Of a DNA stretch of 64,000 nt, positions 1 to 64,000 are shown piece after piece. The stretch lies in assembly GCA_947626145.1 (NCBI GenBank), contig CANQRB010000003.1, positions 124,001 through 188,000 of the forward strand. Direction: 5' to 3'. A program made the translations under genes and the position numbers. Every line of letters begins with the position of its first letter. Position 1 is the first letter of the stretch. Under the pieces are notes generated by a model. It saw nothing but the letters and a program-made list of their open reading frames with translations, was not told the origin of the DNA and searched no databases. Origin of the DNA: an uncultured Clostridia bacterium. GTDB taxonomy: Bacteria > Bacillota > Clostridia > UMGS1883.

Positions 1-161
1 CTCTCAAGAGCCTCGATAGCCTGTACGCGGGTAGGCATTTCGGCCTTGGCGGCCTCGCCCACTTTCTGCGCCGCCGCAAAAGCGGGAACGCCGCTAAGAC
101 AGGTCATGGCCACGGAAGCAGCCAACCCGGCGGCCAGCGCACGAAGGTTTAACTTTTTCAT
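1..161 (-). CDS. Secreted protein, N-terminal fragment (possibly S-layer-homology type)
   Basis: Only the first 53 or so codons lie in the window; the gene runs off the left edge. The start ATG at 161 follows an AAGGAGGA ribosome-binding site with good spacing. The product opens with MKKLNLRALAAGLAASVAMT and a small-residue stretch ending in an AFA-type signal peptidase site, so it is exported. The visible mature part reads MPTRVQAIEALER, which resembles the start of an S-layer-homology motif, but one partial motif is not enough to assign the family. It faces away from trmFO across an AT-rich gap that contains its likely promoter. Confidence 0.7.
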   Translation of the reverse strand, partial: MKKLNLRALAAGLAASVAMTCLSGVPAFAAAQKVGEAAKAEMPTRVQAIEALE

Positions 162-230
162 GTTCGTTGTCCTCCTTGAAAATTCGTTTTTGGGCAGAGC
201 GAACAAACTCTCCCCATAATCGTTAAATAT

Positions 231-259
231 ATTTTAACATTTTATTTAAAAATAATCAA
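231..259 (-). promoter_or_regulatory. Probable SigA promoter for the left-edge secreted gene
   Basis: Read on the minus strand: TTGATT (254-259), 17-bp spacer, TAAAAT (231-236), about 70 bp upstream of the start codon. The surrounding gap (162-300) is very AT-rich and I see no other gene in it. Confidence 0.45.
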
Positions 260-300
260 TAAGAAAATCAAAATTTCTTTTCGCCGAATTGCTTAATTTT

Positions 301-1605
301 TTAAAGATTTTTTGTGCAATTTGCCAAAACTTCCAAAGCCTGTGCGGAAATATGCTCATAACGTTCTTTTTTATTCTTAATTTTGATACGTTCCCACTGT
401 ATTATTCCGAAATTGGCGTTCATGGGCTGGAAGTTTTTAACCTCCGGATCGGTTATGTAGGCGGTCAGGGCGCCGGTGCAGGTGGAGGGCGGCAGGATCA
501 GAGGCTCCCGGCCGGCGGCACGGGCGGCGGCGTTTATACCGGCCATGAGTCCCGAGGCGGCGGACTCCACATAGCCCTCCACTCCGGTTATCTGACCGGC
601 GAAAAACACCTCCGGCCTGCCGCGCAGACTATAGTCCGGAGCCAAAAGCCGGGGCGAGTCGATATAGGTGTTCCGGTGCATGACACCATAACGGACAAAA
701 TCGGCATTTTCAAGGCCGGGTATCATGGAAAACACCCGCTTCTGCTCACCGAACTTCAGGTTCGTCTGGAAGCCTACCATATTATATAAAGTTCCCTCGG
801 CGTTGTCACGGCGGAGCTGAAGCACCGCCCAGGGAGTAAGGCCCGTCCTCGGGTCACGGAGGCCCTTGGGCTTAAGAGGGCCGAAGCGCAGGGTGTCCCT
901 TCCCCGGGCGGCCATTATCTCCACGGGCATACAGCCCTCAAAGACATTGGGCGTTTCCACGTTCCCGTGAAGGGGCGCCCGCTCGGCGGCGACCAAAGCC
1001 TCCCAGAAGGCGTCGTACTCCTCCCTGTTCATGGGGCAGTTTATGTAATCCGGCGTGCCCTTGCCGTATCGGGCGGCCAGATAGGTCTTTTCGCCGTCAA
1101 TGCTTTCGGCGGTTATGACCGGCGCCGCCGCGTCATAGAAGTGCAGGCCCTCGCCGCCGGTGAGTCCGGCGATAACGCCGTTCAGCCCGCCGTGGGTCAG
1201 GGGGCCGGTAGCAATCACCGTTATGCCCTCCGGCAGCTCCTCGACCGTTTTGGCGACAATCTCCACATTCGGCAGCGCCCGCAGCCTTTCGGTGACAAGG
1301 GCCGCAAATTTGTCCCTGTCCACTGCCAAAGCTCCTCCGGCGGGGACCCTCGTGGCGTCGGCGCAGGAGATGACAAGGCTGTCCATGCGGCGCATTTCCT
1401 CCTTAAGCAGGCCGCAGGCGTTGTCAAGGCCGTTGCCCTTGAGGGAATTGGAGCAGACCAGCTCGCATAAGTCGGGATTGGAGTGGGCGGGGGAAAAGGT
1501 AAGGGGCTTCATCTCGTAAAGCCGCACCTCCGCTCCCCGCCGGGCCAGCTGCCACGCCGCTTCACAGCCAGCGAGGCCGCCGCCGATAACGCTGACTCTA
1601 CTCAT
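301..1605 (-). CDS. trmFO: Methylenetetrahydrofolate-tRNA-(uracil-5-)-methyltransferase TrmFO
   Basis: 434 residues, the usual length for TrmFO (older name Gid). The enzyme uses FAD and methylenetetrahydrofolate to make ribothymidine at position 54 of tRNA in many Gram-positive bacteria, replacing the SAM-dependent TrmA. The N-terminal Rossmann motif [19 protein letters not shown] (residues 6-24) binds FAD; the conserved stretch [11 protein letters not shown] follows near residue 48, and a second FAD-contact region [19 protein letters not shown] lies near residue 335. The start overlaps the stop of the upstream lipoprotein gene by 8 nt, so the two are probably translated together. In many Firmicutes trmFO sits beside topA or codV; neither is visible here. 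Confidence 0.95.
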
Positions 1606-2152
1606 CGGCGTCCGTCTCCGTTCCGGCCGCGCCCTCCTGAGCGTTGGCCTTATTATACATTTCTATCACCTCGTCGCGGGTCAGGGCCTCGTCCTCAACC
1701 CTTACGCGTCCAAGCTCATAAATCACGGGAGTGCCGTCATCGGCGGCATACCAGGACAGGAGCACTGCGTCGCCGGGCTTGAGGCGGCCGGCTGTCTCGG
1801 CGGCGGAGCCCTCCAGCGCATAGGTGGTGAGCTCGTTATAGGTGTTTATCGTAATATCGCTGAGGCTGACGGCCACAACCCAGCCTCCCTTTGTGTGGTC
1901 GTCCACAATGTCGCCCTCCATAAATACCTCCTCGTACTCGCCAAGCTCCTCGGGCGTTGGCAGGGCCTTGTCCTCGGGGCCGGCCAACGCCTCGGTGCCG
2001 CCCACCTCGGCCTCCGTGACGGGAATTAAATCCTTGCCCTCCTTTTCCTCATAGGAAATGATATTTTCGGGCATATCCTTATCCTCGCCGCAGCCGGTCA
2101 TGGCGGCGGCCGCCAGAGCCGCGGCCAGCAGACAGATAATTTTTTTGTTCAC
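1598..2152 (-). CDS. Putative lipoprotein of unknown function
   Basis: 184 residues with a GTG start at 2152 behind a GAGGTGATAGT ribosome-binding site. Residues 5-17 form a hydrophobic signal segment followed by the lipobox AMTGC, so Cys21 should be lipidated and the protein anchored outside the membrane. The mature part is acidic (many Glu and Asp), with no domain I recognise; the middle (about 75-150) could form a small beta domain, judging from alternating hydrophobic strands. It overlaps trmFO by 8 nt, which suggests co-transcription, but no functional link is obvious. Confidence 0.75.
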
Positions 2153-2244
2153 ACTATCACCTCAGGAATATTTTTTTGCATGGGAAAAATAATAAATCAG
2201 TAGTAATAATAATATAAAAACCAAACGAAAGGATCGCGATCAAT

Positions 2245-2667
2245 ATGGAAAAAATAATAACCGCCCTCTTTGACACCACGGAGGAGATCGAGGCGGCCCG
2301 TTCGGCCGCCACTGAAAACGGTGCCCAGGCAGACAAGATAAGCGTCTGCCGGGCGGAGGTGCCGGCCTCCTTCGCGGGGAAGAACACCCTTTCCGGCACG
2401 GCGCTGGGCGCCGCGGCCGGAACCGTGCTGGGCTTGGGAGCGGCGCTTTTGGAAAACATGGGCTTCGTTTCCAGCATGGGGCCCATGGCGGGACTGGTCA
2501 GCGGGGCCGTGGTCGGAGCCATAGTCGGAGGATTTTTCGACCTTGAGGCCGCCCGAAGCGAGCCGGACTGGCGCTGGCTGTTCACCGTCACCATGGACGA
2601 GGATATGACCGGGGCCACGGTGCGCCGCCTCCGCCGCTGCGGAGGGGAAAGAGTGAGCGTGGAATAA
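2245..2667 (+). CDS. Glycine-zipper protein of unknown function
   Basis: 140 residues, preceded by an AAAGGATCG ribosome-binding site. The ends are soluble: residues 1-50 look like a small alpha/beta fold (MEKIITALFDTTEEIEAARS), and about 105-140 are charged. Between them, residues 55-100 are Gly/Ala-rich and hydrophobic with GxxxG spacing (LGAAAGTVLGLGAALLENM), typical of a glycine-zipper hairpin that inserts in or packs against the membrane. The arrangement resembles the general-stress-protein (YflT/17M-like) group with a central zipper, but I cannot confirm the family. It is convergent with yycI, ending only 2 nt from it. Confidence 0.65.
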   Translation: MEKIITALFDTTEEIEAARSAATENGAQADKISVCRAEVPASFAGKNTLSGTALGAAAGTVLGLGAALLENMGFVSSMGPMAGLVSGAVVGAIVGGFFDLEAARSEPDWRWLFTVTMDEDMTGATVRRLRRCGGERVSVE

Positions 2668-2669
2668 TA

Positions 2670-3425
2670 TCAGCTTATTATCTCCGTCCGGCCGCCGTCC
2701 ACGGTGACACGCCACGCGGGCTCAAAGGAATAGGTTTCGGTGTTTTCGTTTCGCACGAGAGTATAACCGGCCTCCAGATTTTTAACCGTGGCGCCGTCGG
2801 GGAAAAGCTCCAGCATTTCGGGAATGTGGTCGATTATGCTGATCCCGCTGCGGCGACGGTCGGCAAAATCCACTCCGGGCCAGCTCGCCTCCACGGAAAC
2901 GACGTTTCCGTCGCCGTCGATGGCGGCCCGGAGGTACATACCGAAAACGGGCCTTCCGTCGCAGATAAGAGCAAACTCGCCGTTTCCGTCGTATCCGGCC
3001 CGGCTCATGTCCAGCCCAAGCTCCTCCATGGCGCGGCGCAGAGCCTTTTCGTCGGCCTTTACCGGTTCTCCGCCGCCGGTGTAGCTGAAGCGTGTGTCCT
3101 CAACCCGCAGCTCGGCTCCGTCGTGACGGGCAATAAGCGTCCGTCCCTCGGTCTGGAAGGCAAGCTCCTCCCCGAAGAACATACGGGACAGCTCAATGGC
3201 CGTCGGGAAGCCGCCGCTGAAGGTGCGGACCGTGAGATAGCGGTCCGGCAGCAGACCGGGGGCACACTTTATGCCGTTATTGTTCAGGGCGTCCGCCGCG
3301 GCGGCCGCCACCAGCGGGGGGATGCGTTCGCTTTCGACACGCTTGAGCACCGAGGCCCCTGTCATGAAGATATTCATGGCTATGAGAAGGCCCAGCATGA
3401 GATTTTTTACCGTTGACCACCTCAT
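2670..3425 (-). CDS. yycI: YycI-like regulator of the WalRK two-component system
   Basis: 251 residues: short cytoplasmic N-terminus, one membrane anchor (residues 7-26, LMLGLLIAMNIFMTGASVL), then an extracytoplasmic region with the repeated beta-strand pattern of the YycI/WalI family. In Bacillus, YycI and YycH contact the WalK kinase in the membrane and tune its activity. The identification rests on topology and position more than on a signature motif. The start codon overlaps the yycH stop as ATGA (4 nt), so the two are translationally coupled. walJ (yycJ), which usually follows, is absent; an unrelated convergent gene comes next. Confidence 0.75.
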   Translation of the reverse strand: MRWSTVKNLMLGLLIAMNIFMTGASVLKRVESERIPPLVAAAAADALNNNGIKCAPGLLPDRYLTVRTFSGGFPTAIELSRMFFGEELAFQTEGRTLIARHDGAELRVEDTRFSYTGGGEPVKADEKALRRAMEELGLDMSRAGYDGNGEFALICDGRPVFGMYLRAAIDGDGNVVSVEASWPGVDFADRRRSGISIIDHIPEMLELFPDGATVKNLEAGYTLVRNENTETYSFEPAWRVTVDGGRTEIIS

Positions 3426-4888
3426 GTGCTCACCTCCTCATCTGCGGGCGGAGCCTCTCCGCCGTCAGCCGCGCCGGCTTCCTCCTCGCCCACATAGTCG
3501 TAGACCCGGTCGTCGCCGCCAAGCTCCGCCAGCCAGCAGGCGCTGAGGGGCTCGGAGCCGCCCCGATCCATGTAGCCGATATAAATATCGGTTATCACGG
3601 GACTTTCACGGATAGAAAAGCCGTTGACAAAATAGTTCAGGGCCTCGACAAAATCCCCCTTAAGAACCGAGGTGCCGGAGCCGTAATAGCTGCGGAAAAG
3701 CTGGCGGTAGGAAACTATCTTCCCATCAGCTATGTCCATCTCTATGCCGTGGTTCATCGGCTCAAAGCCGTCGCCGCCCAGGCGAACCGCCACGGGACGG
3801 CCGTCCTGATAGTAATCCATGGCAATGTGTATCCTTCCGCCGCCGCTCTGAGTCAGGTCGCTGCTGACCAGCACGGAAAGGGGCTGATCGCTGACACGGC
3901 CCCAAAGGTCTTCGGCAAAGCTGATGGCGGAATTTACCGTTTCATAGTATGAGGAATAGGACTCGGCGAGCTCGACGCCCTTGTTCTCGTCGGCGGCCCT
4001 GTATTCGAAAAGGCCGCCGGGGTAAATGCGGGCGTCGCCGTCGTTTTCCACAAAGACGCTGACCTCTCCGTCCTCGTACCGGCCGGCGGTGTCCACGTTC
4101 TTGAAGAAGCACCCCAGCACCCGACTTTCCACCTCGGGAGCGGCTATGGGATTGGCGGGGATAAGGTCGGCGGTGGAGGGGCGGCTGTCAAAGAAGAGAA
4201 CCATGGGGTCAAGGGACGCGCCCTCGGGCTCAACTCCGGTGCTGAAGGCCGGCTCGTAGTAGTCCGTGTTGTTTTCGGTGTATATGGCCAGATCTCCGGC
4301 GGGGAGGCTGAAGCTCTCCCTCGGGAACTGATAGATGCGGGCGTTGTCGCCGTCATAGGCGTCACGAACCAGAAGAAAGACCCCTGTGTCGCCGGTGGAG
4401 GGCAGGATCACAAAGTCGCGGATGGCGGAAATGTCCGCCGGAGCGTTTTCCCCATCCACGCCCATTACCGAGCAGAGCATATCCGTGGTATAGGCGATTG
4501 GCATTTCCACGTAAATGCTGACGTTTTCAATGGCGGCCTGCCACTCCCGCAGGGACACGGGCTTGCTGCTGACGGTCTCGCCCCGAAGAAAGGCCCGGAT
4601 TATCTGGCCGGTGCGGTTCTCAATGGGCGAAAACGCCAAGTCCGTGTTGTAGTAGGCTATCCACAGGGAGCCGTCGTTTATCAGTATTTTACGGGGGCGG
4701 CTGAGCATCTCGCGGGGTATGGAAATTTTTTCGTCGTGGAACAGTCCGCCAACCAGCGGCAGACTGCGGGCAAAATCGGAGATCTCCTCACGCATCAGGC
4801 CGCCGCCGAACCAAAGCCGGCAGGTGAGGACGATTAAGTTGACGAAAAGCAGGATCATCGCCGTGGTCTTGACGCGTTCCTTGAACAT
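3422..4888 (-). CDS. yycH: YycH-like regulator of the WalRK two-component system
   Basis: 488 residues, slightly longer than Bacillus YycH. One N-terminal membrane segment (about residues 10-28, AMILLFVNLIVLTCRLWFG) is followed by a large extracytoplasmic portion. The family acts on the periplasmic side of WalK together with YycI. Ribosome-binding site GGGCGGTGA precedes the ATG. It lies in the usual place downstream of walK, but is separated from it by a small secreted-protein gene and a terminator-like hairpin (4931-4954), so its expression may be lower than that of walRK or depend on read-through. Confidence 0.75.
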   Translation of the reverse strand: MFKERVKTTAMILLFVNLIVLTCRLWFGGGLMREEISDFARSLPLVGGLFHDEKISIPREMLSRPRKILINDGSLWIAYYNTDLAFSPIENRTGQIIRAFLRGETVSSKPVSLREWQAAIENVSIYVEMPIAYTTDMLCSVMGVDGENAPADISAIRDFVILPSTGDTGVFLLVRDAYDGDNARIYQFPRESFSLPAGDLAIYTENNTDYYEPAFSTGVEPEGASLDPMVLFFDSRPSTADLIPANPIAAPEVESRVLGCFFKNVDTAGRYEDGEVSVFVENDGDARIYPGGLFEYRAADENKGVELAESYSSYYETVNSAISFAEDLWGRVSDQPLSVLVSSDLTQSGGGRIHIAMDYYQDGRPVAVRLGGDGFEPMNHGIEMDIADGKIVSYRQLFRSYYGSGTSVLKGDFVEALNYFVNGFSIRESPVITDIYIGYMDRGGSEPLSACWLAELGGDDRVYDYVGEEEAGAADGGEAPPADEEVST

Positions 4889-4930
4889 GGAGTCACCGCC
4901 CTTTTTCTAAAAAATTTTGTTCAAAAAATT

Positions 4931-4954
4931 TGGGGGCGAACCTCGCCGCCCCCA
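4931..4954 (-). terminator. Rho-independent terminator between the secreted gene and yycH
   Basis: Arms TGGGGGC/GCCCCCA (7 bp, more with GC-rich inner pairs) followed on the minus strand by AAATTTTTT. It sits after the stop codon at 4975 and about 40 bp before yycH, so it may attenuate transcription into yycH-yycI. Confidence 0.7.
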
Positions 4955-4974
4955 TTTCCCTTAAAAATCTGTTT

Positions 4975-5445
4975 TTAGATCCAGCCCGTAAATATGGACT
5001 GAACGTCGTATGTAAAGCTGTTTACGTTGTCCAAAACCTCGCGCTTGAGCAGGTTAATGTCAAAATACACTACCTGGCTGAGGCCGTTGTACTCGGCCCG
5101 TACCGCGAATTTGTTGTGGCCCTCGGTGAGGCTCATCTGTTTATAAAACACCTTCGCCGCGCCGATCTTGGTCTGCACGGGCGCGCCGTCGCTGTTGAGG
5201 ATGGCGTTGTAAGTGCTTCCGTCATACCTGTAATATGCGACGCTGACGCCGTTCTTGCCGGTGCCCGTGACGCCGTATGTGGTTTTTGTGGTGGCAGAAT
5301 TGTTGGTTTCCGGCTTCTTGACCACTATAAGATCCGAGGCGGTGCTGACTTCCTCCGCACCGATGGTGGCCGGATGCGCCGCAAAAACGCTCAAACCGGA
5401 AAGCATGACCATAATAGCGGCCAAAAGCGCCCCTATATACTTCAT
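4975..5445 (-). CDS. Small secreted protein of unknown function inside the wal operon
   Basis: 156 residues from the ATG at 5445, chosen because a GGAAG-type ribosome-binding site precedes it; an ATG 9 nt upstream is possible. Signal peptide residues 1-22 end in VFA. The mature part is rich in Ser, Thr, Asn and Tyr, with a middle strand pattern (VSVAYYRYDGSTYNAIL, then VFYKQMSLTEGHNKFAVRAE) that suggests a single Ig-like or fibronectin-like beta domain. I do not recognise the family. It interrupts the otherwise standard walK-yycH adjacency and has its own likely promoter with a WalR-like box, so it may be a surface protein controlled by WalR. Confidence 0.7.
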   Translation of the reverse strand: MKYIGALLAAIMVMLSGLSVFAAHPATIGAEEVSTASDLIVVKKPETNNSATTKTTYGVTGTGKNGVSVAYYRYDGSTYNAILNSDGAPVQTKIGAAKVFYKQMSLTEGHNKFAVRAEYNGLSQVVYFDINLLKREVLDNVNSFTYDVQSIFTGWI

Positions 5446-5483
5446 GACACACACTTCCGTTCCATTTAATTTTACCTATACAT

Positions 5484-5511
5484 ATTATACAACAGATATG
5501 TTACAAAACAA
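5484..5511 (-). promoter_or_regulatory. Probable promoter with WalR-like box
   Basis: Minus strand: TTGTTT (5506-5511), 16-bp spacer, TATAAT (5484-5489). The spacer carries TGTAAC-N5-TGTTGT (5489-5505), one mismatch from the WalR consensus TGTWAH-N5-TGTWAH known from Bacillus and Staphylococcus. Box position in the core promoter would suit repression or modulation. Confidence 0.45.
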
Positions 5512-5569
5512 TTACGTTCACATTAATTGTTGTTTACATTACTCCGAACCGCAAAATATGGGGGCGCTT

Positions 5570-7378
5570 CTAAACCACCGGCGGAATTTCCGCCTCGGGG
5601 TCCTCACGGTACATTGGCAGCACGACGGACACCTGAGTGCCCGAGGGCATATGGCTTTCGATGGAAATATCCCCGCCGTGGCGCTGGACTATCTCACGGG
5701 CGATTGCCAGACCCAGTCCGGTACCGCCGCTCTGGCGGCTGCGGTCCTTGTCCACCCGATAGAAGCGCTCGAAAATGTGAGGCAGATCCTCCCTCGGGAT
5801 GCCGATGCCGTTGTCGGTGACTCTGATAAGCGCGTTTTGACCGTCGTTGCCGCACTCCACGTCTATCTTTCCGCCGTCGGGGGTGTATTTGACGGCGTTT
5901 GAAACGATATTTGTTATCACCTGCTCGATGCGGTCCCTGTCACCAAAGAAGCTGAAGCTGTCGCTGCGCGGGATAAAGCTGAGAGTGTGACCGTGGGAAC
6001 TGGCGTTCATGGTCAGCTTTTGAGTGACGCTCTGAACCAGCTCCATCAGGTCGAAGGAGGTACACTTAAGCTGCTGCTTTTCGCTGTCCAGCTGGGAGAG
6101 CGTCAGCAGATCCTTCACCAGCCGCGTCATGCGGTCGGTTTCATTGTCGATGACGCGGGCGAAGCCGGCGGTGGGAGCCTGACCCCTGCCTTCCTCCTCC
6201 TCCATGTCGATAATGGTTTCGGCATAGCCTTTAATGGTAGTGAGCGGAGTGCGGAGTTCGTGGGAAACATTGGCCACAAATTCCCGTCGGGAGCGCTCGA
6301 GCCTGAGCTGGCGGGTAACGTCGCGGAACACCGCCACAACTCCGGAGGAAAAGACGTTTTCGGCGTTGAAGGGCACGAAACAGGCCCGGTAATTTTTGCC
6401 GCCAGTCTCCACGTCAAACTCCAGCGACTTGCCCTCGTCCAAGCAGAGGACGCTCTTCATTGTCACGTTAAGCCGAAGGACTTCGCTGAATATCTCGTCA
6501 AAGGTCATGTCGGTGCAGTCGCCCAGCACATTGACGCAGGCGGGATTTTCGTGTATGACCTTGCCGGTGCCGTTCTCGAAGGCGATTACGGCGTCGGTCA
6601 TGTGGAGGAGGACGGTTTCCACCTTATTCTTTTCGGCGGCTATATCCTCCATACTCTTTTCGATCTGGGCGGCCATGGTGTTGAACGTCATGGTCAGCCG
6701 CCCTATCTCGTCTCTGGACTGAACCTCTATCTTGTGCTTGAACTCGCCCTCTCCCATGGCCTCCGCCCTGTATTGCAGGGTGCGGATCGGGGCGATTATG
6801 GTTCGTGAAAGCACGAAGCCCAGCACAAGGCTGATGAGCAGGCCGAAGAGTATGGCCCAGAGAATATTGACAAAAATGTTGCGGGTCACGTCGTAGACCT
6901 CGTCCTTGGTGTCCCTGACGCTGATTATGTAGCCCACCTGTCCGCCTTCGCCCATGATCGGCACGGCGTAGTCCATGTACTCGGTCTCACGGTCGATATT
7001 GTCGCCGGTCAGACCGGCCATGGCGGTGACGATGTTGGGAGTGGTGGCGAAGGCTCCCCCCTGAGGGTCGCTGCGGGCCAGTACACGGCAGTTTTTGCCG
7101 TCCAGAATGTAGTAATTGCGGTAGGAGTCGATACCCATTCGCAGCGAAAAGGCGTCAAGGATGGACTTCATCTCGTTAACGGGCTCCTCACGCTTCGACG
7201 CGACCGTCAGGTCGTCTATCATGCGGCTGCTGAACACCTGCTCGGACATGGTGGTTCGGAAGTCGTCCAAATAATAGGTGGAAATATTCTGCATCAGAAA
7301 GGTGCCTACCACTATCATCACCGAAATGGTAAGCAAAAGAAATATCGCTATAATTTTCCACTGAATACTTTTGAACAT
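5570..7378 (-). CDS. walK: Sensor histidine kinase WalK (VicK)
   Basis: 602 residues. Order: membrane segment about 8-30; extracytoplasmic sensor loop about 31-175; second membrane segment about 176-200 (ILWAILFGLLISLVLGFVLS); HAMP about 200-255; PAS-like domain about 258-365; HisKA with the H-box FVANVSHELRTPLTTIKGY near 370-390; HATPase about 480-590 with N-box, DNGIGIPREDLPHIFERFY and GGTGLGLAIAREI. This is the full WalK architecture, the kinase controlling cell-wall hydrolase genes and coupling wall metabolism to division in low-GC Gram-positives. walR ends 30 bp upstream of its start. Nothing looks truncated or catalytically missing. Confidence 0.93.
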   Translation of the reverse strand: MFKSIQWKIIAIFLLLTISVMIVVGTFLMQNISTYYLDDFRTTMSEQVFSSRMIDDLTVASKREEPVNEMKSILDAFSLRMGIDSYRNYYILDGKNCRVLARSDPQGGAFATTPNIVTAMAGLTGDNIDRETEYMDYAVPIMGEGGQVGYIISVRDTKDEVYDVTRNIFVNILWAILFGLLISLVLGFVLSRTIIAPIRTLQYRAEAMGEGEFKHKIEVQSRDEIGRLTMTFNTMAAQIEKSMEDIAAEKNKVETVLLHMTDAVIAFENGTGKVIHENPACVNVLGDCTDMTFDEIFSEVLRLNVTMKSVLCLDEGKSLEFDVETGGKNYRACFVPFNAENVFSSGVVAVFRDVTRQLRLERSRREFVANVSHELRTPLTTIKGYAETIIDMEEEEGRGQAPTAGFARVIDNETDRMTRLVKDLLTLSQLDSEKQQLKCTSFDLMELVQSVTQKLTMNASSHGHTLSFIPRSDSFSFFGDRDRIEQVITNIVSNAVKYTPDGGKIDVECGNDGQNALIRVTDNGIGIPREDLPHIFERFYRVDKDRSRQSGGTGLGLAIAREIVQRHGGDISIESHMPSGTQVSVVLPMYREDPEAEIPPVV

Positions 7379-7408
7379 TTTCCGCGCCGCCTTATGTGCC
7401 TTATGTTT

Positions 7409-8092
7409 TTATTCCTTATTATAATAGTATCCCACGCCCCGCTTGGTCATAATGCGCTCCGGCGCGGCGGGGTTGTCCTCGATTTTCTCCCTGAGCCGTC
7501 GCACGGTGACATCCACGGTGCGCACGTCGCCGAAATACTCGTAGCCCCAGACCTTTTCCAACAGCATTTCCCGGGAGAAAATCCGTCCGGGCTGACCGGC
7601 CAGAAACTTCAGCAGCTCAAACTCCCGAAGGGTTAGCTCTATCTGCACGCCGGCCTTTTTTACCACATACAGGCCGGTGTTTATCTCCAGAGAGTCGATA
7701 TTTATTATACCGTTGTCGGCGGACTCGGTTCCCCGGCGGAGGTTGGCCTTGACCCGGGCCATAAGCTCGCGGATGGAGAAGGGCTTTGTGATATAGTCGT
7801 CGGCGCCGGATTCCAGGCCGAACACCTTGTCGATCTCCTCCTCCCGCGCGGTGAGCATGAGAATGGGTACGGTGCGGTCGGACTCCCTGATCTTGCGGCA
7901 GACCTCAAAGCCGTCCATCTTTGGCAGCATCACGTCCAGCAATATCAGATCGGGCTTTTTGGCGGCGGCCAGCTCCAGACCTGCCTTGCCGTCATAGGCC
8001 GCAATGGTCTTGTAGCCCGCCTTTTGCAGGTTGAACTTGAGCATATCTACTATGGGCGCCTCGTCGTCAACGATAAGTATGGTTTTTTCCAT
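7409..8092 (-). CDS. walR: Response regulator WalR (VicR)
   Basis: 227 residues from the ATG at 8092, picked because AAGGAG lies 8 nt before it; an in-frame ATG at 8110 overlaps that ribosome-binding site. Receiver domain about 1-115 with acidic pocket D9/D10, phosphoacceptor D53 (LILLDVMLPKMDGF), conserved Thr in MLTAREEE and Lys in YITKPFSI. OmpR-type winged helix about 130-227 with LTLREFELLKFLAGQPG and VWGYEYFGDVRTVDVTVRRL. This is the essential DNA-binding partner of WalK. It lies 51 bp downstream of the dehydratase-activase pair on the same strand; no clear promoter was found in that gap. Confidence 0.94.
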   Translation of the reverse strand: MEKTILIVDDEAPIVDMLKFNLQKAGYKTIAAYDGKAGLELAAAKKPDLILLDVMLPKMDGFEVCRKIRESDRTVPILMLTAREEEIDKVFGLESGADDYITKPFSIRELMARVKANLRRGTESADNGIINIDSLEINTGLYVVKKAGVQIELTLREFELLKFLAGQPGRIFSREMLLEKVWGYEYFGDVRTVDVTVRRLREKIEDNPAAPERIMTKRGVGYYYNKE

Positions 8093-8143
8093 TTCGTTCA
8101 TCTCCTTCATGGGAAGATTTATATTTACATTTCCGGGCGTTTT

Positions 8144-9460
8144 CTAATTAACGCCCAACTCCTCGCTTCTCACTTCCGGCTCGGCCGCAGCGGACTCGGC
8201 CCGGGCCTCAGGCGCGCCGTCAAGCTCCTCCGCCGCGACAGCCAGCATGAGCTTTATGCGGTTTTCCTGATTTACCCTTGTTGCGCCGGGGTCATAGTCG
8301 ATGGGAACGATGTTTGCCGAGGGCACAAGGCCCTTTATCTTGCGTATCATGCCCTTGCCTACAATGTGGTTAGGCAGACAGCCGAAGGGCTGGGCGCATA
8401 TAACGTTGGAATAGCCCAGCTCAACCAGCTCCATTATCTCCGCCGTAAGGAGCCAGCCCTCACCCATTTTGCAGCCGGTGCCGATAACGCCGTCGGCCTT
8501 GCTCTTAAGGTGCCGGAAGGACGAGGGCGGGGTGAAATCGCTGTTCCGCTTAACCGCCTCTATCATCTCGTCCTTAAGGGAGGAAAGATAGCTCTCCACC
8601 AAACGGTAGCCGTCACGGAGGAGGCCGCTGCCGCCGTAAATATTTATGGTGTCGATGGGCGTGTCGGTGCAGTAGAGGGCAAAGTCGATGAGGCCGCCGA
8701 GCATTACCTCGCAGCCCTGCTCATAGAGGAAGTCCTCCAGGTTATTATTCCCCAAAGGAGCGTATTTTACGTAAATTTCGCCGACAATGCCCACCTTTAT
8801 CTTCTTTTCCTTTTTCATGGGTATGCGGGCGAAGCTGTCCACGATGGCCTTGAGGGCGGCACGGCGCTCTTTGCCGGACAGGCCCTTATTCTCACGGAAG
8901 GTCCGGCCCAGCCTTTCCACCCACATATTCACGCAGGCGGCGCTGTCGCCCCGGTTCACCTCGTAGGGCTTGACCTGATTGTCCAGCAGCATCAGCAGGT
9001 CGCCGTAGACCACCGCCGCCAGCAGCTGACGGATGAATGGCAGGCTCAGCTTAAAGCCCGGTGACTTCTCCAGCCCGCTGAAGTTCAGAGATATAATGGG
9101 TATGAAACCCCAGCCCATGGCCTCCAGTGCCTTGCGAAGCAGGGATATGTAGTTGGAGGCCCGGCAGCCGCCCCCCGTCTGGGGCAGGAGCAGGGCGACT
9201 TTGTGGATATCGTACTTCCCGCTCTTAAGGGCGTCTATCATCTGGCCTATGACCAGCAGCGCCGGATAGCAGGTGTCGTTGTGGACGTGCTTAAGACCCT
9301 CGTCCACGACTCCCTGACCCGTGTTGTACAGTATCTCGGCGTTGTAGCCGTAGTTTTGCATTATTTCTCTTATAATCTTAAAATGTATGTGACACATATC
9401 GGGAATGAGGATGGTGTAACCGGCATCCTTCATTTCTTTGGTGAATAAAACCTTCTCCAT
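8144..9460 (-). CDS. 2-hydroxyacyl-CoA dehydratase (HgdB-like) activase-associated subunit
   Basis: 438 residues related to the C-terminal part of the large acyl-CoA dehydratase activase proteins of anaerobes. The start region (KEMKDAGYTILIPDMCHIHF) matches where the single-chain forms (about 1,400 residues) continue after the activase domains; conserved cysteines occur in HNDTCYPALLVIGQ and in GGCRASNYISLLRKALEAMG, likely iron-sulfur ligands. It follows the 965-residue activase by 40 bp with its own AGGAGG site, so function is probably shared. The last residues (EVRSEELGVN) look like a translated intergenic repeat rather than part of the domain. The substrate is unknown; these proteins are uncharacterised relatives of 2-hydroxyglutaryl-CoA dehydratase components. 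Confidence 0.8.
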   Translation of the reverse strand: MEKVLFTKEMKDAGYTILIPDMCHIHFKIIREIMQNYGYNAEILYNTGQGVVDEGLKHVHNDTCYPALLVIGQMIDALKSGKYDIHKVALLLPQTGGGCRASNYISLLRKALEAMGWGFIPIISLNFSGLEKSPGFKLSLPFIRQLLAAVVYGDLLMLLDNQVKPYEVNRGDSAACVNMWVERLGRTFRENKGLSGKERRAALKAIVDSFARIPMKKEKKIKVGIVGEIYVKYAPLGNNNLEDFLYEQGCEVMLGGLIDFALYCTDTPIDTINIYGGSGLLRDGYRLVESYLSSLKDEMIEAVKRNSDFTPPSSFRHLKSKADGVIGTGCKMGEGWLLTAEIMELVELGYSNVICAQPFGCLPNHIVGKGMIRKIKGLVPSANIVPIDYDPGATRVNQENRIKLMLAVAAEELDGAPEARAESAAAEPEVRSEELGVN

Positions 9461-9500
9461 AGGTTCCTCCTGTAAAGGGACATTATTCAGACGCTATTTC

Positions 9501-12398
9501 CTATTTCAGGGCGGCGAACAGGCTCCTCAGCCGTATTTTGACCGTGCCGAGGTTGGTTATCTCATCGATCTTTATCTGGGTGTAGATCTTGCTCTTTTCC
9601 TCGGTGATGCGTCGAACCTCGTCGCCGGTTATGGCGTCGACGCCGCAGCCGAAGGAAACAAGCTGAACCACGTTCACATCATTCCCCTGCTCCGACGCCC
9701 ACTTGGCGGCGGCGTAGAGCCGGGCGTGATAGGTCCACTGGTTGAGGACGCGGGTCTCAAAGGGCTCCACAAGGGGGCTGACGCTGTCCTCGGTAATCAC
9801 GGCGGCGCCCAGATCGCATATCAGCTTGTCGATGCCGTGGCTGACCTCCGGGTCAAGGTGGTAGGGCCGGCCGCAGAGCACGATGACCGGCATATTCCGC
9901 TCCCGGGCCAGCTTCAAAAACTCCTGTCCCCTGGCGGCGATGCGGCCCATGTGGGCGTGGTACTCGGCATAGGCGGCGTCGGCGGCCCGGCGCACGTCCC
10001 TGACATCGAAGCCGCCAAACTCACGGCACAATATTTTGTGCATGGTCTTTACAAAATCCCTGGGCCGGTGAAGGCCGACGTAATCGTAAATGAATTTTGT
10101 CCGCCCCATGCCGGTCACGTTGGCCCGTATCACCTCAGGATAGTATGCCACAACAGGGCAGTTGTAGTGGTTGCTGGACAGTCCCTCATCAAGATTATAT
10201 GACATACAGGGGTAAAATATTGCGTCTACCCCCATGTTCAGCAGGGCGTCGATGTGGCCGTGAACCAGCTTTGCCGGAAAGCAGACCGTGTCCGAGGGAA
10301 TGGTGTGCTGGCCGGAGAGGTAGAGGCTCCGGTCGCTGGCGGGAGAGGTCACCACCTTAAAGCCCAGCTCGGTGAACAGAGTGTACCAGAAGGGGTACAG
10401 CTCCCACATATTCAGGCCCATGGGAATACCCACAGTGCCTCTCGCCCCTTCCTTGGGCTCATAGGCGGCGACGAGGGAACGGTTATATTCAAAGAGATTC
10501 AGCTTTTCACTGTCGGACTTGGTTTTCAGGGGCTTTTCGCAGCGGTTGCCGGCGATGAAGCGCCGTCCGCCGCCGAAGCTGTTAACCGTCAGGCGGCAGT
10601 GGTTGGTGCAGCCGTTGCAGGTGACGGAGGTCACCTCGTGCTTGAAGTCCCACAGTCCCTCGGGAGTAATTGTGTTCGAGGTCTCCGGCGCATTGGCCCT
10701 GGCGTAAAGGGCGGCGCCGTAGGCCCCCATAAGTCCGGCAATATTGGGACGGATAACGTTCCTGCCCAATTCCATCTCAAAGGCCCGGAGCACGGCGTCA
10801 TTCAGGAAGGTGCCCCCCTGAACTACGATATTTTTGCCGAGGCTGTCGGCGCTGACGGCCCTTATTACCTTGTATATGGCGTTTTTTACCACACTGATGC
10901 TGAGACCGGCGGAGATGTTCTCGATACCGGCCCCGTCCTTCTGGGCCTGCTTGACGGAGGAGTTCATGAACACCGTGCAGCGGGAGCCCAGATCCACGGG
11001 CTTGTCCGCCAATATGCCCTTTTGGGCGAACTCGCTGATGCTGTAGCCCAGCGCCCCGGCGAAAGTCTGCAAAAAGGAGCCGCAGCCCGAGGAGCAGGCC
11101 TCGTTGAGGAAAATATTGTCTATGGCCCCGCCGCGTATCTTGAAGCATTTTATGTCCTGACCGCCGATGTCGATTATGAAGTCCACGTCGGGGTCGAATT
11201 TCTTCGCGGCGGTAAAGTGGGCCATAGTTTCCACAAGGCCCATGTCGAAGCCGAAAGCGTTTTTGGTTATCTCCTCGCCGTAGCCGGTGGAGGCGGAAGC
11301 CCTGATCTTCACCCTGGGATATTTCTCGTAAAACTTGAGCAGGAAATCCCGCAGCAGGGGAATGGGGTTGCCGCTGTTAGGCATATAGTCGGCGTGGATA
11401 ATGTCGCCGTTCTCGTCCAGAACCACGGCCTTGAGGGTGGTGCTGCCGGCGTCCACGCCCAGATAGGCCTCCTTGGGGTCTGGGTTGTCGGTCATGGGTA
11501 TGCGGGCCCTGTCGTGTCTGGCCCGGAAGGCCTCATAGTCGGCGCCGTCCTTAAATAAGGGCTGGCAGCTGCGGTACTCGCCGGCCGAGGTGTATTTTTT
11601 CACATTTTCAACGGTCTCGTTAAGGTCAACGGCCTGCACCGTCGGGGAAAGGGCAGCGCCCATGGCCACAAAGTAAAGGGAATTTTCGGGACAGATGCCT
11701 TTGAGTCCCAGCTGACGGTCAAAGGCCGCCCTCAGCTGATCCATGAAGGTCAGGGGGCCGCCCAGATATACTACCGTGCCCCCTATTTCCCGGCCCTGGG
11801 CCAGTCCGGCAATGGTCTGGTTCACCACGGCCGCGAAAATGCTGGCGGAAATGTCCTCCTTTTTCGCTCCCTGATTGAGCAGGGGCTGGACGTCGCTCTT
11901 GGCGAAAACTCCGCAGCGGGAGGCTATGGTGTATATTTTTTCGTAGTTTTTGGCGTACTCGTTCATGTCGGAGGGGGTGACGGCCAGCAGCGTGGCCATC
12001 TGGTCGATAAAAGCTCCGGTGCCCCCGGCGCAGCTGCCGTTCATGCGAACCTCAAGCCCGCCCTGAAGGAAAAGTATCTTGGCGTCCTCGCCCCCCAGCT
12101 CTATAACGGTATCGGCCTGAGGCACGGCGCGCTTGACGGCGATACGGGTGGCGTAGACCTCCTGCACGAAGGCAAGCCCCGCCCGCTCGGCCATACCCAT
12201 ACCGGCGCTGCCGCTGACGGCAAGGCCCATCCTGCCGTCGTTGGGGAACATGGCCCGCACCCTCTCCAGCAGCTCGGCAGTCTTTTCCACTATCATGCTG
12301 TAATGGCGGTTGTATTCCTTATATATGATTTTGTTGTTCTCGTCCAGCACCACGCATTTCAACGTTGTGCTTCCGACATCAACGCCTATTTTAAGCAT
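9501..12398 (-). CDS. Acyl-CoA dehydratase activase, two BadF/BcrA/HgdC-type ATPase domains plus DUF2229
   Basis: 965 residues. The first ASKHA ATPase domain (about 1-260) starts GVDVGSTTLKCVV and has the iron-sulfur cysteine region GSCAGGTGAFIDQ; the second (about 315-565) repeats the pattern with GVDAGSTTLKAVV and ACSSGCGSFLQTF. A Cys cluster CNGCTNHC lies near 593-600, followed by the DUF2229 region. Known HgdC-type activases use ATP to drive one electron into a 2-hydroxyacyl-CoA dehydratase; this double-domain relative is conserved in anaerobes but its substrate is not established. It heads a transcription unit with the HgdB-like gene and perhaps walRK. Its first eight codons and ribosome-binding site are duplicated 231 bp upstream. 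Confidence 0.88.
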   Translation of the reverse strand: MLKIGVDVGSTTLKCVVLDENNKIIYKEYNRHYSMIVEKTAELLERVRAMFPNDGRMGLAVSGSAGMGMAERAGLAFVQEVYATRIAVKRAVPQADTVIELGGEDAKILFLQGGLEVRMNGSCAGGTGAFIDQMATLLAVTPSDMNEYAKNYEKIYTIASRCGVFAKSDVQPLLNQGAKKEDISASIFAAVVNQTIAGLAQGREIGGTVVYLGGPLTFMDQLRAAFDRQLGLKGICPENSLYFVAMGAALSPTVQAVDLNETVENVKKYTSAGEYRSCQPLFKDGADYEAFRARHDRARIPMTDNPDPKEAYLGVDAGSTTLKAVVLDENGDIIHADYMPNSGNPIPLLRDFLLKFYEKYPRVKIRASASTGYGEEITKNAFGFDMGLVETMAHFTAAKKFDPDVDFIIDIGGQDIKCFKIRGGAIDNIFLNEACSSGCGSFLQTFAGALGYSISEFAQKGILADKPVDLGSRCTVFMNSSVKQAQKDGAGIENISAGLSISVVKNAIYKVIRAVSADSLGKNIVVQGGTFLNDAVLRAFEMELGRNVIRPNIAGLMGAYGAALYARANAPETSNTITPEGLWDFKHEVTSVTCNGCTNHCRLTVNSFGGGRRFIAGNRCEKPLKTKSDSEKLNLFEYNRSLVAAYEPKEGARGTVGIPMGLNMWELYPFWYTLFTELGFKVVTSPASDRSLYLSGQHTIPSDTVCFPAKLVHGHIDALLNMGVDAIFYPCMSYNLDEGLSSNHYNCPVVAYYPEVIRANVTGMGRTKFIYDYVGLHRPRDFVKTMHKILCREFGGFDVRDVRRAADAAYAEYHAHMGRIAARGQEFLKLARERNMPVIVLCGRPYHLDPEVSHGIDKLICDLGAAVITEDSVSPLVEPFETRVLNQWTYHARLYAAAKWASEQGNDVNVVQLVSFGCGVDAITGDEVRRITEEKSKIYTQIKIDEITNLGTVKIRLRSLFAALK

Positions 12399-12419
12399 TA
12401 AATCACCTTTATATGTTAT
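12375..12419 (-). repeat. 45-bp direct repeat, copy 1 (functional start of the activase gene)
   Basis: Covers the ribosome-binding site, ATG and first eight codons (MLKIGVDV). It matches 12606-12650 with three mismatches in 45 positions. Confidence 0.85.
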
Positions 12420-12605
12420 GAGTATGATGCCCGAAAGGGCATATAATTCATCAAAAGTACGGGCGTGTACCGGACTTTTGATACCTTAATCGGGGTAGAC
12501 ATATAATTTTTATCGCAATAAAAATTATATGTCGTAAGCGAAAGCGCCCGATGCGGAAAGGGGGCTCGAGGGGAAAACCGCGAGGGTTGTCCCCTCGCCT
12601 TAGAC
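12420..12605. repeat. Structured insertion of about 186 bp between the direct repeats
   Basis: The segment is built of consecutive inverted repeats: ATGCCC/GGGCAT, ATCAAAAGT/ACTTTTGAT, CATATAATTTTTAT/ATAAAAATTATATG and CGAGGGGA/TCCCCTCG. It contains no credible gene. The stacked hairpins suggest a small non-autonomous mobile element or an RNA-structured repeat. The GAGGGG/CCCCTC hairpin recalls the palindromic ends of the 43.8-kb element. Confidence 0.6.
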
Positions 12606-12650
12606 GACATCAACACCTATTTTAAGCATCAAATCACCTTTGTATGTTAT
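12606..12650 (-). repeat. 45-bp direct repeat, copy 2 (truncated duplicate of the gene start)
   Basis: Second copy of the activase ribosome-binding site and first eight codons. Here the frame reads MLKIGVDVV and then stops (TAA at 12600-12602), so if translated it gives a 9-residue peptide ahead of the structured insertion. Confidence 0.8.
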
Positions 12651-13012
12651 AAATGTAAATGAATGGGTAAATTATGAGAACCGGTGTAAAGACCCATAAG
12701 GGCATGAATATCCCTTTGTACATTTTATATCATTTTGTATTATAGCACAATTTTCGGTTTTAGTCAATGGAAATCGCCAAACTTTTTGGGTCGGGCCTGG
12801 GTTAGGCGTCACAACGTTAAAATTTTCAAAGTGTTCCAAATTATTACAAATTTGTTGAAAAAATATTAACGTTTTGTAGGTAAAATATTAATATCAGATT
12901 ACGATAAGGTTACAGATTAAAAAAACACTTCCATTTTCCAACAAATTATGGTATTATAATTTTATCGATATTTTCTGCGCTTAAAATTTTTTTAAAAAAG
13001 GAGAGAAAAACC
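12651..13012. other. AT-rich gap between divergent genes, no gene seen
   Basis: About 360 bp. It must hold the promoters of the leftward activase and the rightward repeat-protein gene. A TATAAT-like box (near 12953) lies about 60 bp before the rightward start but has only a weak -35. No RNA gene or repeat was recognised. Confidence 0.5.
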
Positions 13013-14887
13013 ATGTTGAAAAAGCTGTTTACAGTCTTTTTTGCCGTGCTGGTTATGGCCCTGCCGATCTGCGCCATGGCCTTCGGCGAGGAGGAAAGTT
13101 CGGTATCCACGCCGAATATTTCGGTGACCACATCCACCGGAAGCGCCACCTTTACACTGAAAAGCGATTCCGAAAACGCAAAAATTTATTACACCACCGA
13201 CGGCAGCGACCCGACCACCGCGGACAAAAAATACAGCAAGTCCGTCAAGATCACCAAGTCCTGCGAGGTGCGGGCCGTGGCCTATGAAGGCGGCGAGTAC
13301 AGCCCCGTTGGCTATTACACCGTTACCGTCACCAAGGCCCGGGCCAAGGCGCCCACCATCAAGGCCACCGATGTGGCCGGCGGCAAGAAGCTGACCATGA
13401 GCTCGTCCAGCGGCACCATCTATTACACCACCGACGGCTCGACCCCCACAACCGACAGCGAAAAGTATTCCTCCAAGGGCGTTATCATCACCGAGAGCTG
13501 CTATGTCAAGGCCGTCGCCGTCCGCAGCGGCTATCAGAACAGCTCTGTAACAACGGTATATGTAAAGGTGCCCCAGTTCAGCGGCAAGCCCACTCTTAAG
13601 GCCACAAGCTCCGGCAGCAGCACCGTTGTCAAGATAACCAGCTCCTCCAGCTATACCTATTATTACACTCTGGACGGCTCAACACCCGTGCCGGAGGCCA
13701 CATCCTACTGCAAGAAGTACACCAGCTCCGGCATCAAGGTAAAGGAAGCCTGCGTTATAAAGGTCATCGTATGCCGCGACGGCTACGCTCCCAGCCCCGT
13801 TTATGCCTTTGAATTCAAGGGACCACAGTGCGCCACCCCCACCCATCCCGACAGCGGCACGGCCGTTATCGGCGGCATTAAGGTGACCCTCAAGTGTTCC
13901 ACCAGCGGCGCCGACATCTACTATACCATCAACGGCGGCGAGCCCACAGAATATGACGAGAAGTACACCAGCGCCGGCATTCTCATTGAGGAGCCCGGCA
14001 CCTCCACCGTGCGCTATATCGCCATGAAGAGCGGCTATGCCAACAGCGAGGTAGGCAGCTTCAGAGTATCTCTGTCCCAGCTTTCCAAGCCCAAGGCATC
14101 CACCAGTGACTCCGAGACCGCCAAGAGCCGGAAGATCAAGCTCACCGGCACCAGCGGCTCCAGCATATATTACACCACCGACGGCAGCGAACCTACCACC
14201 TCCGACAAAAAGGTATCCTCCGGCGGCACCGTAACAATCAAAGAGGACTGCGTTCTCAGCATAATGGCCGCTAAGAAGGGCTATGCCAACAGCGAGGTAG
14301 TTTCCTACAATATTGAGACCGGCAACGGCAGCAGCACCACCGGCAAACGGGTATCCAACCCCACAGCAAGTCAGTCCAAATATGACGATTACACCAAGGT
14401 AACCCTCCGCTGCTCCACCAGCGGCGCCACCATCTACTACACTCTGGACGGCTCCAATCCCCTGCTCTACGGCGAGGAATACAAGTCCGCAATCAGAGTT
14501 GAGCGCAGCTGTCTGCTCTACGCCATTGCCGTAAAGGACGGCTATGAGAACAGTCAGGTGCTTCAGTATCCCGTATCCGTCAAGGGCGACGACGTTGTTG
14601 TTCTGGGCGGAGGCGGCTCCGAGCCCACCTACTCCGAGGCTCCCGAGGCGTGGGGCTCCGCATACGGCAAATACAGTAATCTCCTTGACGAGTTCGACCC
14701 GGCTGCGGCCGAGGACGGCGGCTATCCGGACATAGACGACAGCGTTATCGTGCCCATGGACGGCAGTGGCTCCGATTCCTACAGTGAAGAGGGCGAATAC
14801 GACCTCGACCTCTCCTGGGAGGAAGGCGTAAAGAACGCCGAGGAAATCGAAGAGCCTGTTGACGGCGACGGATATATCGCTCTGTAA
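13013..14887 (+). CDS. Secreted protein with six chitobiase/beta-hexosaminidase C-terminal-type repeats
   Basis: 624 residues; ribosome-binding site AAGGAGAG. Signal peptide about 1-23 (FFAVLVMALPICAMA). Six repeats of 80-90 residues follow, each centred on an IYYTTDGSxPT-type motif near residues 57, 136, 215, 302, 385 and 473, a signature of the CHB_HEX_C_1 (Fn3-associated) beta-sandwich usually appended to sugar-active or surface enzymes. No catalytic domain is present. The final 110 residues are acidic and rich in Gly, Ser and Asp (DSYSEEGEYDLDL), without LPXTG, SLH or a membrane anchor, so how it is retained is unclear. Probably a surface or exported carbohydrate- or protein-binding repeat protein. 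Strong terminator directly after the stop. Confidence 0.85.
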   Translation: MLKKLFTVFFAVLVMALPICAMAFGEEESSVSTPNISVTTSTGSATFTLKSDSENAKIYYTTDGSDPTTADKKYSKSVKITKSCEVRAVAYEGGEYSPVGYYTVTVTKARAKAPTIKATDVAGGKKLTMSSSSGTIYYTTDGSTPTTDSEKYSSKGVIITESCYVKAVAVRSGYQNSSVTTVYVKVPQFSGKPTLKATSSGSSTVVKITSSSSYTYYYTLDGSTPVPEATSYCKKYTSSGIKVKEACVIKVIVCRDGYAPSPVYAFEFKGPQCATPTHPDSGTAVIGGIKVTLKCSTSGADIYYTINGGEPTEYDEKYTSAGILIEEPGTSTVRYIAMKSGYANSEVGSFRVSLSQLSKPKASTSDSETAKSRKIKLTGTSGSSIYYTTDGSEPTTSDKKVSSGGTVTIKEDCVLSIMAAKKGYANSEVVSYNIETGNGSSTTGKRVSNPTASQSKYDDYTKVTLRCSTSGATIYYTLDGSNPLLYGEEYKSAIRVERSCLLYAIAVKDGYENSQVLQYPVSVKGDDVVVLGGGGSEPTYSEAPEAWGSAYGKYSNLLDEFDPAAAEDGGYPDIDDSVIVPMDGSGSDSYSEEGEYDLDLSWEEGVKNAEEIEEPVDGDGYIAL

Positions 14888-14897
14888 AAACAGTAAA

Positions 14898-14936
14898 AAA
14901 TTTGAGGCCAACCTTGTCGGTTGGCCTCAAATTTTT
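14898..14936 (+). terminator. Strong Rho-independent terminator of the repeat-protein gene
   Basis: A perfect 16-bp stem (14898-14913 with 14919-14934), loop TTGTC, then a T run. The ISL3 element is inserted within that T run. Confidence 0.9.
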
Positions 14937-15063
14937 GGTTCTATACTATAAATAGTGGTGTCCCCAAAACCGTCTCTCAAAAAAAGCAAAAAAAGAGAGA
15001 ACATATTTTGAAAAAATCCTGTATAATGAATTTACCCCTAAACTCAGACAGGAGGAAACAAAC

Positions 15064-16278
15064 ATGCTCTCTAACAATAATTATACTACAGAAATTCTCG
15101 ATTTGCAAGGGGCAATCGTAAAAAATGTGGAAACTGCCGCAAACAAGCTGACGGTTCATGTGGAAATGCCCGTAAAAGAGCACATCTGCCCGGCCTGCGG
15201 CTGCAAGACTTCACGCGTCCACGACTACCGCGTCCGTCACATAAAGGATTTATCGGTCGCCGGGCGCAGTCTCACGCTGGCATATCGCCGCCGCAGATAC
15301 CGCTGCACCGGCTGTGGCAAGTGCTTCCCCGAGAAAAACATCTTCGTTGCCCGACGCCGGCAAATGACACTGCGTTTTACCTCTAAGATTATTGAATCCC
15401 TGAGCAACGAACGTTCCTTTTCCTCCGTTGCAAGGGACAAGGGTGTCTCGGTTTCATCTGTAATAAGGATATTCGACGCTGTGAAGATGCCCCATCCCAC
15501 CGGACTTCCGGAGGTTTTCGCCATAGACGAATTCAAAGGCAACACCGGCGCTCAGAAGTATCAGTGCATACTTACCGATCCGGCGAACGGGCGGGTATTG
15601 GACATTCTGCCGGACAGGAGAAACAGCCATCTAATCGAATATTTGAGAGGTTATGACAAGGAAAAACGTGATAAGGTTAAATTTTTCGTGTCGGATATGT
15701 GGAAGCCTTATGCCGATATGGCCGGTATTTACTTCAAAAACGCCGTGCAGATCGTGGATAAATACCACTTCGTCCGTCAGTGCGTATGGGCGTTTGAGGC
15801 GGTTAGGAAGCGTGAGCAAAAACGGCTGGGGAAAAGGTACAGAAAGCTGTTAAAACACTCGAAGAGGCTGCTCACCAAACAGGGAACGAAGTTCACGAAA
15901 GACGAGCGGGAACGCGTGGAGGCGATGCTGTATCTCTCTCACGAGCTTTGTCAGGCGTATCATTTAAAGGAGAAGTTTTATGAGGTGTTGGACGCAAAGG
16001 AGCCGGAAGTGTCAGCCAAACTGATGGGCGCTTGGATACTTGAGGCGCAAAACAGTGGGCTAATCGAGTACGAAAACTGCGGGAAAACGTTTATCGCTTG
16101 GGGAAAAGGCATACTGAACTCATTCAAATACAAGTACACAAACGGCTTTACGGAAGGCTGCAACAACAAAATTAAGGTTTTGAAGCGCAACGCCTATGGT
16201 TACAGGAACTTCAAAAGGTTCCGAAATCGGATATTATTTATGTTTTATTGGCGAGACAGCGGACAAAGAGCGGCATAA
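15064..16278 (+). CDS. ISL3-family transposase
   Basis: 404 residues, intact; AGGAGGAAACAAAC precedes the ATG. Order: N-terminal zinc-binding region (CPACGCKTSRVHDYR, then YRCTGCGKCFPEKN); helix-turn-helix about 105-145 (SVARDKGVSVSSVIRIFD); DDE catalytic core from about 158 (FAIDEFKGN, first Asp; VKFFVSDMWKPYADM, second Asp), and C-terminal NGFTEGCNNKIKVLKRNAYG, which should include the last acidic residue. No frameshift or premature stop is present. Confidence 0.95.
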   Translation: MLSNNNYTTEILDLQGAIVKNVETAANKLTVHVEMPVKEHICPACGCKTSRVHDYRVRHIKDLSVAGRSLTLAYRRRRYRCTGCGKCFPEKNIFVARRRQMTLRFTSKIIESLSNERSFSSVARDKGVSVSSVIRIFDAVKMPHPTGLPEVFAIDEFKGNTGAQKYQCILTDPANGRVLDILPDRRNSHLIEYLRGYDKEKRDKVKFFVSDMWKPYADMAGIYFKNAVQIVDKYHFVRQCVWAFEAVRKREQKRLGKRYRKLLKHSKRLLTKQGTKFTKDERERVEAMLYLSHELCQAYHLKEKFYEVLDAKEPEVSAKLMGAWILEAQNSGLIEYENCGKTFIAWGKGILNSFKYKYTNGFTEGCNNKIKVLKRNAYGYRNFKRFRNRILFMFYWRDSGQRAA

Positions 16279-16287
16279 ATTCATATG

Positions 16288-16322
16288 AAAAACAGGCCTC
16301 GGCCATGGCCGAAACCTGTTTC
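16288..16322 (+). terminator. Hairpin downstream of the transposase gene
   Basis: Inverted repeat AAACAGG...CCTGTTT with an inner CTCGGCC/GGCCGA-type stem and a two-base internal mismatch, starting 9 bp after the transposase stop. A short T run follows. It lies inside the IS right end. Confidence 0.5.
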
Positions 16323-16372
16323 GTAAATTCTTTGCAGGATTTTACACCACTATTCTTGACATAGAGCCAAAT

Positions 16373-16398
16373 TTTTTACAGCCTCTTTTACTCCCTAA
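16373..16398. repeat. 26-bp direct repeat, copy 1
   Basis: Exact copy of 16469-16494, located just outside the right end of the IS. The 70 bp between the copies hold no gene. Confidence 0.8.
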
Positions 16399-16468
16399 TT
16401 TGCCCTTGAACGGTCTGCGCCATTTTTTCGACAGCTTTCGTGCCTCCAGATTACATTGTGAGCTGTTC

Positions 16469-16494
16469 TTTTTACAGCCTCTTTTACTCCCTAA
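16469..16494. repeat. 26-bp direct repeat, copy 2, spanning the proA stop codon
   Basis: Identical to 16373-16398. It covers the last codons and the TAA of proA, so copy 1 looks like a duplicate of the proA 3' end. Confidence 0.8.
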
Positions 16495-17731
16495 CCTGAC
16501 CTTGGCCGAGGATGACATATTTGTTAGTGGTCAGGCCGTCCAGCCCCACGGGGCCCCGGGCGTGAAGCTTCTGAGTGGAAATGCCGATTTCCGCCCCAAA
16601 CCCGAACTCGCCCCCGTCGGTGAACCGGGTGGAAGCGTTGACGTACACCGCCGCCGAGTCGATCTCGTTCTGGAAGCGGAGGGCGTTGTTATAATCGTTG
16701 GTGACAATGCACTCGCTGTGACCGGTGGAATGTTCGTTTATGAATTCAATGGCCTCATCGATGCCGCTTACCACCTTCACCGAAAGGATATAATCAAGGA
16801 ACTCCGTGTAATAGTCCTCCTCGGTGGCCGGAACGGCGTCCGGCAGAACGGAACGGGTCTTTTCGTCGCCCCGTATCTCCACGCCCTTTTTGTCCAGCAG
16901 GGCCTTGGCCATAGGCAGGAACTCCCCAGCAACGCTTTCGGCGACAAGGAGGCTTTCGGCGGCGTTGCACACCGAGGGGCGGCTGCACTTGGCGTTGTAA
17001 ATTATCTCAGCCCCCATCTTCAGGTCGGCGGCATCATCGATATAAACGTGACAGTTGCCGGTTCCCGTTTCGATAACTGGAACGGTGGCCGTCTCGACCA
17101 CGGTGCGGATCAGACCGGCTCCGCCCCGGGGAATGAGCACGTCGATGTATTTGTTCATCTTCATCATGGCGGCGGCGGTGTCCCGACCGGTGTCGCCGAC
17201 GAAGCAGACGCAGTCCTCCGGCAGGCCGCTCTCCCCCGCCGCCCGCCGCATAACGTCCGCAACAGCCTGATTTGAGCGGACGGCCTCGCTGCCGCCCCGC
17301 AGGACGCAGACGTTGCCGGATTTGACACACAGGGCAGCGGCGTCGGCGGTGACGTTGGGCCGGGCCTCGTAAATTATGCCGACGACCCCCAGCGGCACCC
17401 GCTTCTTGCCGATGAGCAGACCGTTCGGGCGGGTGACGACGCTGTCGAAGCCCCCTACCGGATCGGGCAGAGCCGCCACCTGACGGAGACCGTCGGCCAT
17501 GGAGCTTATCCTCTTACCGTCCAGAATGAGTCTGTCAATGAGGTTTTCCCTCGTCCCCTTTTCCCTTGCGGCGGCCACGTCGGCGGCGTTGGCGGCCAGA
17601 ATTTCGGCGGAATTTTCTTCAATGGCGTCGGCCATGGCCAGCAGCGCCCTGTTTTTTTGCCCGGTTCCGGCGGTCATAAGCGTCCGTGACGCGGCCTTTG
17701 CGGCCCTGCACAGCTCGTTAAGGTCAAACAT
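16484..17731 (-). CDS. proA: Glutamate-5-semialdehyde dehydrogenase (gamma-glutamyl phosphate reductase)
   Basis: 415 residues from the ATG at 17731, chosen for the GGAGGAAGGACA site; it overlaps the proB stop by 8 nt. NADPH-dependent second step of proline synthesis from glutamate. Family features: MADGLRQVAALPDPVGG, RVPLGVVGIIYEARPNVTAD, the catalytic Cys in NAKCSRPSVCNAAESLLV (near residue 257), and the C-terminal NASTRFTDGGEFGFGAEIGI. No truncation. proC is not in the window. Convergent with the IS. Confidence 0.95.
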   Translation of the reverse strand: MFDLNELCRAAKAASRTLMTAGTGQKNRALLAMADAIEENSAEILAANAADVAAAREKGTRENLIDRLILDGKRISSMADGLRQVAALPDPVGGFDSVVTRPNGLLIGKKRVPLGVVGIIYEARPNVTADAAALCVKSGNVCVLRGGSEAVRSNQAVADVMRRAAGESGLPEDCVCFVGDTGRDTAAAMMKMNKYIDVLIPRGGAGLIRTVVETATVPVIETGTGNCHVYIDDAADLKMGAEIIYNAKCSRPSVCNAAESLLVAESVAGEFLPMAKALLDKKGVEIRGDEKTRSVLPDAVPATEEDYYTEFLDYILSVKVVSGIDEAIEFINEHSTGHSECIVTNDYNNALRFQNEIDSAAVYVNASTRFTDGGEFGFGAEIGISTQKLHARGPVGLDGLTTNKYVILGQGQVRE

Positions 17732-18521
17732 TGTCCTTCCTCCCCACAAAAAATGTCCCTACTTCTTTTCCTTCCATGACTTTATACAGATTTTCGGGAT
17801 GGGCGCCGTTGGTTATTACCATATCTATGCCCTTTTCCATGGCGATGCGGGCGGCCTCCAGCTTCGTCTGCATACCGCCGGTGCCGCGGCTGCTGCCGGC
17901 GCCGCCGGCCACGGCGACAATGTCGTTGGTTATCTCGTCCACACGGCTTATGAGGGCGACGTTCTTATCAGTACGGGGGTTGCCGGTGTAAAGCCCCTCA
18001 ATGTCGCTGAGCAGCACCAGCAGATCCGCCCCGCAGAGTGCCGCCACCACGGCGCTGAGGGTGTCGTTGTCGCCGAAGCCGTGGACGTTCTGTATCTCGT
18101 TTATGGACACAGAGTCGTTCTCATTGACGATCGGTATGGCCTTCAGCTCCATAAGTGCGCGGAAGGTGCTGACAAGATTTTCCTCCCGTTCGCCGCCGTC
18201 CACGTCCTCGCGGGTCAAAAGAATCTGGGCCACGATCTTGTTGTACTCGGCGAACATTTTGTCGTAAAGGTGCATCAGGCGGCACTGTCCCACGGCGGCG
18301 GAGGCCTGCTTGAGCCACAGCTCCGCCGGACGGTAGGGCATCTTAAGTCTGGACACGCCCACGGCTATGGCTCCCGAGGAGACCAGCACCACCTCGGCCC
18401 CGCTGTTCTTAATGTCGCTGAGGACGGCCACCAGCCGTTCCATGTTCCGCAGGTTCAGCTCGCCGTTGGGATATGTCAGGGTCGAGGTTCCCACCTTGAC
18501 CACAATTCGTTTGTAGTTCAC
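17724..18521 (-). CDS. proB: Glutamate 5-kinase, short form without PUA domain
   Basis: 265 residues from a GTG start at 18521 (site GGAGATGATAGC; the upstream in-frame codons have no ribosome-binding site). Phosphorylates glutamate with ATP, first step of proline synthesis. Amino-acid-kinase fold: KVGTSTLTYPNG near residue 8, LVSSGAIAVG near 47, NENDSVS near 130, and GTGGMQTKLEAARIA near 200. It lacks the C-terminal PUA domain of the E. coli enzyme, as in many Firmicutes. Coupled to proA by an 8-nt overlap and 78 bp after ackA, so probably transcribed from the pta promoter or a local one. Confidence 0.95.
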   Translation of the reverse strand: MNYKRIVVKVGTSTLTYPNGELNLRNMERLVAVLSDIKNSGAEVVLVSSGAIAVGVSRLKMPYRPAELWLKQASAAVGQCRLMHLYDKMFAEYNKIVAQILLTREDVDGGEREENLVSTFRALMELKAIPIVNENDSVSINEIQNVHGFGDNDTLSAVVAALCGADLLVLLSDIEGLYTGNPRTDKNVALISRVDEITNDIVAVAGGAGSSRGTGGMQTKLEAARIAMEKGIDMVITNGAHPENLYKVMEGKEVGTFFVGRKDNV

Positions 18522-18543
18522 GCTATCATCTCCAAATATGCGC

Positions 18544-18579
18544 ACAAGCCGTCCCTCCTTTTGGGAAAGGGCGGCTTGT
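18544..18579 (-). other. Stem-loop between ackA and proB
   Basis: ACAAGCC/GGCTTGT arms with an inner CCCT/AGGG stem. No T run follows in the minus direction, so it looks like an mRNA-stabilising or weakly attenuating hairpin rather than a full terminator. Confidence 0.5.
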
Positions 18580-18599
18580 CTGATGGTTTTTATCCTTAT

Positions 18600-19796
18600 T
18601 TACATTGTGAGCCTTTGAGTGTCAAGGGCTATCATCATTTCCTCGTCAGTGGGGATAACAAGGGTGCGCACCTTGGCGCCGGGAGCAGAAATGTCACGCT
18701 CGTCGCCGCGGCTCTGCTCGTTGAGCACAGGGTCGATGGCCACGCCCATATATCCGAGAGTGGAGGTCACGGCCGCGCGGCAGGGGGCGTTGTTCTCGCC
18801 CACACCGGCGGTGAAAACAATGGCGTCAACTCCGTCCATAACGGCGGCGTAGCTGCCAACGAACTTCTTGACGGTATAGAAGAACATATCCAGGGCGGCG
18901 CGGGCACGCTCGTTGCCCTCGGCGGAGGCCGCCAGCAGGTCGCGGAAGTCGCTGGAAATACCGCTGATACCCAGAACGCCGCTCTTCTTATTCATGACGT
19001 TGTCCATGGCCTTGGGGTCGAGGCCCTCCTTCTCCATCACAAAGGTGACGATGGCGGGGTCTATATCGCCGCAGCGGGTACCCATGATAACACCGGCAAG
19101 AGGAGTGAGGCCCATGGAGGTGTCCACTACCTTGCCGTGGTCGATGGCAGCCACGCTGGAGCCGTTGCCAAGATGGCAGGTGATTATCTTAAGATCCTCA
19201 AGGGGCTTGCCAAGCATATCGGCGGCGCGCTGGGCCACATACTTGTGGCTCGTGCCGTGGAAGCCGTAGCGGCGCACCTTGTACTTCTGATAATACTCAT
19301 AGGGAAGGCCGTAGAGATAGGCCTTGGAAGGCATGGTCTGGTGGAAGGCGGTGTCGAACACGGCCACCTGGGGCACGCCGGGCATTACCTTTTCACAGGC
19401 CTCGATACCGATGAGGTTGGCGGGATTGTGCAGGGGAGCAAGGTCGATGCACTCCTTTATGCCCTCCTTCACCTTTTCGTCGATGACCACGCTCTCGCTG
19501 AAGCTCTCGCCGCCGTGAACCACTCTGTGACCGACGGCGCCGATCTCGTCCATGGAGGCGATAACTCCGTGGTCGGGACTTACAAGGGCGTTGATAACGA
19601 GGGTGATGGCGTCGGCGTGAGTGGGCATGGGGTTCTCAATGATAACGGCGTCCTTACCGGCGGGGGTGTGCTTAAGGCGGCTGCCGTCGATGCCTATTCT
19701 TTCGCAGAGGCCCTTCGCCATTACCACTTTTTTGTCCATATCTATGAGCTGATACTTGAGGGAAGAGCTGCCCGCGTTGATAACTAATATTTTCAT
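18600..19796 (-). CDS. ackA: Acetate kinase
   Basis: 398 residues, full length. Makes ATP from acetyl phosphate and ADP, the energy-yielding last step of acetate fermentation. The N-terminal ASKHA motif [16 protein letters not shown] is intact, as are [28 protein letters not shown] with the catalytic region near 145-180, [19 protein letters not shown] and FTAGVGENN. Sits 15 bp downstream of pta and is certainly co-transcribed with it. Confidence 0.97.
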
Positions 19797-19811
19797 GTCG
19801 ATGATCCTCTC

Positions 19812-20813
19812 TTATTTGTTTGCCTGTGCCTGAACGCAGGTGATGGCTATAACGCCAACAATGTCCTCGGCCTTGCAGCCGCGGGACAGGTCGTTGACGG
19901 GCTTGGCGATGCCCTGAGTCACGGGACCGTAGGCCTCGGCCCTGGCAAGGCGCTCAACCAGCTTGTAGCAGATGTTGCCGGCGTTTATGTCGGGGAAGAT
20001 AAGGACGTTGGCCTTACCGGCAACGGGGCTGCCGGGAGCCTTGGAAGCGCCCACGCTGGCAACTATGGCGGCGTCGGCCTGAAGCTCGCCGTCAAGCATT
20101 AGGTCGGGAGCCTTCTCCTTGGCGATCTGGGTGGCCTGCCTTACCTTGTCCACCATCTCGCTCTTGGCGCTGCCGTAAGTGGAGTAGCACAGCATGGCAA
20201 CACGGGGATCCTTGCCAACAAGGGTATTGAAGCTCTTGGCGGAGGAAATGGCTATCTCGCTGAGCTGGTCGGCGTCGGGGTTCTCGTTCAGACCGCAGTC
20301 GGAGAACAGGAACACGCCGTCCTCGCCGTACTCACAGTTGGGTACGCACTCGATGAAGAAGCTGGAAACCAGCTTTGTGCCGGGAGCGGTGCGGACGATC
20401 TGAAGGGCGGAACGGAGCACGTCGGCGGAGGAATGGCAGGCGCCGGCGACCATACCGTCGGCATAGTCCAGCTTTACCATCATGCAGCCGAAGTACAGAG
20501 TGTTCTTCATTGTCTCGACCGCTTTTTCGGGAGTCATACCCTTGGCCTTGCGCATCTCGTAAAATCTGTTCGCAAAATCGTCAAATCTTTCATCTTTTTC
20601 CGGATTGATGAGCGTGGCCTCAGAAATATTTAATTTTTCTTCATTTGCCATCTTGCAAATTTCATCAATATCGCCTAAAATAATAATGTGGGCGATACCC
20701 TGAGCGAGAGCGGACGCCGCCGCCCGAATTGTGCGGATGTCGTTGCCCTCGGCGAGGACTATGGTTTTCTTATCGGCCTTGGCACGCGCGATAACGTTTT
20801 CAAGGAAATTCAT
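19812..20813 (-). CDS. pta: Phosphate acetyltransferase
   Basis: 333 residues, the short Pta lacking the DRTGG regulatory domain. Converts acetyl-CoA and phosphate into acetyl phosphate for AckA. The family pattern is clear: IVLAEGNDIRTIRAA near 18, MVKLDYADGMVAGACHSSAD near 110, EYGEDGVFLFSDCGLNENPD near 155, MLCYSTYGSAKSE and GELQADAAIVASV, NVLIFPDINAGNICYKLVER. Ribosome-binding site TGGAGGCG. First gene behind a good SigA promoter. Confidence 0.96.
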   Translation of the reverse strand: MNFLENVIARAKADKKTIVLAEGNDIRTIRAAASALAQGIAHIIILGDIDEICKMANEEKLNISEATLINPEKDERFDDFANRFYEMRKAKGMTPEKAVETMKNTLYFGCMMVKLDYADGMVAGACHSSADVLRSALQIVRTAPGTKLVSSFFIECVPNCEYGEDGVFLFSDCGLNENPDADQLSEIAISSAKSFNTLVGKDPRVAMLCYSTYGSAKSEMVDKVRQATQIAKEKAPDLMLDGELQADAAIVASVGASKAPGSPVAGKANVLIFPDINAGNICYKLVERLARAEAYGPVTQGIAKPVNDLSRGCKAEDIVGVIAITCVQAQANK

Positions 20814-20851
20814 ATAAATACGCCTCCAAATAATATATTTGTTATGTTTCC

Positions 20852-20880
20852 ATTATATAACAGTTTGAAAAATATTTCAA
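20852..20880 (-). promoter_or_regulatory. SigA promoter of pta-ackA(-proBA)
   Basis: Minus strand: TTGAAA (20875-20880), 17-bp spacer, TATAAT (20852-20857), 39 bp before the pta start. Confidence 0.75.
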
Positions 20881-20920
20881 TACCATTTTAAGATTTTTTT
20901 AAAAGAGGAGTGAACGTTTT

Positions 20921-22066
20921 ATGACAATCAGAGCGACGATCGCGGAATTCAACCCCTTCCACAACGGGCACAAGCACCTCATCGACAAAATGAGAGAGGA
21001 CGATGGGGCGGCGGTGGCCATCATGAGCGGCAACTACGTGCAGAGGGGCGGCTGCTCGGTATATGACAAGTTCACAAGGGCGAGGGTGGCGGTGCAGTGC
21101 GGAGTGGATCTGGTGCTGGAGCTGCCCCTCATATACTCACTGTCCTCGGCGGAATACTTTGCCCGGGGCGGTGTGGACACCCTGACGGCCTTCGGGGTGA
21201 TTGACGAGCTGTGGTTCGGCTCCGAGGCGGAAAGGCTTGAGGGGCTTGACAAAATCGCCTCTTTGCTCATCGAGGAGCCGCCGGAGTTCCGTGCCGCTCT
21301 GGCCGACAACCTCCGTCAGGGACGGGGCTTCGCCCCCGCGAGGAAGGCCGCCGTCCAAGCCGTACTCGGCGATGTGGCGGACTTGCTGGACGAGCCCAAC
21401 AATATTCTTGGCATCGAGTATCTGAAGGCCATAAAACGCTCCGGCAGTCCCATTGTGCCGGTGACCATACCCCGAGCCCAGGTGGGCCACGACAGCGACG
21501 AGCGGGGCGAGAACGTGGCCAGTGCCAAATCCCTGCGGGAGAGCATGAAAACCGGCGAGAGCATAGAAAGCTACGTCCCCTACCCCACCGTCTTTGAGCC
21601 CGTGTTCAGCAGCCGGTTTGACCAGCTCATATCCTACCGGCTGAAGCTGGCCGAGGCCGAGGATCTGATGCGCCTGCCCGACTGCAACGAGGAGATCGCC
21701 AACCGCCTGCTCCGGGCTTCGGGAGAAAACACCCTCGAGAGCATAATCGCGTCCGCCCACACGAGGGCCTACGCCGACAGCCGGCTGCGGCGTATTCTCT
21801 TCAACCTCGTGCTGGACAACCACAACCGGGGCTATGTGCCCCCCACCTATATCCGCGCCCTGGCCTTCAGCAAGCGGGGAGCGGAGATACTGCGCATGGC
21901 CGATGGAAAGGCCACTCTGCCGGTGGCGTCCCGGGGCGGCGCGCTGAAGGACGACGAGATATTCCGGCAGGAGTGCAGGGGCACGGACGTGTACAATCTG
22001 GTCATAGGCCGCCTCGGCGGCGAGGAGTTTATGTATATCCCCAGCACTCCCGGCGCATTGGAATAA
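20921..22066 (+). CDS. tmcAL: tRNA(Met) cytidine acetate ligase TmcAL (YlbM family)
   Basis: 381 residues. In Bacillus this enzyme uses acetate and ATP to make N4-acetylcytidine at the wobble base of elongator tRNA-Met. N-terminal nucleotidyltransferase fold with the HxGH-type motif FNPFHNGHKHLIDKM (about 10-24), MSGNYVQRGG near 35 and the adenylate-binding stretch ELPLIYSLSSAEYFARGG near 70. Weak but acceptable ribosome-binding site AGAGGAG. It stands next to the acetate-producing pta-ackA unit, divergent from it, a frequent neighbourhood of this gene in Firmicutes. Confidence 0.88.
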   Translation: MTIRATIAEFNPFHNGHKHLIDKMREDDGAAVAIMSGNYVQRGGCSVYDKFTRARVAVQCGVDLVLELPLIYSLSSAEYFARGGVDTLTAFGVIDELWFGSEAERLEGLDKIASLLIEEPPEFRAALADNLRQGRGFAPARKAAVQAVLGDVADLLDEPNNILGIEYLKAIKRSGSPIVPVTIPRAQVGHDSDERGENVASAKSLRESMKTGESIESYVPYPTVFEPVFSSRFDQLISYRLKLAEAEDLMRLPDCNEEIANRLLRASGENTLESIIASAHTRAYADSRLRRILFNLVLDNHNRGYVPPTYIRALAFSKRGAEILRMADGKATLPVASRGGALKDDEIFRQECRGTDVYNLVIGRLGGEEFMYIPSTPGALE

Positions 22067-22093
22067 AAATTTTTAAAAAATTTTAAAAAAATG

Positions 22094-22119
22094 GGAACTT
22101 TTTTCGAGTTTCATTCGTC
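22094..22119 (+). promoter_or_regulatory. Probable ECF-sigma-factor promoter
   Basis: GGAAC (22094-22098) followed by a run of T, 17-bp spacing, then CGTC (22116-22119): the -35/-10 pattern of extracytoplasmic-function sigma factors. No SigA-type promoter is obvious in this gap. It would drive the secreted protein starting at 22168. Confidence 0.6.
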
Positions 22120-22167
22120 TAAACTGTAGAAGCCCACAAAAAGTGGAGCATATAGGAGGAATGTATC

Positions 22168-23472
22168 ATGAAAAAAATCATCTCATTACTGCTCTGCGGA
22201 GTCCTCGCGCTGGGGCTCTGTTCCGCCGCCATGGCGGACGACGGGCCGCAGCTTGAGTATGTCTACGGCGAAAACTGTTATGTTGCCTATGACCCCTCCG
22301 GCGGAAGCACGGCGGACGTATTGGTAAACGGTTATTACGAACACAACCCGGAGGGACTGAAGTACAGGGTCGGCGGCGGCGAGGAGGGCGTCATAAGCTA
22401 CAGCCTCTTCCCCGGCGAATGGGTGTCCTTCCCGAAGATAAGCGAGCTGGCGGAGGACGAACGGCCGTATATCACCTCGCCCGGAAACGACCAGCCGCCC
22501 ACGAACATTCTCTATATCCGCTGCTATATCGACGGCGTGCCCCACGACGCCAGCGTCGGCTTTTACGTCATGGGCGGCGACCGGCACAGCTTTGTCATAA
22601 GCTGCGACCGTGTGCCGGAAAAGGCGTCCGTCACGGTGCCGGCCTTCCACGTCACCCTCAACGGACAGGCCGTGGATCCGGCGGCGGGGGAATATCCCAT
22701 ACTTTGTTATAAGGACGTTGTGTACCTTCCCATGTGTCCGGAATACAACGGTTTTCTCGGCCTTAAAAGCGACTGCGGCAGCTATCTCAACAAACTGACC
22801 GCCGCCGTAACCAACGGAGAGATAACTTCTCAGACGCTTGAGATAATTCCCGCCGTCAGCGAAAACGGCGGGGCATTTACGGCAGATATAAAGGACTACA
22901 ACGTCTATCTCAGCAGTCAAAAACCCGTGAAAAACACCGGGCTGGACTATCCCCTCCTGACCTTTCGGGACATGACCTATCTGCCCCTGACTTGGGAGGT
23001 GTGCCGGACGCTGGACTGGGAGCTGAGCTTCGACGGCGGCAGCCTTGTACTTGACACTACCGACGCCTTCCGTCCAAGCTGGAGCAGTCCTCAGAGCCAC
23101 GGCATGAACGCGGCCAACTACGCCGTGGAGACCTATGTGCTTGGCGATGACTGTTACGCGGGCTATTACGTCATGGGTATGTCCACCGACGGCAGCGAGA
23201 AAAAGCTCATCTGGCGGAGGAAGGGTCAGCCGGAAAAGCGTTTCGGCGCGGAATTTCTGGCGGAGCTGGGGAGCAATGTGCGCCTGGGATATGTGGACGA
23301 CGCATATTACGTCGAAAAGGAATATTATATCCGGCCGTGGTTGAACGGCAGCGTGCTGAACACCACAGTGGTGGGGTATAATTCCAAGACCGGCCAGCGG
23401 AAATCGTACAAGGTGCAGATAGACATGGAAAACGAAAAACTCCTCTGGTACGAGCCATTAAATGAAGAATGA
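22168..23472 (+). CDS. Secreted protein with copper-amine-oxidase-N-like (stalk) motifs
   Basis: 434 residues; TAGGAGGAATG ribosome-binding site. Signal peptide about 1-23 (LLLCGVLALGLCSAAMA). Two regions, about 168-205 (VTLNGQAVDPAAGEYPILCY, then KDVVYLPM) and about 250-285 (VYLSSQKPVKN, then FRDMTYLPLTWEV), resemble half-copies of the copper amine oxidase N-terminal domain common in exported proteins of Clostridia. The rest has no clear family. The last residues (LNEE) come from the start of the adjoining intergenic repeat. The ECF-type promoter suggests induction by envelope stress. Confidence 0.7.
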   Translation: MKKIISLLLCGVLALGLCSAAMADDGPQLEYVYGENCYVAYDPSGGSTADVLVNGYYEHNPEGLKYRVGGGEEGVISYSLFPGEWVSFPKISELAEDERPYITSPGNDQPPTNILYIRCYIDGVPHDASVGFYVMGGDRHSFVISCDRVPEKASVTVPAFHVTLNGQAVDPAAGEYPILCYKDVVYLPMCPEYNGFLGLKSDCGSYLNKLTAAVTNGEITSQTLEIIPAVSENGGAFTADIKDYNVYLSSQKPVKNTGLDYPLLTFRDMTYLPLTWEVCRTLDWELSFDGGSLVLDTTDAFRPSWSSPQSHGMNAANYAVETYVLGDDCYAGYYVMGMSTDGSEKKLIWRRKGQPEKRFGAEFLAELGSNVRLGYVDDAYYVEKEYYIRPWLNGSVLNTTVVGYNSKTGQRKSYKVQIDMENEKLLWYEPLNEE

Positions 23473-23975
23473 GGAATTATGAATGAGGAGTGAGGAATAA
23501 GGCGGGCATAAATTTTATTTGTCATTTGATAATGTAAAGCGAACATAAGTATATATGACAGATAACCCGTAGGGTGCGCCGACCCGGCGCGCCGATGTAC
23601 AAGCTTACGGTAAATATGATAAATGTTTAATGAGGAATTAGGAGTGAGGAATGAGGAATAAGGCGGGAATAAACTTTATTTGTCATTTATATCTTAAGAC
23701 GGCGCGGGTATATTTGATTTGTAATTTCGTTTATCGTTGTTGCCGTAAACGTTTGATGGCGGACGCCCGATGGGCGTCCCTACGATATCAAGGTTACGGC
23801 AACGTAACGCCGCACACAGCGGCGCGCCGTGGAGACTCGTCTCGGCGTCGGCGCGCCCTGCCGATTGTTTTTCATTTTTACATTTACGGTACAGTCACAC
23901 CGAACAAGGTAACTACACTGTCAATATTCCTCATTCCTAACTCCTCATTCCTCATTTTTTAACATTCCTAATTCC
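23468..23975. repeat. Mosaic intergenic repeat cluster between convergent genes
   Basis: About 500 bp without a credible gene. It contains a 60-bp direct repeat (23468-23527 and 23629-23688, few mismatches), A/G-rich tracts of the AATGAGGAATTAGG type that recur inverted at 23926-23975, and a block (23693-23811) that recurs inverted at 58825-58942. GC-rich hairpins such as GGCGCGCC segments lie between. This is an interspersed, non-coding repeat family, not a CRISPR array. Confidence 0.8.
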
Positions 23976-23980
23976 TAATT

Positions 23981-26295
<2,315 letters not shown>

Positions 26296-26302
26296 TTACC
26301 GC

Positions 26303-26336
26303 AAATTGCGGGCCGAAAACGGCCCGCAATTTTTTA
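26303..26336. terminator. Bidirectional Rho-independent terminator
   Basis: 12-bp stem AAATTGCGGGCC/GGCCCGCAATTT, loop GAAAAC, T runs on both strands. Serves both the small rightward gene and the leftward ytxC-like gene ending at 26340. Confidence 0.9.
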
Positions 26337-26339
26337 CGT

Positions 26340-27044
26340 CTAAAACTTTCCTTCCATGGGATGGACGCCGCCGAACATGAGCTGCACCCGCCTTAGCAGG
26401 CGGTAATTCGTTTCCCCGCCGTAGACATATATGCTCCTTGGGGCGATGTCCACCATAGCGCTCAAAACAAGGTCGCTGTGGGAATAGCGGCTGCGGTCCT
26501 CGTCCGGCAGGTAGGCGGAATATTTATCGGTTATCTCCCGACGCGCCCCGTCGTAAAGAGAGACCTCGTCCCCGTCGATCACCAGATGGACGGCGATGAG
26601 CTTGCTGCCCAGGCTGTGCATCCGCTTTTCAATATATTCCCCGGCGATCAGGCAGCAAAGGTCGCCGTGACGCTCCTCGGCAATCAGCTCCGCCGCCGCC
26701 GAGCACACGGTTCTCAGCTCCCGCCGATAGCCGTCACAGAGGAAATTCCACGCTCCCAGAGGGATTATGCTGCCCGTTCGCCGCAGACAGTCCTCGATGG
26801 GAGCGGCTATCATTTCCAGCCGCTCACGGCGGTAATTACAGAGCAGCTCATCGTCCGCCGAGGGTGAAAGCAGCTCCGCCGCCAGCAGCAGCGCCCGCTT
26901 TTCGTCCTCGGCGGACAGGCCGAGGCCCCGGACATAGCGCTTAAGCAGCCTCAGCTCGTACTTATCTATTAGCTCACGGGCCACGGCGTCGGCCAGCGGC
27001 CGCCGTTTTCCGTGCCTGACCCTTATTGGCCGGTCAAGTTCCAA
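26340..27044 (-). CDS. YtxC-like putative sporulation protein
   Basis: About 234 residues if it begins at the TTG at 27044, which sits 6 nt after GGAGGT; an ATG at 27050 directly abuts that site and a GTG at 27068 is possible. The C-terminal part (VLSAMVDIAPRSIYVYG, then LLRRVQLMFGG) fits the YtxC family, and length and helical content agree. YtxC is conserved in spore formers but its function is not known. It overlaps or abuts the GME-fold gene upstream and probably shares its transcript. Confidence 0.55.
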   Translation of the reverse strand: MELDRPIRVRHGKRRPLADAVARELIDKYELRLLKRYVRGLGLSAEDEKRALLLAAELLSPSADDELLCNYRRERLEMIAAPIEDCLRRTGSIIPLGAWNFLCDGYRRELRTVCSAAAELIAEERHGDLCCLIAGEYIEKRMHSLGSKLIAVHLVIDGDEVSLYDGARREITDKYSAYLPDEDRSRYSHSDLVLSAMVDIAPRSIYVYGGETNYRLLRRVQLMFGGVHPMEGKF

Positions 27045-27071
27045 ACACATACCTCCATATCTGAACACTGA

Positions 27072-27818
27072 CTAAAGCTTTTGTGTCCGTGAAATATTAT
27101 CTCCCCTGACCGTGAGCGGTATTAAGGAGCCTGTGTCGAAGGGCGGCTCCGGACTCAGCTCAAGGACGTTTACGCCGTGGTTATCCAGAAATTCACGGAT
27201 AATTTTTCCGTCGGTCATGGCCGAAAGACTGCCGTTCACGGCGAGCATATCGGGGCCGGCAAGGCCGCAGGCTCCGCCGAAAAATCCGTTGGCATAGGGC
27301 GGCAGAGCCACTCCCGCATTGCTGACGCACAGCGCCTCAAGTCCGGCGCGCTCCGCCGCCGAGGCAATACCCGCGTCGCCTGTAATTATGGCGTTTCCTC
27401 CCACCGGAGCTACGGAGCATTTGGCGTAGCCCTGCTTCACGGGGATAATTTCAAAGCGCCTTTCCAGCTCACGCAGGAGCGGTTTGTCGCAGACGGCGGG
27501 GTTAAGTATGGCAAATTTGCCCGCCACAACAACATTATATGCCGTATCCGCCGGATAGCTCACGCCAAGGGCCTGTCCGCCGCAAATCACGGAAAAGCCG
27601 TAGGGCTCCAGCAGGACGGAATAATACGCATAGGTGTCCGGCGGACAAACCGCGTCGCCGCCGCCGAGAGGACAGAGCCCCAAATCGGCGTGGCGGCGGA
27701 GGGCCGGCGGCAGAGCCCTTATCTCCGGAGGCGGCAGTATACGCACGCCCGGCACGGCGAAGCCGGAAACCGCCAGCTCCACCGGCCCCGACGGCAGATA
27801 TGGAGTATCGAGGAACAT
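27072..27818 (-). CDS. GME-fold (pentein-like) protein, DUF6873 type
   Basis: 248 residues. The pattern of repeated beta-beta-alpha units with KQGYAKCSVAPVGGNAIITG and TGDAGIASAAERAG is reminiscent of the guanidine-modifying (GME/pentein) fold; clostridial homologues carry the label DUF6873. I do not see the complete Cys-His-Glu/Asp catalytic set of arginine deiminases, so enzymatic activity is uncertain. It runs in the same direction as the YtxC-like gene, ending 4-28 nt before it, suggesting an operon. Confidence 0.55.
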   Translation of the reverse strand: MFLDTPYLPSGPVELAVSGFAVPGVRILPPPEIRALPPALRRHADLGLCPLGGGDAVCPPDTYAYYSVLLEPYGFSVICGGQALGVSYPADTAYNVVVAGKFAILNPAVCDKPLLRELERRFEIIPVKQGYAKCSVAPVGGNAIITGDAGIASAAERAGLEALCVSNAGVALPPYANGFFGGACGLAGPDMLAVNGSLSAMTDGKIIREFLDNHGVNVLELSPEPPFDTGSLIPLTVRGDNISRTQKL

Positions 27819-28009
27819 TTCTGACCCTTCTTTTTACATTAATATATGGTTATAGTACCACAAATCCCCCGCCGCTGTCAAGTCGGTAGAATATTCCGCC
27901 CCGCCCGCCGCATAAATATATATTGATAAAGTGGGACAGGATAAGAGGATTTTTGCAAAATTTGCAGAATATCTTAGTATGAAGTCAAATTCTGCGAGGA
28001 CGTGATAAC

Positions 28010-28996
28010 GTGACAGTAAGGGAAATCACCGAGGACATTGAGCGGCGCACCCTCTCCCCCGCGGCCACTCTCAGCAGCGAAACCAAAGGACGGGAAAGAC
28101 CGGCGGAGCTTTGTGAGCTGCGGACGGAATTTCAGCGTGACAGGGACAAGATACTCCACTGCAAATCCTTCCGGCGGCTGAAGCACAAGACCCAGGTATT
28201 CATCACTCCCGAGGGGGATCACTACCGCACACGCCTGACCCACACCCTTGAGGTGAGCCAGATAGCCCGCACCATTGCCCGGGGTCTTCGGCTCAACGAG
28301 GATCTGGTGGAGGCCATGGCCCTGGGGCACGATCTGGGCCACACGCCCTTCGGCCACGCGGGGGAAAAGGCGCTGGACGCCCTATGCGAAGGGGGCTTCC
28401 GCCACAACGAGCAGAGCCTGAGAGTGGTGGACAGCATCGAAAAGCTAAATCTCACATGGGAGGTCAGGGACGGCATACTCTGCCACACCGGCCCAAAAGA
28501 GGCCTCCACTCCCGAAGGCCGCATCATCCATCTGGCGGATCGGATAGCCTACATAAACCACGACATCGACGACGCCATAAGGGGCGGCATACTGAGAGGG
28601 GAGGACATTCCCGCCGAAATAACCGAAATTTTAGGCAATTCTCACGGAAAAAGAATAGACACGCTGGTAAAGGACATAATATATAACAGTATGGACAGCT
28701 TCCGACCGGGAATGACTCCCCCGATAGGGCGGGCCATGGATGAGCTGAGGGCCTTCATGTTCGAGCGGGTCTATCTGGATCCCACCGCCAAGGCCGAGGA
28801 AAAGAAGGTAAAGGGCGTTATCGAGGGACTGTTTTACCACTATGCGGAGCATCCGGAGGAAATGACCTCGGCGCCGGCAGAGGCCGCCGGCGGGATCGAA
28901 AGGTCGGTCTGTGACTATATCGCCGGCATGAGCGACCGCTTCGCCCTGTATTGCTACGAAAACATTTACATTCCGAAAAGCTGGAATAAAATTTAA
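28010..28996 (+). CDS. dgt: Deoxyguanosinetriphosphate triphosphohydrolase-like protein
   Basis: 328 residues with a GTG start. HD-domain phosphohydrolase that removes triphosphate from dNTPs; the dGTPase-like clade next to dnaG is widespread in Clostridia. Metal ligands: the first His in HYRTRLTHTLEVSQIARTIA (near residue 70), HD in ALGHDLGHTPFGHAGE (near 105), and Asp in IIHLADRIAYINHDIDDA (near 175). SFRRLKHKTQVF at about 48 is also typical. First gene of the conserved dgt-dnaG-rpoD cluster, 76 bp from dnaG. Confidence 0.93.
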   Translation: MTVREITEDIERRTLSPAATLSSETKGRERPAELCELRTEFQRDRDKILHCKSFRRLKHKTQVFITPEGDHYRTRLTHTLEVSQIARTIARGLRLNEDLVEAMALGHDLGHTPFGHAGEKALDALCEGGFRHNEQSLRVVDSIEKLNLTWEVRDGILCHTGPKEASTPEGRIIHLADRIAYINHDIDDAIRGGILRGEDIPAEITEILGNSHGKRIDTLVKDIIYNSMDSFRPGMTPPIGRAMDELRAFMFERVYLDPTAKAEEKKVKGVIEGLFYHYAEHPEEMTSAPAEAAGGIERSVCDYIAGMSDRFALYCYENIYIPKSWNKI

Positions 28997-29072
28997 AATA
29001 AAAAAGGATTTTGCCAAGCCGCGTCGAAATATAAATATACAAGGATGAAAAGGTAAAAAGAGGTGGTTGCAC

Positions 29073-30821
29073 ATGGCGCGGTATTCGGACGACGTACTCA
29101 ACGAGGTCAGGAATTCCGTGGATCTGGTTGAGCTGGCCTCCGCCTATGTCCACCTGAAGCGCAGCGGCCGCAGCTATATGGGCTGCTGTCCCTTTCATAA
29201 GGAAAAAACTCCCTCCTTCCACATCGACGCGGACAAACAGCTTTACCACTGCTTCGGTTGCGGAGCCGGAGGCTCGGTGTTCCAGTTCGTCATGGCGGCC
29301 GAGGGGCTGGATTTCCCCGACGCGGTAAAATTCGTGGCCGAGCGCGGCGGCGTAAGGCTGCCGGAGCCGGACGGTGAGGACGAGGACATCTACCGCCGCA
29401 AGCGGGAGATGTACGCCATGAACAAGGCCGCCGCCCGATACTTTCGGGACTGTCTGTTCTCGCCGGAGGGCGAGGCGGCCCGGGCCTATCTTCAGCGGCG
29501 GCAGCTCACCAGCAAAACCGTGGCCTCCTTCGGGCTGGGCTACGCCCCCAGGAGCTGGGACGGTCTGCTGAGGCATCTGGAGGGGCAGGGCTTTCCCAAG
29601 GACATGATGGCCGAGGCGGGGCTCTGCATACGGAACGAAAAGGGCCATATGTACGACCGGTTCCGGGACAGGGTGATGTTCCCCATCTTTGACGTCCGTC
29701 AGAACATAATCGGCTTTGGCGGCCGCATAATGGAGGGCGACGGGGCCAAGTACATGAACTCGCCGGAAAGCATCATCTACGACAAGGGCAGGAACCTCTT
29801 TGCATTGAACATAGCCCGTAAAAGCAAGCGCGGCTACTACGTGCTGGTGGAGGGATATATGGACGTCATCTCCCTGCATCAGGCGGGCATAGACTGTGCC
29901 GTGGCGGGCTGCGGAACGGCGCTGACTGAGGCTCAGGCCCGGCTCATAGCCAAGGGCGGCACCGTCTATCTGTGCTACGACATGGACGAGGCGGGACAGA
30001 AAGCTCTGGCCCGGGCGTCGTCCATATTCAGCGGACTGGACGCGAAGCTCAAGGTGATCTCCATTCCCGACGGGAAGGACGCCGACGAATTCATAAAAAA
30101 GTATGGCGGCGCGAAATTTGAGGAGCTGCTGGACGACTCATCCTCCGTCACCAAAAACGAGGTGAACCGGTTACTCAAAAAGTACGACACCTCCGACGTG
30201 GGCCAGACGGTGGAGCTGCTCAACGAGGCGGCGCCCATGCTGGCCTCCATAGGCAACGCCATCGAGCGGGAGGCCTACATAAAAAATCTCTCCGCACGCA
30301 CGGGCATAAGCGTTCAGGCCATAAACGCCGAGGTGAACAAGGCGGGCAGGCGGGACAGCCGTCGGCAGCTGAGGGAGCAGGTAATAAAAAGCGTATCCCA
30401 GAGCCGCTCACTTCAGTCGCCCACGGCGAAAACCCGTCGTGACACGGCGGAGGCGAAGCTTTTGGGCATACTCACCGAGGACAGGGAGGTATATGACAAA
30501 ATCAGGGACAACCTGACGCCGGAGCTGTTTTCGGAAGGACTGAACAGGGATATTTTCATTGAAATTGTGGAATGTTATAAAGGCGGCGAGTCCTCGGCGG
30601 AGCATTATCTGCTGAACAAATTTGAGCACCGGGAGGAGGAGCTTGCCGCCGTAATAATAAAAAGCGACGATCCCGACAACAGGCTGGCCGCGGCCAAAGA
30701 CTACATAGACGTCATACGGAGCGAGGATCTGAAGGAGCGCATTGCCGAGGCCGAGAAGAGCGGGGACATGGTTCTTCTGGCCCAACTGATAAAGAACAAA
30801 CACCGAAAGGCAGGAACGTGA
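29073..30821 (+). CDS. dnaG: DNA primase
   Basis: 582 residues from the ATG at 29073, spaced from GAGGTGG; a TTG two codons earlier is within that site. Makes RNA primers at the replication fork. CHC2 zinc finger near 36-62 ([15 protein letters not shown], then [15 protein letters not shown]); catalytic core with [13 protein letters not shown] and [23 protein letters not shown] domain near 250-340 with [16 protein letters not shown] and [12 protein letters not shown]-terminal helicase-interaction domain about 435-582. Two nt from rpoD, as in many Firmicutes. Confidence 0.97.
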
Positions 30822-30822
30822 T

Positions 30823-31911
30823 ATGGGCGAAAATACAAATGTAAACAAAAAAGCCATTCTCAAGGAGCTTCTTGACAAAGGCAAGCAGAAGGGTATGCTG
30901 ACGAAAAAGGATATTGAAGAGAGCCTCAGCGAGCTGGAGCTGGACGTTGACCAGATAGAAAAGCTCTATGACAATCTGGAGGCCATGGGTATCGACATCG
31001 TCGGCGACATCGACGCCGAGCTTCAGGACATGGACGACGTGCCCGACGAGGATCTGGAAAACCTCACAATTCCCGAAAGCATCAGCGTTGACGACCACGT
31101 CCGTATGTACCTGAAGGAGATAGGCAAGGTTCCTCTGCTGAGCCAAAAGGAAGAGCTCCACTATGCGGAGCTCATGGCCAACGGCGACGAGGAGGCAAAA
31201 AATAAGCTGACCGAGGCCAATCTCCGCCTTGTGGTCAGCATCGCCAAGCGATATGTGGGCCGCGGTATGCTTTTCCTGGATCTCATTCAGGAGGGCAATC
31301 TGGGCCTTATAAAGGCCGTTGAGAAATTCGACTACACCAAGGGCTACAAGTTCAGCACCTACGCCACCTGGTGGATACGCCAGGCCATAACCCGGGCCAT
31401 AGCCGATCAGGCCCGAACTATCCGCATACCTGTCCACATGGTGGAGACCATCAACAAGCTCATCCGCGTTTCCCGCCAGCTTCTTCAGGAGCTGGGCCGT
31501 GAGCCCACCGCCGAGGAGATCTCCAAGGAAATGAACATGAGCGTGGACAAGGTTCGTGAGATAATGAAGATAGCTCAGGAGCCGGTATCGCTGGAAACGC
31601 CTATCGGCGAGGAGGAGGACAGCCATCTCGGGGACTTCATTCCCGACGACGACGCCCCCGCTCCCAGCGAGGCCGCCAGCTTCATGCTGCTTAAGGAACA
31701 GCTCATGGAGGTGCTGGGCACTCTGGCCCCCCGTGAGGAAAAGGTTCTCCGTCTCCGCTTCGGCCTTGAGGACGGCCGGGCCCGCACCCTCGAGGAGGTG
31801 GGCAGCGCCTTCAACGTCACCCGTGAGCGCATCCGCCAGATCGAAGCCAAGGCCCTCCGCAAGCTCCGCCACCCCAGCAGGAGCAAGAAGCTGCGGGACT
31901 TTCTGGAGTGA
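30823..31911 (+). CDS. rpoD: Primary RNA polymerase sigma factor
   Basis: 362 residues, the usual length for SigA of Clostridia. Region 1.1-like N-terminus, region 1.2 ([18 protein letters not shown]), 2.1-2.4 with [20 protein letters not shown] and [19 protein letters not shown] (reads the -10 box), region 3, and region 4.2 [20 protein letters not shown] (reads the -35 box). Directs the TTGACA/TATAAT promoters seen across the window. Ends with a terminator 17 bp downstream. Confidence 0.98.
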
Positions 31912-31927
31912 TAGGAGATAATCTGTC

Positions 31928-31957
31928 AAAGGAGTCTGAAAGCGTTCAGGCTCCTTT
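31928..31957 (+). terminator. Terminator of the dgt-dnaG-rpoD unit
   Basis: AAAGGAG.CTGAA / TTCAG.CTCCTTT stem, loop AGCG, ending in TTTTCC. Confidence 0.75.
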
Positions 31958-31984
31958 TCCTATTCCGTCAACTTCCCGCCATGG

Positions 31985-32263
31985 CTAAATCACGTTCACC
32001 ACTATCGCCGCGGCTCCGGCCAGCACGGCCACGGCGGCGGTTATGGCAAAGGGAAGGAAATCCAGATTGCCCTCGCCGTAATTCCTCCCCCGCCGCGGTG
32101 GAGGAGATGACGAGGGAAAAATGTACTCCTCCACTATCCGCTCCGCCTCGTACACGGCGCTGGAACATTCGTCACTGTCATCCTTCAGCAGAAAAACCGC
32201 CTGCTCAAAGTTGGGCGAGTTCAGGTTTTTAAGAACGATCACCCTTCGCTCTTTACTTTTCAA
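31985..32263 (-). CDS. Small single-pass membrane protein coupled to spoIIE
   Basis: 92 residues from a TTG start at 32263, set by an AGGAGG site 8 nt upstream that lies inside the last codons of spoIIE; the TTG overlaps the spoIIE stop as TTGA. The N-terminal half is soluble and acidic (VIVLKNLNSPNFEQAVFLLK, then a Glu-rich helix EAERIVEEYIF), followed by a Pro/Arg hinge (SSSPPPRRGRN) and a C-terminal membrane helix (about 68-92, FLPFAITAAVAVLAGAAAIV). Family unknown. Coupling to spoIIE suggests expression in the predivisional sporangium. Confidence 0.75.
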   Translation of the reverse strand: MKSKERRVIVLKNLNSPNFEQAVFLLKDDSDECSSAVYEAERIVEEYIFPSSSPPPRRGRNYGEGNLDFLPFAITAAVAVLAGAAAIVVNVI

Positions 32264-34569
32264 GCCTGTTTCCTCCTCTTTATGCTTGCCGCTATGACCG
32301 TCATGTCGTCCTGGGGGACGCCGCTGGAACGGTCCCTTGCGCGATTGAGAATTTCCGAGGCCAGTTTTTGGGGCGTGGCCAGACCGCCGTGCTCGATAAG
32401 CTCTTTTATCCACCGGCTTTCGCCGTCGCCGGACAGGGCGACGCCGTCGCTGATGAGCACAAGGGTGCTCTCGTCGCTGAGGCTTCTCTCGTAACATTCG
32501 GCGCCGCTCTCCGCTCCGGCGCCTATGGGCAGCCCGCCGGGCGCCAGCACCTCGGCGTCGCCGTCCCGGCGCATATATGTGGCGGCGGTGCCGCACTTGT
32601 AGAATTTCACGCTGCCGCCCAGCTCCGCCACGCACAGGTCTATGGCGGTACAGCTGCCGATGCCGCTGCCGAGTATCAGCGAATTGGTGAGGTTGATGGC
32701 GGCCTCGGCGCTCATGCCCGCCTCAAGCAGTGAGATGAGCAGCGTGGCGCAGAGCCGGCTCTCCCGGGCGGCCTCGTCGCCGCTGCCGCAGCCGTCGCAG
32801 AGGGTCATGGCAAAGGTGTTGCGGTCCAGCAGGCAGCAGGTGGAAAAGTCCCCGCTGACACGGCGGTTTTCCTTGACCGCCGAAGCCGCCGCCGCCTCAA
32901 CGTTAAATTCCGGCGCCACCACGTAATGACAGCGGCAGCCGCCGCAGCTCTTAAGTCCGGTTTTCGCAAAGCTCAGGCCCGTGGCCTCCTCAAGTATCTT
33001 GGGAACAAGGTCCTCGCACTGGCCAAGACCGCCGCAGTCGCTGAGGGTCATTCTTATTTCCGTGTCCTCGCCGCTGCCGGTGACATATATGTCCCGAACG
33101 TCCACTCCCTTACGGCGCAGACGCGAGCGTATGTCGTCCGCCAGCAGCTCGTCGCACAGCGAAAGCTCGCCGCCCTTTTCCGCCAGAGAGCTGAGTATGC
33201 CGTTTATGCCGGCAAATCCCGTGCAGAGAGTGGACTGCAGCTCCCGCCGCCGATCGCTCCACACCCGGTCGCACATATAAAGGTCGTGCATCTTCCCGAA
33301 TTCGGCGGCAAAAACATCGGGCCTTATGCAGTGAGCGGGGGACATCTCGGGGGCGGGCTTCTCCCCCGCCTCGATTACCCGCGCCAGCTTATCCATTGAC
33401 CGGCGGGTGTTTTTGCCGTCCTTGCCCCAGCAGTATTTTCTAAGGCCGCAGCGGCTGCACACCCGACGGCTGGTGCGGCTGTAGAGGTTTTCCTTCAGAG
33501 CCTCGTCGGTGGCGGCCTTGGTGGCGGAAAGGGAACGCATGGCGGATTCGGCGGAGTAAAGGGCGCGGCTCAGCAGCCGCAGCCGATCCCGCAGGATGAC
33601 GCCTTCCTCCGTCACGGCCCCCGCCGTGGAATTTATGACGTTAAAGAATTTTCTCGGTATAAGGAACAGCAGGGCTGAGGCCGCAAGGGAGCAGGACAGG
33701 TTTATAAGCACCTCCGAGGAGCCGTTGGCCAATACGGTCACCACGGCGTTGGTCAGAATAAAGCCCAGACAGGCCGCGCCCTTTCCCTTTTTGCCGAGAT
33801 AACCCGCCGCAATTCCGCTGATGGCGAAGGAGGCGGGGCTGGCGTCGACCCGTCCCCGGCTGAGGGCGCAGACAAGGCCCATTATCGCTCCGGCGGCCCC
33901 GCCGTGGAGGCTACCGAAGCGAATGGCGTAGATCAGCACCAAAAGCACGCAGGCGCTCTCGCCTATGTCAAGGCTGCCAAAGACCCTTATCCCGCACAGG
34001 CCGCTGACGCAGCCGCCGAAAAGCAGAGCGAAGCACAGGGTCTCCTCACCGGTCAGGGTTCGACGCAGATGCAGCGTGGAGCACAGGGGCAGAGCCTTGC
34101 CGAAGGCCATAGCCGCCACATAGACCGTGGCCGACTCCGCCAGCAGCACTATACAGTCGTACAGAAGCGGATATCCACCCACCGTCATGCTTATAAAAAG
34201 TAAAAACAGCCCCACCGTGGGTGTGATTATGGCCGCGAGGGCGGCTCCCTGCCCTTTGGAGAAGAAGGGGAGCCTGCCCTTTTTTATTCCCGGCCACACG
34301 GCCATGAACACCGCCGCCGAGAATATGTAGCGGCCCAGCTCTATCAGCCCGGCCCCGCCCAACAGCAGTCCCAGCGCCCCGCCCAGGGCCGCCAGAGGAT
34401 GGCCGCCAACGGCGGCAAAGAACGCGAAGCCGAAAGGATGACTGCCGCCGACGCCCTCGGCCCTCGAAAGCAGCAGCGCCATTGCCGCCATTCCCAGACC
34501 GGGGGCGATTTTGGCCCACAGCTCCGCCGCCCTCTTTATCACTGAGGTGTTTTTTGTTTTTTCTTTCAT
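32260..34569 (-). CDS. spoIIE: Stage II sporulation protein E, PP2C-type phosphatase
   Basis: 769 residues. In spore formers SpoIIE sits at the polar septum and dephosphorylates SpoIIAA, releasing sigma-F in the forespore. About ten membrane segments occupy residues 20-330 (for example PHPLAALGG-like loops between hydrophobic runs), followed by a central regulatory region with a Cys motif (RVCSRCGLRKYCWGKDG near 365) and a C-terminal PP2C/SpoIIE phosphatase domain from about 560, with FAMTLCDGCGSGDEAARES and LVLISDGVALSGDGE carrying the metal-binding Asp residues. Single gene with a Spo0A-type box at its promoter; the small membrane protein gene follows with 4-nt overlap. Confidence 0.93.
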   Translation of the reverse strand: MKEKTKNTSVIKRAAELWAKIAPGLGMAAMALLLSRAEGVGGSHPFGFAFFAAVGGHPLAALGGALGLLLGGAGLIELGRYIFSAAVFMAVWPGIKKGRLPFFSKGQGAALAAIITPTVGLFLLFISMTVGGYPLLYDCIVLLAESATVYVAAMAFGKALPLCSTLHLRRTLTGEETLCFALLFGGCVSGLCGIRVFGSLDIGESACVLLVLIYAIRFGSLHGGAAGAIMGLVCALSRGRVDASPASFAISGIAAGYLGKKGKGAACLGFILTNAVVTVLANGSSEVLINLSCSLAASALLFLIPRKFFNVINSTAGAVTEEGVILRDRLRLLSRALYSAESAMRSLSATKAATDEALKENLYSRTSRRVCSRCGLRKYCWGKDGKNTRRSMDKLARVIEAGEKPAPEMSPAHCIRPDVFAAEFGKMHDLYMCDRVWSDRRRELQSTLCTGFAGINGILSSLAEKGGELSLCDELLADDIRSRLRRKGVDVRDIYVTGSGEDTEIRMTLSDCGGLGQCEDLVPKILEEATGLSFAKTGLKSCGGCRCHYVVAPEFNVEAAAASAVKENRRVSGDFSTCCLLDRNTFAMTLCDGCGSGDEAARESRLCATLLISLLEAGMSAEAAINLTNSLILGSGIGSCTAIDLCVAELGGSVKFYKCGTAATYMRRDGDAEVLAPGGLPIGAGAESGAECYERSLSDESTLVLISDGVALSGDGESRWIKELIEHGGLATPQKLASEILNRARDRSSGVPQDDMTVIAASIKRRKQA

Positions 34570-34590
34570 TTGTTATCACTCCTCATCACG

Positions 34591-34625
34591 ATTATACATC
34601 TGAAAACGGGAGCAAATTTGTCGAA
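34591..34625 (-). promoter_or_regulatory. spoIIE promoter with Spo0A box
   Basis: Minus strand: TATAAT at 34591-34596, 22 bp before the ATG. The 0A box TTTGTCGAA (plus strand, 34617-34625), an exact match to the TGTCGAA core, overlaps where the -35 would be (34614-34619, no consensus hexamer there). This is the layout of Spo0A-activated SigA promoters such as spoIIE and spoIIG of Bacillus. Confidence 0.7.
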
Positions 34626-34796
34626 AAGCCGTCCGTCGGCATAAAAATTTTGCGACGTTTTGGGATAAATTTTGCAGAAATGGAAATAAAAGGATATTCT
34701 TCATTAAATAAAAGGAAGTCATATCGCCCTGTCCGCCATTAATGCGGGCTTAGATTACTGTTTTATTACAATTTTAAAAAATTTTTGAAAAAAGTA

Positions 34797-34825
34797 TTGA
34801 CAATGTTTAAAAGATGGTGTATTAT
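34797..34825 (+). promoter_or_regulatory. Strong SigA promoter
   Basis: TTGACA (34797-34802), 17-bp spacer, TATTAT (34820-34825), 39 bp before the secreted-protein ATG. Confidence 0.85.
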
Positions 34826-34863
34826 TAGAATAGATTTTAGAGGAGAAAGGATGTAATCACAAA

Positions 34864-35916
34864 ATGAAAATGTTCAAGAAAATCACGTCTGCGGCTCTGG
34901 CCGTAGCAATGATGTTGACATCCGGCGCCGCTTTTGCCGCTTTTGAGGATGTTGATATCGAAAACACCGACAGAGAATCTGTGGCAATCAATGTTGTAAC
35001 CGGCAACGCCAACTTTGCGTCTCAGCGTTCCTTCTACACCAACGGCTCCGAGGGACAAAAACTTTCCGTAAAATTTGAAAACGTTGCTCTGAGGGATATG
35101 TGGAAGCTCTACTGGGGTCTTGACAATTTGACCAACAGTTGGCCCGATGCAAGAAGAGGCGAAAAGGCTTTTGCTACCATTGATGTTAATGAGTATGCTA
35201 CCGATTGGAGCATTAGTCTTCCTTTCGTTCCCGGCAACAGAGTAAGCATTATGTGGGGTTATGATGTTCCCGATCAGGCCGGTCAGAATTTCGCTCCCGA
35301 CGCCTACCTTGATCAGCAGCAGGAATTCCTTGTAAACGGTCATATTACTCATGCCGAGGCCGCTCAGTTTGTGCTCAATATGATCACCGCTGACTATGGT
35401 TATGATGCTCTCGCCACTGCCGTTGAGCGCGGTATCGTTGACAACAGCTTTGCCGCTGTTCCCAGCGCTCTGCTTACCAACGACGAGGCTATTGAGATGG
35501 TAGTCAACGCTCTTGGTTATAAGGGTACGCCCGCCGGTGATGACGGTCTTGGTATCCTTGACGGTGTTGTAACCGGCAGTGAGCCCACAACCCGTTCCAA
35601 CCTTGCCGTTATTATCTACAACTCTTTGTTTGTAGGTCTTGGCCCCAATTTCGCTGATAGCAGTACTCACGTAGCTGTTGCTAACCTGCTCTGCACTTTG
35701 TTCCAGGATTACTACAGCATCGACACCAATAATGATGGTGATGTTAACGATCTTGATGTTCTTCCTCTTAACGTTGTGCTTCTTCACACTTCCAAAGATC
35801 TTGTAAAACTTATTAGAAATGAAGACGTGACAAGAGCCCAACTTACGGAGATGCTGAAGAACTTTGGTCTTAAGGATACGGATGCTGATCTCATTATAGA
35901 CCTCATCAGAGGCTGA
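34864..35916 (+). CDS. Secreted protein with SLH-like region and an EF-hand-like loop
   Basis: 350 residues; AGGAG and AAAGGA sites upstream. Signal peptide about 1-26 (ALAVAMMLTSGAAFA). Residues about 27-140 form an unassigned beta-rich region. About 158-260 resemble degenerate S-layer-homology repeats (AVERGIVDNSF, then TNDEAIEMVVNALGYKGT, then TTRSNLAVIIYNSLF), which would bind secondary cell-wall polymer. Residues about 280-300 contain DTNNDGDVNDLD, a calcium-binding dockerin-like loop. Codon choice favours GTT, CTT and GCC over the neighbours' C/G-ending codons, as in highly expressed genes; with its near-consensus promoter this suggests an abundant surface protein. Confidence 0.75.
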   Translation: MKMFKKITSAALAVAMMLTSGAAFAAFEDVDIENTDRESVAINVVTGNANFASQRSFYTNGSEGQKLSVKFENVALRDMWKLYWGLDNLTNSWPDARRGEKAFATIDVNEYATDWSISLPFVPGNRVSIMWGYDVPDQAGQNFAPDAYLDQQQEFLVNGHITHAEAAQFVLNMITADYGYDALATAVERGIVDNSFAAVPSALLTNDEAIEMVVNALGYKGTPAGDDGLGILDGVVTGSEPTTRSNLAVIIYNSLFVGLGPNFADSSTHVAVANLLCTLFQDYYSIDTNNDGDVNDLDVLPLNVVLLHTSKDLVKLIRNEDVTRAQLTEMLKNFGLKDTDADLIIDLIRG

Positions 35917-35973
35917 TAGATGTCTTGAAACGTTCGTATTGAAATGAACCAAGTTTAAACTTAGATTATTTGT

Positions 35974-36008
35974 GAATGAGTTCGGTATTGTACCGGGCTC
36001 ATTCATTT
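35974..36008 (+). terminator. Terminator of the secreted-protein gene
   Basis: 14-bp stem (35974-35987 with 35991-36004; GAATGAG outer arm, CGGTA/TACCG inner), 3-nt loop, then TTTTA. Confidence 0.8.
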
Positions 36009-36188
36009 TATAATCCCTTGTCATAATATTGTTGTAAAATCCGATAAAAAATTTATGAATCTCATCAGGTTTTGGTCAAAGCCAAGGCTCGCTTTTTGCG
36101 GCCAAAAGTGCAGAGAATCGTATATATTGTCTGCATCTCTTTCCTTGTTCGACACAAAAAATTCCACTGTCAAATGAAAACCAGCATA

Positions 36189-36227
36189 AAAAACGGGCCG
36201 CCGAAGCAGAGCAGGCGGCCCGTTTTT
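36189..36227 (-). terminator. Terminator of hom-lysC
   Basis: 14-bp stem AAAAACGGGCCGCC/GGCGGCCCGTTTTT with an 11-nt loop, 22 bp downstream of the lysC stop; the T run follows on the minus strand. The rest of the gap (36009-36188) shows no gene. Confidence 0.88.
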
Positions 36228-36249
36228 CAAATGTCTGAATGTGTTTCTC

Positions 36250-37461
36250 TCAGTCCCCGAGATTGAACTTGTCGTGTATCGCCCGAACGGCGCGCTCGGC
36301 GTCACGCTTATCAATGAGGACGCTGATCTTTATCTCGCTTGTGGAGATCATATTGATGTTGATGCCCGCGTCATAGAGAGCCTCGAACATTGTGGCCGCA
36401 ACGCCGGCGTTGGAAGCCATGCCCACGCCCACGATAGAAACCTTGGAAATATTCTCTGTGTGATCGATATGCTCGGCGCCGATGAGCTCCTTATTTTTCT
36501 CAAGTACGTCCAGCACCGTATCAAGGCTGCCCAGAGGCACGGTAAAGCTGATGTCCTTCTTCCCGCCCCTGCCTATGGACTGAATAATGACGTCCACGTT
36601 TATTTTGTGCTTGGCGAGAAGGCCGAACACCTGAAAAGCCTTGCCGGGTGTGTTATCCAGATTTACGAGGGAGATGCGGGCCACATCGTTATCCCGGGCC
36701 ACTCCTCTTACTAACATTTTTTCCACGCTGTTTACCTCCTTAACTACTGTGCCGGGCGCTCTTTCCAAACTGGAAAGCACCTCAAGATTTACGTTATACT
36801 TTCTCGCCACCTCAACGCTGCGGTTGTGGAGCACGTTCGCGCCCAGTGACGCCAGCTCCAGCATCTCGTCAAAGCTGATGTCGGTCAGCTGCTTTGCGTT
36901 GGGAACTATTCTGGGATCGGCGGTGTACACACCGCGGACATCGGTAAATATCTGGCAGAGGTCGGCGCCCAGCGCCGCCGCCAGCGCCACCGCCGAGGTA
37001 TCGCTGCCGCCCCGGCCCAGAGTGGTCACATCGTCAAACTTGTTGATGCCCTGGAAGCCCGCCACTATGACGATCTTATGCTTGTCGAGCTCGGTCTGAA
37101 TACGGTTGCCCATTACCCGCTTGATGCGGGCGTTGGAGTAGTTGGAGTCCGTCGCCAGCCCCACCTGCCAGGCCGCAAGGGAAATCACCGGCCGACCCAG
37201 CTTTTCGATGGCCATGGCCAAAAGGGCCATGGATTGCTGCTCACCGGTGGAGAGAAGCACGTCCATCTCCCGCTTCGAGGCCCGGGGGTTGATCTCACGC
37301 GCTTTTTCAATAAGGTCGTCGGTCGTGTCTCCCTGAGCCGAAACCACAACGACAACGTCATTGTCATTGTCGTAGGTCTCAATGACCCTGTTTGCCACGT
37401 TGAAGATGCGCTCGGCGTTGGCAACGCTTGTGCCGCCGAACTTCTGTACTATAAGAGCCAC
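36250..37461 (-). CDS. lysC: Aspartate kinase
   Basis: 403 residues. First step from aspartate to lysine, methionine and threonine. Kinase domain with KFGGTSVANAERI at 7, VVVVSAQGDTTDDLIEKA near 36, GFQGIN and TLGRGGSDTSAVALAAALGA near 150, and YTADPRIVPNAK near 185. The C-terminal regulatory region (about 260-400) has the double ACT fold (VSLVNLDNTPGKAFQVFGLL; VSIVGVGMASNAGVAATMFE), so feedback control is expected. Eleven bp downstream of hom, same transcript. Confidence 0.95.
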   Translation of the reverse strand: MALIVQKFGGTSVANAERIFNVANRVIETYDNDNDVVVVVSAQGDTTDDLIEKAREINPRASKREMDVLLSTGEQQSMALLAMAIEKLGRPVISLAAWQVGLATDSNYSNARIKRVMGNRIQTELDKHKIVIVAGFQGINKFDDVTTLGRGGSDTSAVALAAALGADLCQIFTDVRGVYTADPRIVPNAKQLTDISFDEMLELASLGANVLHNRSVEVARKYNVNLEVLSSLERAPGTVVKEVNSVEKMLVRGVARDNDVARISLVNLDNTPGKAFQVFGLLAKHKINVDVIIQSIGRGGKKDISFTVPLGSLDTVLDVLEKNKELIGAEHIDHTENISKVSIVGVGMASNAGVAATMFEALYDAGININMISTSEIKISVLIDKRDAERAVRAIHDKFNLGD

Positions 37462-37472
37462 TTTATAACCTC

Positions 37473-38681
37473 CTATCGGTATATTCTCATTTTATTTATG
37501 ACGCCGTCGATTTCCGACAGCCGCTTATTTATTTCCGTTTCGCTCATGACCGGAGTAAAGAAGCCGGCCTCTCCGTCCTTTTTCGCAAGAAGTTTAATGT
37601 CTGCGAAAGCCTTTTCCGCCGCCGGAAGAGCCGTTTCCTTTACACGGACGAAAAACTCGCTTTCCAGCTCCGCCGGATCAAAGGTGGTGTCCGACGCGCC
37701 TGTCCAGGAAAATTCTCCGCTATGCCCGGGCTGACGGACGACATCGACTATGTCACCCACAACGGCGCTCGCCGTGGGGAGCTTGCCCGCGCCCCGGCCG
37801 TAGAACATAACCCGGCCAACCATATTGCCTTCCACCAGAATACCGTTATAAACGTCCCAGATATTCCCCAGAGGATGGGCGTTCCCCGCCGTCTGAACCA
37901 TGGCCGGCTCCACGGAAACTCCGGCACGGCCGTTCCTGAACACGGCCCTGCCCAGCAGCTTCACGGAGCAGCCGGCACGCTCGGCCCACTCCACGTCGGC
38001 GGTGGAAATGCCGCGGATGCCCTTTGTGGGAATATCCGCACAGTCAACTCTCTTGCCGAGAACCATCGACGCGAGTATGGCTATTTTCCGGCACACGTCG
38101 GCGCCGTCCACATCGGCGGCGGGATCCTTTTCCGCGTATCCCAGCTCCTGAGCCTTGCGCAGCGCATCGTCGAAGCTTTGTCCGCCACGGTACATCTTGG
38201 TGAGTATATAATTCGTCGTGCCGTTAATTATTCCGGTTACGCTCTCAATTTCGTTGGCCGCAAGGCACCGTGCCAGCGGCCGTATAATGGGGATTCCTCC
38301 CCCAACGCTGGCCTCGAAAAGATAACGGCAGCCGTGCCTTTCGGCTATTTCAAAGAACTCGTGGCCATACCGGGCCACAAGCTCCTTGTTGCTGGTAATG
38401 ACGGTCTTGCCCGCCTCAAGGGCGCGCTTTGTATAATCATAGGCAAAACGGACGCCGCCCATGGTCTCCACCACGATGCCCACTTCGGGGTCGGACAGCA
38501 CAACGTCGAAGTCCTTGACGAAAATTTCGCGTTCCGGATGATCCGGAAAGTCCCGTATGTCCAGCACGTATTTTACGTCAACGCTTTGGCCGCAGCGCCT
38601 TTCGATGCCGCCGCGGTTCTCCTTCAATATATCGTAAACGCCGCTGCCTACGACGCCGTACCCTATTATCGCTACTTTCAT
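37473..38681 (-). CDS. hom: Homoserine dehydrogenase
   Basis: 402 residues. NAD(P)H reduction of aspartate semialdehyde to homoserine. Rossmann motif IIGYGVVGSGVYDIL at 4; VVETMGGV and KTVITSNKELVARYG near 95-115; catalytic region IIRPLARCLAANEIESVTGI and GIINGTTNYILTKMYRGGQ near 150; KDPAADVDGADVCRKIAILA with the catalytic Asp/Lys near 195. The region beyond about 325 could form a small ACT-like domain. Pairs with lysC; thrB and thrC are not adjacent. Leader too short (about 40 nt) for a riboswitch. Confidence 0.94.
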   Translation of the reverse strand: MKVAIIGYGVVGSGVYDILKENRGGIERRCGQSVDVKYVLDIRDFPDHPEREIFVKDFDVVLSDPEVGIVVETMGGVRFAYDYTKRALEAGKTVITSNKELVARYGHEFFEIAERHGCRYLFEASVGGGIPIIRPLARCLAANEIESVTGIINGTTNYILTKMYRGGQSFDDALRKAQELGYAEKDPAADVDGADVCRKIAILASMVLGKRVDCADIPTKGIRGISTADVEWAERAGCSVKLLGRAVFRNGRAGVSVEPAMVQTAGNAHPLGNIWDVYNGILVEGNMVGRVMFYGRGAGKLPTASAVVGDIVDVVRQPGHSGEFSWTGASDTTFDPAELESEFFVRVKETALPAAEKAFADIKLLAKKDGEAGFFTPVMSETEINKRLSEIDGVINKMRIYR

Positions 38682-38721
38682 CTTAAGCAGTCCTTTCCGG
38701 GGTTTTACACCCTTGCACTAC

Positions 38722-38751
38722 ATAATATCATTTTCATTACTGATTTGTCAA
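38722..38751 (-). promoter_or_regulatory. SigA promoter of hom-lysC
   Basis: Minus strand: TTGACA (38746-38751), 18-bp spacer, TATTAT (38722-38727), about 40 bp before the hom ATG. Confidence 0.75.
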
Positions 38752-38881
38752 TATTAAATATGCTTAATTTTCCCTGTTCCAATCAGAAAAAAATATCGAA
38801 AACATGAAAAAATCCGCCCGAACGGTTCAGGCCCGCAAGTGCACAAACTCCCCTCATCCGTAAAAAAATTTCCAAACCCCC

Positions 38882-38910
38882 TTGCTATTTTCCGAGTTTT
38901 GTATTATAAT
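38882..38910 (+). promoter_or_regulatory. SigA promoter of the dnaX operon
   Basis: TTGCTA (38882-38887), 17-bp spacer, TATAAT (38905-38910), 38 bp before the dnaX ATG. Confidence 0.75.
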
Positions 38911-38948
38911 AAGATATCAAAGTACGGTTTTGGAAAGGACGTGTTTTC

Positions 38949-40541
38949 ATGGCATATCAGGCGCTGTACCGCAAGTGGCGGCCCTTGATCTTCGACGACG
39001 TGGTGGGCCAGAGGCACGTCACGGAAACCATCAAGAACGAGGTAAAGAACGGCAACGCCGGTCACGCCTTCCTTTTCTGCGGTTCGAGGGGCACGGGCAA
39101 GACCACCACCGCCCGAATATTCAGCCGGGCCATAAACTGCGAAAATCCGCAGAACGGCAATCCCTGCAACAAATGCCCCACCTGTTTGGGGATACTGAAC
39201 GGCAGCATCATGGACATCACCGAGATCGACGCCGCCAGCAACAGCGGCGTGGACAACATCCGTTCGCTGCGGGAGGAGGCGGGCTACACCGCCGCCGTAA
39301 CAAAATACAAGGTCTACATCATCGACGAGGTTCACGCCCTTTCCGACGGGGCTTTCAACGCCCTGCTGAAGCTCCTCGAGGAGCCGCCGGAGCACGTGAA
39401 GTTCGTGCTGGCCACCACCGAGACCCACAAGGTCATGGATACCATCAGCTCGCGGTGCCAGCGCTTCGACTTCAAGCGCATCACCACCGAGGACATTTAC
39501 GACCGACTGGAATATATCTGCAACGCCGAGGGCATCGACGCCGAGGAACGGGCGCTGAGAATGATCGCCTCCGCCGCCGACGGCTCACTCCGCGACGCCC
39601 TGTCCTGCCTTGACCCCTGCGTCGCCGCGGGGAAGGTGGTGGACACGGATTTCGTGGCCGACTTTCTGGGCCGCGCCCAGGGAGACAGCGTTCTGGCCCT
39701 GTGCGGGGCCATAGCCGGCGAAAATTCGGCCGCAGCCATCGACGCCATAAATACCGTCACCGCCCGCGGACGGGCCCTCGCACCATTTATGGAAACTGTC
39801 ATAAAGGCCATGCGCGATATGCTCGTTCTGCGCTCCACCGGCAAGATGAACAGCGACTTTTCTCCCGAGGAGCAGGAGGAGCTGAAGCGTATCGCAGCCG
39901 GAATTTCGGTGGAAAAGCTGCTCTATTCCATCAAGGTTCTGTCGGAGGCGATGTCCACGGCCAAGTACACCTCCATTCCGGCGGTGGTGTTCCAGTCGGC
40001 GGCCATAAAGCTCTGCATCCCCCACAACGACGGAAGCTACGACGCCCTTCTGGCCCGAATAGGTGAGCTGGAAAGGAAAATCGCCGACGGCAGCATAATA
40101 ACCGCGGCCCCGAAGAATCCTCCCGCGCCGGAAAAGCCCCCCGAGGAAACGCCGGAGGAGGAGCTGCCTCTTGAACCTGAAAAGGAGATATACGCTCCAC
40201 AAAGCGAGTTTATAGAAAAAATTCGGGACAAGTGGCCCGAGATAATGCAGAACATTTTTGACGATTTCAAGCTCCAGCTTTTCACCTATATGGAGTCCTG
40301 CTCTCTCCGGGAGTACAAGGGCAAGCTGGCCGTGACGCTGTCGGACGAAACCTTCCCCATTTATCGGGACGAGATCAAGAACAATCTGGACTATTTGCAG
40401 AAGCTGATCAAAAAATTCTGCGGACTGGACTGCGGCGTGACCGTAAAGTGCGACTCGGATTTCAGCAAAAGCGGGCCGGCGCAGGCGAAGGATCCCCTTG
40501 ACGATCTTATAAATTTACCCATAACCGAAATAGAAAAATAA
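38949..40541 (+). CDS. dnaX: DNA polymerase III subunit gamma/tau
   Basis: 530 residues. Clamp-loader ATPase that also holds the replicative polymerase. N-terminal YQALYRKWRPLIFDDVVGQ; Walker A FCGSRGTGKTTTARIFSRA near 40; four-Cys zinc module (NCENPQNGNPCNKCPTC near 63-80); Walker B/DEVH in VYIIDEVHALSDGAFNALL near 122; sensor ATTETHKVMDTISSRCQRFD near 155. Domain III to about 360, then a Pro/Glu-rich linker (about 378-405) and a tau-type C-terminus. Starts the conserved dnaX-ybaB-recR cluster. Confidence 0.97.
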   Translation: MAYQALYRKWRPLIFDDVVGQRHVTETIKNEVKNGNAGHAFLFCGSRGTGKTTTARIFSRAINCENPQNGNPCNKCPTCLGILNGSIMDITEIDAASNSGVDNIRSLREEAGYTAAVTKYKVYIIDEVHALSDGAFNALLKLLEEPPEHVKFVLATTETHKVMDTISSRCQRFDFKRITTEDIYDRLEYICNAEGIDAEERALRMIASAADGSLRDALSCLDPCVAAGKVVDTDFVADFLGRAQGDSVLALCGAIAGENSAAAIDAINTVTARGRALAPFMETVIKAMRDMLVLRSTGKMNSDFSPEEQEELKRIAAGISVEKLLYSIKVLSEAMSTAKYTSIPAVVFQSAAIKLCIPHNDGSYDALLARIGELERKIADGSIITAAPKNPPAPEKPPEETPEEELPLEPEKEIYAPQSEFIEKIRDKWPEIMQNIFDDFKLQLFTYMESCSLREYKGKLAVTLSDETFPIYRDEIKNNLDYLQKLIKKFCGLDCGVTVKCDSDFSKSGPAQAKDPLDDLINLPITEIEK

Positions 40542-40562
40542 ATTGTGAAAGGATATGATATT

Positions 40563-40910
40563 ATGGCAAGAGGCGGCTTTCCCAGAGGAATGAACATGGG
40601 CGGCAACATGAACAACATGATACGCCAGGCCCAGAAGATGCAGGAGGAAATGGCCAAGGCTCAGGAGGCCCTTGAGCAGCAGGAGCTGGAGGCCAGCGTG
40701 GGCGGCGGAGCCGTAAGCGTAAAGGTCAACGGCAAAAAGGAGGTTATCTCCATCACCATCAGCCCCGACGCGGTGGATCCCGAGGACGTGGAGATGCTTC
40801 AGGACCTGCTTGTCACCGCCGTGAACGAGGCGCTCCGCAAGGCCGAGGAGGCGGCGGCCAGCTCCATGAGCAGAATAACCGGCGGCCTCAACATTCCGGG
40901 AATGTTCTGA
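40563..40910 (+). CDS. YbaB/EbfC family nucleoid-associated protein
   Basis: 115 residues from the ATG at 40563 (AAAGGATATG site). Small dimeric DNA-binding protein that almost always lies between dnaX and recR. Gly/Met/Asn-rich N-terminus ([20 protein letters not shown]), then the helix [20 protein letters not shown], and the beta-sheet part with [19 protein letters not shown]. One nt precedes recR. Confidence 0.95.
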
Positions 40911-40911
40911 T

Positions 40912-41511
40912 ATGGCGTCCGCTTACCCGCCGTCCCTGACGGCACTTATCGAAGAATTTGAAAAAATGCCCGGCATCGGCCACAAGAGCGCCGTGCGGCT
41001 GGCCTTCCACATGATGAACGTGCCGGAGGAAAAGGCCCGGCGCTTTGCCGAGGCCATACTCAACGCCCGGGGTAACGTGCGGCTTTGCGGCCGCTGTCAA
41101 AACCTGACGGACGAAGAGTTCTGCCCCATATGCTCCGACCCGCGCCGGGACCGGAGCCTGATTTGCGTGGTGGAAAGCCCCAAAGACCTGGCCGCCATGG
41201 AAAAGACCCGTGAGTATCACGGACTGTACCATGTGCTGCACGGGGCCCTGTCCCCCATCGACGGCGTAGGGCCGGAGGATCTTAAAATAAAGGAGCTCAT
41301 GTCCCGGCTGGGGCCGGAGGTCGCCGAGGTGATAATGGCCACCAATCCCACCGTGGAGGGCGAGGCCACGGCCATGTACCTGTCCCGTCTCATTAAGCCA
41401 ATGGGAATAAAAACCACCCGCATCGCCCACGGAATCCCCGTCGGCGGCGACATAGAGTTCGCCGACGAGATGACCCTCGCCCGGGCCATGGAGGGGCGAA
41501 GGGAAATATGA
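40912..41511 (+). CDS. recR: Recombination protein RecR
   Basis: 199 residues, typical length. Acts with RecO and RecF to load RecA on gapped DNA. N-terminal helix-hairpin-helix (LIEEFEKMPGIGHKSAVRLA); zinc finger CGRCQNLTDEEFCPICSD (near 57-74); TOPRIM domain with ICVVESPKDLAAMEKT and MATNPTVEGEATAMYLSRLI; C-terminal Walker-B-like RIAHGIPVGGDIEFADEMTL. Immediately behind ybaB. Confidence 0.96.
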   Translation: MASAYPPSLTALIEEFEKMPGIGHKSAVRLAFHMMNVPEEKARRFAEAILNARGNVRLCGRCQNLTDEEFCPICSDPRRDRSLICVVESPKDLAAMEKTREYHGLYHVLHGALSPIDGVGPEDLKIKELMSRLGPEVAEVIMATNPTVEGEATAMYLSRLIKPMGIKTTRIAHGIPVGGDIEFADEMTLARAMEGRREI

Positions 41512-41538
41512 TTTTACAATAAAAAGGAGTCTTGAAAA

Positions 41539-42408
41539 ATGTCCTATCCAATGCCGCTTACCGAGGGAGCGCTGGTGCTCGAGGGCGGCGGAATGCGCGG
41601 AGCCTTCACCACCGGTGTGCTGGATTATCTGCTGGAAAAAAATATTGTGTTTGACCGGGTCTACGGCGTTTCGGCGGGAGCCTGCCACGCCTGCAGCTAC
41701 CTTTCGCTCCAGCCGGGACGGGCCTTTAGGGTGGTGGCGGACTACGTCAACGACCCCAGATATATGAGCTTTTTCAACCTGCTCAAGGGAGAGGATATGT
41801 TTCCGGCGGAGTTTGTGTACCACACAATTCCCGACGGGCTGGATCCCTTCGACTACAAGACGGTCAACCAATACCCCGGCGAATTTTACGTTGTTGTCAC
41901 CGACTGCCGCACCGGCGGGCCGGTATATATGCGGGTAAAGGACTTCCGCAGGGATATAGACATGGTGCGGGCCTCGGCCTCTCTGCCACTGCTGAGCCAC
42001 ATGGTGAAGCTGAACGGCGGCGAGTATCTGGACGGCGGCATGAGCGACTCCATCCCCGTAAAAAAGGCTTTGGACGACGGGGCGAAAAAGTGCGTCGCCG
42101 TCCTGACCCGTGACGGCGGCTACGTCAAGGAGCCCAGCGGAACCTACCGGCTGGCGAGGGTAATGACTCCGCGGCACCAAAAGCTGGCCGACGCCATGAA
42201 GCGCCGCCACATCATGTACAACGACACGGTGGAATTTATCAAAAAGGCCGAGGCGGAGGGGAAAATTTTCGTTTTCCGGCCCGAAAAGGAGCGGCTGGAC
42301 GTGACCCGTCTGGAAAAGGACCGCTCCAAGCTGGAGCGGCTCCGTGACCACGGCTACGAAACTGCGGCGGCCGAATGGGACCGCTTTACCGAATACATGA
42401 ACAGTTAA
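41539..42408 (+). CDS. Patatin-like phospholipase family protein
   Basis: 289 residues; AAAAAGGAGTC site. Serine lipase of the patatin fold: oxyanion motif LEGGGMRGAFTTGVLDYLL near 14-32, nucleophile in GVSAGACHACSY (GxSxG, Ser near 48), and the catalytic Asp in YLDGGMSDSIPVKKAL (DGG motif, near 173). The C-terminal ninety residues with KRRHIMYNDTVEFIKKAEAE match the bacterial YjjU-like subgroup. Cytoplasmic, no signal peptide. Lies in the recR-hisS run with short gaps (27 and 12 bp). Confidence 0.88.
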   Translation: MSYPMPLTEGALVLEGGGMRGAFTTGVLDYLLEKNIVFDRVYGVSAGACHACSYLSLQPGRAFRVVADYVNDPRYMSFFNLLKGEDMFPAEFVYHTIPDGLDPFDYKTVNQYPGEFYVVVTDCRTGGPVYMRVKDFRRDIDMVRASASLPLLSHMVKLNGGEYLDGGMSDSIPVKKALDDGAKKCVAVLTRDGGYVKEPSGTYRLARVMTPRHQKLADAMKRRHIMYNDTVEFIKKAEAEGKIFVFRPEKERLDVTRLEKDRSKLERLRDHGYETAAAEWDRFTEYMNS

Positions 42409-42420
42409 AGGAAGATAGAC

Positions 42421-43647
42421 ATGAAAATAACACCCGTAAAAGGCACCAACGACTACCTGCCCTCACAGGTGAGGGTGAGGGACAGCGTGCAGAACAAGAT
42501 CCTTGAGGTTTACCGGGCGGCGGGCTTCGAGCGGATAACCACCCCCATCATGGAGGACATGGAAAATCTTGACAAGAGCGACGGCGGCGAGAATTTGAAC
42601 CTGATCTTCAAGATACTCAAGCGGGGCGAAAAGCTGGACAAAGCCCTGGCCGAGGGCGGCGAGCTCTGCGATTTCGGCCTACGCTACGACCTGACCCTGC
42701 CCCTGACCCGATATTACGCCAACAACCGGGCCAGGCTGATGAACCCCTTCAAGGTCATACAGACCGACCGGGTTTATCGGGCGGAACGCCCGCAGAAGGG
42801 GCGGCTCCGGGAGTTTGTCCAGTGCGACATCGACATAATCGGCACCGACAGCCGCACCGCCGAGCTGGAGCTGATCCTCACCACCGTCAAGGCCCTCAAG
42901 GCCGTGGGCATTGACAATTTCACCGTCAAAATCAACGACCGGCGGCTGCTGCGCGGCACTCTGCTGAGTCTCGGCTTTGCGGAGGAAACCCTGGACAGCG
43001 TGTGCATAATCTTCGACAAGCTGGACAAGATAGGCCCCGAGGGCATCGCCGCCGAAATGCTGGAAAAGGGTCTGCCCGCCTCCGCCGTGGAGGGGCTGAC
43101 CGAGCTGCTCCAAAGGGGCACGGACTTTGAAACTCTGCGTGAGCAGTCCCCCTGCCAGGCGGCGGAGGATCTTGCCTTTATTATGGACGGCATACGGGCC
43201 GTTGGCGGGACGGAGATACAGTTCGACATCAGTCTTGTCCGGGGTCAGGGTTACTACACCTCCACCGTGTTCGAGGTGGTAAGCTCCGACTTTCGGGGCG
43301 CCATCGCCGGCGGCGGCCGCTACGACAGCCTTATCGGCAAGTTCATCGGCGAGGATGTGCCCGCCGTGGGCTTCTCCATCGGCTTCGAGCGTATCTGCGC
43401 CATTTTGGAGGAGAAGGGCTCCGCGGCGACCGAGCTCCGGCCCAGACTGGCCGTCATATACGACAGGGAGCGCTTTGCCGAAGCTCAGGCCTACGCCGAG
43501 GAAAAGCGGACAAAATACGACGCCGCCCTATTTGAGCGGCCAAAGAAGCTTAATAAGCTCCTGTCCCGTCTGGAGGAGCAGGGCTACGACGCGTTTTACA
43601 CCGTCGGCTGGGAAGAGACCGAGCCGAGAGCGCTGGGCAAAAATTGA
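42421..43647 (+). CDS. hisS: Histidine-tRNA ligase
   Basis: 408 residues; weak GGAAG site 12 bp after the preceding stop. Class II synthetase: motif 1 region FERITTPIMEDMENLDKSD; motif 2 YRAERPQKGRLREFVQCDID near 119-139; histidine-binding loop LVRGQGYYTSTVFEV near 270, and motif 3 VGFSIGFERICAIL near 325. The HisRS signature is usually RGLDYYT; here L and D are replaced by Q and G, but the catalytic Arg and motif 2 arginines are kept, so it is more likely a synthetase of a divergent subgroup than the non-catalytic HisZ. The C-terminal anticodon-binding domain is short. No other his genes nearby. Confidence 0.85.
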   Translation: MKITPVKGTNDYLPSQVRVRDSVQNKILEVYRAAGFERITTPIMEDMENLDKSDGGENLNLIFKILKRGEKLDKALAEGGELCDFGLRYDLTLPLTRYYANNRARLMNPFKVIQTDRVYRAERPQKGRLREFVQCDIDIIGTDSRTAELELILTTVKALKAVGIDNFTVKINDRRLLRGTLLSLGFAEETLDSVCIIFDKLDKIGPEGIAAEMLEKGLPASAVEGLTELLQRGTDFETLREQSPCQAAEDLAFIMDGIRAVGGTEIQFDISLVRGQGYYTSTVFEVVSSDFRGAIAGGGRYDSLIGKFIGEDVPAVGFSIGFERICAILEEKGSAATELRPRLAVIYDRERFAEAQAYAEEKRTKYDAALFERPKKLNKLLSRLEEQGYDAFYTVGWEETEPRALGKN

Positions 43648-43661
43648 AGTTTTATAATACA

Positions 43662-43687
43662 AAAACGCCCCTGTTTTGGGGCGTTTT
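43662..43687 (+). terminator. Terminator of the dnaX-hisS unit
   Basis: 10-bp stem AAAACGCCCC/GGGGCGTTTT, 6-nt loop, T-rich end; 15 bp after the hisS stop. Confidence 0.88.
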
Positions 43688-43800
43688 CAATTTTCGATAA
43701 CTAAAATCGCTGCCTTGATGCCTTATAGGGTTGTAAGACATCCGCTATTTAATACTATTTCTAAATTAAAAACATAAATATGCGAGTTTGTTATGGTAAC

Positions 43801-43983
43801 AATGACAGATTAAAAAGGCTTCCCCTCGAGGGGAAGCTGTCGGCGTAGGCCGACTGATGAGGTGTAGGATGCGCAGCATCCGTTATGCGTTTACGGTAAT
43901 GTAACGCCGCACGGCGGCTACACCTCATCCGGCACTTCGTGCCACCTTCCCCTCGAGGGGAAGGCTTGGCATTATTTGTCATT
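43801..43983. repeat. MITE-like palindromic element
   Basis: About 183 bp without coding capacity. Both ends carry AATGACA outermost, then the perfect palindrome CTTCCCCTCGAGGGGAAG (43819-43836 and 43948-43963 region), then a small hairpin and GATGAGGTGTA, in inverted orientation. The centre holds ACGGTAATGTAACGCCGCAC, a module seen in related form in the 23.7-kb repeat cluster. This fits a non-autonomous element with terminal inverted repeats of about 50 bp. It lies between convergent genes. Confidence 0.8.
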
Positions 43984-44026
43984 TTTACTTTAATTTTATG
44001 CCGCGTCCCTGCTCGTCCGAAAATGT

Positions 44027-44344
44027 TTATTCCTCGCTCAGGTCGGCAAGATCGTCCTCGGAAAAGCCGTATTTTTTATCAATACTTTCCTGTGAAATAA
44101 GCGTTGTCCGGTCATTACCGGCCATACGGGCGTTGGCCTCGGCCAGCAGAGCGGCGTCCTCCAGCTCCTCCATAATGCGGACATACTCGTCGGGAGACAG
44201 AAGGACGCACTCGGCGGTATTGTTCTTCATTACTATTTTTGTGCCGGCCTTTTTTACATCGGCAAATATCTGCCCCGCAAGCCCGCGATTGAACATGGAG
44301 ATCGGCACGGTATGGGTTATCGCGCCTATGGCGGGATTTGTCAT
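44027..44344 (-). CDS. Orphan Phd/YefM-family antitoxin
   Basis: 105 residues from the ATG at 44344 (GAGGTGATAGCT site). The N-terminal DNA-binding fold shows PISMFNRGLAGQIFADVKKA, KIVMKNNTAECVLLSPDEYV and RIMEELEDAALLAEANARM, the Phd/YefM pattern of 'target neighbouring toxin gene, repress own promoter'. The acidic tail (KKYGFSEDDLADLSEE) would be the toxin-binding part. No toxin gene lies downstream: the frame ends 44 bp before the MITE-like element. It is either a solitary regulator or a remnant of a toxin-antitoxin pair. Confidence 0.75.
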   Translation of the reverse strand: MTNPAIGAITHTVPISMFNRGLAGQIFADVKKAGTKIVMKNNTAECVLLSPDEYVRIMEELEDAALLAEANARMAGNDRTTLISQESIDKKYGFSEDDLADLSEE

Positions 44345-44464
44345 AGCTATCACCTCGGTTATAGTATAGCACATATCAGTGAAAAAGTCAATAAATATAC
44401 TGATATTTTTTGCGATTGTTTTCTCCCAACTCGAAATACAATTATCTGCCAAGGGCTTTTATAA

Positions 44465-44498
44465 AAAACCAACCGCACATTTTTGAGCGGTTGGTTTT
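44465..44498 (-). terminator. Bidirectional terminator
   Basis: 12-bp stem AAAACCAACCGC/GCGGTTGGTTTT with a 10-nt loop and T/A runs on both sides; likely ends the leftward unit finishing at 44577. Confidence 0.85.
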
Positions 44499-44576
44499 GT
44501 TTTGATTTTTGAATTTGTTTACGGTAATGTCTGACAAGACCGTTTTTTCACCGTAAGCTTTCTCTCTACACGAAAA

Positions 44577-45062
44577 TTACATCGGCGCTTTCTTTCTGAA
44601 TTCGTCAACGTTGACATACTCGCCGTCTTTGCCAAGCTTAACCATAGAACCGTCAGAATTGAGCTGTACATCGCTTCTGTCAAAATTTCTGTATGCTCTT
44701 TGTCTCATTTCGGTCTGAAGCTCTTCGCGTTTCTTTGCCTCCGCTTCTATTTGCGCCTGTTCCTCGGCTTCTCTTTCTTTAGCGCGTACTGAAATATTTT
44801 CCGCCATCTGGGCGCCCAAGTTGTCGCTCTGCTGTCCAACATTGATGTAGTGTTCCCGCATACTTTCAGCCTCGTCGCTGCCGTCGGTTATGATGAAATG
44901 CGCCATCCAGCCTAAAAACGGAATATGCGCCGCAAATTTGCCTCTGGTATTCCAATACCAGAGGCAAATTTTGCCGAGGGTCGAGTCCTTTTTCGCAAGC
45001 ACACGTATGGCAATTATTATGGCGATCACAATGGCAAAAACTACAAAAAATGCCGCTCCCAT
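44577..45062 (-). CDS. Membrane-anchored coiled-coil protein of unknown function
   Basis: 161 residues from the ATG at 45062 (GGGGAGGAAG site). One strong N-terminal membrane helix (about 3-24, AAFFVVFAIVIAIIIAIRVL), a second moderately hydrophobic stretch (ICLWYWNTRGKFAAHIPFLG, then WMAHFIIT), then a Glu/Lys/Arg-rich coiled coil (about 88-125, REAEEQAQIEAEAKKREEL). Nothing assigns a function. Base composition is AT-richer than the core genes. Coupled by 33 bp to the next small membrane protein upstream. Confidence 0.6.
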   Translation of the reverse strand: MGAAFFVVFAIVIAIIIAIRVLAKKDSTLGKICLWYWNTRGKFAAHIPFLGWMAHFIITDGSDEAESMREHYINVGQQSDNLGAQMAENISVRAKEREAEEQAQIEAEAKKREELQTEMRQRAYRNFDRSDVQLNSDGSMVKLGKDGEYVNVDEFRKKAPM

Positions 45063-45095
45063 AATACATCTTCCTCCCCGCAAATATTTTTATGT

Positions 45096-45374
45096 TTATT
45101 TTTTGCGTCGGCACATGATTGCCGCCACAATATCAGCTATCCATACGATTATGCACAGTATCGACACAATGACGCATACAAGCAGGTCCATCCGCGAAAA
45201 CAAGAGAGCGTAAACAAGCACAACAAACTGAACCAAATCCACTAAAAATATCACAAACTTCTTGCGGCTGTGCAGAATAAACGAGAGGATAACGGGTATT
45301 AAGCCTATGATAACAATGACTATTGCCGCGATTATGTAATTCAGCGGCGAGACTTCGTTTACCTCATACTGCAT
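45096..45374 (-). CDS. Small membrane protein with three hydrophobic segments
   Basis: 92 residues; GGTGGAGGAATG site. Hydrophobic runs at about 11-33 (NYIIAAIVIVIIGLIPVILS), 40-60 (FVIFLVDLVQFVVLVYALL) and 64-87 (LLVCVIVSILCIIVWIADIV), with a basic C-terminus MCRRKK. It resembles superinfection-immunity-type small membrane proteins in size and topology, but no motif confirms that. Same strand and probably same transcript as the following coiled-coil protein. Confidence 0.6.
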   Translation of the reverse strand: MQYEVNEVSPLNYIIAAIVIVIIGLIPVILSFILHSRKKFVIFLVDLVQFVVLVYALLFSRMDLLVCVIVSILCIIVWIADIVAAIMCRRKK

Positions 45375-45394
45375 AAATCATTCCTCCACCATAA

Positions 45395-46099
45395 TTATTT
45401 AAACTCGCCTTCGGAAAAGCCGTAAAATCCATTATAAGAACGACTAAGTGAAGCTAACTCTATCTTCATCTGATTCGCGCCATCCAAAGGTACTGTAATT
45501 CTTTTAGCCACATCGTCATATTTCAAATCGGTGGTATAGGCGATCAAACCGTCGAGATATATATTTAATTCCGCATTGACATTACGTTCACCATCAATAT
45601 GTCCGACCGTAAATGACAACGAGTCATATTTACCGTCAAGGTTGAACAACGCTTCCCCAGCAGGCCCACCATGAAATCCTTCCAAAATAAAACCGTTTGT
45701 ATACTTCTTTCCTGACATCGTAAAGTACTCATTATTGGCAAGTCGGTATTCATCGCCATAGCTATACTGATACGGCCCGCACACATCCAGCCAACTTTCC
45801 GCGCTGCCAGGCTTTGAGCCAAGATATACGACCTTTTCAACGCCGTCCCAGCTGACATCCTTACCGATGGCGTTGCCTATGGCCCGGACGGGCAGATAGG
45901 TCGTGCCGTTGTAGACAAAGGGCTCAACTATGTCGCCGTCGGCGTCCTTGGGCTGAATCTCCTTGCCGTCCAAAAAAATCTTGATGTTGTCATAAAGTAC
46001 CTCAATGGTTTGGGAGCCCGTGCTGGCGTAGGCCGCTCCTCCGGTAAGCAGCGCCGTCGTCAGCACGCCCGCCAGATAGCCTTGAATTTGCTTTTTCAT
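45395..46099 (-). CDS. Secreted protein: copper-amine-oxidase-N domain plus NPCBM-like domain
   Basis: 234 residues from the ATG at 46099 (AAAGGGATG site). Signal peptide about 1-25 (YLAGVLTTALLTGGAAYA). Residues about 32-95 carry the copper amine oxidase N-terminal domain pattern (IKIFLDGKEIQPKDADGDIV, then EPFVYNGTTYLPVRAIGNAI). The rest (about 100-234), with SGKKYTNGFILEGFHGG and LDGKYDSLSFTVGHIDG, resembles an NPCBM/NEW2 carbohydrate-binding fold. This combination is common among exported proteins of Clostridia. Own promoter with an overlapping palindrome. Confidence 0.75.
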   Translation of the reverse strand: MKKQIQGYLAGVLTTALLTGGAAYASTGSQTIEVLYDNIKIFLDGKEIQPKDADGDIVEPFVYNGTTYLPVRAIGNAIGKDVSWDGVEKVVYLGSKPGSAESWLDVCGPYQYSYGDEYRLANNEYFTMSGKKYTNGFILEGFHGGPAGEALFNLDGKYDSLSFTVGHIDGERNVNAELNIYLDGLIAYTTDLKYDDVAKRITVPLDGANQMKIELASLSRSYNGFYGFSEGEFK

Positions 46100-46127
46100 T
46101 TTAAACATCCCTTTCTGTTTTTTCATT

Positions 46128-46158
46128 ATTATAACATATTGCATTATAAAATGCAATA
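46128..46158 (-). promoter_or_regulatory. SigA promoter with overlapping palindrome
   Basis: Minus strand: TTGCAT (46151-46156), 17-bp spacer, TATAAT (46128-46133). A perfect 8-bp inverted repeat TATTGCAT/ATGCAATA (46137-46158) covers the -35 and spacer, a possible operator. Confidence 0.65.
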
Positions 46159-46204
46159 CCTATTATGTATTTTTATAGTATTATTTTTTAATATAAAATA
46201 CACA

Positions 46205-46269
46205 TTGTAATATATAATAAACATAAATATAAATATATAATATTATTATAAATACAAAATATATTACAA
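46205..46269. repeat. 11-bp inverted repeat flanking the promoter region of the RHH gene
   Basis: TTGTAATATAT (46205-46215) and its exact complement ATATATTACAA (46259-46269), in very AT-rich DNA just before the ribosome-binding site of the RHH gene. Possible autoregulatory site. Confidence 0.45.
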
Positions 46270-46283
46270 GGGGTATTGATAAA

Positions 46284-46478
46284 ATGAAAAAATTCAAAAT
46301 TCCTGTTGTACCTCATTCCACCAACAAATGTATACGCTTCCCTGACAATGTAATAGAGGATGTAGAAAACTCCATTCGTGGCCGGGACTGCACCTTTTCG
46401 GCCTTCGTGGTGGAGGCGGTGCGGGTCGCGCTGGAAAACCTCCGCGAGGACGAGGAGGAGCAGGCGCAAACAAAATAA
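46284..46478 (+). CDS. Small ribbon-helix-helix-type DNA-binding protein
   Basis: 64 residues; site AAGGGGTATTGATAAA. The pattern of a short strand (NKCIRFPDNVIEDVE) followed by two helices (FSAFVVEAVRVALENLREDE) fits the Arc/MetJ ribbon-helix-helix fold, as in the YlcI/YnfO-like phage and plasmid proteins. The acidic tail has no counterpart toxin next to it. Its codons 30-60 are GC-rich, whereas upstream DNA is nearly all A/T. Confidence 0.6.
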   Translation: MKKFKIPVVPHSTNKCIRFPDNVIEDVENSIRGRDCTFSAFVVEAVRVALENLREDEEEQAQTK

Positions 46479-46506
46479 CGGGAACCGCTGGGGCTCCCGT
46501 TATTTT
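46472..46506. terminator. Bidirectional terminator between the RHH gene and relE
   Basis: 12-bp stem AAAATAACGGGA/TCCCGTTATTTT with an 11-nt loop; the RHH stop codon lies in the left arm and the relE stop abuts the right arm. Confidence 0.85.
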
Positions 46507-46925
46507 TATTCATTTTCCATAGCCTCTAATTCTTCCATAGTTTTTACAATGCCGCGTCCGGCTTTCAATTCAGCGAACGACCGATCAATTTTGTCAATAT
46601 ACTCTGCGTTGCGGACGTCCTTTGCCAAATTGTGAATATCTCTGCCGCCATACATAATGCGCACAATTTCAACATTATCGTTCGCATCATCTATCAAATA
46701 GAACAAAAGATATTTTTTAACGGTGAGAAATCTCACTCCCCGGCTTCGCCACGGTTCATACTCACAAAGAGCGCCTCTTTCCGGCAGAGAAGAAAGTGTC
46801 TCGGCGGCATCCATTATAAGACCCGCCATTTTTTTGGCCGTCTGCTCTTCAACGAGTTCATAGGCAATATATTCGTATATTGTCTTAATATCATACAGAG
46901 CGGCGGCGGAATACATCACGTTCAT
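46506..46925 (-). CDS. RelE/ParE-family toxin with C-terminal extension
   Basis: 139 residues; ordinary family members have about 90-100. Residues 1-100 follow the RelE/ParE fold (MYSAAALYDIKTIYEYIAYE, SSLPERGALCEYEPWRSRG, FLTVKKYLLFYLIDDANDNV, then VEIVRIMYGGRDI). The extension (about 103-139, EYIDKIDRSFAELKAGR, then VKTMEELEAMENE) resembles the C-terminal tail of RelB-type antitoxins. Its start overlaps the antitoxin stop as ATGA, so the pair is translated together. As in other RelE/ParE proteins it would block translation or gyrase when free; which one cannot be told. Confidence 0.8.
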   Translation of the reverse strand: MNVMYSAAALYDIKTIYEYIAYELVEEQTAKKMAGLIMDAAETLSSLPERGALCEYEPWRSRGVRFLTVKKYLLFYLIDDANDNVEIVRIMYGGRDIHNLAKDVRNAEYIDKIDRSFAELKAGRGIVKTMEELEAMENE

Positions 46926-47227
46926 ACTCCGTAAACCCTCCGCATTTCCTCACGGACATCGGCGGCGGAATAAACGCGCCCGTTCCGGAGGTCGGCCATA
47001 CCCTTCTCCATTTCGGCGTTGAACTGTTCCTCCGAAAGACCGCCGTAAGCGAGAGGGGTGTCGCGGGGCAGCTTTACCTCAAATGGCAGTCCCCTCTGAA
47101 GCACCACCTGACGCAGAAATATGGCCACGGCATTGGAAATCGGAAGTCCCAGCTCATTCAAGACCCGTTCCGCCTGTTCCTTTACTTCCGGTTCAACCCG
47201 GGCAAACACGTTTGACGTTTTCGGCAT
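46922..47227 (-). CDS. RelB/DinJ-family antitoxin
   Basis: 101 residues from the ATG at 47227 (AGAGGTGATTAAT site). N-terminal ribbon-helix-helix (MPKTSNVFARVEPEVKEQAE, then LGLPISNAVAIFLRQVVLQR) gives dimer DNA binding; PFEVKLPRDTP is the family hinge and the tail (EEQFNAEMEKGMADLRNGRV) wraps the toxin. Precedes the toxin gene with 4-nt overlap. A perfect palindrome over its promoter is the expected autoregulatory operator. Confidence 0.85.
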   Translation of the reverse strand: MPKTSNVFARVEPEVKEQAERVLNELGLPISNAVAIFLRQVVLQRGLPFEVKLPRDTPLAYGGLSEEQFNAEMEKGMADLRNGRVYSAADVREEMRRVYGV

Positions 47228-47246
47228 ATTAATCACCTCTATATCA

Positions 47247-47281
47247 ATTATAACACAAACGCTTGCGTTTTGCAAGCGTTT
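47247..47281 (-). promoter_or_regulatory. relBE promoter and operator
   Basis: Minus strand: TTGCAA (47270-47275), 17-bp spacer, TATAAT (47247-47252). The perfect palindrome AAACGCTTGC/GCAAGCGTTT (47257-47281, 5-bp centre) spans the -35 and spacer. It may also serve as terminator of the flavoprotein gene ending at 47290. Confidence 0.75.
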
Positions 47282-47289
47282 TACATAAT

Positions 47290-48846
47290 TTATTTTGACG
47301 CCAGCACGGCCTCGGCACAGCGTATGCCGTCCACGGCGGCGGACATAATCCCGCCGGCGTAACCGGCCCCCTCGCCGCAGGGGTATATCCCCCGAACGGA
47401 GGCCTGAAGTCCGGCGTCCCTGACGACGCGCAGGGGCGAGGAGGAGCGGCTTTCAACTCCGGTCAGGGGGGCGTCGGGCCGGGCGAAGCCGTGGAGCCGC
47501 CGATCAATGAGGGTCAGGCCCTGAGCAAGGGCGCTGCCGATAAATTCCGGAAAGAGCCGCCGCAGGTCGGCGGGAGTGACGCCAATGGGATAGCTGGGCT
47601 CAACCTCGCCAAGAGCGGCGGATTTTTGTCCCTTTATAAAATCAGCCGCAAGGGTCACCGGAGCGCGGTAGTTCCCGCCGCCCATGTAGAAAGCGCCTTT
47701 TTCCAGCCTGCGCTGGAGCTTCACACCGGCGAAAAGGTCGTCGCTGTCAAAATCCTCGGGATTTACCGACACAAGCAGAGCGCTGTTGGCGTTTTTGCCG
47801 TCACGGGCAAAGCGGCTCATGCCGTTGGTGACGACGGTTTTTTCCTCGCTGGCGGAGGCTATGACCTGGCCGCCCGGACACATACAGAAGGTATACACTC
47901 CACGGCCGTCGGGCAGGTGAACCGCGGCCTTATAGTCCGCCGGAGGCAGGCCCTCGGCCCGTCCGTACTGCATCCGCTGTATCTGCTCCTGGGGGTGCTC
48001 GATGCGGACGCCCACGGAAAAGGGCTTGCGCTCCATGAGCAGACCCTTTTCGGCGCAGAGGGCGAACACGTCCCGGGCGCTGTGGCCCGTGGCCAATATC
48101 AGCCGGTCGGCGTCGATGGGGCCGAGAGTGGTGACGGCTCCCGTCAGCCGCCCTTTTTCAATAATCAGGTCGGTCAGGCGGCAGCCGAAGCGCACCGTTC
48201 CGCCCAATTCGATAATTTTATTCCTTATATTTTTCACCACGGTCACCAGCTTGTCGGTGCCGATGTGGGGCCTTGCCAAATAGGCGATCTCCTCCGGCGC
48301 GCCGGCGGCCACAAACTCGTCGATGACCTTGCGGAGGCGGGGATCCTTTGTGCCGGTGGTGAGCTTGCCGTCGGAAAAGGTTCCGGCTCCGCCCTCGCCG
48401 AACTGGACGTTGCATTCGGGGTCGAGGGGGCCGCCGCGCTGGAAGGTTTCCACGGCCCTCACGCGGCTGTCCACGTCCATGCCGCGCTCGATTAAGATGG
48501 GCCGCGCTCCGGCGGTGGCCAGAATGAGGGCCGCGAACAGCCCCGCCGGGCCGCTGCCAACCACCACTGGCCGCCGCTCGAGACGGCTAACCGCCGGCTG
48601 AGGATAGACATAAGGCACGTATTTTTCAACATCTTTATGATGAAGAAATGAATTTTCGTTTTCTATTTCGATTATCAGGGTCGCGAGCCAGTGTATATCG
48701 CTTTTGCTGCGGGCGTCCAGCGAAAGCCGAAAAAGCTCCGCCCGGGAGATTATGCCCTCTCTGGTGTGGAGCTTCCGTGCCGCCTCGGCCCGCAGTATAT
48801 CACCGTCATATTTCAACGGCAGACGAACGTTGGAAAGTTTTATCAT
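47290..48846 (-). CDS. Uncharacterised FAD-dependent dehydrogenase (COG2509 type)
   Basis: 518 residues. N-terminal alpha/beta part (about 1-95), then the Rossmann motif VVVGSGPAGLFAALILATAG near 96-115, GGAGTFSDGKLTTGTKDPRL near 155, ATGHSARDVFALC near 250, and the C-terminal GIYPCGEGAGYAGGIMSAAV near 485 closing the FAD site. The family is widespread in anaerobes and plants but its substrate is unknown. Its start overlaps the next upstream gene by 4 nt, making it the end of the recJ-to-flavoprotein operon. Confidence 0.85.
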   Translation of the reverse strand: MIKLSNVRLPLKYDGDILRAEAARKLHTREGIISRAELFRLSLDARSKSDIHWLATLIIEIENENSFLHHKDVEKYVPYVYPQPAVSRLERRPVVVGSGPAGLFAALILATAGARPILIERGMDVDSRVRAVETFQRGGPLDPECNVQFGEGGAGTFSDGKLTTGTKDPRLRKVIDEFVAAGAPEEIAYLARPHIGTDKLVTVVKNIRNKIIELGGTVRFGCRLTDLIIEKGRLTGAVTTLGPIDADRLILATGHSARDVFALCAEKGLLMERKPFSVGVRIEHPQEQIQRMQYGRAEGLPPADYKAAVHLPDGRGVYTFCMCPGGQVIASASEEKTVVTNGMSRFARDGKNANSALLVSVNPEDFDSDDLFAGVKLQRRLEKGAFYMGGGNYRAPVTLAADFIKGQKSAALGEVEPSYPIGVTPADLRRLFPEFIGSALAQGLTLIDRRLHGFARPDAPLTGVESRSSSPLRVVRDAGLQASVRGIYPCGEGAGYAGGIMSAAVDGIRCAEAVLASK

Positions 48847-50033
48847 CTTTTTACCATGCTTTCCCCGGCCCTGGCTCCGCTGACCCAGGCCCAGTGAAGG
48901 TTAAAGCCGCCGCAGTCGCCGCAGACGTCCAGTATCTCGCCGGCGAAATACAGCCCCGGCGCCAGCCGCGACTCCATAGTGCGGGGGTCGGTCTCGCGCA
49001 GATCCACGCCGCCCCGGGTGGTCTGGGCGTTGGCCCAGGAGTCCGTGCCGACTATCCGGAACTCCATGGACTTGGCGGCCCTGACGAAGCTCTTCATGTC
49101 ATTAACCGTCATTCCGTTCACCGGCAGATCGGCGGACAGACCGCACCGGCGGCAGACGCGGCGGGTCAAAGCCTTGTGGAAATAGCCGCCCATAAATTCC
49201 GGCAGCGGCAGGTCGCCAATGGCGTCCGCCAGCCCCAGCAGCCCGTCCAAAGCGGCGGCAAAGTCCAGCTCCGGCAGCAAGTCCAGAAATATCTCCATAT
49301 TTCCCTGAAAAAGGGAGGAAAGCTGCATTATCGGTATGCCGGAAAGGCCGCTGTCACTGAACTGCACCTCGCCCACCTCCTCACGGAGGGTCTCGCCCCG
49401 AACGACGGCCCGGGCCCGGGCACGAACCCGCAGCCCCTTCAGGTCACGCTCGCCTGTTTCGGTTTTGAGCCGAACCAGCGAAGGGTAGGGGTCGTACACC
49501 TTGTGGCCGAAACCCTCGGCCAGAGCGAAGCCGCCGCCGTCGCTGCCCAGAGCGGGAGCGGCCTTGCCCCCGCAGGCCAGACACAGCCGGTCAAAGACGG
49601 CGCCTTTGACCGTAAATCCCTCGCCGCCGAGACCTATCTCACCGATTTTCGTATCCGTTACTGTTTTGATTTTCCGGCGGTCACATTCAAAGCGCAGAGC
49701 GTCGGCCACGGAATTGGCTCTCATGCTGCGGGGGTACAGCCTGTCCTCCTCCGCCGTGAGAGGAATGCCCAAACCGGCAAAAAAGTTCCGGACAAAGCCG
49801 GGGCCATGACCGTCAAGAGCGATTCCCAACAGTTTAGGCTCATGGGTCGTGTAGCCTTTGACGGAAACGCCCGCATTCGTCAGATTGCAGCGGCCGTTGC
49901 CGGTGGAGAGCAGCTTCTTCCCCACACGGCTGTTGCCCTCGAACACCGTTATTTCGGCGTTGGGGTCGGTTCTGGCCGCAAATATGGCGGCGGTGAGGCC
50001 CGCCGCCCCGCCGCCGATTATCGCCGCTTTCAT
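48843..50033 (-). CDS. HI0933/YhiN-family NAD(P)/FAD-dependent flavoprotein
   Basis: 396 residues. FAD Rossmann motif IIGGGAAGLTAAIFAARTD at 4-22; STGNGRCNLTNAGV near 55, a family signature; LCLACGGKAAPALGSDGGGF near 150; and GLYFAGEILDVCGDCGGFNL near 355, LHWAWVSGARAGESM near the end. Physiological reaction not established (sometimes labelled aminoacetone oxidase family). ATGA-type overlaps on both sides (4 nt with gpsA, 4 nt with the COG2509 gene). Confidence 0.9.
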   Translation of the reverse strand: MKAAIIGGGAAGLTAAIFAARTDPNAEITVFEGNSRVGKKLLSTGNGRCNLTNAGVSVKGYTTHEPKLLGIALDGHGPGFVRNFFAGLGIPLTAEEDRLYPRSMRANSVADALRFECDRRKIKTVTDTKIGEIGLGGEGFTVKGAVFDRLCLACGGKAAPALGSDGGGFALAEGFGHKVYDPYPSLVRLKTETGERDLKGLRVRARARAVVRGETLREEVGEVQFSDSGLSGIPIMQLSSLFQGNMEIFLDLLPELDFAAALDGLLGLADAIGDLPLPEFMGGYFHKALTRRVCRRCGLSADLPVNGMTVNDMKSFVRAAKSMEFRIVGTDSWANAQTTRGGVDLRETDPRTMESRLAPGLYFAGEILDVCGDCGGFNLHWAWVSGARAGESMVKR

Positions 50034-51028
50034 AGGAGCTGATCCTCGCTTTTCACGCTGCGGGTCATGAGCTCCTTGACGGCGGAGGCGGGACTTTTGC
50101 CCTCGAACAGCACCGCGTAGGCCTGATTTATGATTGGCAGCTCCACGCCGTACTTTTTGCCCAGCTCATATCCGGTCTTTGTGGCCCACACGCCCTCAAC
50201 GGTCATATGTACCTCCTTAAGGGCCTCGTCAAGGCTCTTTCCCTTGCCGAGCAATATTCCGGCCCGGCGGTTGCGGCTGTGCATACTGGTACAAGTAACT
50301 ATAAGGTCGCCCACGCCGCTGAGACCGGCGAAAGTCTTTTCCCTCGCCCCCATGGCCACGCCAAGGCGGCTTATTTCGTGAAGGCCCCGGGTCATGAGGG
50401 CGGCCTTGGTGTTGTCGCCGAAGCCGCAGCCGTCGGCTATGCCGGTACAGAGAGCGATGACGTTTTTCATGGCGCCGCCCAGCTCCACCCCGCAGACGTC
50501 GGAGTTGGTGTAGACCCGAAAGGTGTCGCTGTTGAATATCTGCTGCACCAGCTTTGCGGCCTCCATGTCGGCGCAGGCGGCAACGTTGGTGGTGGGTACG
50601 CCCCGGGCCACCTCCTCGGCATGGCTGGGGCCGCTCATGACGGCCACGGTGGAATGGGGCAGATTTTCGGCTATCACCTCCGACAGACGCCGGAGGGATT
50701 TTTCGTCGATGCCCTTGGAAACGTTGACCACCAGCTTGCCGTCGGCCTTTTTAGCCAGCTTTGCGGCGGTGGCCGCCACGGCGGCGCTGGGTACGGCGCT
50801 GACGATCACCTCGCCGAAGTCCGCCGCCCCGTCGATGTCCGAAGTAAAGCGGAGGTCGGCGCCGCCGAAGGAGACGCCGGGCAGAAATTCCTTATTTTCA
50901 CGGTCGTTTTTCAGTCGTTCGCTCTCCTCGGGCAGATAACTCCACAGGCAGACCCTGTGACCGTTCCTGCTGAGGATCAGGGCCAGAGCCGTGCCCCAGC
51001 CGCCGCTGCCGATAACGGATATATTCAT
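50030..51028 (-). CDS. gpsA: Glycerol-3-phosphate dehydrogenase [NAD(P)+]
   Basis: 332 residues. Makes sn-glycerol-3-phosphate for phospholipids. NAD motif IGSGGWGTALALILSRNGH at 6; VNVSKGIDEKSLRRLSE near 105; VAVMSGPSHAEEVARGVPT near 130; catalytic Lys in CGVELGGAMKNVIALCTGI near 185; and GDLIVTCTSMHSRNRRAG near 250. Pairs with plsY 24 bp upstream, which uses the product. Confidence 0.96.
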   Translation of the reverse strand: MNISVIGSGGWGTALALILSRNGHRVCLWSYLPEESERLKNDRENKEFLPGVSFGGADLRFTSDIDGAADFGEVIVSAVPSAAVAATAAKLAKKADGKLVVNVSKGIDEKSLRRLSEVIAENLPHSTVAVMSGPSHAEEVARGVPTTNVAACADMEAAKLVQQIFNSDTFRVYTNSDVCGVELGGAMKNVIALCTGIADGCGFGDNTKAALMTRGLHEISRLGVAMGAREKTFAGLSGVGDLIVTCTSMHSRNRRAGILLGKGKSLDEALKEVHMTVEGVWATKTGYELGKKYGVELPIINQAYAVLFEGKSPASAVKELMTRSVKSEDQLL

Positions 51029-51052
51029 GTCTTATCCCTCCACGTTAACACG

Positions 51053-51697
51053 TCATGCGTTCTTTTTGCCGCCAAGTCTGTTCTCCTTGCCCTGACGCAG
51101 GCGCTTTATGTTCTCGCTGTGGCGGAGTATGCAGAAGATACCGAGGCAGACGGTGAAAACGCAGACCGCCGTGCTGACGCTGTTATTGACAAAGTGGAAA
51201 ACGATAGCCGCCGCCGGAGCCGCCACAGCCGCCGCCATGGAACTGACGGACACATAACGGCTGATGAGCAGCACGATTATGAATACGCCGAAAGCGATGA
51301 GGGCCGCCCGCCACTCCAGCAGCAGAAGCACCGCGAAGCCGGTGGAAACTCCCTTGCCGCCCTTGAAGCCGTGATAGCAGGGGAAGCAGTGGCCCAGCAC
51401 CGCGCCGAAGGCGGCGAAGCAGGGCAGTATCTCATTGGAGCCGGCGTATATCAGACGACAGAGCAGCACCGCGATTATGCCCTTAAGAATGTCCAGAACG
51501 AAAACCAGCAGGGCCGGAACCTTGCCGTAAGTCCGCAGTACGTTGGTGGCTCCGGCGTTGCCGCTGCCGTGCTTCCTTATGTCGTCCTTTTTAAACAGCT
51601 TTGAGTAGAGTATGGCGAAGTTGACGGAGCCGATGAGATAGCCCATCAGCAGCATCAGCAGCATATCTCCGGTGGTTATGACGTTAGTGTGTATCAT
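51053..51697 (-). CDS. plsY: Acyl-phosphate:glycerol-3-phosphate acyltransferase PlsY
   Basis: 214 residues, integral membrane. Acylates glycerol-3-phosphate using acyl phosphate. Conserved loops: [39 protein letters not shown] near 40, and [20 protein letters not shown] near 105; about five or six hydrophobic segments. Start overlaps the der stop by 14 nt; gpsA follows. Confidence 0.95.
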
Positions 51698-53012
51698 TTT
51701 CTTTCTTCCTTTCTCTGACTATCAGTCTTATCGGCGTGGCGTTGAGGCCGAAGGCCTCCCGCAACTGATTTTCGATATAACGCATATAACTGAAGTGTGC
51801 CAGCTCCTTATCGTTGACAAAGACGATAAATGTGGGTGGCTTTACGGAGGCCTGAGTCATGTAGTAGAGCTTGAGCCGCTTGCCCTTGTCGGAGGGCGGC
51901 TGAACCCGAAGCACTGCGTCGGCCAGCACGTCGTTGAGCACGCCGGTCTGAACCCGCATGGAGTGCTGGCTGGAAACGAGGGCGATATTCTCGAATATCC
52001 TGTCCACCCGCTGTCCGGTCAGAGCCGAGATGAACACCACCGGAGCGTAGGTCATGAAGCTGAGCTTGTTCCGCACATCCAGCAGGAAAGCGTTCATGGT
52101 CTTATCGTCCTTCTCGATGGCGTCCCACTTGTTGACGACGATTATCGAGGCCTTGCCCTCCTCGTGAGCATAACCGGCTATCTTGGCGTCCTGTTCGGTT
52201 ACGCCGGTGACGGCGTCTATGAGGATAAGGCACACGTCGCTGCGCTCCACGGCGTTGTAGCTGCGTATGACACTGTAACGTTCCACGGCGTCCTCCACCT
52301 TTGACTTGCGGCGGATGCCGGCGGTGTCGATGAAAATATACTTCTGTCCGTCCCTCTCGTACTCGGAGTCGATGGCGTCTCTGGTGGTGCCGGCCACATC
52401 CGACACTATCACCCGATTCTCGCCCAGAATACGGTTGATAAGGCTGGACTTGCCGGCGTTTGGCTTGCCGACCACGGCCACGCGGACGGCGTCGGTCTCC
52501 TCCTCCTCCGTTTCGGGAGGGAAGTGCTTCACGCACTCGTCCAGCAGGTCGCCCAGACCCATTTTCTGTATTGACGAAATGGCTATCGGGTCGCCCAGGC
52601 CGAGATTGTAAAACTCGTACAGCTCCATGGGTGGCTCGCCGGGGGTGTCGGCCTTGTTGCAGGCCAGAACTATGGGCTTGCCGCTCTTCTGGAGCATGGC
52701 GGCCACGTCGCTGTCGGCGGCGGTGAGGCCGTCCCGAACGTCCACCATGAAGATTATCACGTCGGCGGTTCCGATGGCAATTTCCGCCTGGAGCCGCATC
52801 TGCTCAAGAATAACGTCCTTGGAATAGGGCTCGATGCCGCCGGTGTCTATGAGGGTAAAATTCCGGCCGCACCACTCGCCGTGGGCGTATATGCGGTCCC
52901 GAGTGACGCCGGGGGTGTCCTCAACTATGGATATACGGCTGCCCGCCAGCTGGTTGAACAGCGTGGACTTACCCACGTTTGGGCGGCCGACTATTGCTAT
53001 GGTTGGTTTCAT
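51684..53012 (-). CDS. der: Ribosome biogenesis GTPase Der (EngA)
   Basis: 442 residues with two tandem G domains: G1 [18 protein letters not shown] near 8, [12 protein letters not shown] (ACNKADTP) in the first; [18 protein letters not shown] near 183, [21 protein letters not shown] near 295 in the second. C-terminal KH-like domain (about 350-442). Needed for 50S subunit maturation. Sits between relA and plsY, with a 15-bp gap to relA. Confidence 0.97.
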
Positions 53013-53027
53013 AGGGTCACTCCTAAC

Positions 53028-55202
53028 TTAATTGTTCGTTCTGTGTACCTCAAAAATACCGGGTATGCGGTAGAGCTTCTTCACCAGCATATCTATCTGG
53101 CTGCGGTCGCTGACCTCCACGGTGATGTTGATGATACCCATTTTATCCTTGGTGGTGCGGGCGTTGACGGCGATAAGGGGCAGCTTGACGTCGCTGATGA
53201 CGGTGGTAACGTCGCCCAGCATACCGTCCCGATTGGGGCCCTCGAGCTGGAGCTCGCAGTTATAGTGGCCGTCGGTCTCCTCCTCCGCCCACGAGCAGTT
53301 TATCATACGGCTCCGCATCTCCTCGGTGAGCTTGTCGGGCTGAATATTCACACAGTCCCTGCGGTGGACGCTTACGCCCCGGCCGCGGGTGATAAAGCCG
53401 ATAATGTCGTCGCCGGCCACGGGGCTGCAGCACTTCGACAGGCGGACAAGGCAGTTGTCGATGCCCTCCACCTCTATGCCGCTGCTGCGGCGTCGCTTCG
53501 GCTTGGAAATGTGGGGCTGCTCGGGAGGCTCCTCCTTGACAAGCTGACTGTAAAGCTCGCGAAGGCGGGTGACTATCTTTGACGCGGTTATACCGCCGTA
53601 GCCCACGGCGGCGTACATCTCGTCCACGGTCTTAAAGCCGTAGCGCCGGAGCATCGGCTCCGCCAGCTCGGGCCGCAGGAGGTTAAAGCTGTTATAATTC
53701 AGCCGACGGAGCTCCCTGTCCACGGCCTCGCGGCCCTTTTCGATGTTGGCCTCCCGGTTCTCCTTTTTGAACCAGGCGTTTATCTTGCTGCGGGCCTGAC
53801 TGGTCTTGACTATCTTAAGCCAGTCCCGGCTGGGGCCCTTGACGGCGGAGGAGGTGAGTATCTCCACAATGTCGCCGTTCTGGAGCTTGTAATCCAGAGG
53901 CACGATGCGGGTGTTGGCCTTGGCCCCTGTCATGCGGTAGCCCACGGCGGTGTGAATGTAAAAGGCGAAATCTATTGGCGTGGCACCCATTGGCAGGCTT
54001 ATAACGTTGCCCTTGGGCGTAAACACGAACACCTCGTCGGCAAACATATCTATCTTCAGCGTCCGCATGAAGTCCTCGTCGTTGTCGGCCTCGCTCTGTA
54101 TTTCCACCAGCTTATCCACCCAGGCCAGCTTCTTTTCGTCGTTGGCGGTGGCGCCCTCCTTGTACTTCCAGTGGGCGGCGATGCCCTGCTCCGCAACCCG
54201 GTGCATTTCCCAGGTGCGGATCTGTATCTCAAAGGGGCGGCCGTCGGGCCCTATAACCGTGGTGTGGAGGGACTGGTACATATTGGGCTTAGGCATGGCG
54301 ATATAGTCCTTGAAGCGGCCCGGAATGGGCTTATACTGCTCGTGAACCATGCCTAAAGCGGCGTAGCACTCGCTGACATTGTCCACTATTATGCGGACGG
54401 CAAAGAGGTCGTATATCTCGTCAAGGCTCTTGCCCTGATTGTACATTTTTCGGAAAATACTGTAAATGTGCTTGGCCCGGCCGCTTATCTGGCTCTTGAT
54501 GCCGAGGGCCTTCATCTTTGTTTCGATAGTATCCCTTATCAGCTGCACATAGGCGTCGCGCTCGGCCTTTTTCTGGTCAAGGCCCTCGGCTATCTCGTAG
54601 AAGGCCACGCTGTCCAGATAACGGAGGGAAAGATCCTCGAGCTCACACTTTATCTGTGAAATACCCAGACGGTGGGCCAAAGGCGCGAACACGTCCAGAG
54701 TTTCCTTGGCGATTATGCGCTGCTTTTCGGGGGACATATATTTCAGAGTGCGCATATTGTGAAGCCGGTCGGCCAGCTTAATGAGTATCACCCGTATGTC
54801 CTTGGCCATGGCGAAAAACATCTTGCGCAGATTTTCCACCTGCTGATCCTCACGGGAAACATACTGTATCTTTTTCAGCTTGGTGACTCCGTCCACAAGG
54901 AGGGCCACATCGGGGCCGAACATTTCCTTTATTTCGTCGTAGCCGTACTTGGTGTCCTCGATCACGTCATGGAGCAGACCGGCGGCCACGGTCTCCCAGT
55001 CCATACCCATTTCGGCCAGTATCTGGGCCACGGCCACGGGGTGTATATAGTAAGGCTCGCCGGAGAGCCGCACCTGATCGGCGTGGGCCTCGCGGCAAAG
55101 CTCGTAGGCCCGGCGCAGGCTGTCCTCGGTCTCGGGGGACAGCTTGCCGTGGCCGTTCATCGTAGCGAGAATTTTATCTATGCTCGCGTCCTCATATTTC
55201 AT
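53028..55202 (-). CDS. relA: Bifunctional (p)ppGpp synthetase/hydrolase RelA/SpoT
   Basis: 724 residues, complete domain set: HD hydrolase (about 40-190; AAGLLHDVIEDTKYGYDEI, KLADRLHNMRTL), synthetase (about 235-350; SGRAKHIYSIFRKM, DEIYDLFAVRIIVDNVSECY, YIAMPKPNMYQSLHTTVIGP), TGS (about 395-455; VFVFTPKGNVISLPMGATPI), and ACT near the end (GDVTTVISDVKLPLIAVNAR). Intact HD suggests both making and degrading the alarmone. Between recJ and der; apt, often adjacent, is absent. Confidence 0.96.
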   Translation of the reverse strand: MKYEDASIDKILATMNGHGKLSPETEDSLRRAYELCREAHADQVRLSGEPYYIHPVAVAQILAEMGMDWETVAAGLLHDVIEDTKYGYDEIKEMFGPDVALLVDGVTKLKKIQYVSREDQQVENLRKMFFAMAKDIRVILIKLADRLHNMRTLKYMSPEKQRIIAKETLDVFAPLAHRLGISQIKCELEDLSLRYLDSVAFYEIAEGLDQKKAERDAYVQLIRDTIETKMKALGIKSQISGRAKHIYSIFRKMYNQGKSLDEIYDLFAVRIIVDNVSECYAALGMVHEQYKPIPGRFKDYIAMPKPNMYQSLHTTVIGPDGRPFEIQIRTWEMHRVAEQGIAAHWKYKEGATANDEKKLAWVDKLVEIQSEADNDEDFMRTLKIDMFADEVFVFTPKGNVISLPMGATPIDFAFYIHTAVGYRMTGAKANTRIVPLDYKLQNGDIVEILTSSAVKGPSRDWLKIVKTSQARSKINAWFKKENREANIEKGREAVDRELRRLNYNSFNLLRPELAEPMLRRYGFKTVDEMYAAVGYGGITASKIVTRLRELYSQLVKEEPPEQPHISKPKRRRSSGIEVEGIDNCLVRLSKCCSPVAGDDIIGFITRGRGVSVHRRDCVNIQPDKLTEEMRSRMINCSWAEEETDGHYNCELQLEGPNRDGMLGDVTTVISDVKLPLIAVNARTTKDKMGIINITVEVSDRSQIDMLVKKLYRIPGIFEVHRTNN

Positions 55203-55239
55203 AAATTGTCAACTCCCTGAGTCTCAAAAGCCAAAGTGT

Positions 55240-57249
55240 CTATACGCTGTTTTCCAGTCCCTTTTTTATTCTGATATATTCGGGGCTGGAGTCAAGATTT
55301 ACCTTTTTCCCCGCCTCGCCGGGCAGAAGCTCGATCTTCACCATATCGCCCAGCAGGCCGAGGCGGATTATGCCTACGTCGTCAAACACCGCCAGCGCCC
55401 CAAGCAGCTTTTCCCGCTTTATGCGGCGGCGGAGGGTGTAGGAGATGCGGCTGGCAAGGCGGGCGGCATCGTCCCTGATGGGCCGCGACTGCCGCTTTAT
55501 GTAACGGTATATATCGGCGAAGTCCTGCCGTGAGGGGAGAATGTCGGCGGGCCACTGGCGGCTGAGCCGGATATCCGAAAGCACCAGCTGCACCCGTTCG
55601 GTACCGTTGTAATAGTTTATGTTCATTTCGCCGGCAAGATCCACAAAATCGCCGGCGCTGTACTCTCCCGCCAGATGGCCCATGCCGAAGGCTATGGCCT
55701 CGATGCGGACGCCGTTCTTTTCGCACATCAGGCGGCAGTGCCTGCCCTCGGACAGGGTGCGCAGGTCGTCTATCCTGACCTCCGTCAGGGCAAAGACCGG
55801 CGTCTTGTTACCGGCCCCGTAAGGGCACAGAAGGCGGGTCTTGCGTACCGTGTCAAGGTTGAGATCCTCCGCCTCTATTCGGGCGTCGATGTACAGCCGC
55901 GGAGCGGGCTCGCGTCTGAATATTTTGTCGGCGTACTCGTTGAGCCGTCGGTCCAGCTCGGGAATGTTCTCCTCAAGTATGCTGAAGCCCGCCGCATAGG
56001 CGTGGCCGCCAAATTTTTCAAGAATGTCGCCGCAGCTGCTCAGGGCCTCGAAGAGGTTCAGCCCCTCGACGCTGCGGCCGCTGCTCTTGCAGCGTCCGTT
56101 TTCCACGGAAATCAAAATGCAGCTCTTGTTGAACTTGTCGCATATCCGCGAGGCCACCACTCCGATTATGCCGTGGTGCCAGCCCTTTTTGGCCAGGACA
56201 AGAACCTTCTTGCCGAAGCAGTCCCGGCTGCGCACCATTTCGGAGGCCTCGGCGAATATGACGCTCTCCACCTGACGGCGGAGGTTGTTTTCCTCGTCCA
56301 GCTCCTTCGCCAGACGGACGGCCTCCTCATGATCCTCGGTGAGGAGCAGATCCACGGCCTTCATGGCGCTGCTCATACGGCCGGCGGCGTTGAGCCTCGG
56401 GGCCACGGAATAGCTGACCACGGCGCTGCTGTTCCACTTGGAGCCCGGCCCCACTATATCCATTACCGCTCCCAGCCCCGGATTGGGGTCAGAGCACATC
56501 TTGTTTATTCCGTATTCCACTATCGCACGGTTCTCGTCTGTGAGGGAAACCACGTCGGCGATGGTGCCCAGAGCAACTATGTCGCCGTAGCGCTCAAGCA
56601 CGCTGCGGCTGCCGCCCTCAAGGGCGCACACCAGCTTGAAGGCCACGCCCACGCCGGCCAGCTCCTTAAAGGGATAGGGACAGTCCGCGCGTTTGGGATT
56701 TACAACGGCCGCGGCGGCCGGCAGGGTCTCCTTGCATTCGTGGTGGTCGGTGATTATCACGTCCAGCCCCAGCTCTCCGGCGTATTCCACCTCGGGAGCG
56801 GCGGTTATGCCGGTATCGACGGTGACCACCAGAGCCGTGCCGCGGCCCGCTATCGCTTCGAGAGCGGAGCGGTTGACGCCGTAGCCCTCGGACTGGCGGT
56901 TGGGTATGTAGGCGTCGGCGTCGGCCCCCAGGCTCCGCAGATAGCGCACCATAAGGGCGGTGGCGGTTATGCCGTCCACGTCGTAATCTCCGTAAACCGT
57001 TATTTTCTCGCCGCTTTCAACGGCCCGGCGTATCCTGCCGGCGGCCTTTTCCATATCGGCCATGCCGAGGGGGTCGTGGAGGCAGTCGATGCTTTTATTC
57101 AGATAGTTCTCCGCCTTTTCCACCGTGTCGAAGCCCCGGTTTATCATGACTCTGGCCACCGGCACAGGCAAATCGAAGCGGGCGCAGAATTTGCCGATAA
57201 GCTCCGTGTCTTCCTTTCGGTCCGGGAATATCCATTCTTTTGCCGCCAT
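55240..57249 (-). CDS. recJ: Single-stranded-DNA-specific exonuclease RecJ
   Basis: 669 residues from the ATG at 57249 (AAAGGCGG site), 19 residues shorter than the longest frame. 5'-3' exonuclease in recombination and mismatch repair. DHH phosphoesterase motifs: VYGDYDVDGITATALMVRYL near 80, VVTVDTGITAAPEV, VIITDHHECKETLP near 155, and DHH-associated C-terminal GGHAYAAGFSILEENIPEL near 415. First gene of the long leftward operon, with its own consensus-like promoter. Confidence 0.95.
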   Translation of the reverse strand: MAAKEWIFPDRKEDTELIGKFCARFDLPVPVARVMINRGFDTVEKAENYLNKSIDCLHDPLGMADMEKAAGRIRRAVESGEKITVYGDYDVDGITATALMVRYLRSLGADADAYIPNRQSEGYGVNRSALEAIAGRGTALVVTVDTGITAAPEVEYAGELGLDVIITDHHECKETLPAAAAVVNPKRADCPYPFKELAGVGVAFKLVCALEGGSRSVLERYGDIVALGTIADVVSLTDENRAIVEYGINKMCSDPNPGLGAVMDIVGPGSKWNSSAVVSYSVAPRLNAAGRMSSAMKAVDLLLTEDHEEAVRLAKELDEENNLRRQVESVIFAEASEMVRSRDCFGKKVLVLAKKGWHHGIIGVVASRICDKFNKSCILISVENGRCKSSGRSVEGLNLFEALSSCGDILEKFGGHAYAAGFSILEENIPELDRRLNEYADKIFRREPAPRLYIDARIEAEDLNLDTVRKTRLLCPYGAGNKTPVFALTEVRIDDLRTLSEGRHCRLMCEKNGVRIEAIAFGMGHLAGEYSAGDFVDLAGEMNINYYNGTERVQLVLSDIRLSRQWPADILPSRQDFADIYRYIKRQSRPIRDDAARLASRISYTLRRRIKREKLLGALAVFDDVGIIRLGLLGDMVKIELLPGEAGKKVNLDSSPEYIRIKKGLENSV

Positions 57250-57320
57250 TGTGTCACCGCCTTTCCGGGTATATTTTAAAGTTTGCTTCAAATTTAGCTT
57301 AAACATAAATTTACTATTTT

Positions 57321-57349
57321 ATTATATCACAAAACAATAATTTATTCAA
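57321..57349 (-). promoter_or_regulatory. SigA promoter of the recJ-relA-der operon
   Basis: Minus strand: TTGAAT (57344-57349), 17-bp spacer, TATAAT (57321-57326), 71 bp before the chosen recJ start. Confidence 0.7.
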
Positions 57350-57416
57350 TATGTTTTTACAAGTATTTTCAGACTTGGGGCAGAAAAAAACAATTTGTTA
57401 AAAATTTATTTGTATA

Positions 57417-57445
57417 TTGACATCGATTTGCGCTTATGTTATAAT
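57417..57445 (+). promoter_or_regulatory. Consensus SigA promoter of the LCP gene
   Basis: TTGACA (57417-57422), 17-bp spacer, TATAAT (57440-57445): a perfect match. The start codon is 64 bp downstream. Confidence 0.9.
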
Positions 57446-57509
57446 TAGGTTTGAAAATTTGACAAAATGGGATCTTCAGGCTTCTTAATTTAGGGAGAGA
57501 TGAACATAC

Positions 57510-58691
57510 ATGAATTTAAACACCCTCAAGCGGGTCCTTTCCGTGGTGCTTCTGGTGCTTTTGGGTCTGCTCGCGGCCTATGGCGGCGCGAGGCTGGGCA
57601 AGTTTTACGGCGAGCCTCTTGACACAAACGCCTCCACCTCGGCGGAGACCGTTATCACAGTCAGGGACGAGGCCCCCAAGTCCAAGTACAACGTGCTGCT
57701 CATGGGCACCGATGCCGAGGGCGGCCTTACGGACGTTATGATGATCTATCAGATCGACCCCAAGCACGAAAAGGTAAACGTGCTGAGTATTCCCCGCGAC
57801 ACCCGGATACTGTTCCAGGGACACACCGAAAAAATAAACGCCGCCCACTCCTACGGGCGCATGAAAAAGCTGGCCGACGGCACCGACCGGGGCGACGAGT
57901 ACGCCATCCGCGCGGTGAAGGCTCTGACCGGCATACCCATCCATCACTATATCTGCATAAGCACCTCGGCCTTTCGGGAGATAATCGACGCCCTCGACGG
58001 CTTCGACTTTGACGTGCCCCAGAATATGGACTACGACGATCCCTGGCAGGATCTGCACATCCACCTGAAAAAGGGCTTCCAGCACCTGGACGGGGACAAG
58101 GCCGAGCAGCTGATCCGCTTCCGCAAATACCCCAACGGCGACATAGACCGTGTAAAGGTGCAGCAGGACGCCCTTAAGGCCCTCATACAGCAGAAGGTGA
58201 ACCCCGTCTATCTGGCAAGGGTCGGCGATATTTTCAAGATGATAATGGACGAGCAGGTCAACACCGACATGACCACCAGCGAGGCCATAGGCATGGCGCA
58301 GAACATTCTGAGCGCCAACTCCACCGAGGACGGAATTCAAACCTATACCATCGACGGCAGCTTCTGGGAGGATAAGAACAAGACCTCATACTGGGCTCCA
58401 AATATGACTTTGGTGAAGAAAATGGTGGCCGAGGTCTTTGGCTATGACGAAAACGGAAGGCCCATCCCCGAAGCCGATGATACCGAAACCGATGTGACCG
58501 GCGAACCCTCTGACCAATCATCATCCGTACAGAACGGAGCGGCGACGGTTCCCGCCGCAAACACTGGCGGCAGCACGGGCACGCAGACTCCGGCCGCAAC
58601 AAATAACAGCACCGGCACAAGCGGCGGCACGGCCACCGGCACAGATACCGGAACGGGCGAGCACAGGCGCATACCGGCCTTTGGATCCTAA
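57510..58691 (+). CDS. LytR-CpsA-Psr (LCP) family cell-wall ligase
   Basis: 393 residues; GGGAGAGATG site. N-terminal membrane anchor (about 8-25, VLSVVLLVLLGLLAAYGGA), then the LCP domain (about 55-270): VLLMGTDAEGGLTDVMMIYQ, VNVLSIPRDTRILFQGHTEK, KINAAHSYG, and the Arg-rich motif AEQLIRFRKYPNGDIDRVKV, all ligands for the polyprenyl pyrophosphate. LCP enzymes attach teichoic-acid-like or capsular polymers to peptidoglycan outside the cell. About 80 residues of Thr/Gly/Ser/Asn-rich tail (from about 320) are probably a flexible linker. Likely WalR- or envelope-linked, though no box was seen. Confidence 0.92.
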   Translation: MNLNTLKRVLSVVLLVLLGLLAAYGGARLGKFYGEPLDTNASTSAETVITVRDEAPKSKYNVLLMGTDAEGGLTDVMMIYQIDPKHEKVNVLSIPRDTRILFQGHTEKINAAHSYGRMKKLADGTDRGDEYAIRAVKALTGIPIHHYICISTSAFREIIDALDGFDFDVPQNMDYDDPWQDLHIHLKKGFQHLDGDKAEQLIRFRKYPNGDIDRVKVQQDALKALIQQKVNPVYLARVGDIFKMIMDEQVNTDMTTSEAIGMAQNILSANSTEDGIQTYTIDGSFWEDKNKTSYWAPNMTLVKKMVAEVFGYDENGRPIPEADDTETDVTGEPSDQSSSVQNGAATVPAANTGGSTGTQTPAATNNSTGTSGGTATGTDTGTGEHRRIPAFGS

Positions 58692-58693
58692 CA

Positions 58694-59051
58694 CAACAGG
58701 GGACACCTATGGTGTCCCCTTAACGTGTCGAAAAACAAAAATACAGCCTTGATGCCGCAAACGATAATTAGGAATTAGAAATGAGGAATGAAGAATAGAT
58801 TGTGAGGTAAATTTATTTATCGTTGGTGTGACGGTTATGTAACCCTGATACCGTAGTGGCGCCCATCGGGCGTCCGCCATTAAACGTTTACGGCGGCAAC
58901 GATAAACGAAACATCAATCAAATATATCCGCACCGTCTTAATAAATACCCCGTAGGGCGCGACGGGGAGACAGTCTCCCGGCGTGCCGAAAACAAAAAAT
59001 GTCACATCGCCCCTACGGAATACAAGGGGACACCATAGGTGTCCCCTGCTG
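58694..59051. repeat. Mosaic repeat element with 28-bp terminal inverted repeats
   Basis: The ends (58694-58721 and 59024-59051) are inverted copies with one mismatch, each built on the self-palindrome GGGGACACC-TAT-GGTGTCCCC that can also work as terminator for the gene beside it. Inside are an A/G-rich GGAATTAG tract (58766-58795) and a block (58825-58942) matching 23693-23811 in inverse orientation, including a 21-bp identical core around GGCGGACGCCCGATGGGCG. No gene is present. It sits between the convergent LCP gene and the small acidic gene. Confidence 0.8.
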
Positions 59052-59071
59052 CAAATGAAAAATCCGTTACA

Positions 59072-59239
59072 TTACCTTCCCTTTATTTCGTCATCCTTAT
59101 TCCTGTCAAAATCCTCGTCGTCCTGCACATAGTCCTCGTCCAGCAAAATCTTGTCCTCCGGAACGTCGTAGGCCTCGGCATAGGCCCGGTCGTTCATCCG
59201 CTGAGCCAGCCGCTCAGCCCCGTTAGCAGTCTTTTTCAT
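59072..59239 (-). CDS. Small acidic protein of unknown function
   Basis: 55 residues from an ATG at 59239 preceded by the excellent site GGAGGTGTCATC. Sequence starts MKKTANGAERLAQRMNDRAY and its second half is strongly acidic (LLDEDYVQDDEDFDRNKDDE). GC-rich codons with G/C at third positions and the strong ribosome-binding site argue for a real gene despite its size. No family recognised. The right-hand palindrome of the repeat element follows 20 bp after the stop and could terminate it. Confidence 0.7.
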   Translation of the reverse strand: MKKTANGAERLAQRMNDRAYAEAYDVPEDKILLDEDYVQDDEDFDRNKDDEIKGR

Positions 59240-59348
59240 GATGACACCTCCATAAAAGAAAGTATTTTCCTTCCTACATATCCATTGTACATTATTTCCG
59301 TCAAAAAGTCAACACTTTTTAACAAAAATACCGGAGGAGGCTCCCAAA

Positions 59349-60701
59349 TTGAACACTCCGCTCTACACGGCGCTGCTGGAGCTGAAGGCCAGAAATCAGC
59401 TCAGCTTTCATATGCCCGGCCACTTCGACGGCAGGGCCATGCCGGGCTTCGACCGCCTGCTGGAAATCGACACCACCGAGGTGCCGGAAAGTGACAATCT
59501 TTTTCTGCCCGAGGGCCCGATCAAAGAGGCCCAGAACCTGGCCGCCGGATTTTTCGGCGCAAGGGAGACACGTTTTCTGGTGAACGGTTCTTCCGGCGGC
59601 ATACTGGCCATGGTGGGAACCGCCGTGGGCGGCGGCGGAAAGCTGATATGTGACCGCTGCTGCCACAGGAGCCTTATCTCGGCATTGATACTCACCGGGG
59701 CGGAGCCGGTCTGGCTCAGGCCCGAGCCGCTGGACGGCGGCCGTCTGTGGGGCGGCGTCGATCCCGCCGGGCTGGAAAGGGCGATAGAAGAAAATCCCGA
59801 CGCCAAAGGGGTATATCTCACCTCGCCCAACTATTTCGGCCTGTCGGGGGACTTGAAAAGGGCGGCGGAAATCGCCCACGGCCACGGGCTGCCCCTGCTT
59901 GCGGACGCCGCCCACGGGGCCCACTACGGACTGTCGCCGCTGCTGCCCCCCTCGGCGGTGAGCTGCGGGGCCGATCTGGCCGTGGTCAGCGCCCACAAGA
60001 CCCTGCCCTCGGTGACCCAATCCGCGTATCTCCACATAAACGGGGACTTTCCCCTGCTGGACAGTATGCTGAAAATGTACCAGACCTCCTCGCCCAGCTA
60101 CATACTCATGGCCTCCCTGGACTACGCCCGGGCCCTTATGGAAAGGGACGGGGAGCGGCTCTGGACCGATCTGGCCGCGGCCGTAGCCGAAATTTTTCCG
60201 GGACAGGAAAAGCCCCTGGGCCGCTTTGTAAAATACAAAGACCCCTGCCGGCTGGTGCTGCCCACAAAGGCCGCGCCCGAGGCGGCGGCACGGGAGCTTA
60301 GGCTCCGCCACGGCATATCGGTGGAATGTACCTACGGCGGCGGGGTGGTTTGCATACTCAACACCGCTCACAGCCGCGACGACCTTTTGAGGCTGAAAGC
60401 GGCGCTGGACGATGTGAACGCCCGCCTCCCCGAGGGCAAAAAGCCGGTCTGCGCTCCGGTGACGGCCGAAGCGGTCATGACCCCCCGGCAGGCGTTTTTC
60501 TCCAAGAAAGAGGAAATGCCCCTGTCCGAGGCGGCGGGCAGGATCTGCGGCTCCGAGGTGGTAATCTATCCCCCCGGAACGCCTCAGCTCGTACCGGGGG
60601 AGATAATTTCCGCCGAGGCCGCGGAGGCTCTCGCCGAAGCCGCCGCGTCAGGGGCGGAGATACACGGACTCAGAAACGGCAGGGTTACTGTTGTCCTGTG
60701 A
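59349..60701 (+). CDS. Orn/Lys/Arg decarboxylase-family PLP enzyme
   Basis: 450 residues from a TTG start at 59349 (GGAGGAGG 9 nt before). PLP fold type I, prokaryotic ornithine/lysine/arginine decarboxylase group: LSFHMPGHFDGRAMPGF near 18, FLVNGSSGGILAMVGT near 77, LLADAAHGAHYG near 182 (PLP-binding Asp), and the Schiff-base lysine in LAVVSAHKTLPSVTQSAYL near 217. Size matches the YaaO/arginine-decarboxylase-like short form. Substrate cannot be read from sequence. Downstream tmk-holB genes, its common partners in Firmicutes, are missing. Confidence 0.85.
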   Translation: MNTPLYTALLELKARNQLSFHMPGHFDGRAMPGFDRLLEIDTTEVPESDNLFLPEGPIKEAQNLAAGFFGARETRFLVNGSSGGILAMVGTAVGGGGKLICDRCCHRSLISALILTGAEPVWLRPEPLDGGRLWGGVDPAGLERAIEENPDAKGVYLTSPNYFGLSGDLKRAAEIAHGHGLPLLADAAHGAHYGLSPLLPPSAVSCGADLAVVSAHKTLPSVTQSAYLHINGDFPLLDSMLKMYQTSSPSYILMASLDYARALMERDGERLWTDLAAAVAEIFPGQEKPLGRFVKYKDPCRLVLPTKAAPEAAARELRLRHGISVECTYGGGVVCILNTAHSRDDLLRLKAALDDVNARLPEGKKPVCAPVTAEAVMTPRQAFFSKKEEMPLSEAAGRICGSEVVIYPPGTPQLVPGEIISAEAAEALAEAAASGAEIHGLRNGRVTVVL

Positions 60702-61323
60702 CGCAGGCGCCCACGGGAGTAAGGTTGAACAGAGTGTCCATCTCGGCGTCGGGAACCACCACTCCGCCGTAACGGCTGCTCCGGCCGGAAATCGCTCCTC
60801 CGTCGGAGAGGTCAAGTATGCGGGCGCCGCTGGTGCCGATGTCCAGCTGTTTATTAATGACGGTGGCCTTGCCGGCAAAGGTGCCGGACAGCACCGGACA
60901 GCGGGTTTCGGTACCGTTTTTGTGGCGCACTATGATCTCGTCCTTACCCACAAGCAGCTCCACCGGCGACGGGGCCACAGGTATGCACAGCACCTGACCG
61001 GCAAAGAGCACGTCGGGATCTATGCCCATATTGCTCTTGTACAGCATATCGAAGGACACTCCGAAATAGTCGGCTATGGACGTGAAGGTCATTCCCTTCT
61101 CCACCACAAAATAGTTGCCGGAGGAGCAGTTCGGATAATTCTCAGGCACATAGGGCAGGCAGATCTGACGGCCAACCTCAAGATTTTCCGGCACAAGGCT
61201 GGGATTGACCGCCAGTATACCCTCCACGGTGGTTCCGTACCTGCGCGAAATGGCCCAAAGCGTATCTCCCCTTCTTATGACGTAAGGGGTCTGTCCGGCG
61301 GGACAGTTGTTGCAGCTGTTCAT
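60685..61323 (-). CDS. LysM protein with a degenerate L,D-transpeptidase-like domain
   Basis: 212 residues; GGAGGTGATTT site. No signal peptide; starts MNSCNNCPAGQTPYVIRRGD. Two LysM repeats bind peptidoglycan glycans: about 13-58 (YVIRRGDTLWAISRRYGTTV) and about 70-118 (YFVVEKGMTFTSIADYFGVS). The C-terminal 90 residues align by eye with the YkuD/L,D-transpeptidase fold (start VELLVGKDEIIV; end DAEMDTLFNLTPVGACV), but where active enzymes have the SHGCIRM motif this one has SRYGGVVV, so the catalytic His and Cys are missing. Lacking a leader, it may reach the wall or spore coat another way. It overlaps the 3' end of the decarboxylase gene on the opposite strand by 17 bp. Confidence 0.8.
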   Translation of the reverse strand: MNSCNNCPAGQTPYVIRRGDTLWAISRRYGTTVEGILAVNPSLVPENLEVGRQICLPYVPENYPNCSSGNYFVVEKGMTFTSIADYFGVSFDMLYKSNMGIDPDVLFAGQVLCIPVAPSPVELLVGKDEIIVRHKNGTETRCPVLSGTFAGKATVINKQLDIGTSGARILDLSDGGAISGRSSRYGGVVVPDAEMDTLFNLTPVGACVTGQQ

Positions 61324-61327
61324 AAAT

Positions 61328-61362
61328 AAATCACCTCCACATATAATACGCGGAGGTGATTT
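61328..61362 (-). promoter_or_regulatory. RBS-sequestering hairpin before the LysM gene
   Basis: Perfect 11-bp inverted repeat AAATCACCTCC/GGAGGTGATTT with a 13-nt loop. In the minus-strand mRNA the second arm is the LysM Shine-Dalgarno and the first arm is its complement. It could act as a translation switch, or, given the T-rich end, as a weak terminator of the preceding gene. Confidence 0.65.
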
Positions 61363-61368
61363 GATTTG

Positions 61369-61728
61369 TTACTCTACTTTCCCGTCACCGGCCGGACTGC
61401 CGGAGTAAAACGCGCCGGCTATCTGCTGCATCACGGGGTCAAGATAGACATACTTCCCGGCGGCCTGGGTCATTTTGTCCAGAATGTCCTGGGGCAGGGG
61501 CGGATCGCCACGCTTTTCCCGCATGGAGTTGAGACCGGCCTGCATGGCGGCCTTCTCCTCGTCGGAGGCCGGGCGGAAAAAGTCCTTTTCGGCGGGCTTT
61601 TTCATTTCCACGGCCATACGGGTCTTGTCCACCACGATTATGCCGGGGGCCGCCGACCGGTCGTCCTCGGGGTAATACTCATATCTCAGAATTTCTTCCG
61701 TCGTCTCCACAAGCTGAAAAGTTACCAT
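61369..61728 (-). CDS. Conserved protein of unknown function
   Basis: 119 residues; GGGAGATACAT site. N-terminal beta-like segment (VTFQLVETTEEILRYEYYPE, then PGIIVVDKTRMAVEMKKPAE), then a charged helical half (DEEKAAMQAGLNSMREKRGD) ending without a membrane segment. Codon use matches the core genome. No recognised domain. It precedes the LysM gene by 46 bp on the same strand, so the two may share a message. Confidence 0.6.
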   Translation of the reverse strand: MVTFQLVETTEEILRYEYYPEDDRSAAPGIIVVDKTRMAVEMKKPAEKDFFRPASDEEKAAMQAGLNSMREKRGDPPLPQDILDKMTQAAGKYVYLDPVMQQIAGAFYSGSPAGDGKVE

Positions 61729-61932
61729 ATATGTATCTCCCTCACTTATGCTTTATTCGGTCAGCGCCCCGCGGGGCCATGCCGCTGTTTTCATTATAAA
61801 CCTTTTTTCTGACAATTACAATACCTTTATAAAATATTTTATTTTGGGGGCAGCAAAAAGTCCGTTTTCTCTCCCGCCTGCGCGCCCGGGAATAAAAGAC
61901 GCCGAATTTGGCAAAAAAATTTAAAAAAGCAC

Positions 61933-61961
61933 TTGACAAATCCGGCCGGACGTGCTATAAT
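61933..61961 (+). promoter_or_regulatory. Consensus SigA promoter of tRNA-Glu
   Basis: TTGACA (61933-61938), 17-bp spacer, TATAAT (61956-61961), 20 bp before the tRNA. The gap from 61729 to here holds no gene. Confidence 0.9.
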
Positions 61962-61980
61962 AAGCAGGCAGTCGGGAAAT

Positions 61981-62056
61981 GGCTCCATAGTCTAGTGGCC
62001 TAGGACGTCGCCCTCTCACGGCGAAGACCGGGGTTCGACTCCCCGTGGGGTCACCA
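61981..62056 (+). tRNA. tRNA-Glu (anticodon CTC)
   Basis: 76 nt including an encoded CCA. The cloverleaf folds: acceptor GGCTCCA/TGGGGTC with two G-U pairs, anticodon stem TCGCC/GGCGA with loop CTCTCAC (anticodon CTC), T-arm GGGGTTCGACTCCCC. It reads GAG. Stands alone. All DNA to its right is AT-rich, so it may mark the attachment site of an inserted segment. Confidence 0.97.
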
Positions 62057-62149
62057 ATGCCGAGCCAGACGAACCCCCTCATCGATTATATATTTTATCG
62101 GGTCTGTGTTCGTTCTGGAAATGCTACTGCCTGAAAAATGGCGGTAAAT

Positions 62150-62183
62150 AAAAAGACGCTTGGTATTTTCCGGGCGTCTTTTT
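62150..62183 (+). terminator. Terminator downstream of tRNA-Glu
   Basis: 10-bp stem AAAAAGACGC/GCGTCTTTTT with a 14-nt loop, T-rich 3' side. Confidence 0.8.
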
Positions 62184-62559
62184 ATTGTCATAAAGAAGAT
62201 ACCCACCTAATGTAAATCGGCTGATTTCTTTAGCAAGTCTTAGAGAATTGACTATGGCCAGTGGCCTTTTCGCAGTTCTCTTTGTAGTGGGCTGTGAAAA
62301 AGCAGTAGAGTCCTAGCGTGAATACGGCGGCTTTAAAGCGATTTTCATTGATGCTGCGGGCAATATCGCCACCACCGCTTGCATTAAAGATATTTTTAAA
62401 TGATATAGCAAAGTGGAATTTTCAAATGAAACCACAAACATATTTTTGCCATTTATTGACGTTATATCAAATATGATAAAATCCCTTTATTATTTACACA
62501 TATATGCATAATTTTCATAAAATGGAGCACAAATATTTAAAAAATTCATATTTTTGTTG
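62184..62559. other. AT-rich gap upstream of the deaminase gene, possible RNA or remnant
   Basis: About 375 bp. Contains a 9-bp stem (62242-62250 with 62273-62281) enclosing a small GGCC/GGCC hairpin. A 28-codon open stretch (62317-62403, reading EYGGFKAIFIDAAGNIATTA then KDIFK) has no start codon and looks like the 3' end of a lost gene. No tRNA, repeat or complete gene was seen. Confidence 0.4.
62317..62403 (+). pseudogene. Possible C-terminal remnant of a protein gene
   Basis: 28 codons ending in TGA, preceded by an in-frame TAG and no start codon. Its GC content and amino-acid pattern (FIDAAGNIATTACIKDIF) look protein-like and differ from the AT-rich flanks. The parent family was not recognised. 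Confidence 0.25.
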
Positions 62560-62588
62560 TTGCATTTTTGCGCTATTTATGTTATACT
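62560..62588 (+). promoter_or_regulatory. SigA promoter of the deaminase operon
   Basis: TTGCAT (62560-62565), 17-bp spacer, TATACT (62583-62588), 24 bp before the start codon, giving a very short leader. Confidence 0.75.
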
Positions 62589-62612
62589 GTAAATGTATGG
62601 AGGTGATAAAGC

Positions 62613-63794
62613 TTGGACAATCTAATATTGATTGGCTTAACAGGCCCATTTGGTAGTGGATGTACTTATGTGGCTAAAAAGCACTTGGAAAAATTTGGTT
62701 ATAAATACGTGTCGCTTTCTTCCATCTTAAAAGAAGAATATTGCCATAAATTTGACACTTGCAACTTTAAGCGTCATGACTTGCAGGAGTTTGGAAATTC
62801 CACAAGAGAATTACAGGGAAATGATTATTTTGCGAAAAAGGTATTTGAAATTATAACAAAAGCTTTGAAAGAAGATTCGTCACAAAACAAGTGGGTTATA
62901 GATAGTATTAGAAACACTCATGAAATTGAATATTTTAAGCGTGCAGGCGGCCAATTCTTTCTTATTTCTATTTGGGCTGACAAAACCACGCGTTGGAACA
63001 GAGTGACTGAAAAGTACGATAATAATCAAAATTTATTTGATACGGATGACAAACGGGATAGTAACGAGAATATCGAAAACGGTCAACAGATTACCCTCTG
63101 TTATCAAATGGCAGATGTAGTAGTAATAAACGAAAAAACATTGATCGAAAGCAGTGAGGACTACGAAAATTTTAATAAAATAATAAAAAAATATGTGCTT
63201 CTATTTGAAGGCAGGGAAACCTTTGAGCCAACAGAAAATGAAACGCTTATGACAATGGCATATGCAAATAGTTGGAGATCATCCTGTACTCAACGTAAAG
63301 TAGGAGCTCTAATAAGGGACGACTGTGGGAATGTTTTCAGTTCGGGCTACAATGAAGTTCCACGTTATGAACGGTCTTGTAAAAAGCAGTACGGAAAATG
63401 TTATAGAAAATTTTTACGAGATAAATTCAATGAAAAAATAGACAATATAATAAAGGAGGATTCTGAGCGTTCAAATGTAAAGGATTTATTTAAGAGAGAA
63501 TTTAAAATTCTTGATTATTGCAGGGCCCTTCATGCTGAGGAAAACGCTATAATAAATATGGCCCGTATGGGAATATCATATCCCATGGAAAAAGTAACGT
63601 TATATACGACTACATATCCCTGCAATTTATGCGCCAATAAAATTGCTCAAGTAGGCATAAAAAACATTGTATATTTTGAACCATATCCCATGGAAGAAGC
63701 TAAGAATATCCTATCAACGCACGGGGTAACACAAACTCCTTTTGAGGGTGTAACTTACAACGGATATTATAGATTAATGGAGGTTTTAAGATGA
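62613..63794 (+). CDS. P-loop kinase/deoxycytidylate deaminase fusion (AvcD-like anti-phage deaminase)
   Basis: 393 residues from a TTG start at 62613 behind a perfect GGAGGTGAT site. Domain 1 (about 1-190) is a nucleotide-kinase-like P-loop fold: Walker A variant GPFGSGCT at 11-18 (Cys where Lys is usual), the dNMP-kinase-like WVIDSIRNTHEIEYFKRAGG near 94 and FFLISIWADKTTRWNRV near 115. Domain 2 (about 208-393) is a dCMP-deaminase fold: SWRSSCTQRKVGALIRDD, then zinc motif HAE (307-309, catalytic Glu309) and PCNLC (336-340). The same two-domain plan is known in AvcD-type defence proteins, which deaminate dCTP/dCMP to starve phage. An extra charged insertion with three Cys (about 251-265) lies between the motifs. 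AT-rich and unlike neighbours. Overlaps the zinc-ribbon gene by 4 nt. Confidence 0.85.
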   Translation: MDNLILIGLTGPFGSGCTYVAKKHLEKFGYKYVSLSSILKEEYCHKFDTCNFKRHDLQEFGNSTRELQGNDYFAKKVFEIITKALKEDSSQNKWVIDSIRNTHEIEYFKRAGGQFFLISIWADKTTRWNRVTEKYDNNQNLFDTDDKRDSNENIENGQQITLCYQMADVVVINEKTLIESSEDYENFNKIIKKYVLLFEGRETFEPTENETLMTMAYANSWRSSCTQRKVGALIRDDCGNVFSSGYNEVPRYERSCKKQYGKCYRKFLRDKFNEKIDNIIKEDSERSNVKDLFKREFKILDYCRALHAEENAIINMARMGISYPMEKVTLYTTTYPCNLCANKIAQVGIKNIVYFEPYPMEEAKNILSTHGVTQTPFEGVTYNGYYRLMEVLR

Positions 63795-64000
63795 AAGTTT
63801 GTCCAAACTGTGGTAAGGTCGTAGGATACAATTCATACTTTGGCGCGTATATTTGTGACAATTGCGGCTGGGAAGCAAACGAAAATCTGTCTGCATGTGA
63901 TTCTTCATTAATTGAAGATTTAAAGAGCCTGTGTCATAACAAAGGCATAAGTTGCGATGAAAAATTAATATTTGAAAAATTTATAGATTTTCTCAAATCA
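63791..64000 (+). CDS. Zinc-ribbon protein, N-terminal part, coupled to the deaminase
   Basis: 70 codons, open to the window edge. Starts with ATG overlapping the deaminase stop (ATGA), so translation is coupled. Residues 4-25 form a zinc ribbon: CPNC (4-7) and CDNC (22-25), CPNCGKVVGYNSYFGAYICD then NCGW. Beyond it the chain is helical and acidic/hydrophobic (SSLIEDLKSLCHNKGISCDE, then KLIFEKFIDFLKS). Function unknown; the operon arrangement makes it a candidate partner or regulator of the deaminase. The total length is not known. Confidence 0.7.
   Translation, partial: MKVCPNCGKVVGYNSYFGAYICDNCGWEANENLSACDSSLIEDLKSLCHNKGISCDEKLIFEKFIDFLKS

Follow-up and report, generated by a model that had tools for sequence, protein, structure and literature searches.

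A hairpin enclosing a candidate sigma-K-like promoter and the Shine-Dalgarno sequence of a LysM gene as a probable read-through insulator in uncultured Clostridia

The LysM gene on the minus strand begins directly behind an uninterrupted hairpin that contains its Shine-Dalgarno (SD) sequence and a candidate promoter. The hairpin is probably a read-through insulator that is bypassed by the gene's own nested promoter, a reading that is built on sequence comparison and RNA folding models. In the proposed mechanism, a mother-cell promoter of the sigma-K type (AC-N17-CATANNATA) would have its -10 box at the hairpin tip and the 5' arm as its spacer; the 3' arm with the SD would be transcribed first. 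RNA entering from the upstream 119-aa gene would carry both arms and fold, and the LysM start would be shut by the buried SD, by a stop of transcription at the U-rich stretch ahead of the start codon, or by both. RNA begun at the nested promoter would have no 5' arm, would not fold and would be translated. The outcome would be a spore gene that is silent outside sporulation despite a neighbour that leaves no room for a separate terminator. The features are listed in Table 1. The window is the whole stretch of DNA analyzed, 64,000 nt in length, from genome G000; other genomes are designated in the same way.

Table 1. Features of the hairpin region (window positions)
Feature	Position	Strand	Remarks
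LysM gene, 212 aa, two LysM domains	60685..61323	-	Pfam LysM 85.2 bits
3' arm TATGTGGAGGTGATTT, contains the SD GGAGGTGA	61328..61343	-	
Predicted transcription start, about 7 nt past the -10 box, downstream of the 5' arm	61335..61339	-	predicted from the -10 position
Candidate -10 box CGTATTATA (consensus CATANNATA), hairpin tip	61342..61350	-	one mismatch to consensus
5' arm AAATCACCTCCGCGTA, anti-Shine-Dalgarno, within the -35/-10 spacer	61347..61362	-	
Candidate -35 dinucleotide AC, 17 nt ahead of the -10 box; one base in common with the stop codon of the upstream gene	61368..61369	-	
Upstream gene, 119 aa, co-directional by codon scoring	61369..61728	-	

The minus-strand hairpin extends from 61362 to 61328. 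The segment AAATCACCTCC (61362–61352) is fully complementary to GGAGGTGATTT (61338–61328), and the stem is prolonged inward with two G-U pairs, giving 16 stacked pairs without a break and a loop of 3 nt (TTA). The 3' arm is the SD of the LysM gene, whose ATG start codon is at 61323 on the minus strand. A fold of 66 nt of the plus strand has a z value of -4.14, and none of 200 shuffles is equally good. The exact hairpin pattern is present as a single copy in the 2.44-Mb genome (reversed control pattern, 0), and allowing up to three mismatches adds one site, where a similar hairpin is upstream of a 68-aa ORF behind tatD. Such hairpins are found at 2 of the 63 SD-bearing starts in the window, both representing the same palindrome, one per strand; five shuffled controls gave 0, 1, 0, 1 and 0.

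The stability of the hairpin is -23.1 kcal/mol at 37°C. Modeling shows a mean unpaired probability of 0.00 for the SD in two read-through RNAs, where both arms are present, and of 0.34–0.56 in five RNAs with starts at 61339–61335. The modeled start codon counts against a lock, as it is 0.70 open in read-through RNA versus 0.31–0.48 in the short RNAs. The hairpin recorded in the original prediction is real. Its arms pair fully and sequester the LysM SD as proposed, and the interpretation holds to the extent that the SD is buried when both arms are transcribed; the nested promoter was overlooked, and heat, which had been offered as an opener, does not fit. A heat sensor is discounted because of the stability, which is still -14.0 kcal/mol at 60°C, with no melting in the physiological range. 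An RNA thermometer or a ligand-controlled switch would also place an SD within a hairpin, but the uninterrupted stem and its stability leave this reading with almost no probability. In an Rfam scan of the window, a tRNA is the sole match, so the hairpin matches no family there.

The LysM protein is SafA-like yet under the model cut-off (TIGR02899, 54.1 bits versus 67.85). Its C-terminal part aligns with the YkuD domain of the LysM/YkuD protein of G002 (BLASTP, 39%). The YkuD motif is HGTND..SNGC, and the stretch of the LysM protein (60685–61323, minus strand) that is opposite this motif of the paralog is without its His and Cys. The LysM gene product is possibly a dead enzyme, judged by this alignment. 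The 119-aa gene has its stop codon 6 nt ahead of the 5' arm and ends 31 nt ahead of the SD. Its protein has no match in Pfam or NCBIfam, and of 147 genomes 7, its own among them, have a relative: five members of the genus, G042 and G129. The hairpin is retained in LysM orthologs though the hairpin sequence and the upstream gene vary. On the plus strand, at 61933–62053, there is an exact sigma-70 consensus promoter (TTGACA-17-TATAAT) directly ahead of a tRNA gene.

The sequence AC-N17-CGTATTATA in the window matches a sigma-K-type -35 AC and a CATANNNTA-like -10 box at a set spacing. The sigma-K consensus string is CATANNNTA; a literature search for this string returned no paper. The dinucleotide AC is at exactly -17 nt from the best -10 box in 24 of 46 hairpins, and at any other offset in 5 or fewer. 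The -10 match is better than shuffles of the AT-rich region (p < 0.05) in just 21 of the 46, and the window -10 box also scores 9/12 as a sigma-70 site on the minus strand. In C. difficile, the -35 element is AC for sigma-K and ATA for sigma-E, the -10 boxes being very alike, and the second sigK promoter has AC with a -10 box of CATATAAT (PMC3789822). Together with this sigma-K motif, the AC-17-(-10) spacing implies that the 5' arm would be promoter spacer and the 3' arm the start of the message. The window promoter is best read as sigma-K-like and of the mother-cell sporulation type, with a start site and a sigma factor that we infer; it may instead be a sigma-E or a sigma-70 site. Because the promoter is nested within the hairpin, the gene's own transcript should never include the 5' arm. 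An independent promoter after the hairpin, which the original prediction gave as a refuting result, is an unsuitable test, since the candidate promoter sits inside the hairpin and is what would make the lock work.

A constant element of the LysM orthologs, CATANNAT, is immediately ahead of the SD even where there is no hairpin (G004, G005 and G006). In 21 family genomes, CATANNAT followed by GAGGTGA after 1–9 nt occurs at 53 places versus 6 for the reversed control; some promoters in the set were originally located via CATANNAT. SigK-like matches above 270 bits are present in 11 of the 15 genomes searched. A search of G000 for SigK found none and showed SigE only, and the LysM/YkuD gene, a neighbour of sigK in four relatives, was not found in G000. 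The absence of both the sigK-adjacent gene and SigK suggests one assembly gap. As a separate observation, the same loop read on the plus strand (61340–61348) is CATATAATA with ATA 15 nt ahead, a candidate for a sigma-E-like antisense promoter; this plus-strand box is not retained in G007.

A comparison of hairpins shows that pairing outside of the SD is maintained with changes in the base pairs, the compensatory change among relatives that had been proposed as a check. At the four positions nearest the loop, which are outside the SD, Watson-Crick pairs are present in 27, 33, 31 and 35 of 40 hairpins, where 11–13 are expected (0 of 2000 shuffles for each), and each of the four shows several pair types. 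This count is without 6 of the 46 hairpins, which are near-duplicates; two of these six have an SD-core C-A mismatch. The pairing register was set by the SD core and flank pairs served as tie-breakers alone, and the six SD-core pairs are little informative because the SD itself is fixed. With one hairpin per gene family (n = 13), the value over eight flanking positions is 86 versus 51.8 expected, the maximum in 5000 shuffles being 66. By this covariation, the stem beyond the SD is under selection.

Selection on the stem could also act at the DNA level, if the palindrome were an operator for a dimeric sporulation regulator over the promoter and the RNA pairing were incidental. The arms are symmetrical about the -10 box, and a wobble test of RNA versus DNA pairing is compatible with an operator (G-U 25 versus A-C 14 in the flanks), transitions in the 5' arm of the SD core mostly yielding G-U anyway. 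However, an operator is very improbable, as it gives no reason for stems that differ freely between genes yet stay paired, nor for the dependence on neighbour orientation described below. Insulation by a folded read-through RNA is the preferred reading.

Within two genera of a single uncultured Clostridia family, the layout repeats before genes for YkuD/LysM beside sigK, amidase, DpaA, Coat F, SpoIIID and BofA; the relatives in the collection are MAGs of uncultured Clostridia and Oscillospiraceae. Among the 53 promoter-SD places in the 21 family genomes, the 5' arm beats 99% of shuffles in 12, and 8 of these are counted: three repeat palindromes already counted from the other strand, and a G-U-rich stem with a long loop was dropped. 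Genus g4 has 31 CACCTC-loop-GAGGTG hairpins versus 2 for the reversed control, of which 20 are immediately ahead of an ORF and two others are doubtful. Twelve of the 20 are in sporulation-type families, i.e., LysM (3), dipicolinate synthase A (3), Coat F (3), BofA, SpoIIID and a PdaB-like deacetylase (below the model cut-off). The remaining eight represent TIGR04086, HtrA-like, Zip and an unknown 254-aa family, two apiece, and these family assignments are from one representative scanned per family.

Within the window's genus, the device is present at the LysM gene, at LysM/YkuD next to sigK (G001, G002, G003 and partly G007), at the 68-aa ORF and at Amidase_3. A simple hairpin count in this genus shows no excess (52 versus 68 for the control). 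In 400 kb of the window's genome there are 4 SD hairpins versus a control mean of 1.2, and none is before a known spore gene. Genome-wide use of SD hairpins in the window's own genome is unsupported by these counts. A hairpin over an SD is also a known feature of mobile elements; at G000:C2:26235 (L164), a 543-aa ORF, recombinase-like as named by eye, has a 15-pair hairpin covering its SD.

The presence of the hairpin is linked to the orientation of the neighbouring gene. The comparison covers 59 genes of seven ortholog groups. A hairpin was called at 10 or more pairs, including 8 Watson-Crick pairs, and codon usage served to identify the nearest gene upstream. Exposed genes have a co-directional gene within 150 nt and no separate terminator; protected genes have a divergent gene or a terminator. 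A hairpin is present at 26 of 31 exposed genes versus 3 of 21 protected genes (Fisher, 7e-7), at 21 of 24 versus 2 of 17 in the four protein-search groups alone (2e-6), and one vote per group, genus and context gives p = 0.007, all p values being too small since orthologs share ancestry and are not independent. The context is unknown or far for 7 of the 59 genes, five with a hairpin and two without, which are outside the Fisher count. Seven of 19 DpaA genes (window's genus, no SD found) and weaker matches were left out of the counts, as were, in the context test, the LysM matches of G008, G011, G013 and G016, which have no SD hairpin by eye. The counts include the 68-aa gene of G000 as divergent, though it is behind tatD, and the 68-aa genes of G002 and G007 and the LysM gene of G010 as hairpin-free, though one-mismatch hairpins are present.

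The amidase gene provides the sharpest contrast. In the window's genus the hairpin is present at all seven amidase genes that were found (three exposed, three unknown, one far), and in g4, where the neighbour is divergent, it is present in 0 of 7. Hairpins are also found without exposure: at the LysM gene of G002 (12 pairs, divergent neighbour), at the amidase gene of G003 (neighbour gene 520 nt off) and at the amidase gene of G000, where no gene is called across 378 nt to the contig end. Five exposed genes have no called hairpin. In most exposed cases the upstream stop codon is 26–80 nt ahead of the SD. This proximity, as well as the 6 nt between the 119-aa stop and the stem, would suit translational coupling, in which a ribosome ending the 119-aa gene opens the stem and LysM is translated in step. 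Coupling is nevertheless hardly credible: the upstream genes vary among orthologs (119-aa, 166-aa, 314-aa) and among gene families, spore genes would be co-expressed with unrelated neighbours, and a nested promoter would be pointless.

Another alternative, named in the original prediction as well, is that the hairpin simply serves the upstream gene as an intrinsic terminator and overlaps the next promoter and SD by chance; the hairpin and U-rich stretch would halt read-through, and SD masking would be irrelevant. Behind the SD core, the 46 hairpins have longer T-runs than 23 relatives that have no hairpin (Mann-Whitney, 7e-7), and at dpaA the SD hairpin of other genomes is replaced in G019 and G011 by a separate terminator-like hairpin (dpaA of G016 is terminator-like by eye, which is not reflected in the context counts). 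However, the window site has only ATTTATTT (a T-run of 3) after the SD and is absent from the terminator-scan list, and in 6 of the 46 hairpins, among them those of the PdaB-like gene of G015 and both Zip genes, no T-run exceeds 3. The T-runs may also simply pair with the A-run of the spacer and so lengthen the stem. A plain terminator is considered unlikely, if less so than an operator or coupling. The longer T-runs found with hairpins imply that termination may share the work with SD masking in the insulator proposed here.

Early products of spore genes would be harmful or wasteful, and compact genomes have little intergenic room. A hairpin that carries the promoter of the next gene would provide insulation in about 35 bases, with only self-started RNA translated. 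The evidence is evenly poised on whether this constitutes a clade-wide three-in-one element (spacer as 5' arm, -10 box as tip, SD and U-run as 3' arm and tail) and a general insulation rule for mother-cell spore genes, found at unrelated genes and giving way, in the course of evolution, to a divergent neighbour or to an ordinary terminator. The layout may serve as a sequence signature for mother-cell genes in uncultured Clostridia and as a compact part for synthetic insulation, and the same gene with a hairpin, a terminator or a divergent neighbour offers natural replicates for studies of read-through control.

The mechanism itself is already known from phage T4 gene e and B. subtilis sigG; a search of the open literature, with most subscription journals outside its scope, found no account of repeated use of such a device across spore genes. 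T4 gene e, soc and I-TevI are late genes in which early and middle read-through RNAs conceal the ribosome-binding site (PMC3014915, PMC2988022). They are alike in that the SD is in the 3' arm, the RNA from the gene's own promoter is without the 5' part and longer RNAs are silent, features that are predicted here from sequence and models, and gene e has its late box TATAAATA in the stem-forming leader. Unlike the T4 cases, the present device is chromosomal, has a sigma-K-like sporulation promoter, is repeated at many genes and is tied to neighbour orientation. Intrinsic terminators are alike in having a stem followed by a U-rich stretch, as in many members here, but the present hairpin has the -10 box and SD of the next gene inside and a poor T-run at the window site. 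In B. subtilis, a large hairpin is proposed to block translation of spoIIGA-sigE read-through RNA at sigG, and RNA begun at the sigG promoter is unable to form it (PMC5942855). That case has the same logic and also represents a spore gene behind a co-directional gene; it is a single gene with a stem of 20 or more pairs and a separate smaller RBS hairpin, whereas the present hairpins have a candidate -10 box at the tip in a fixed frame and recur across gene families.
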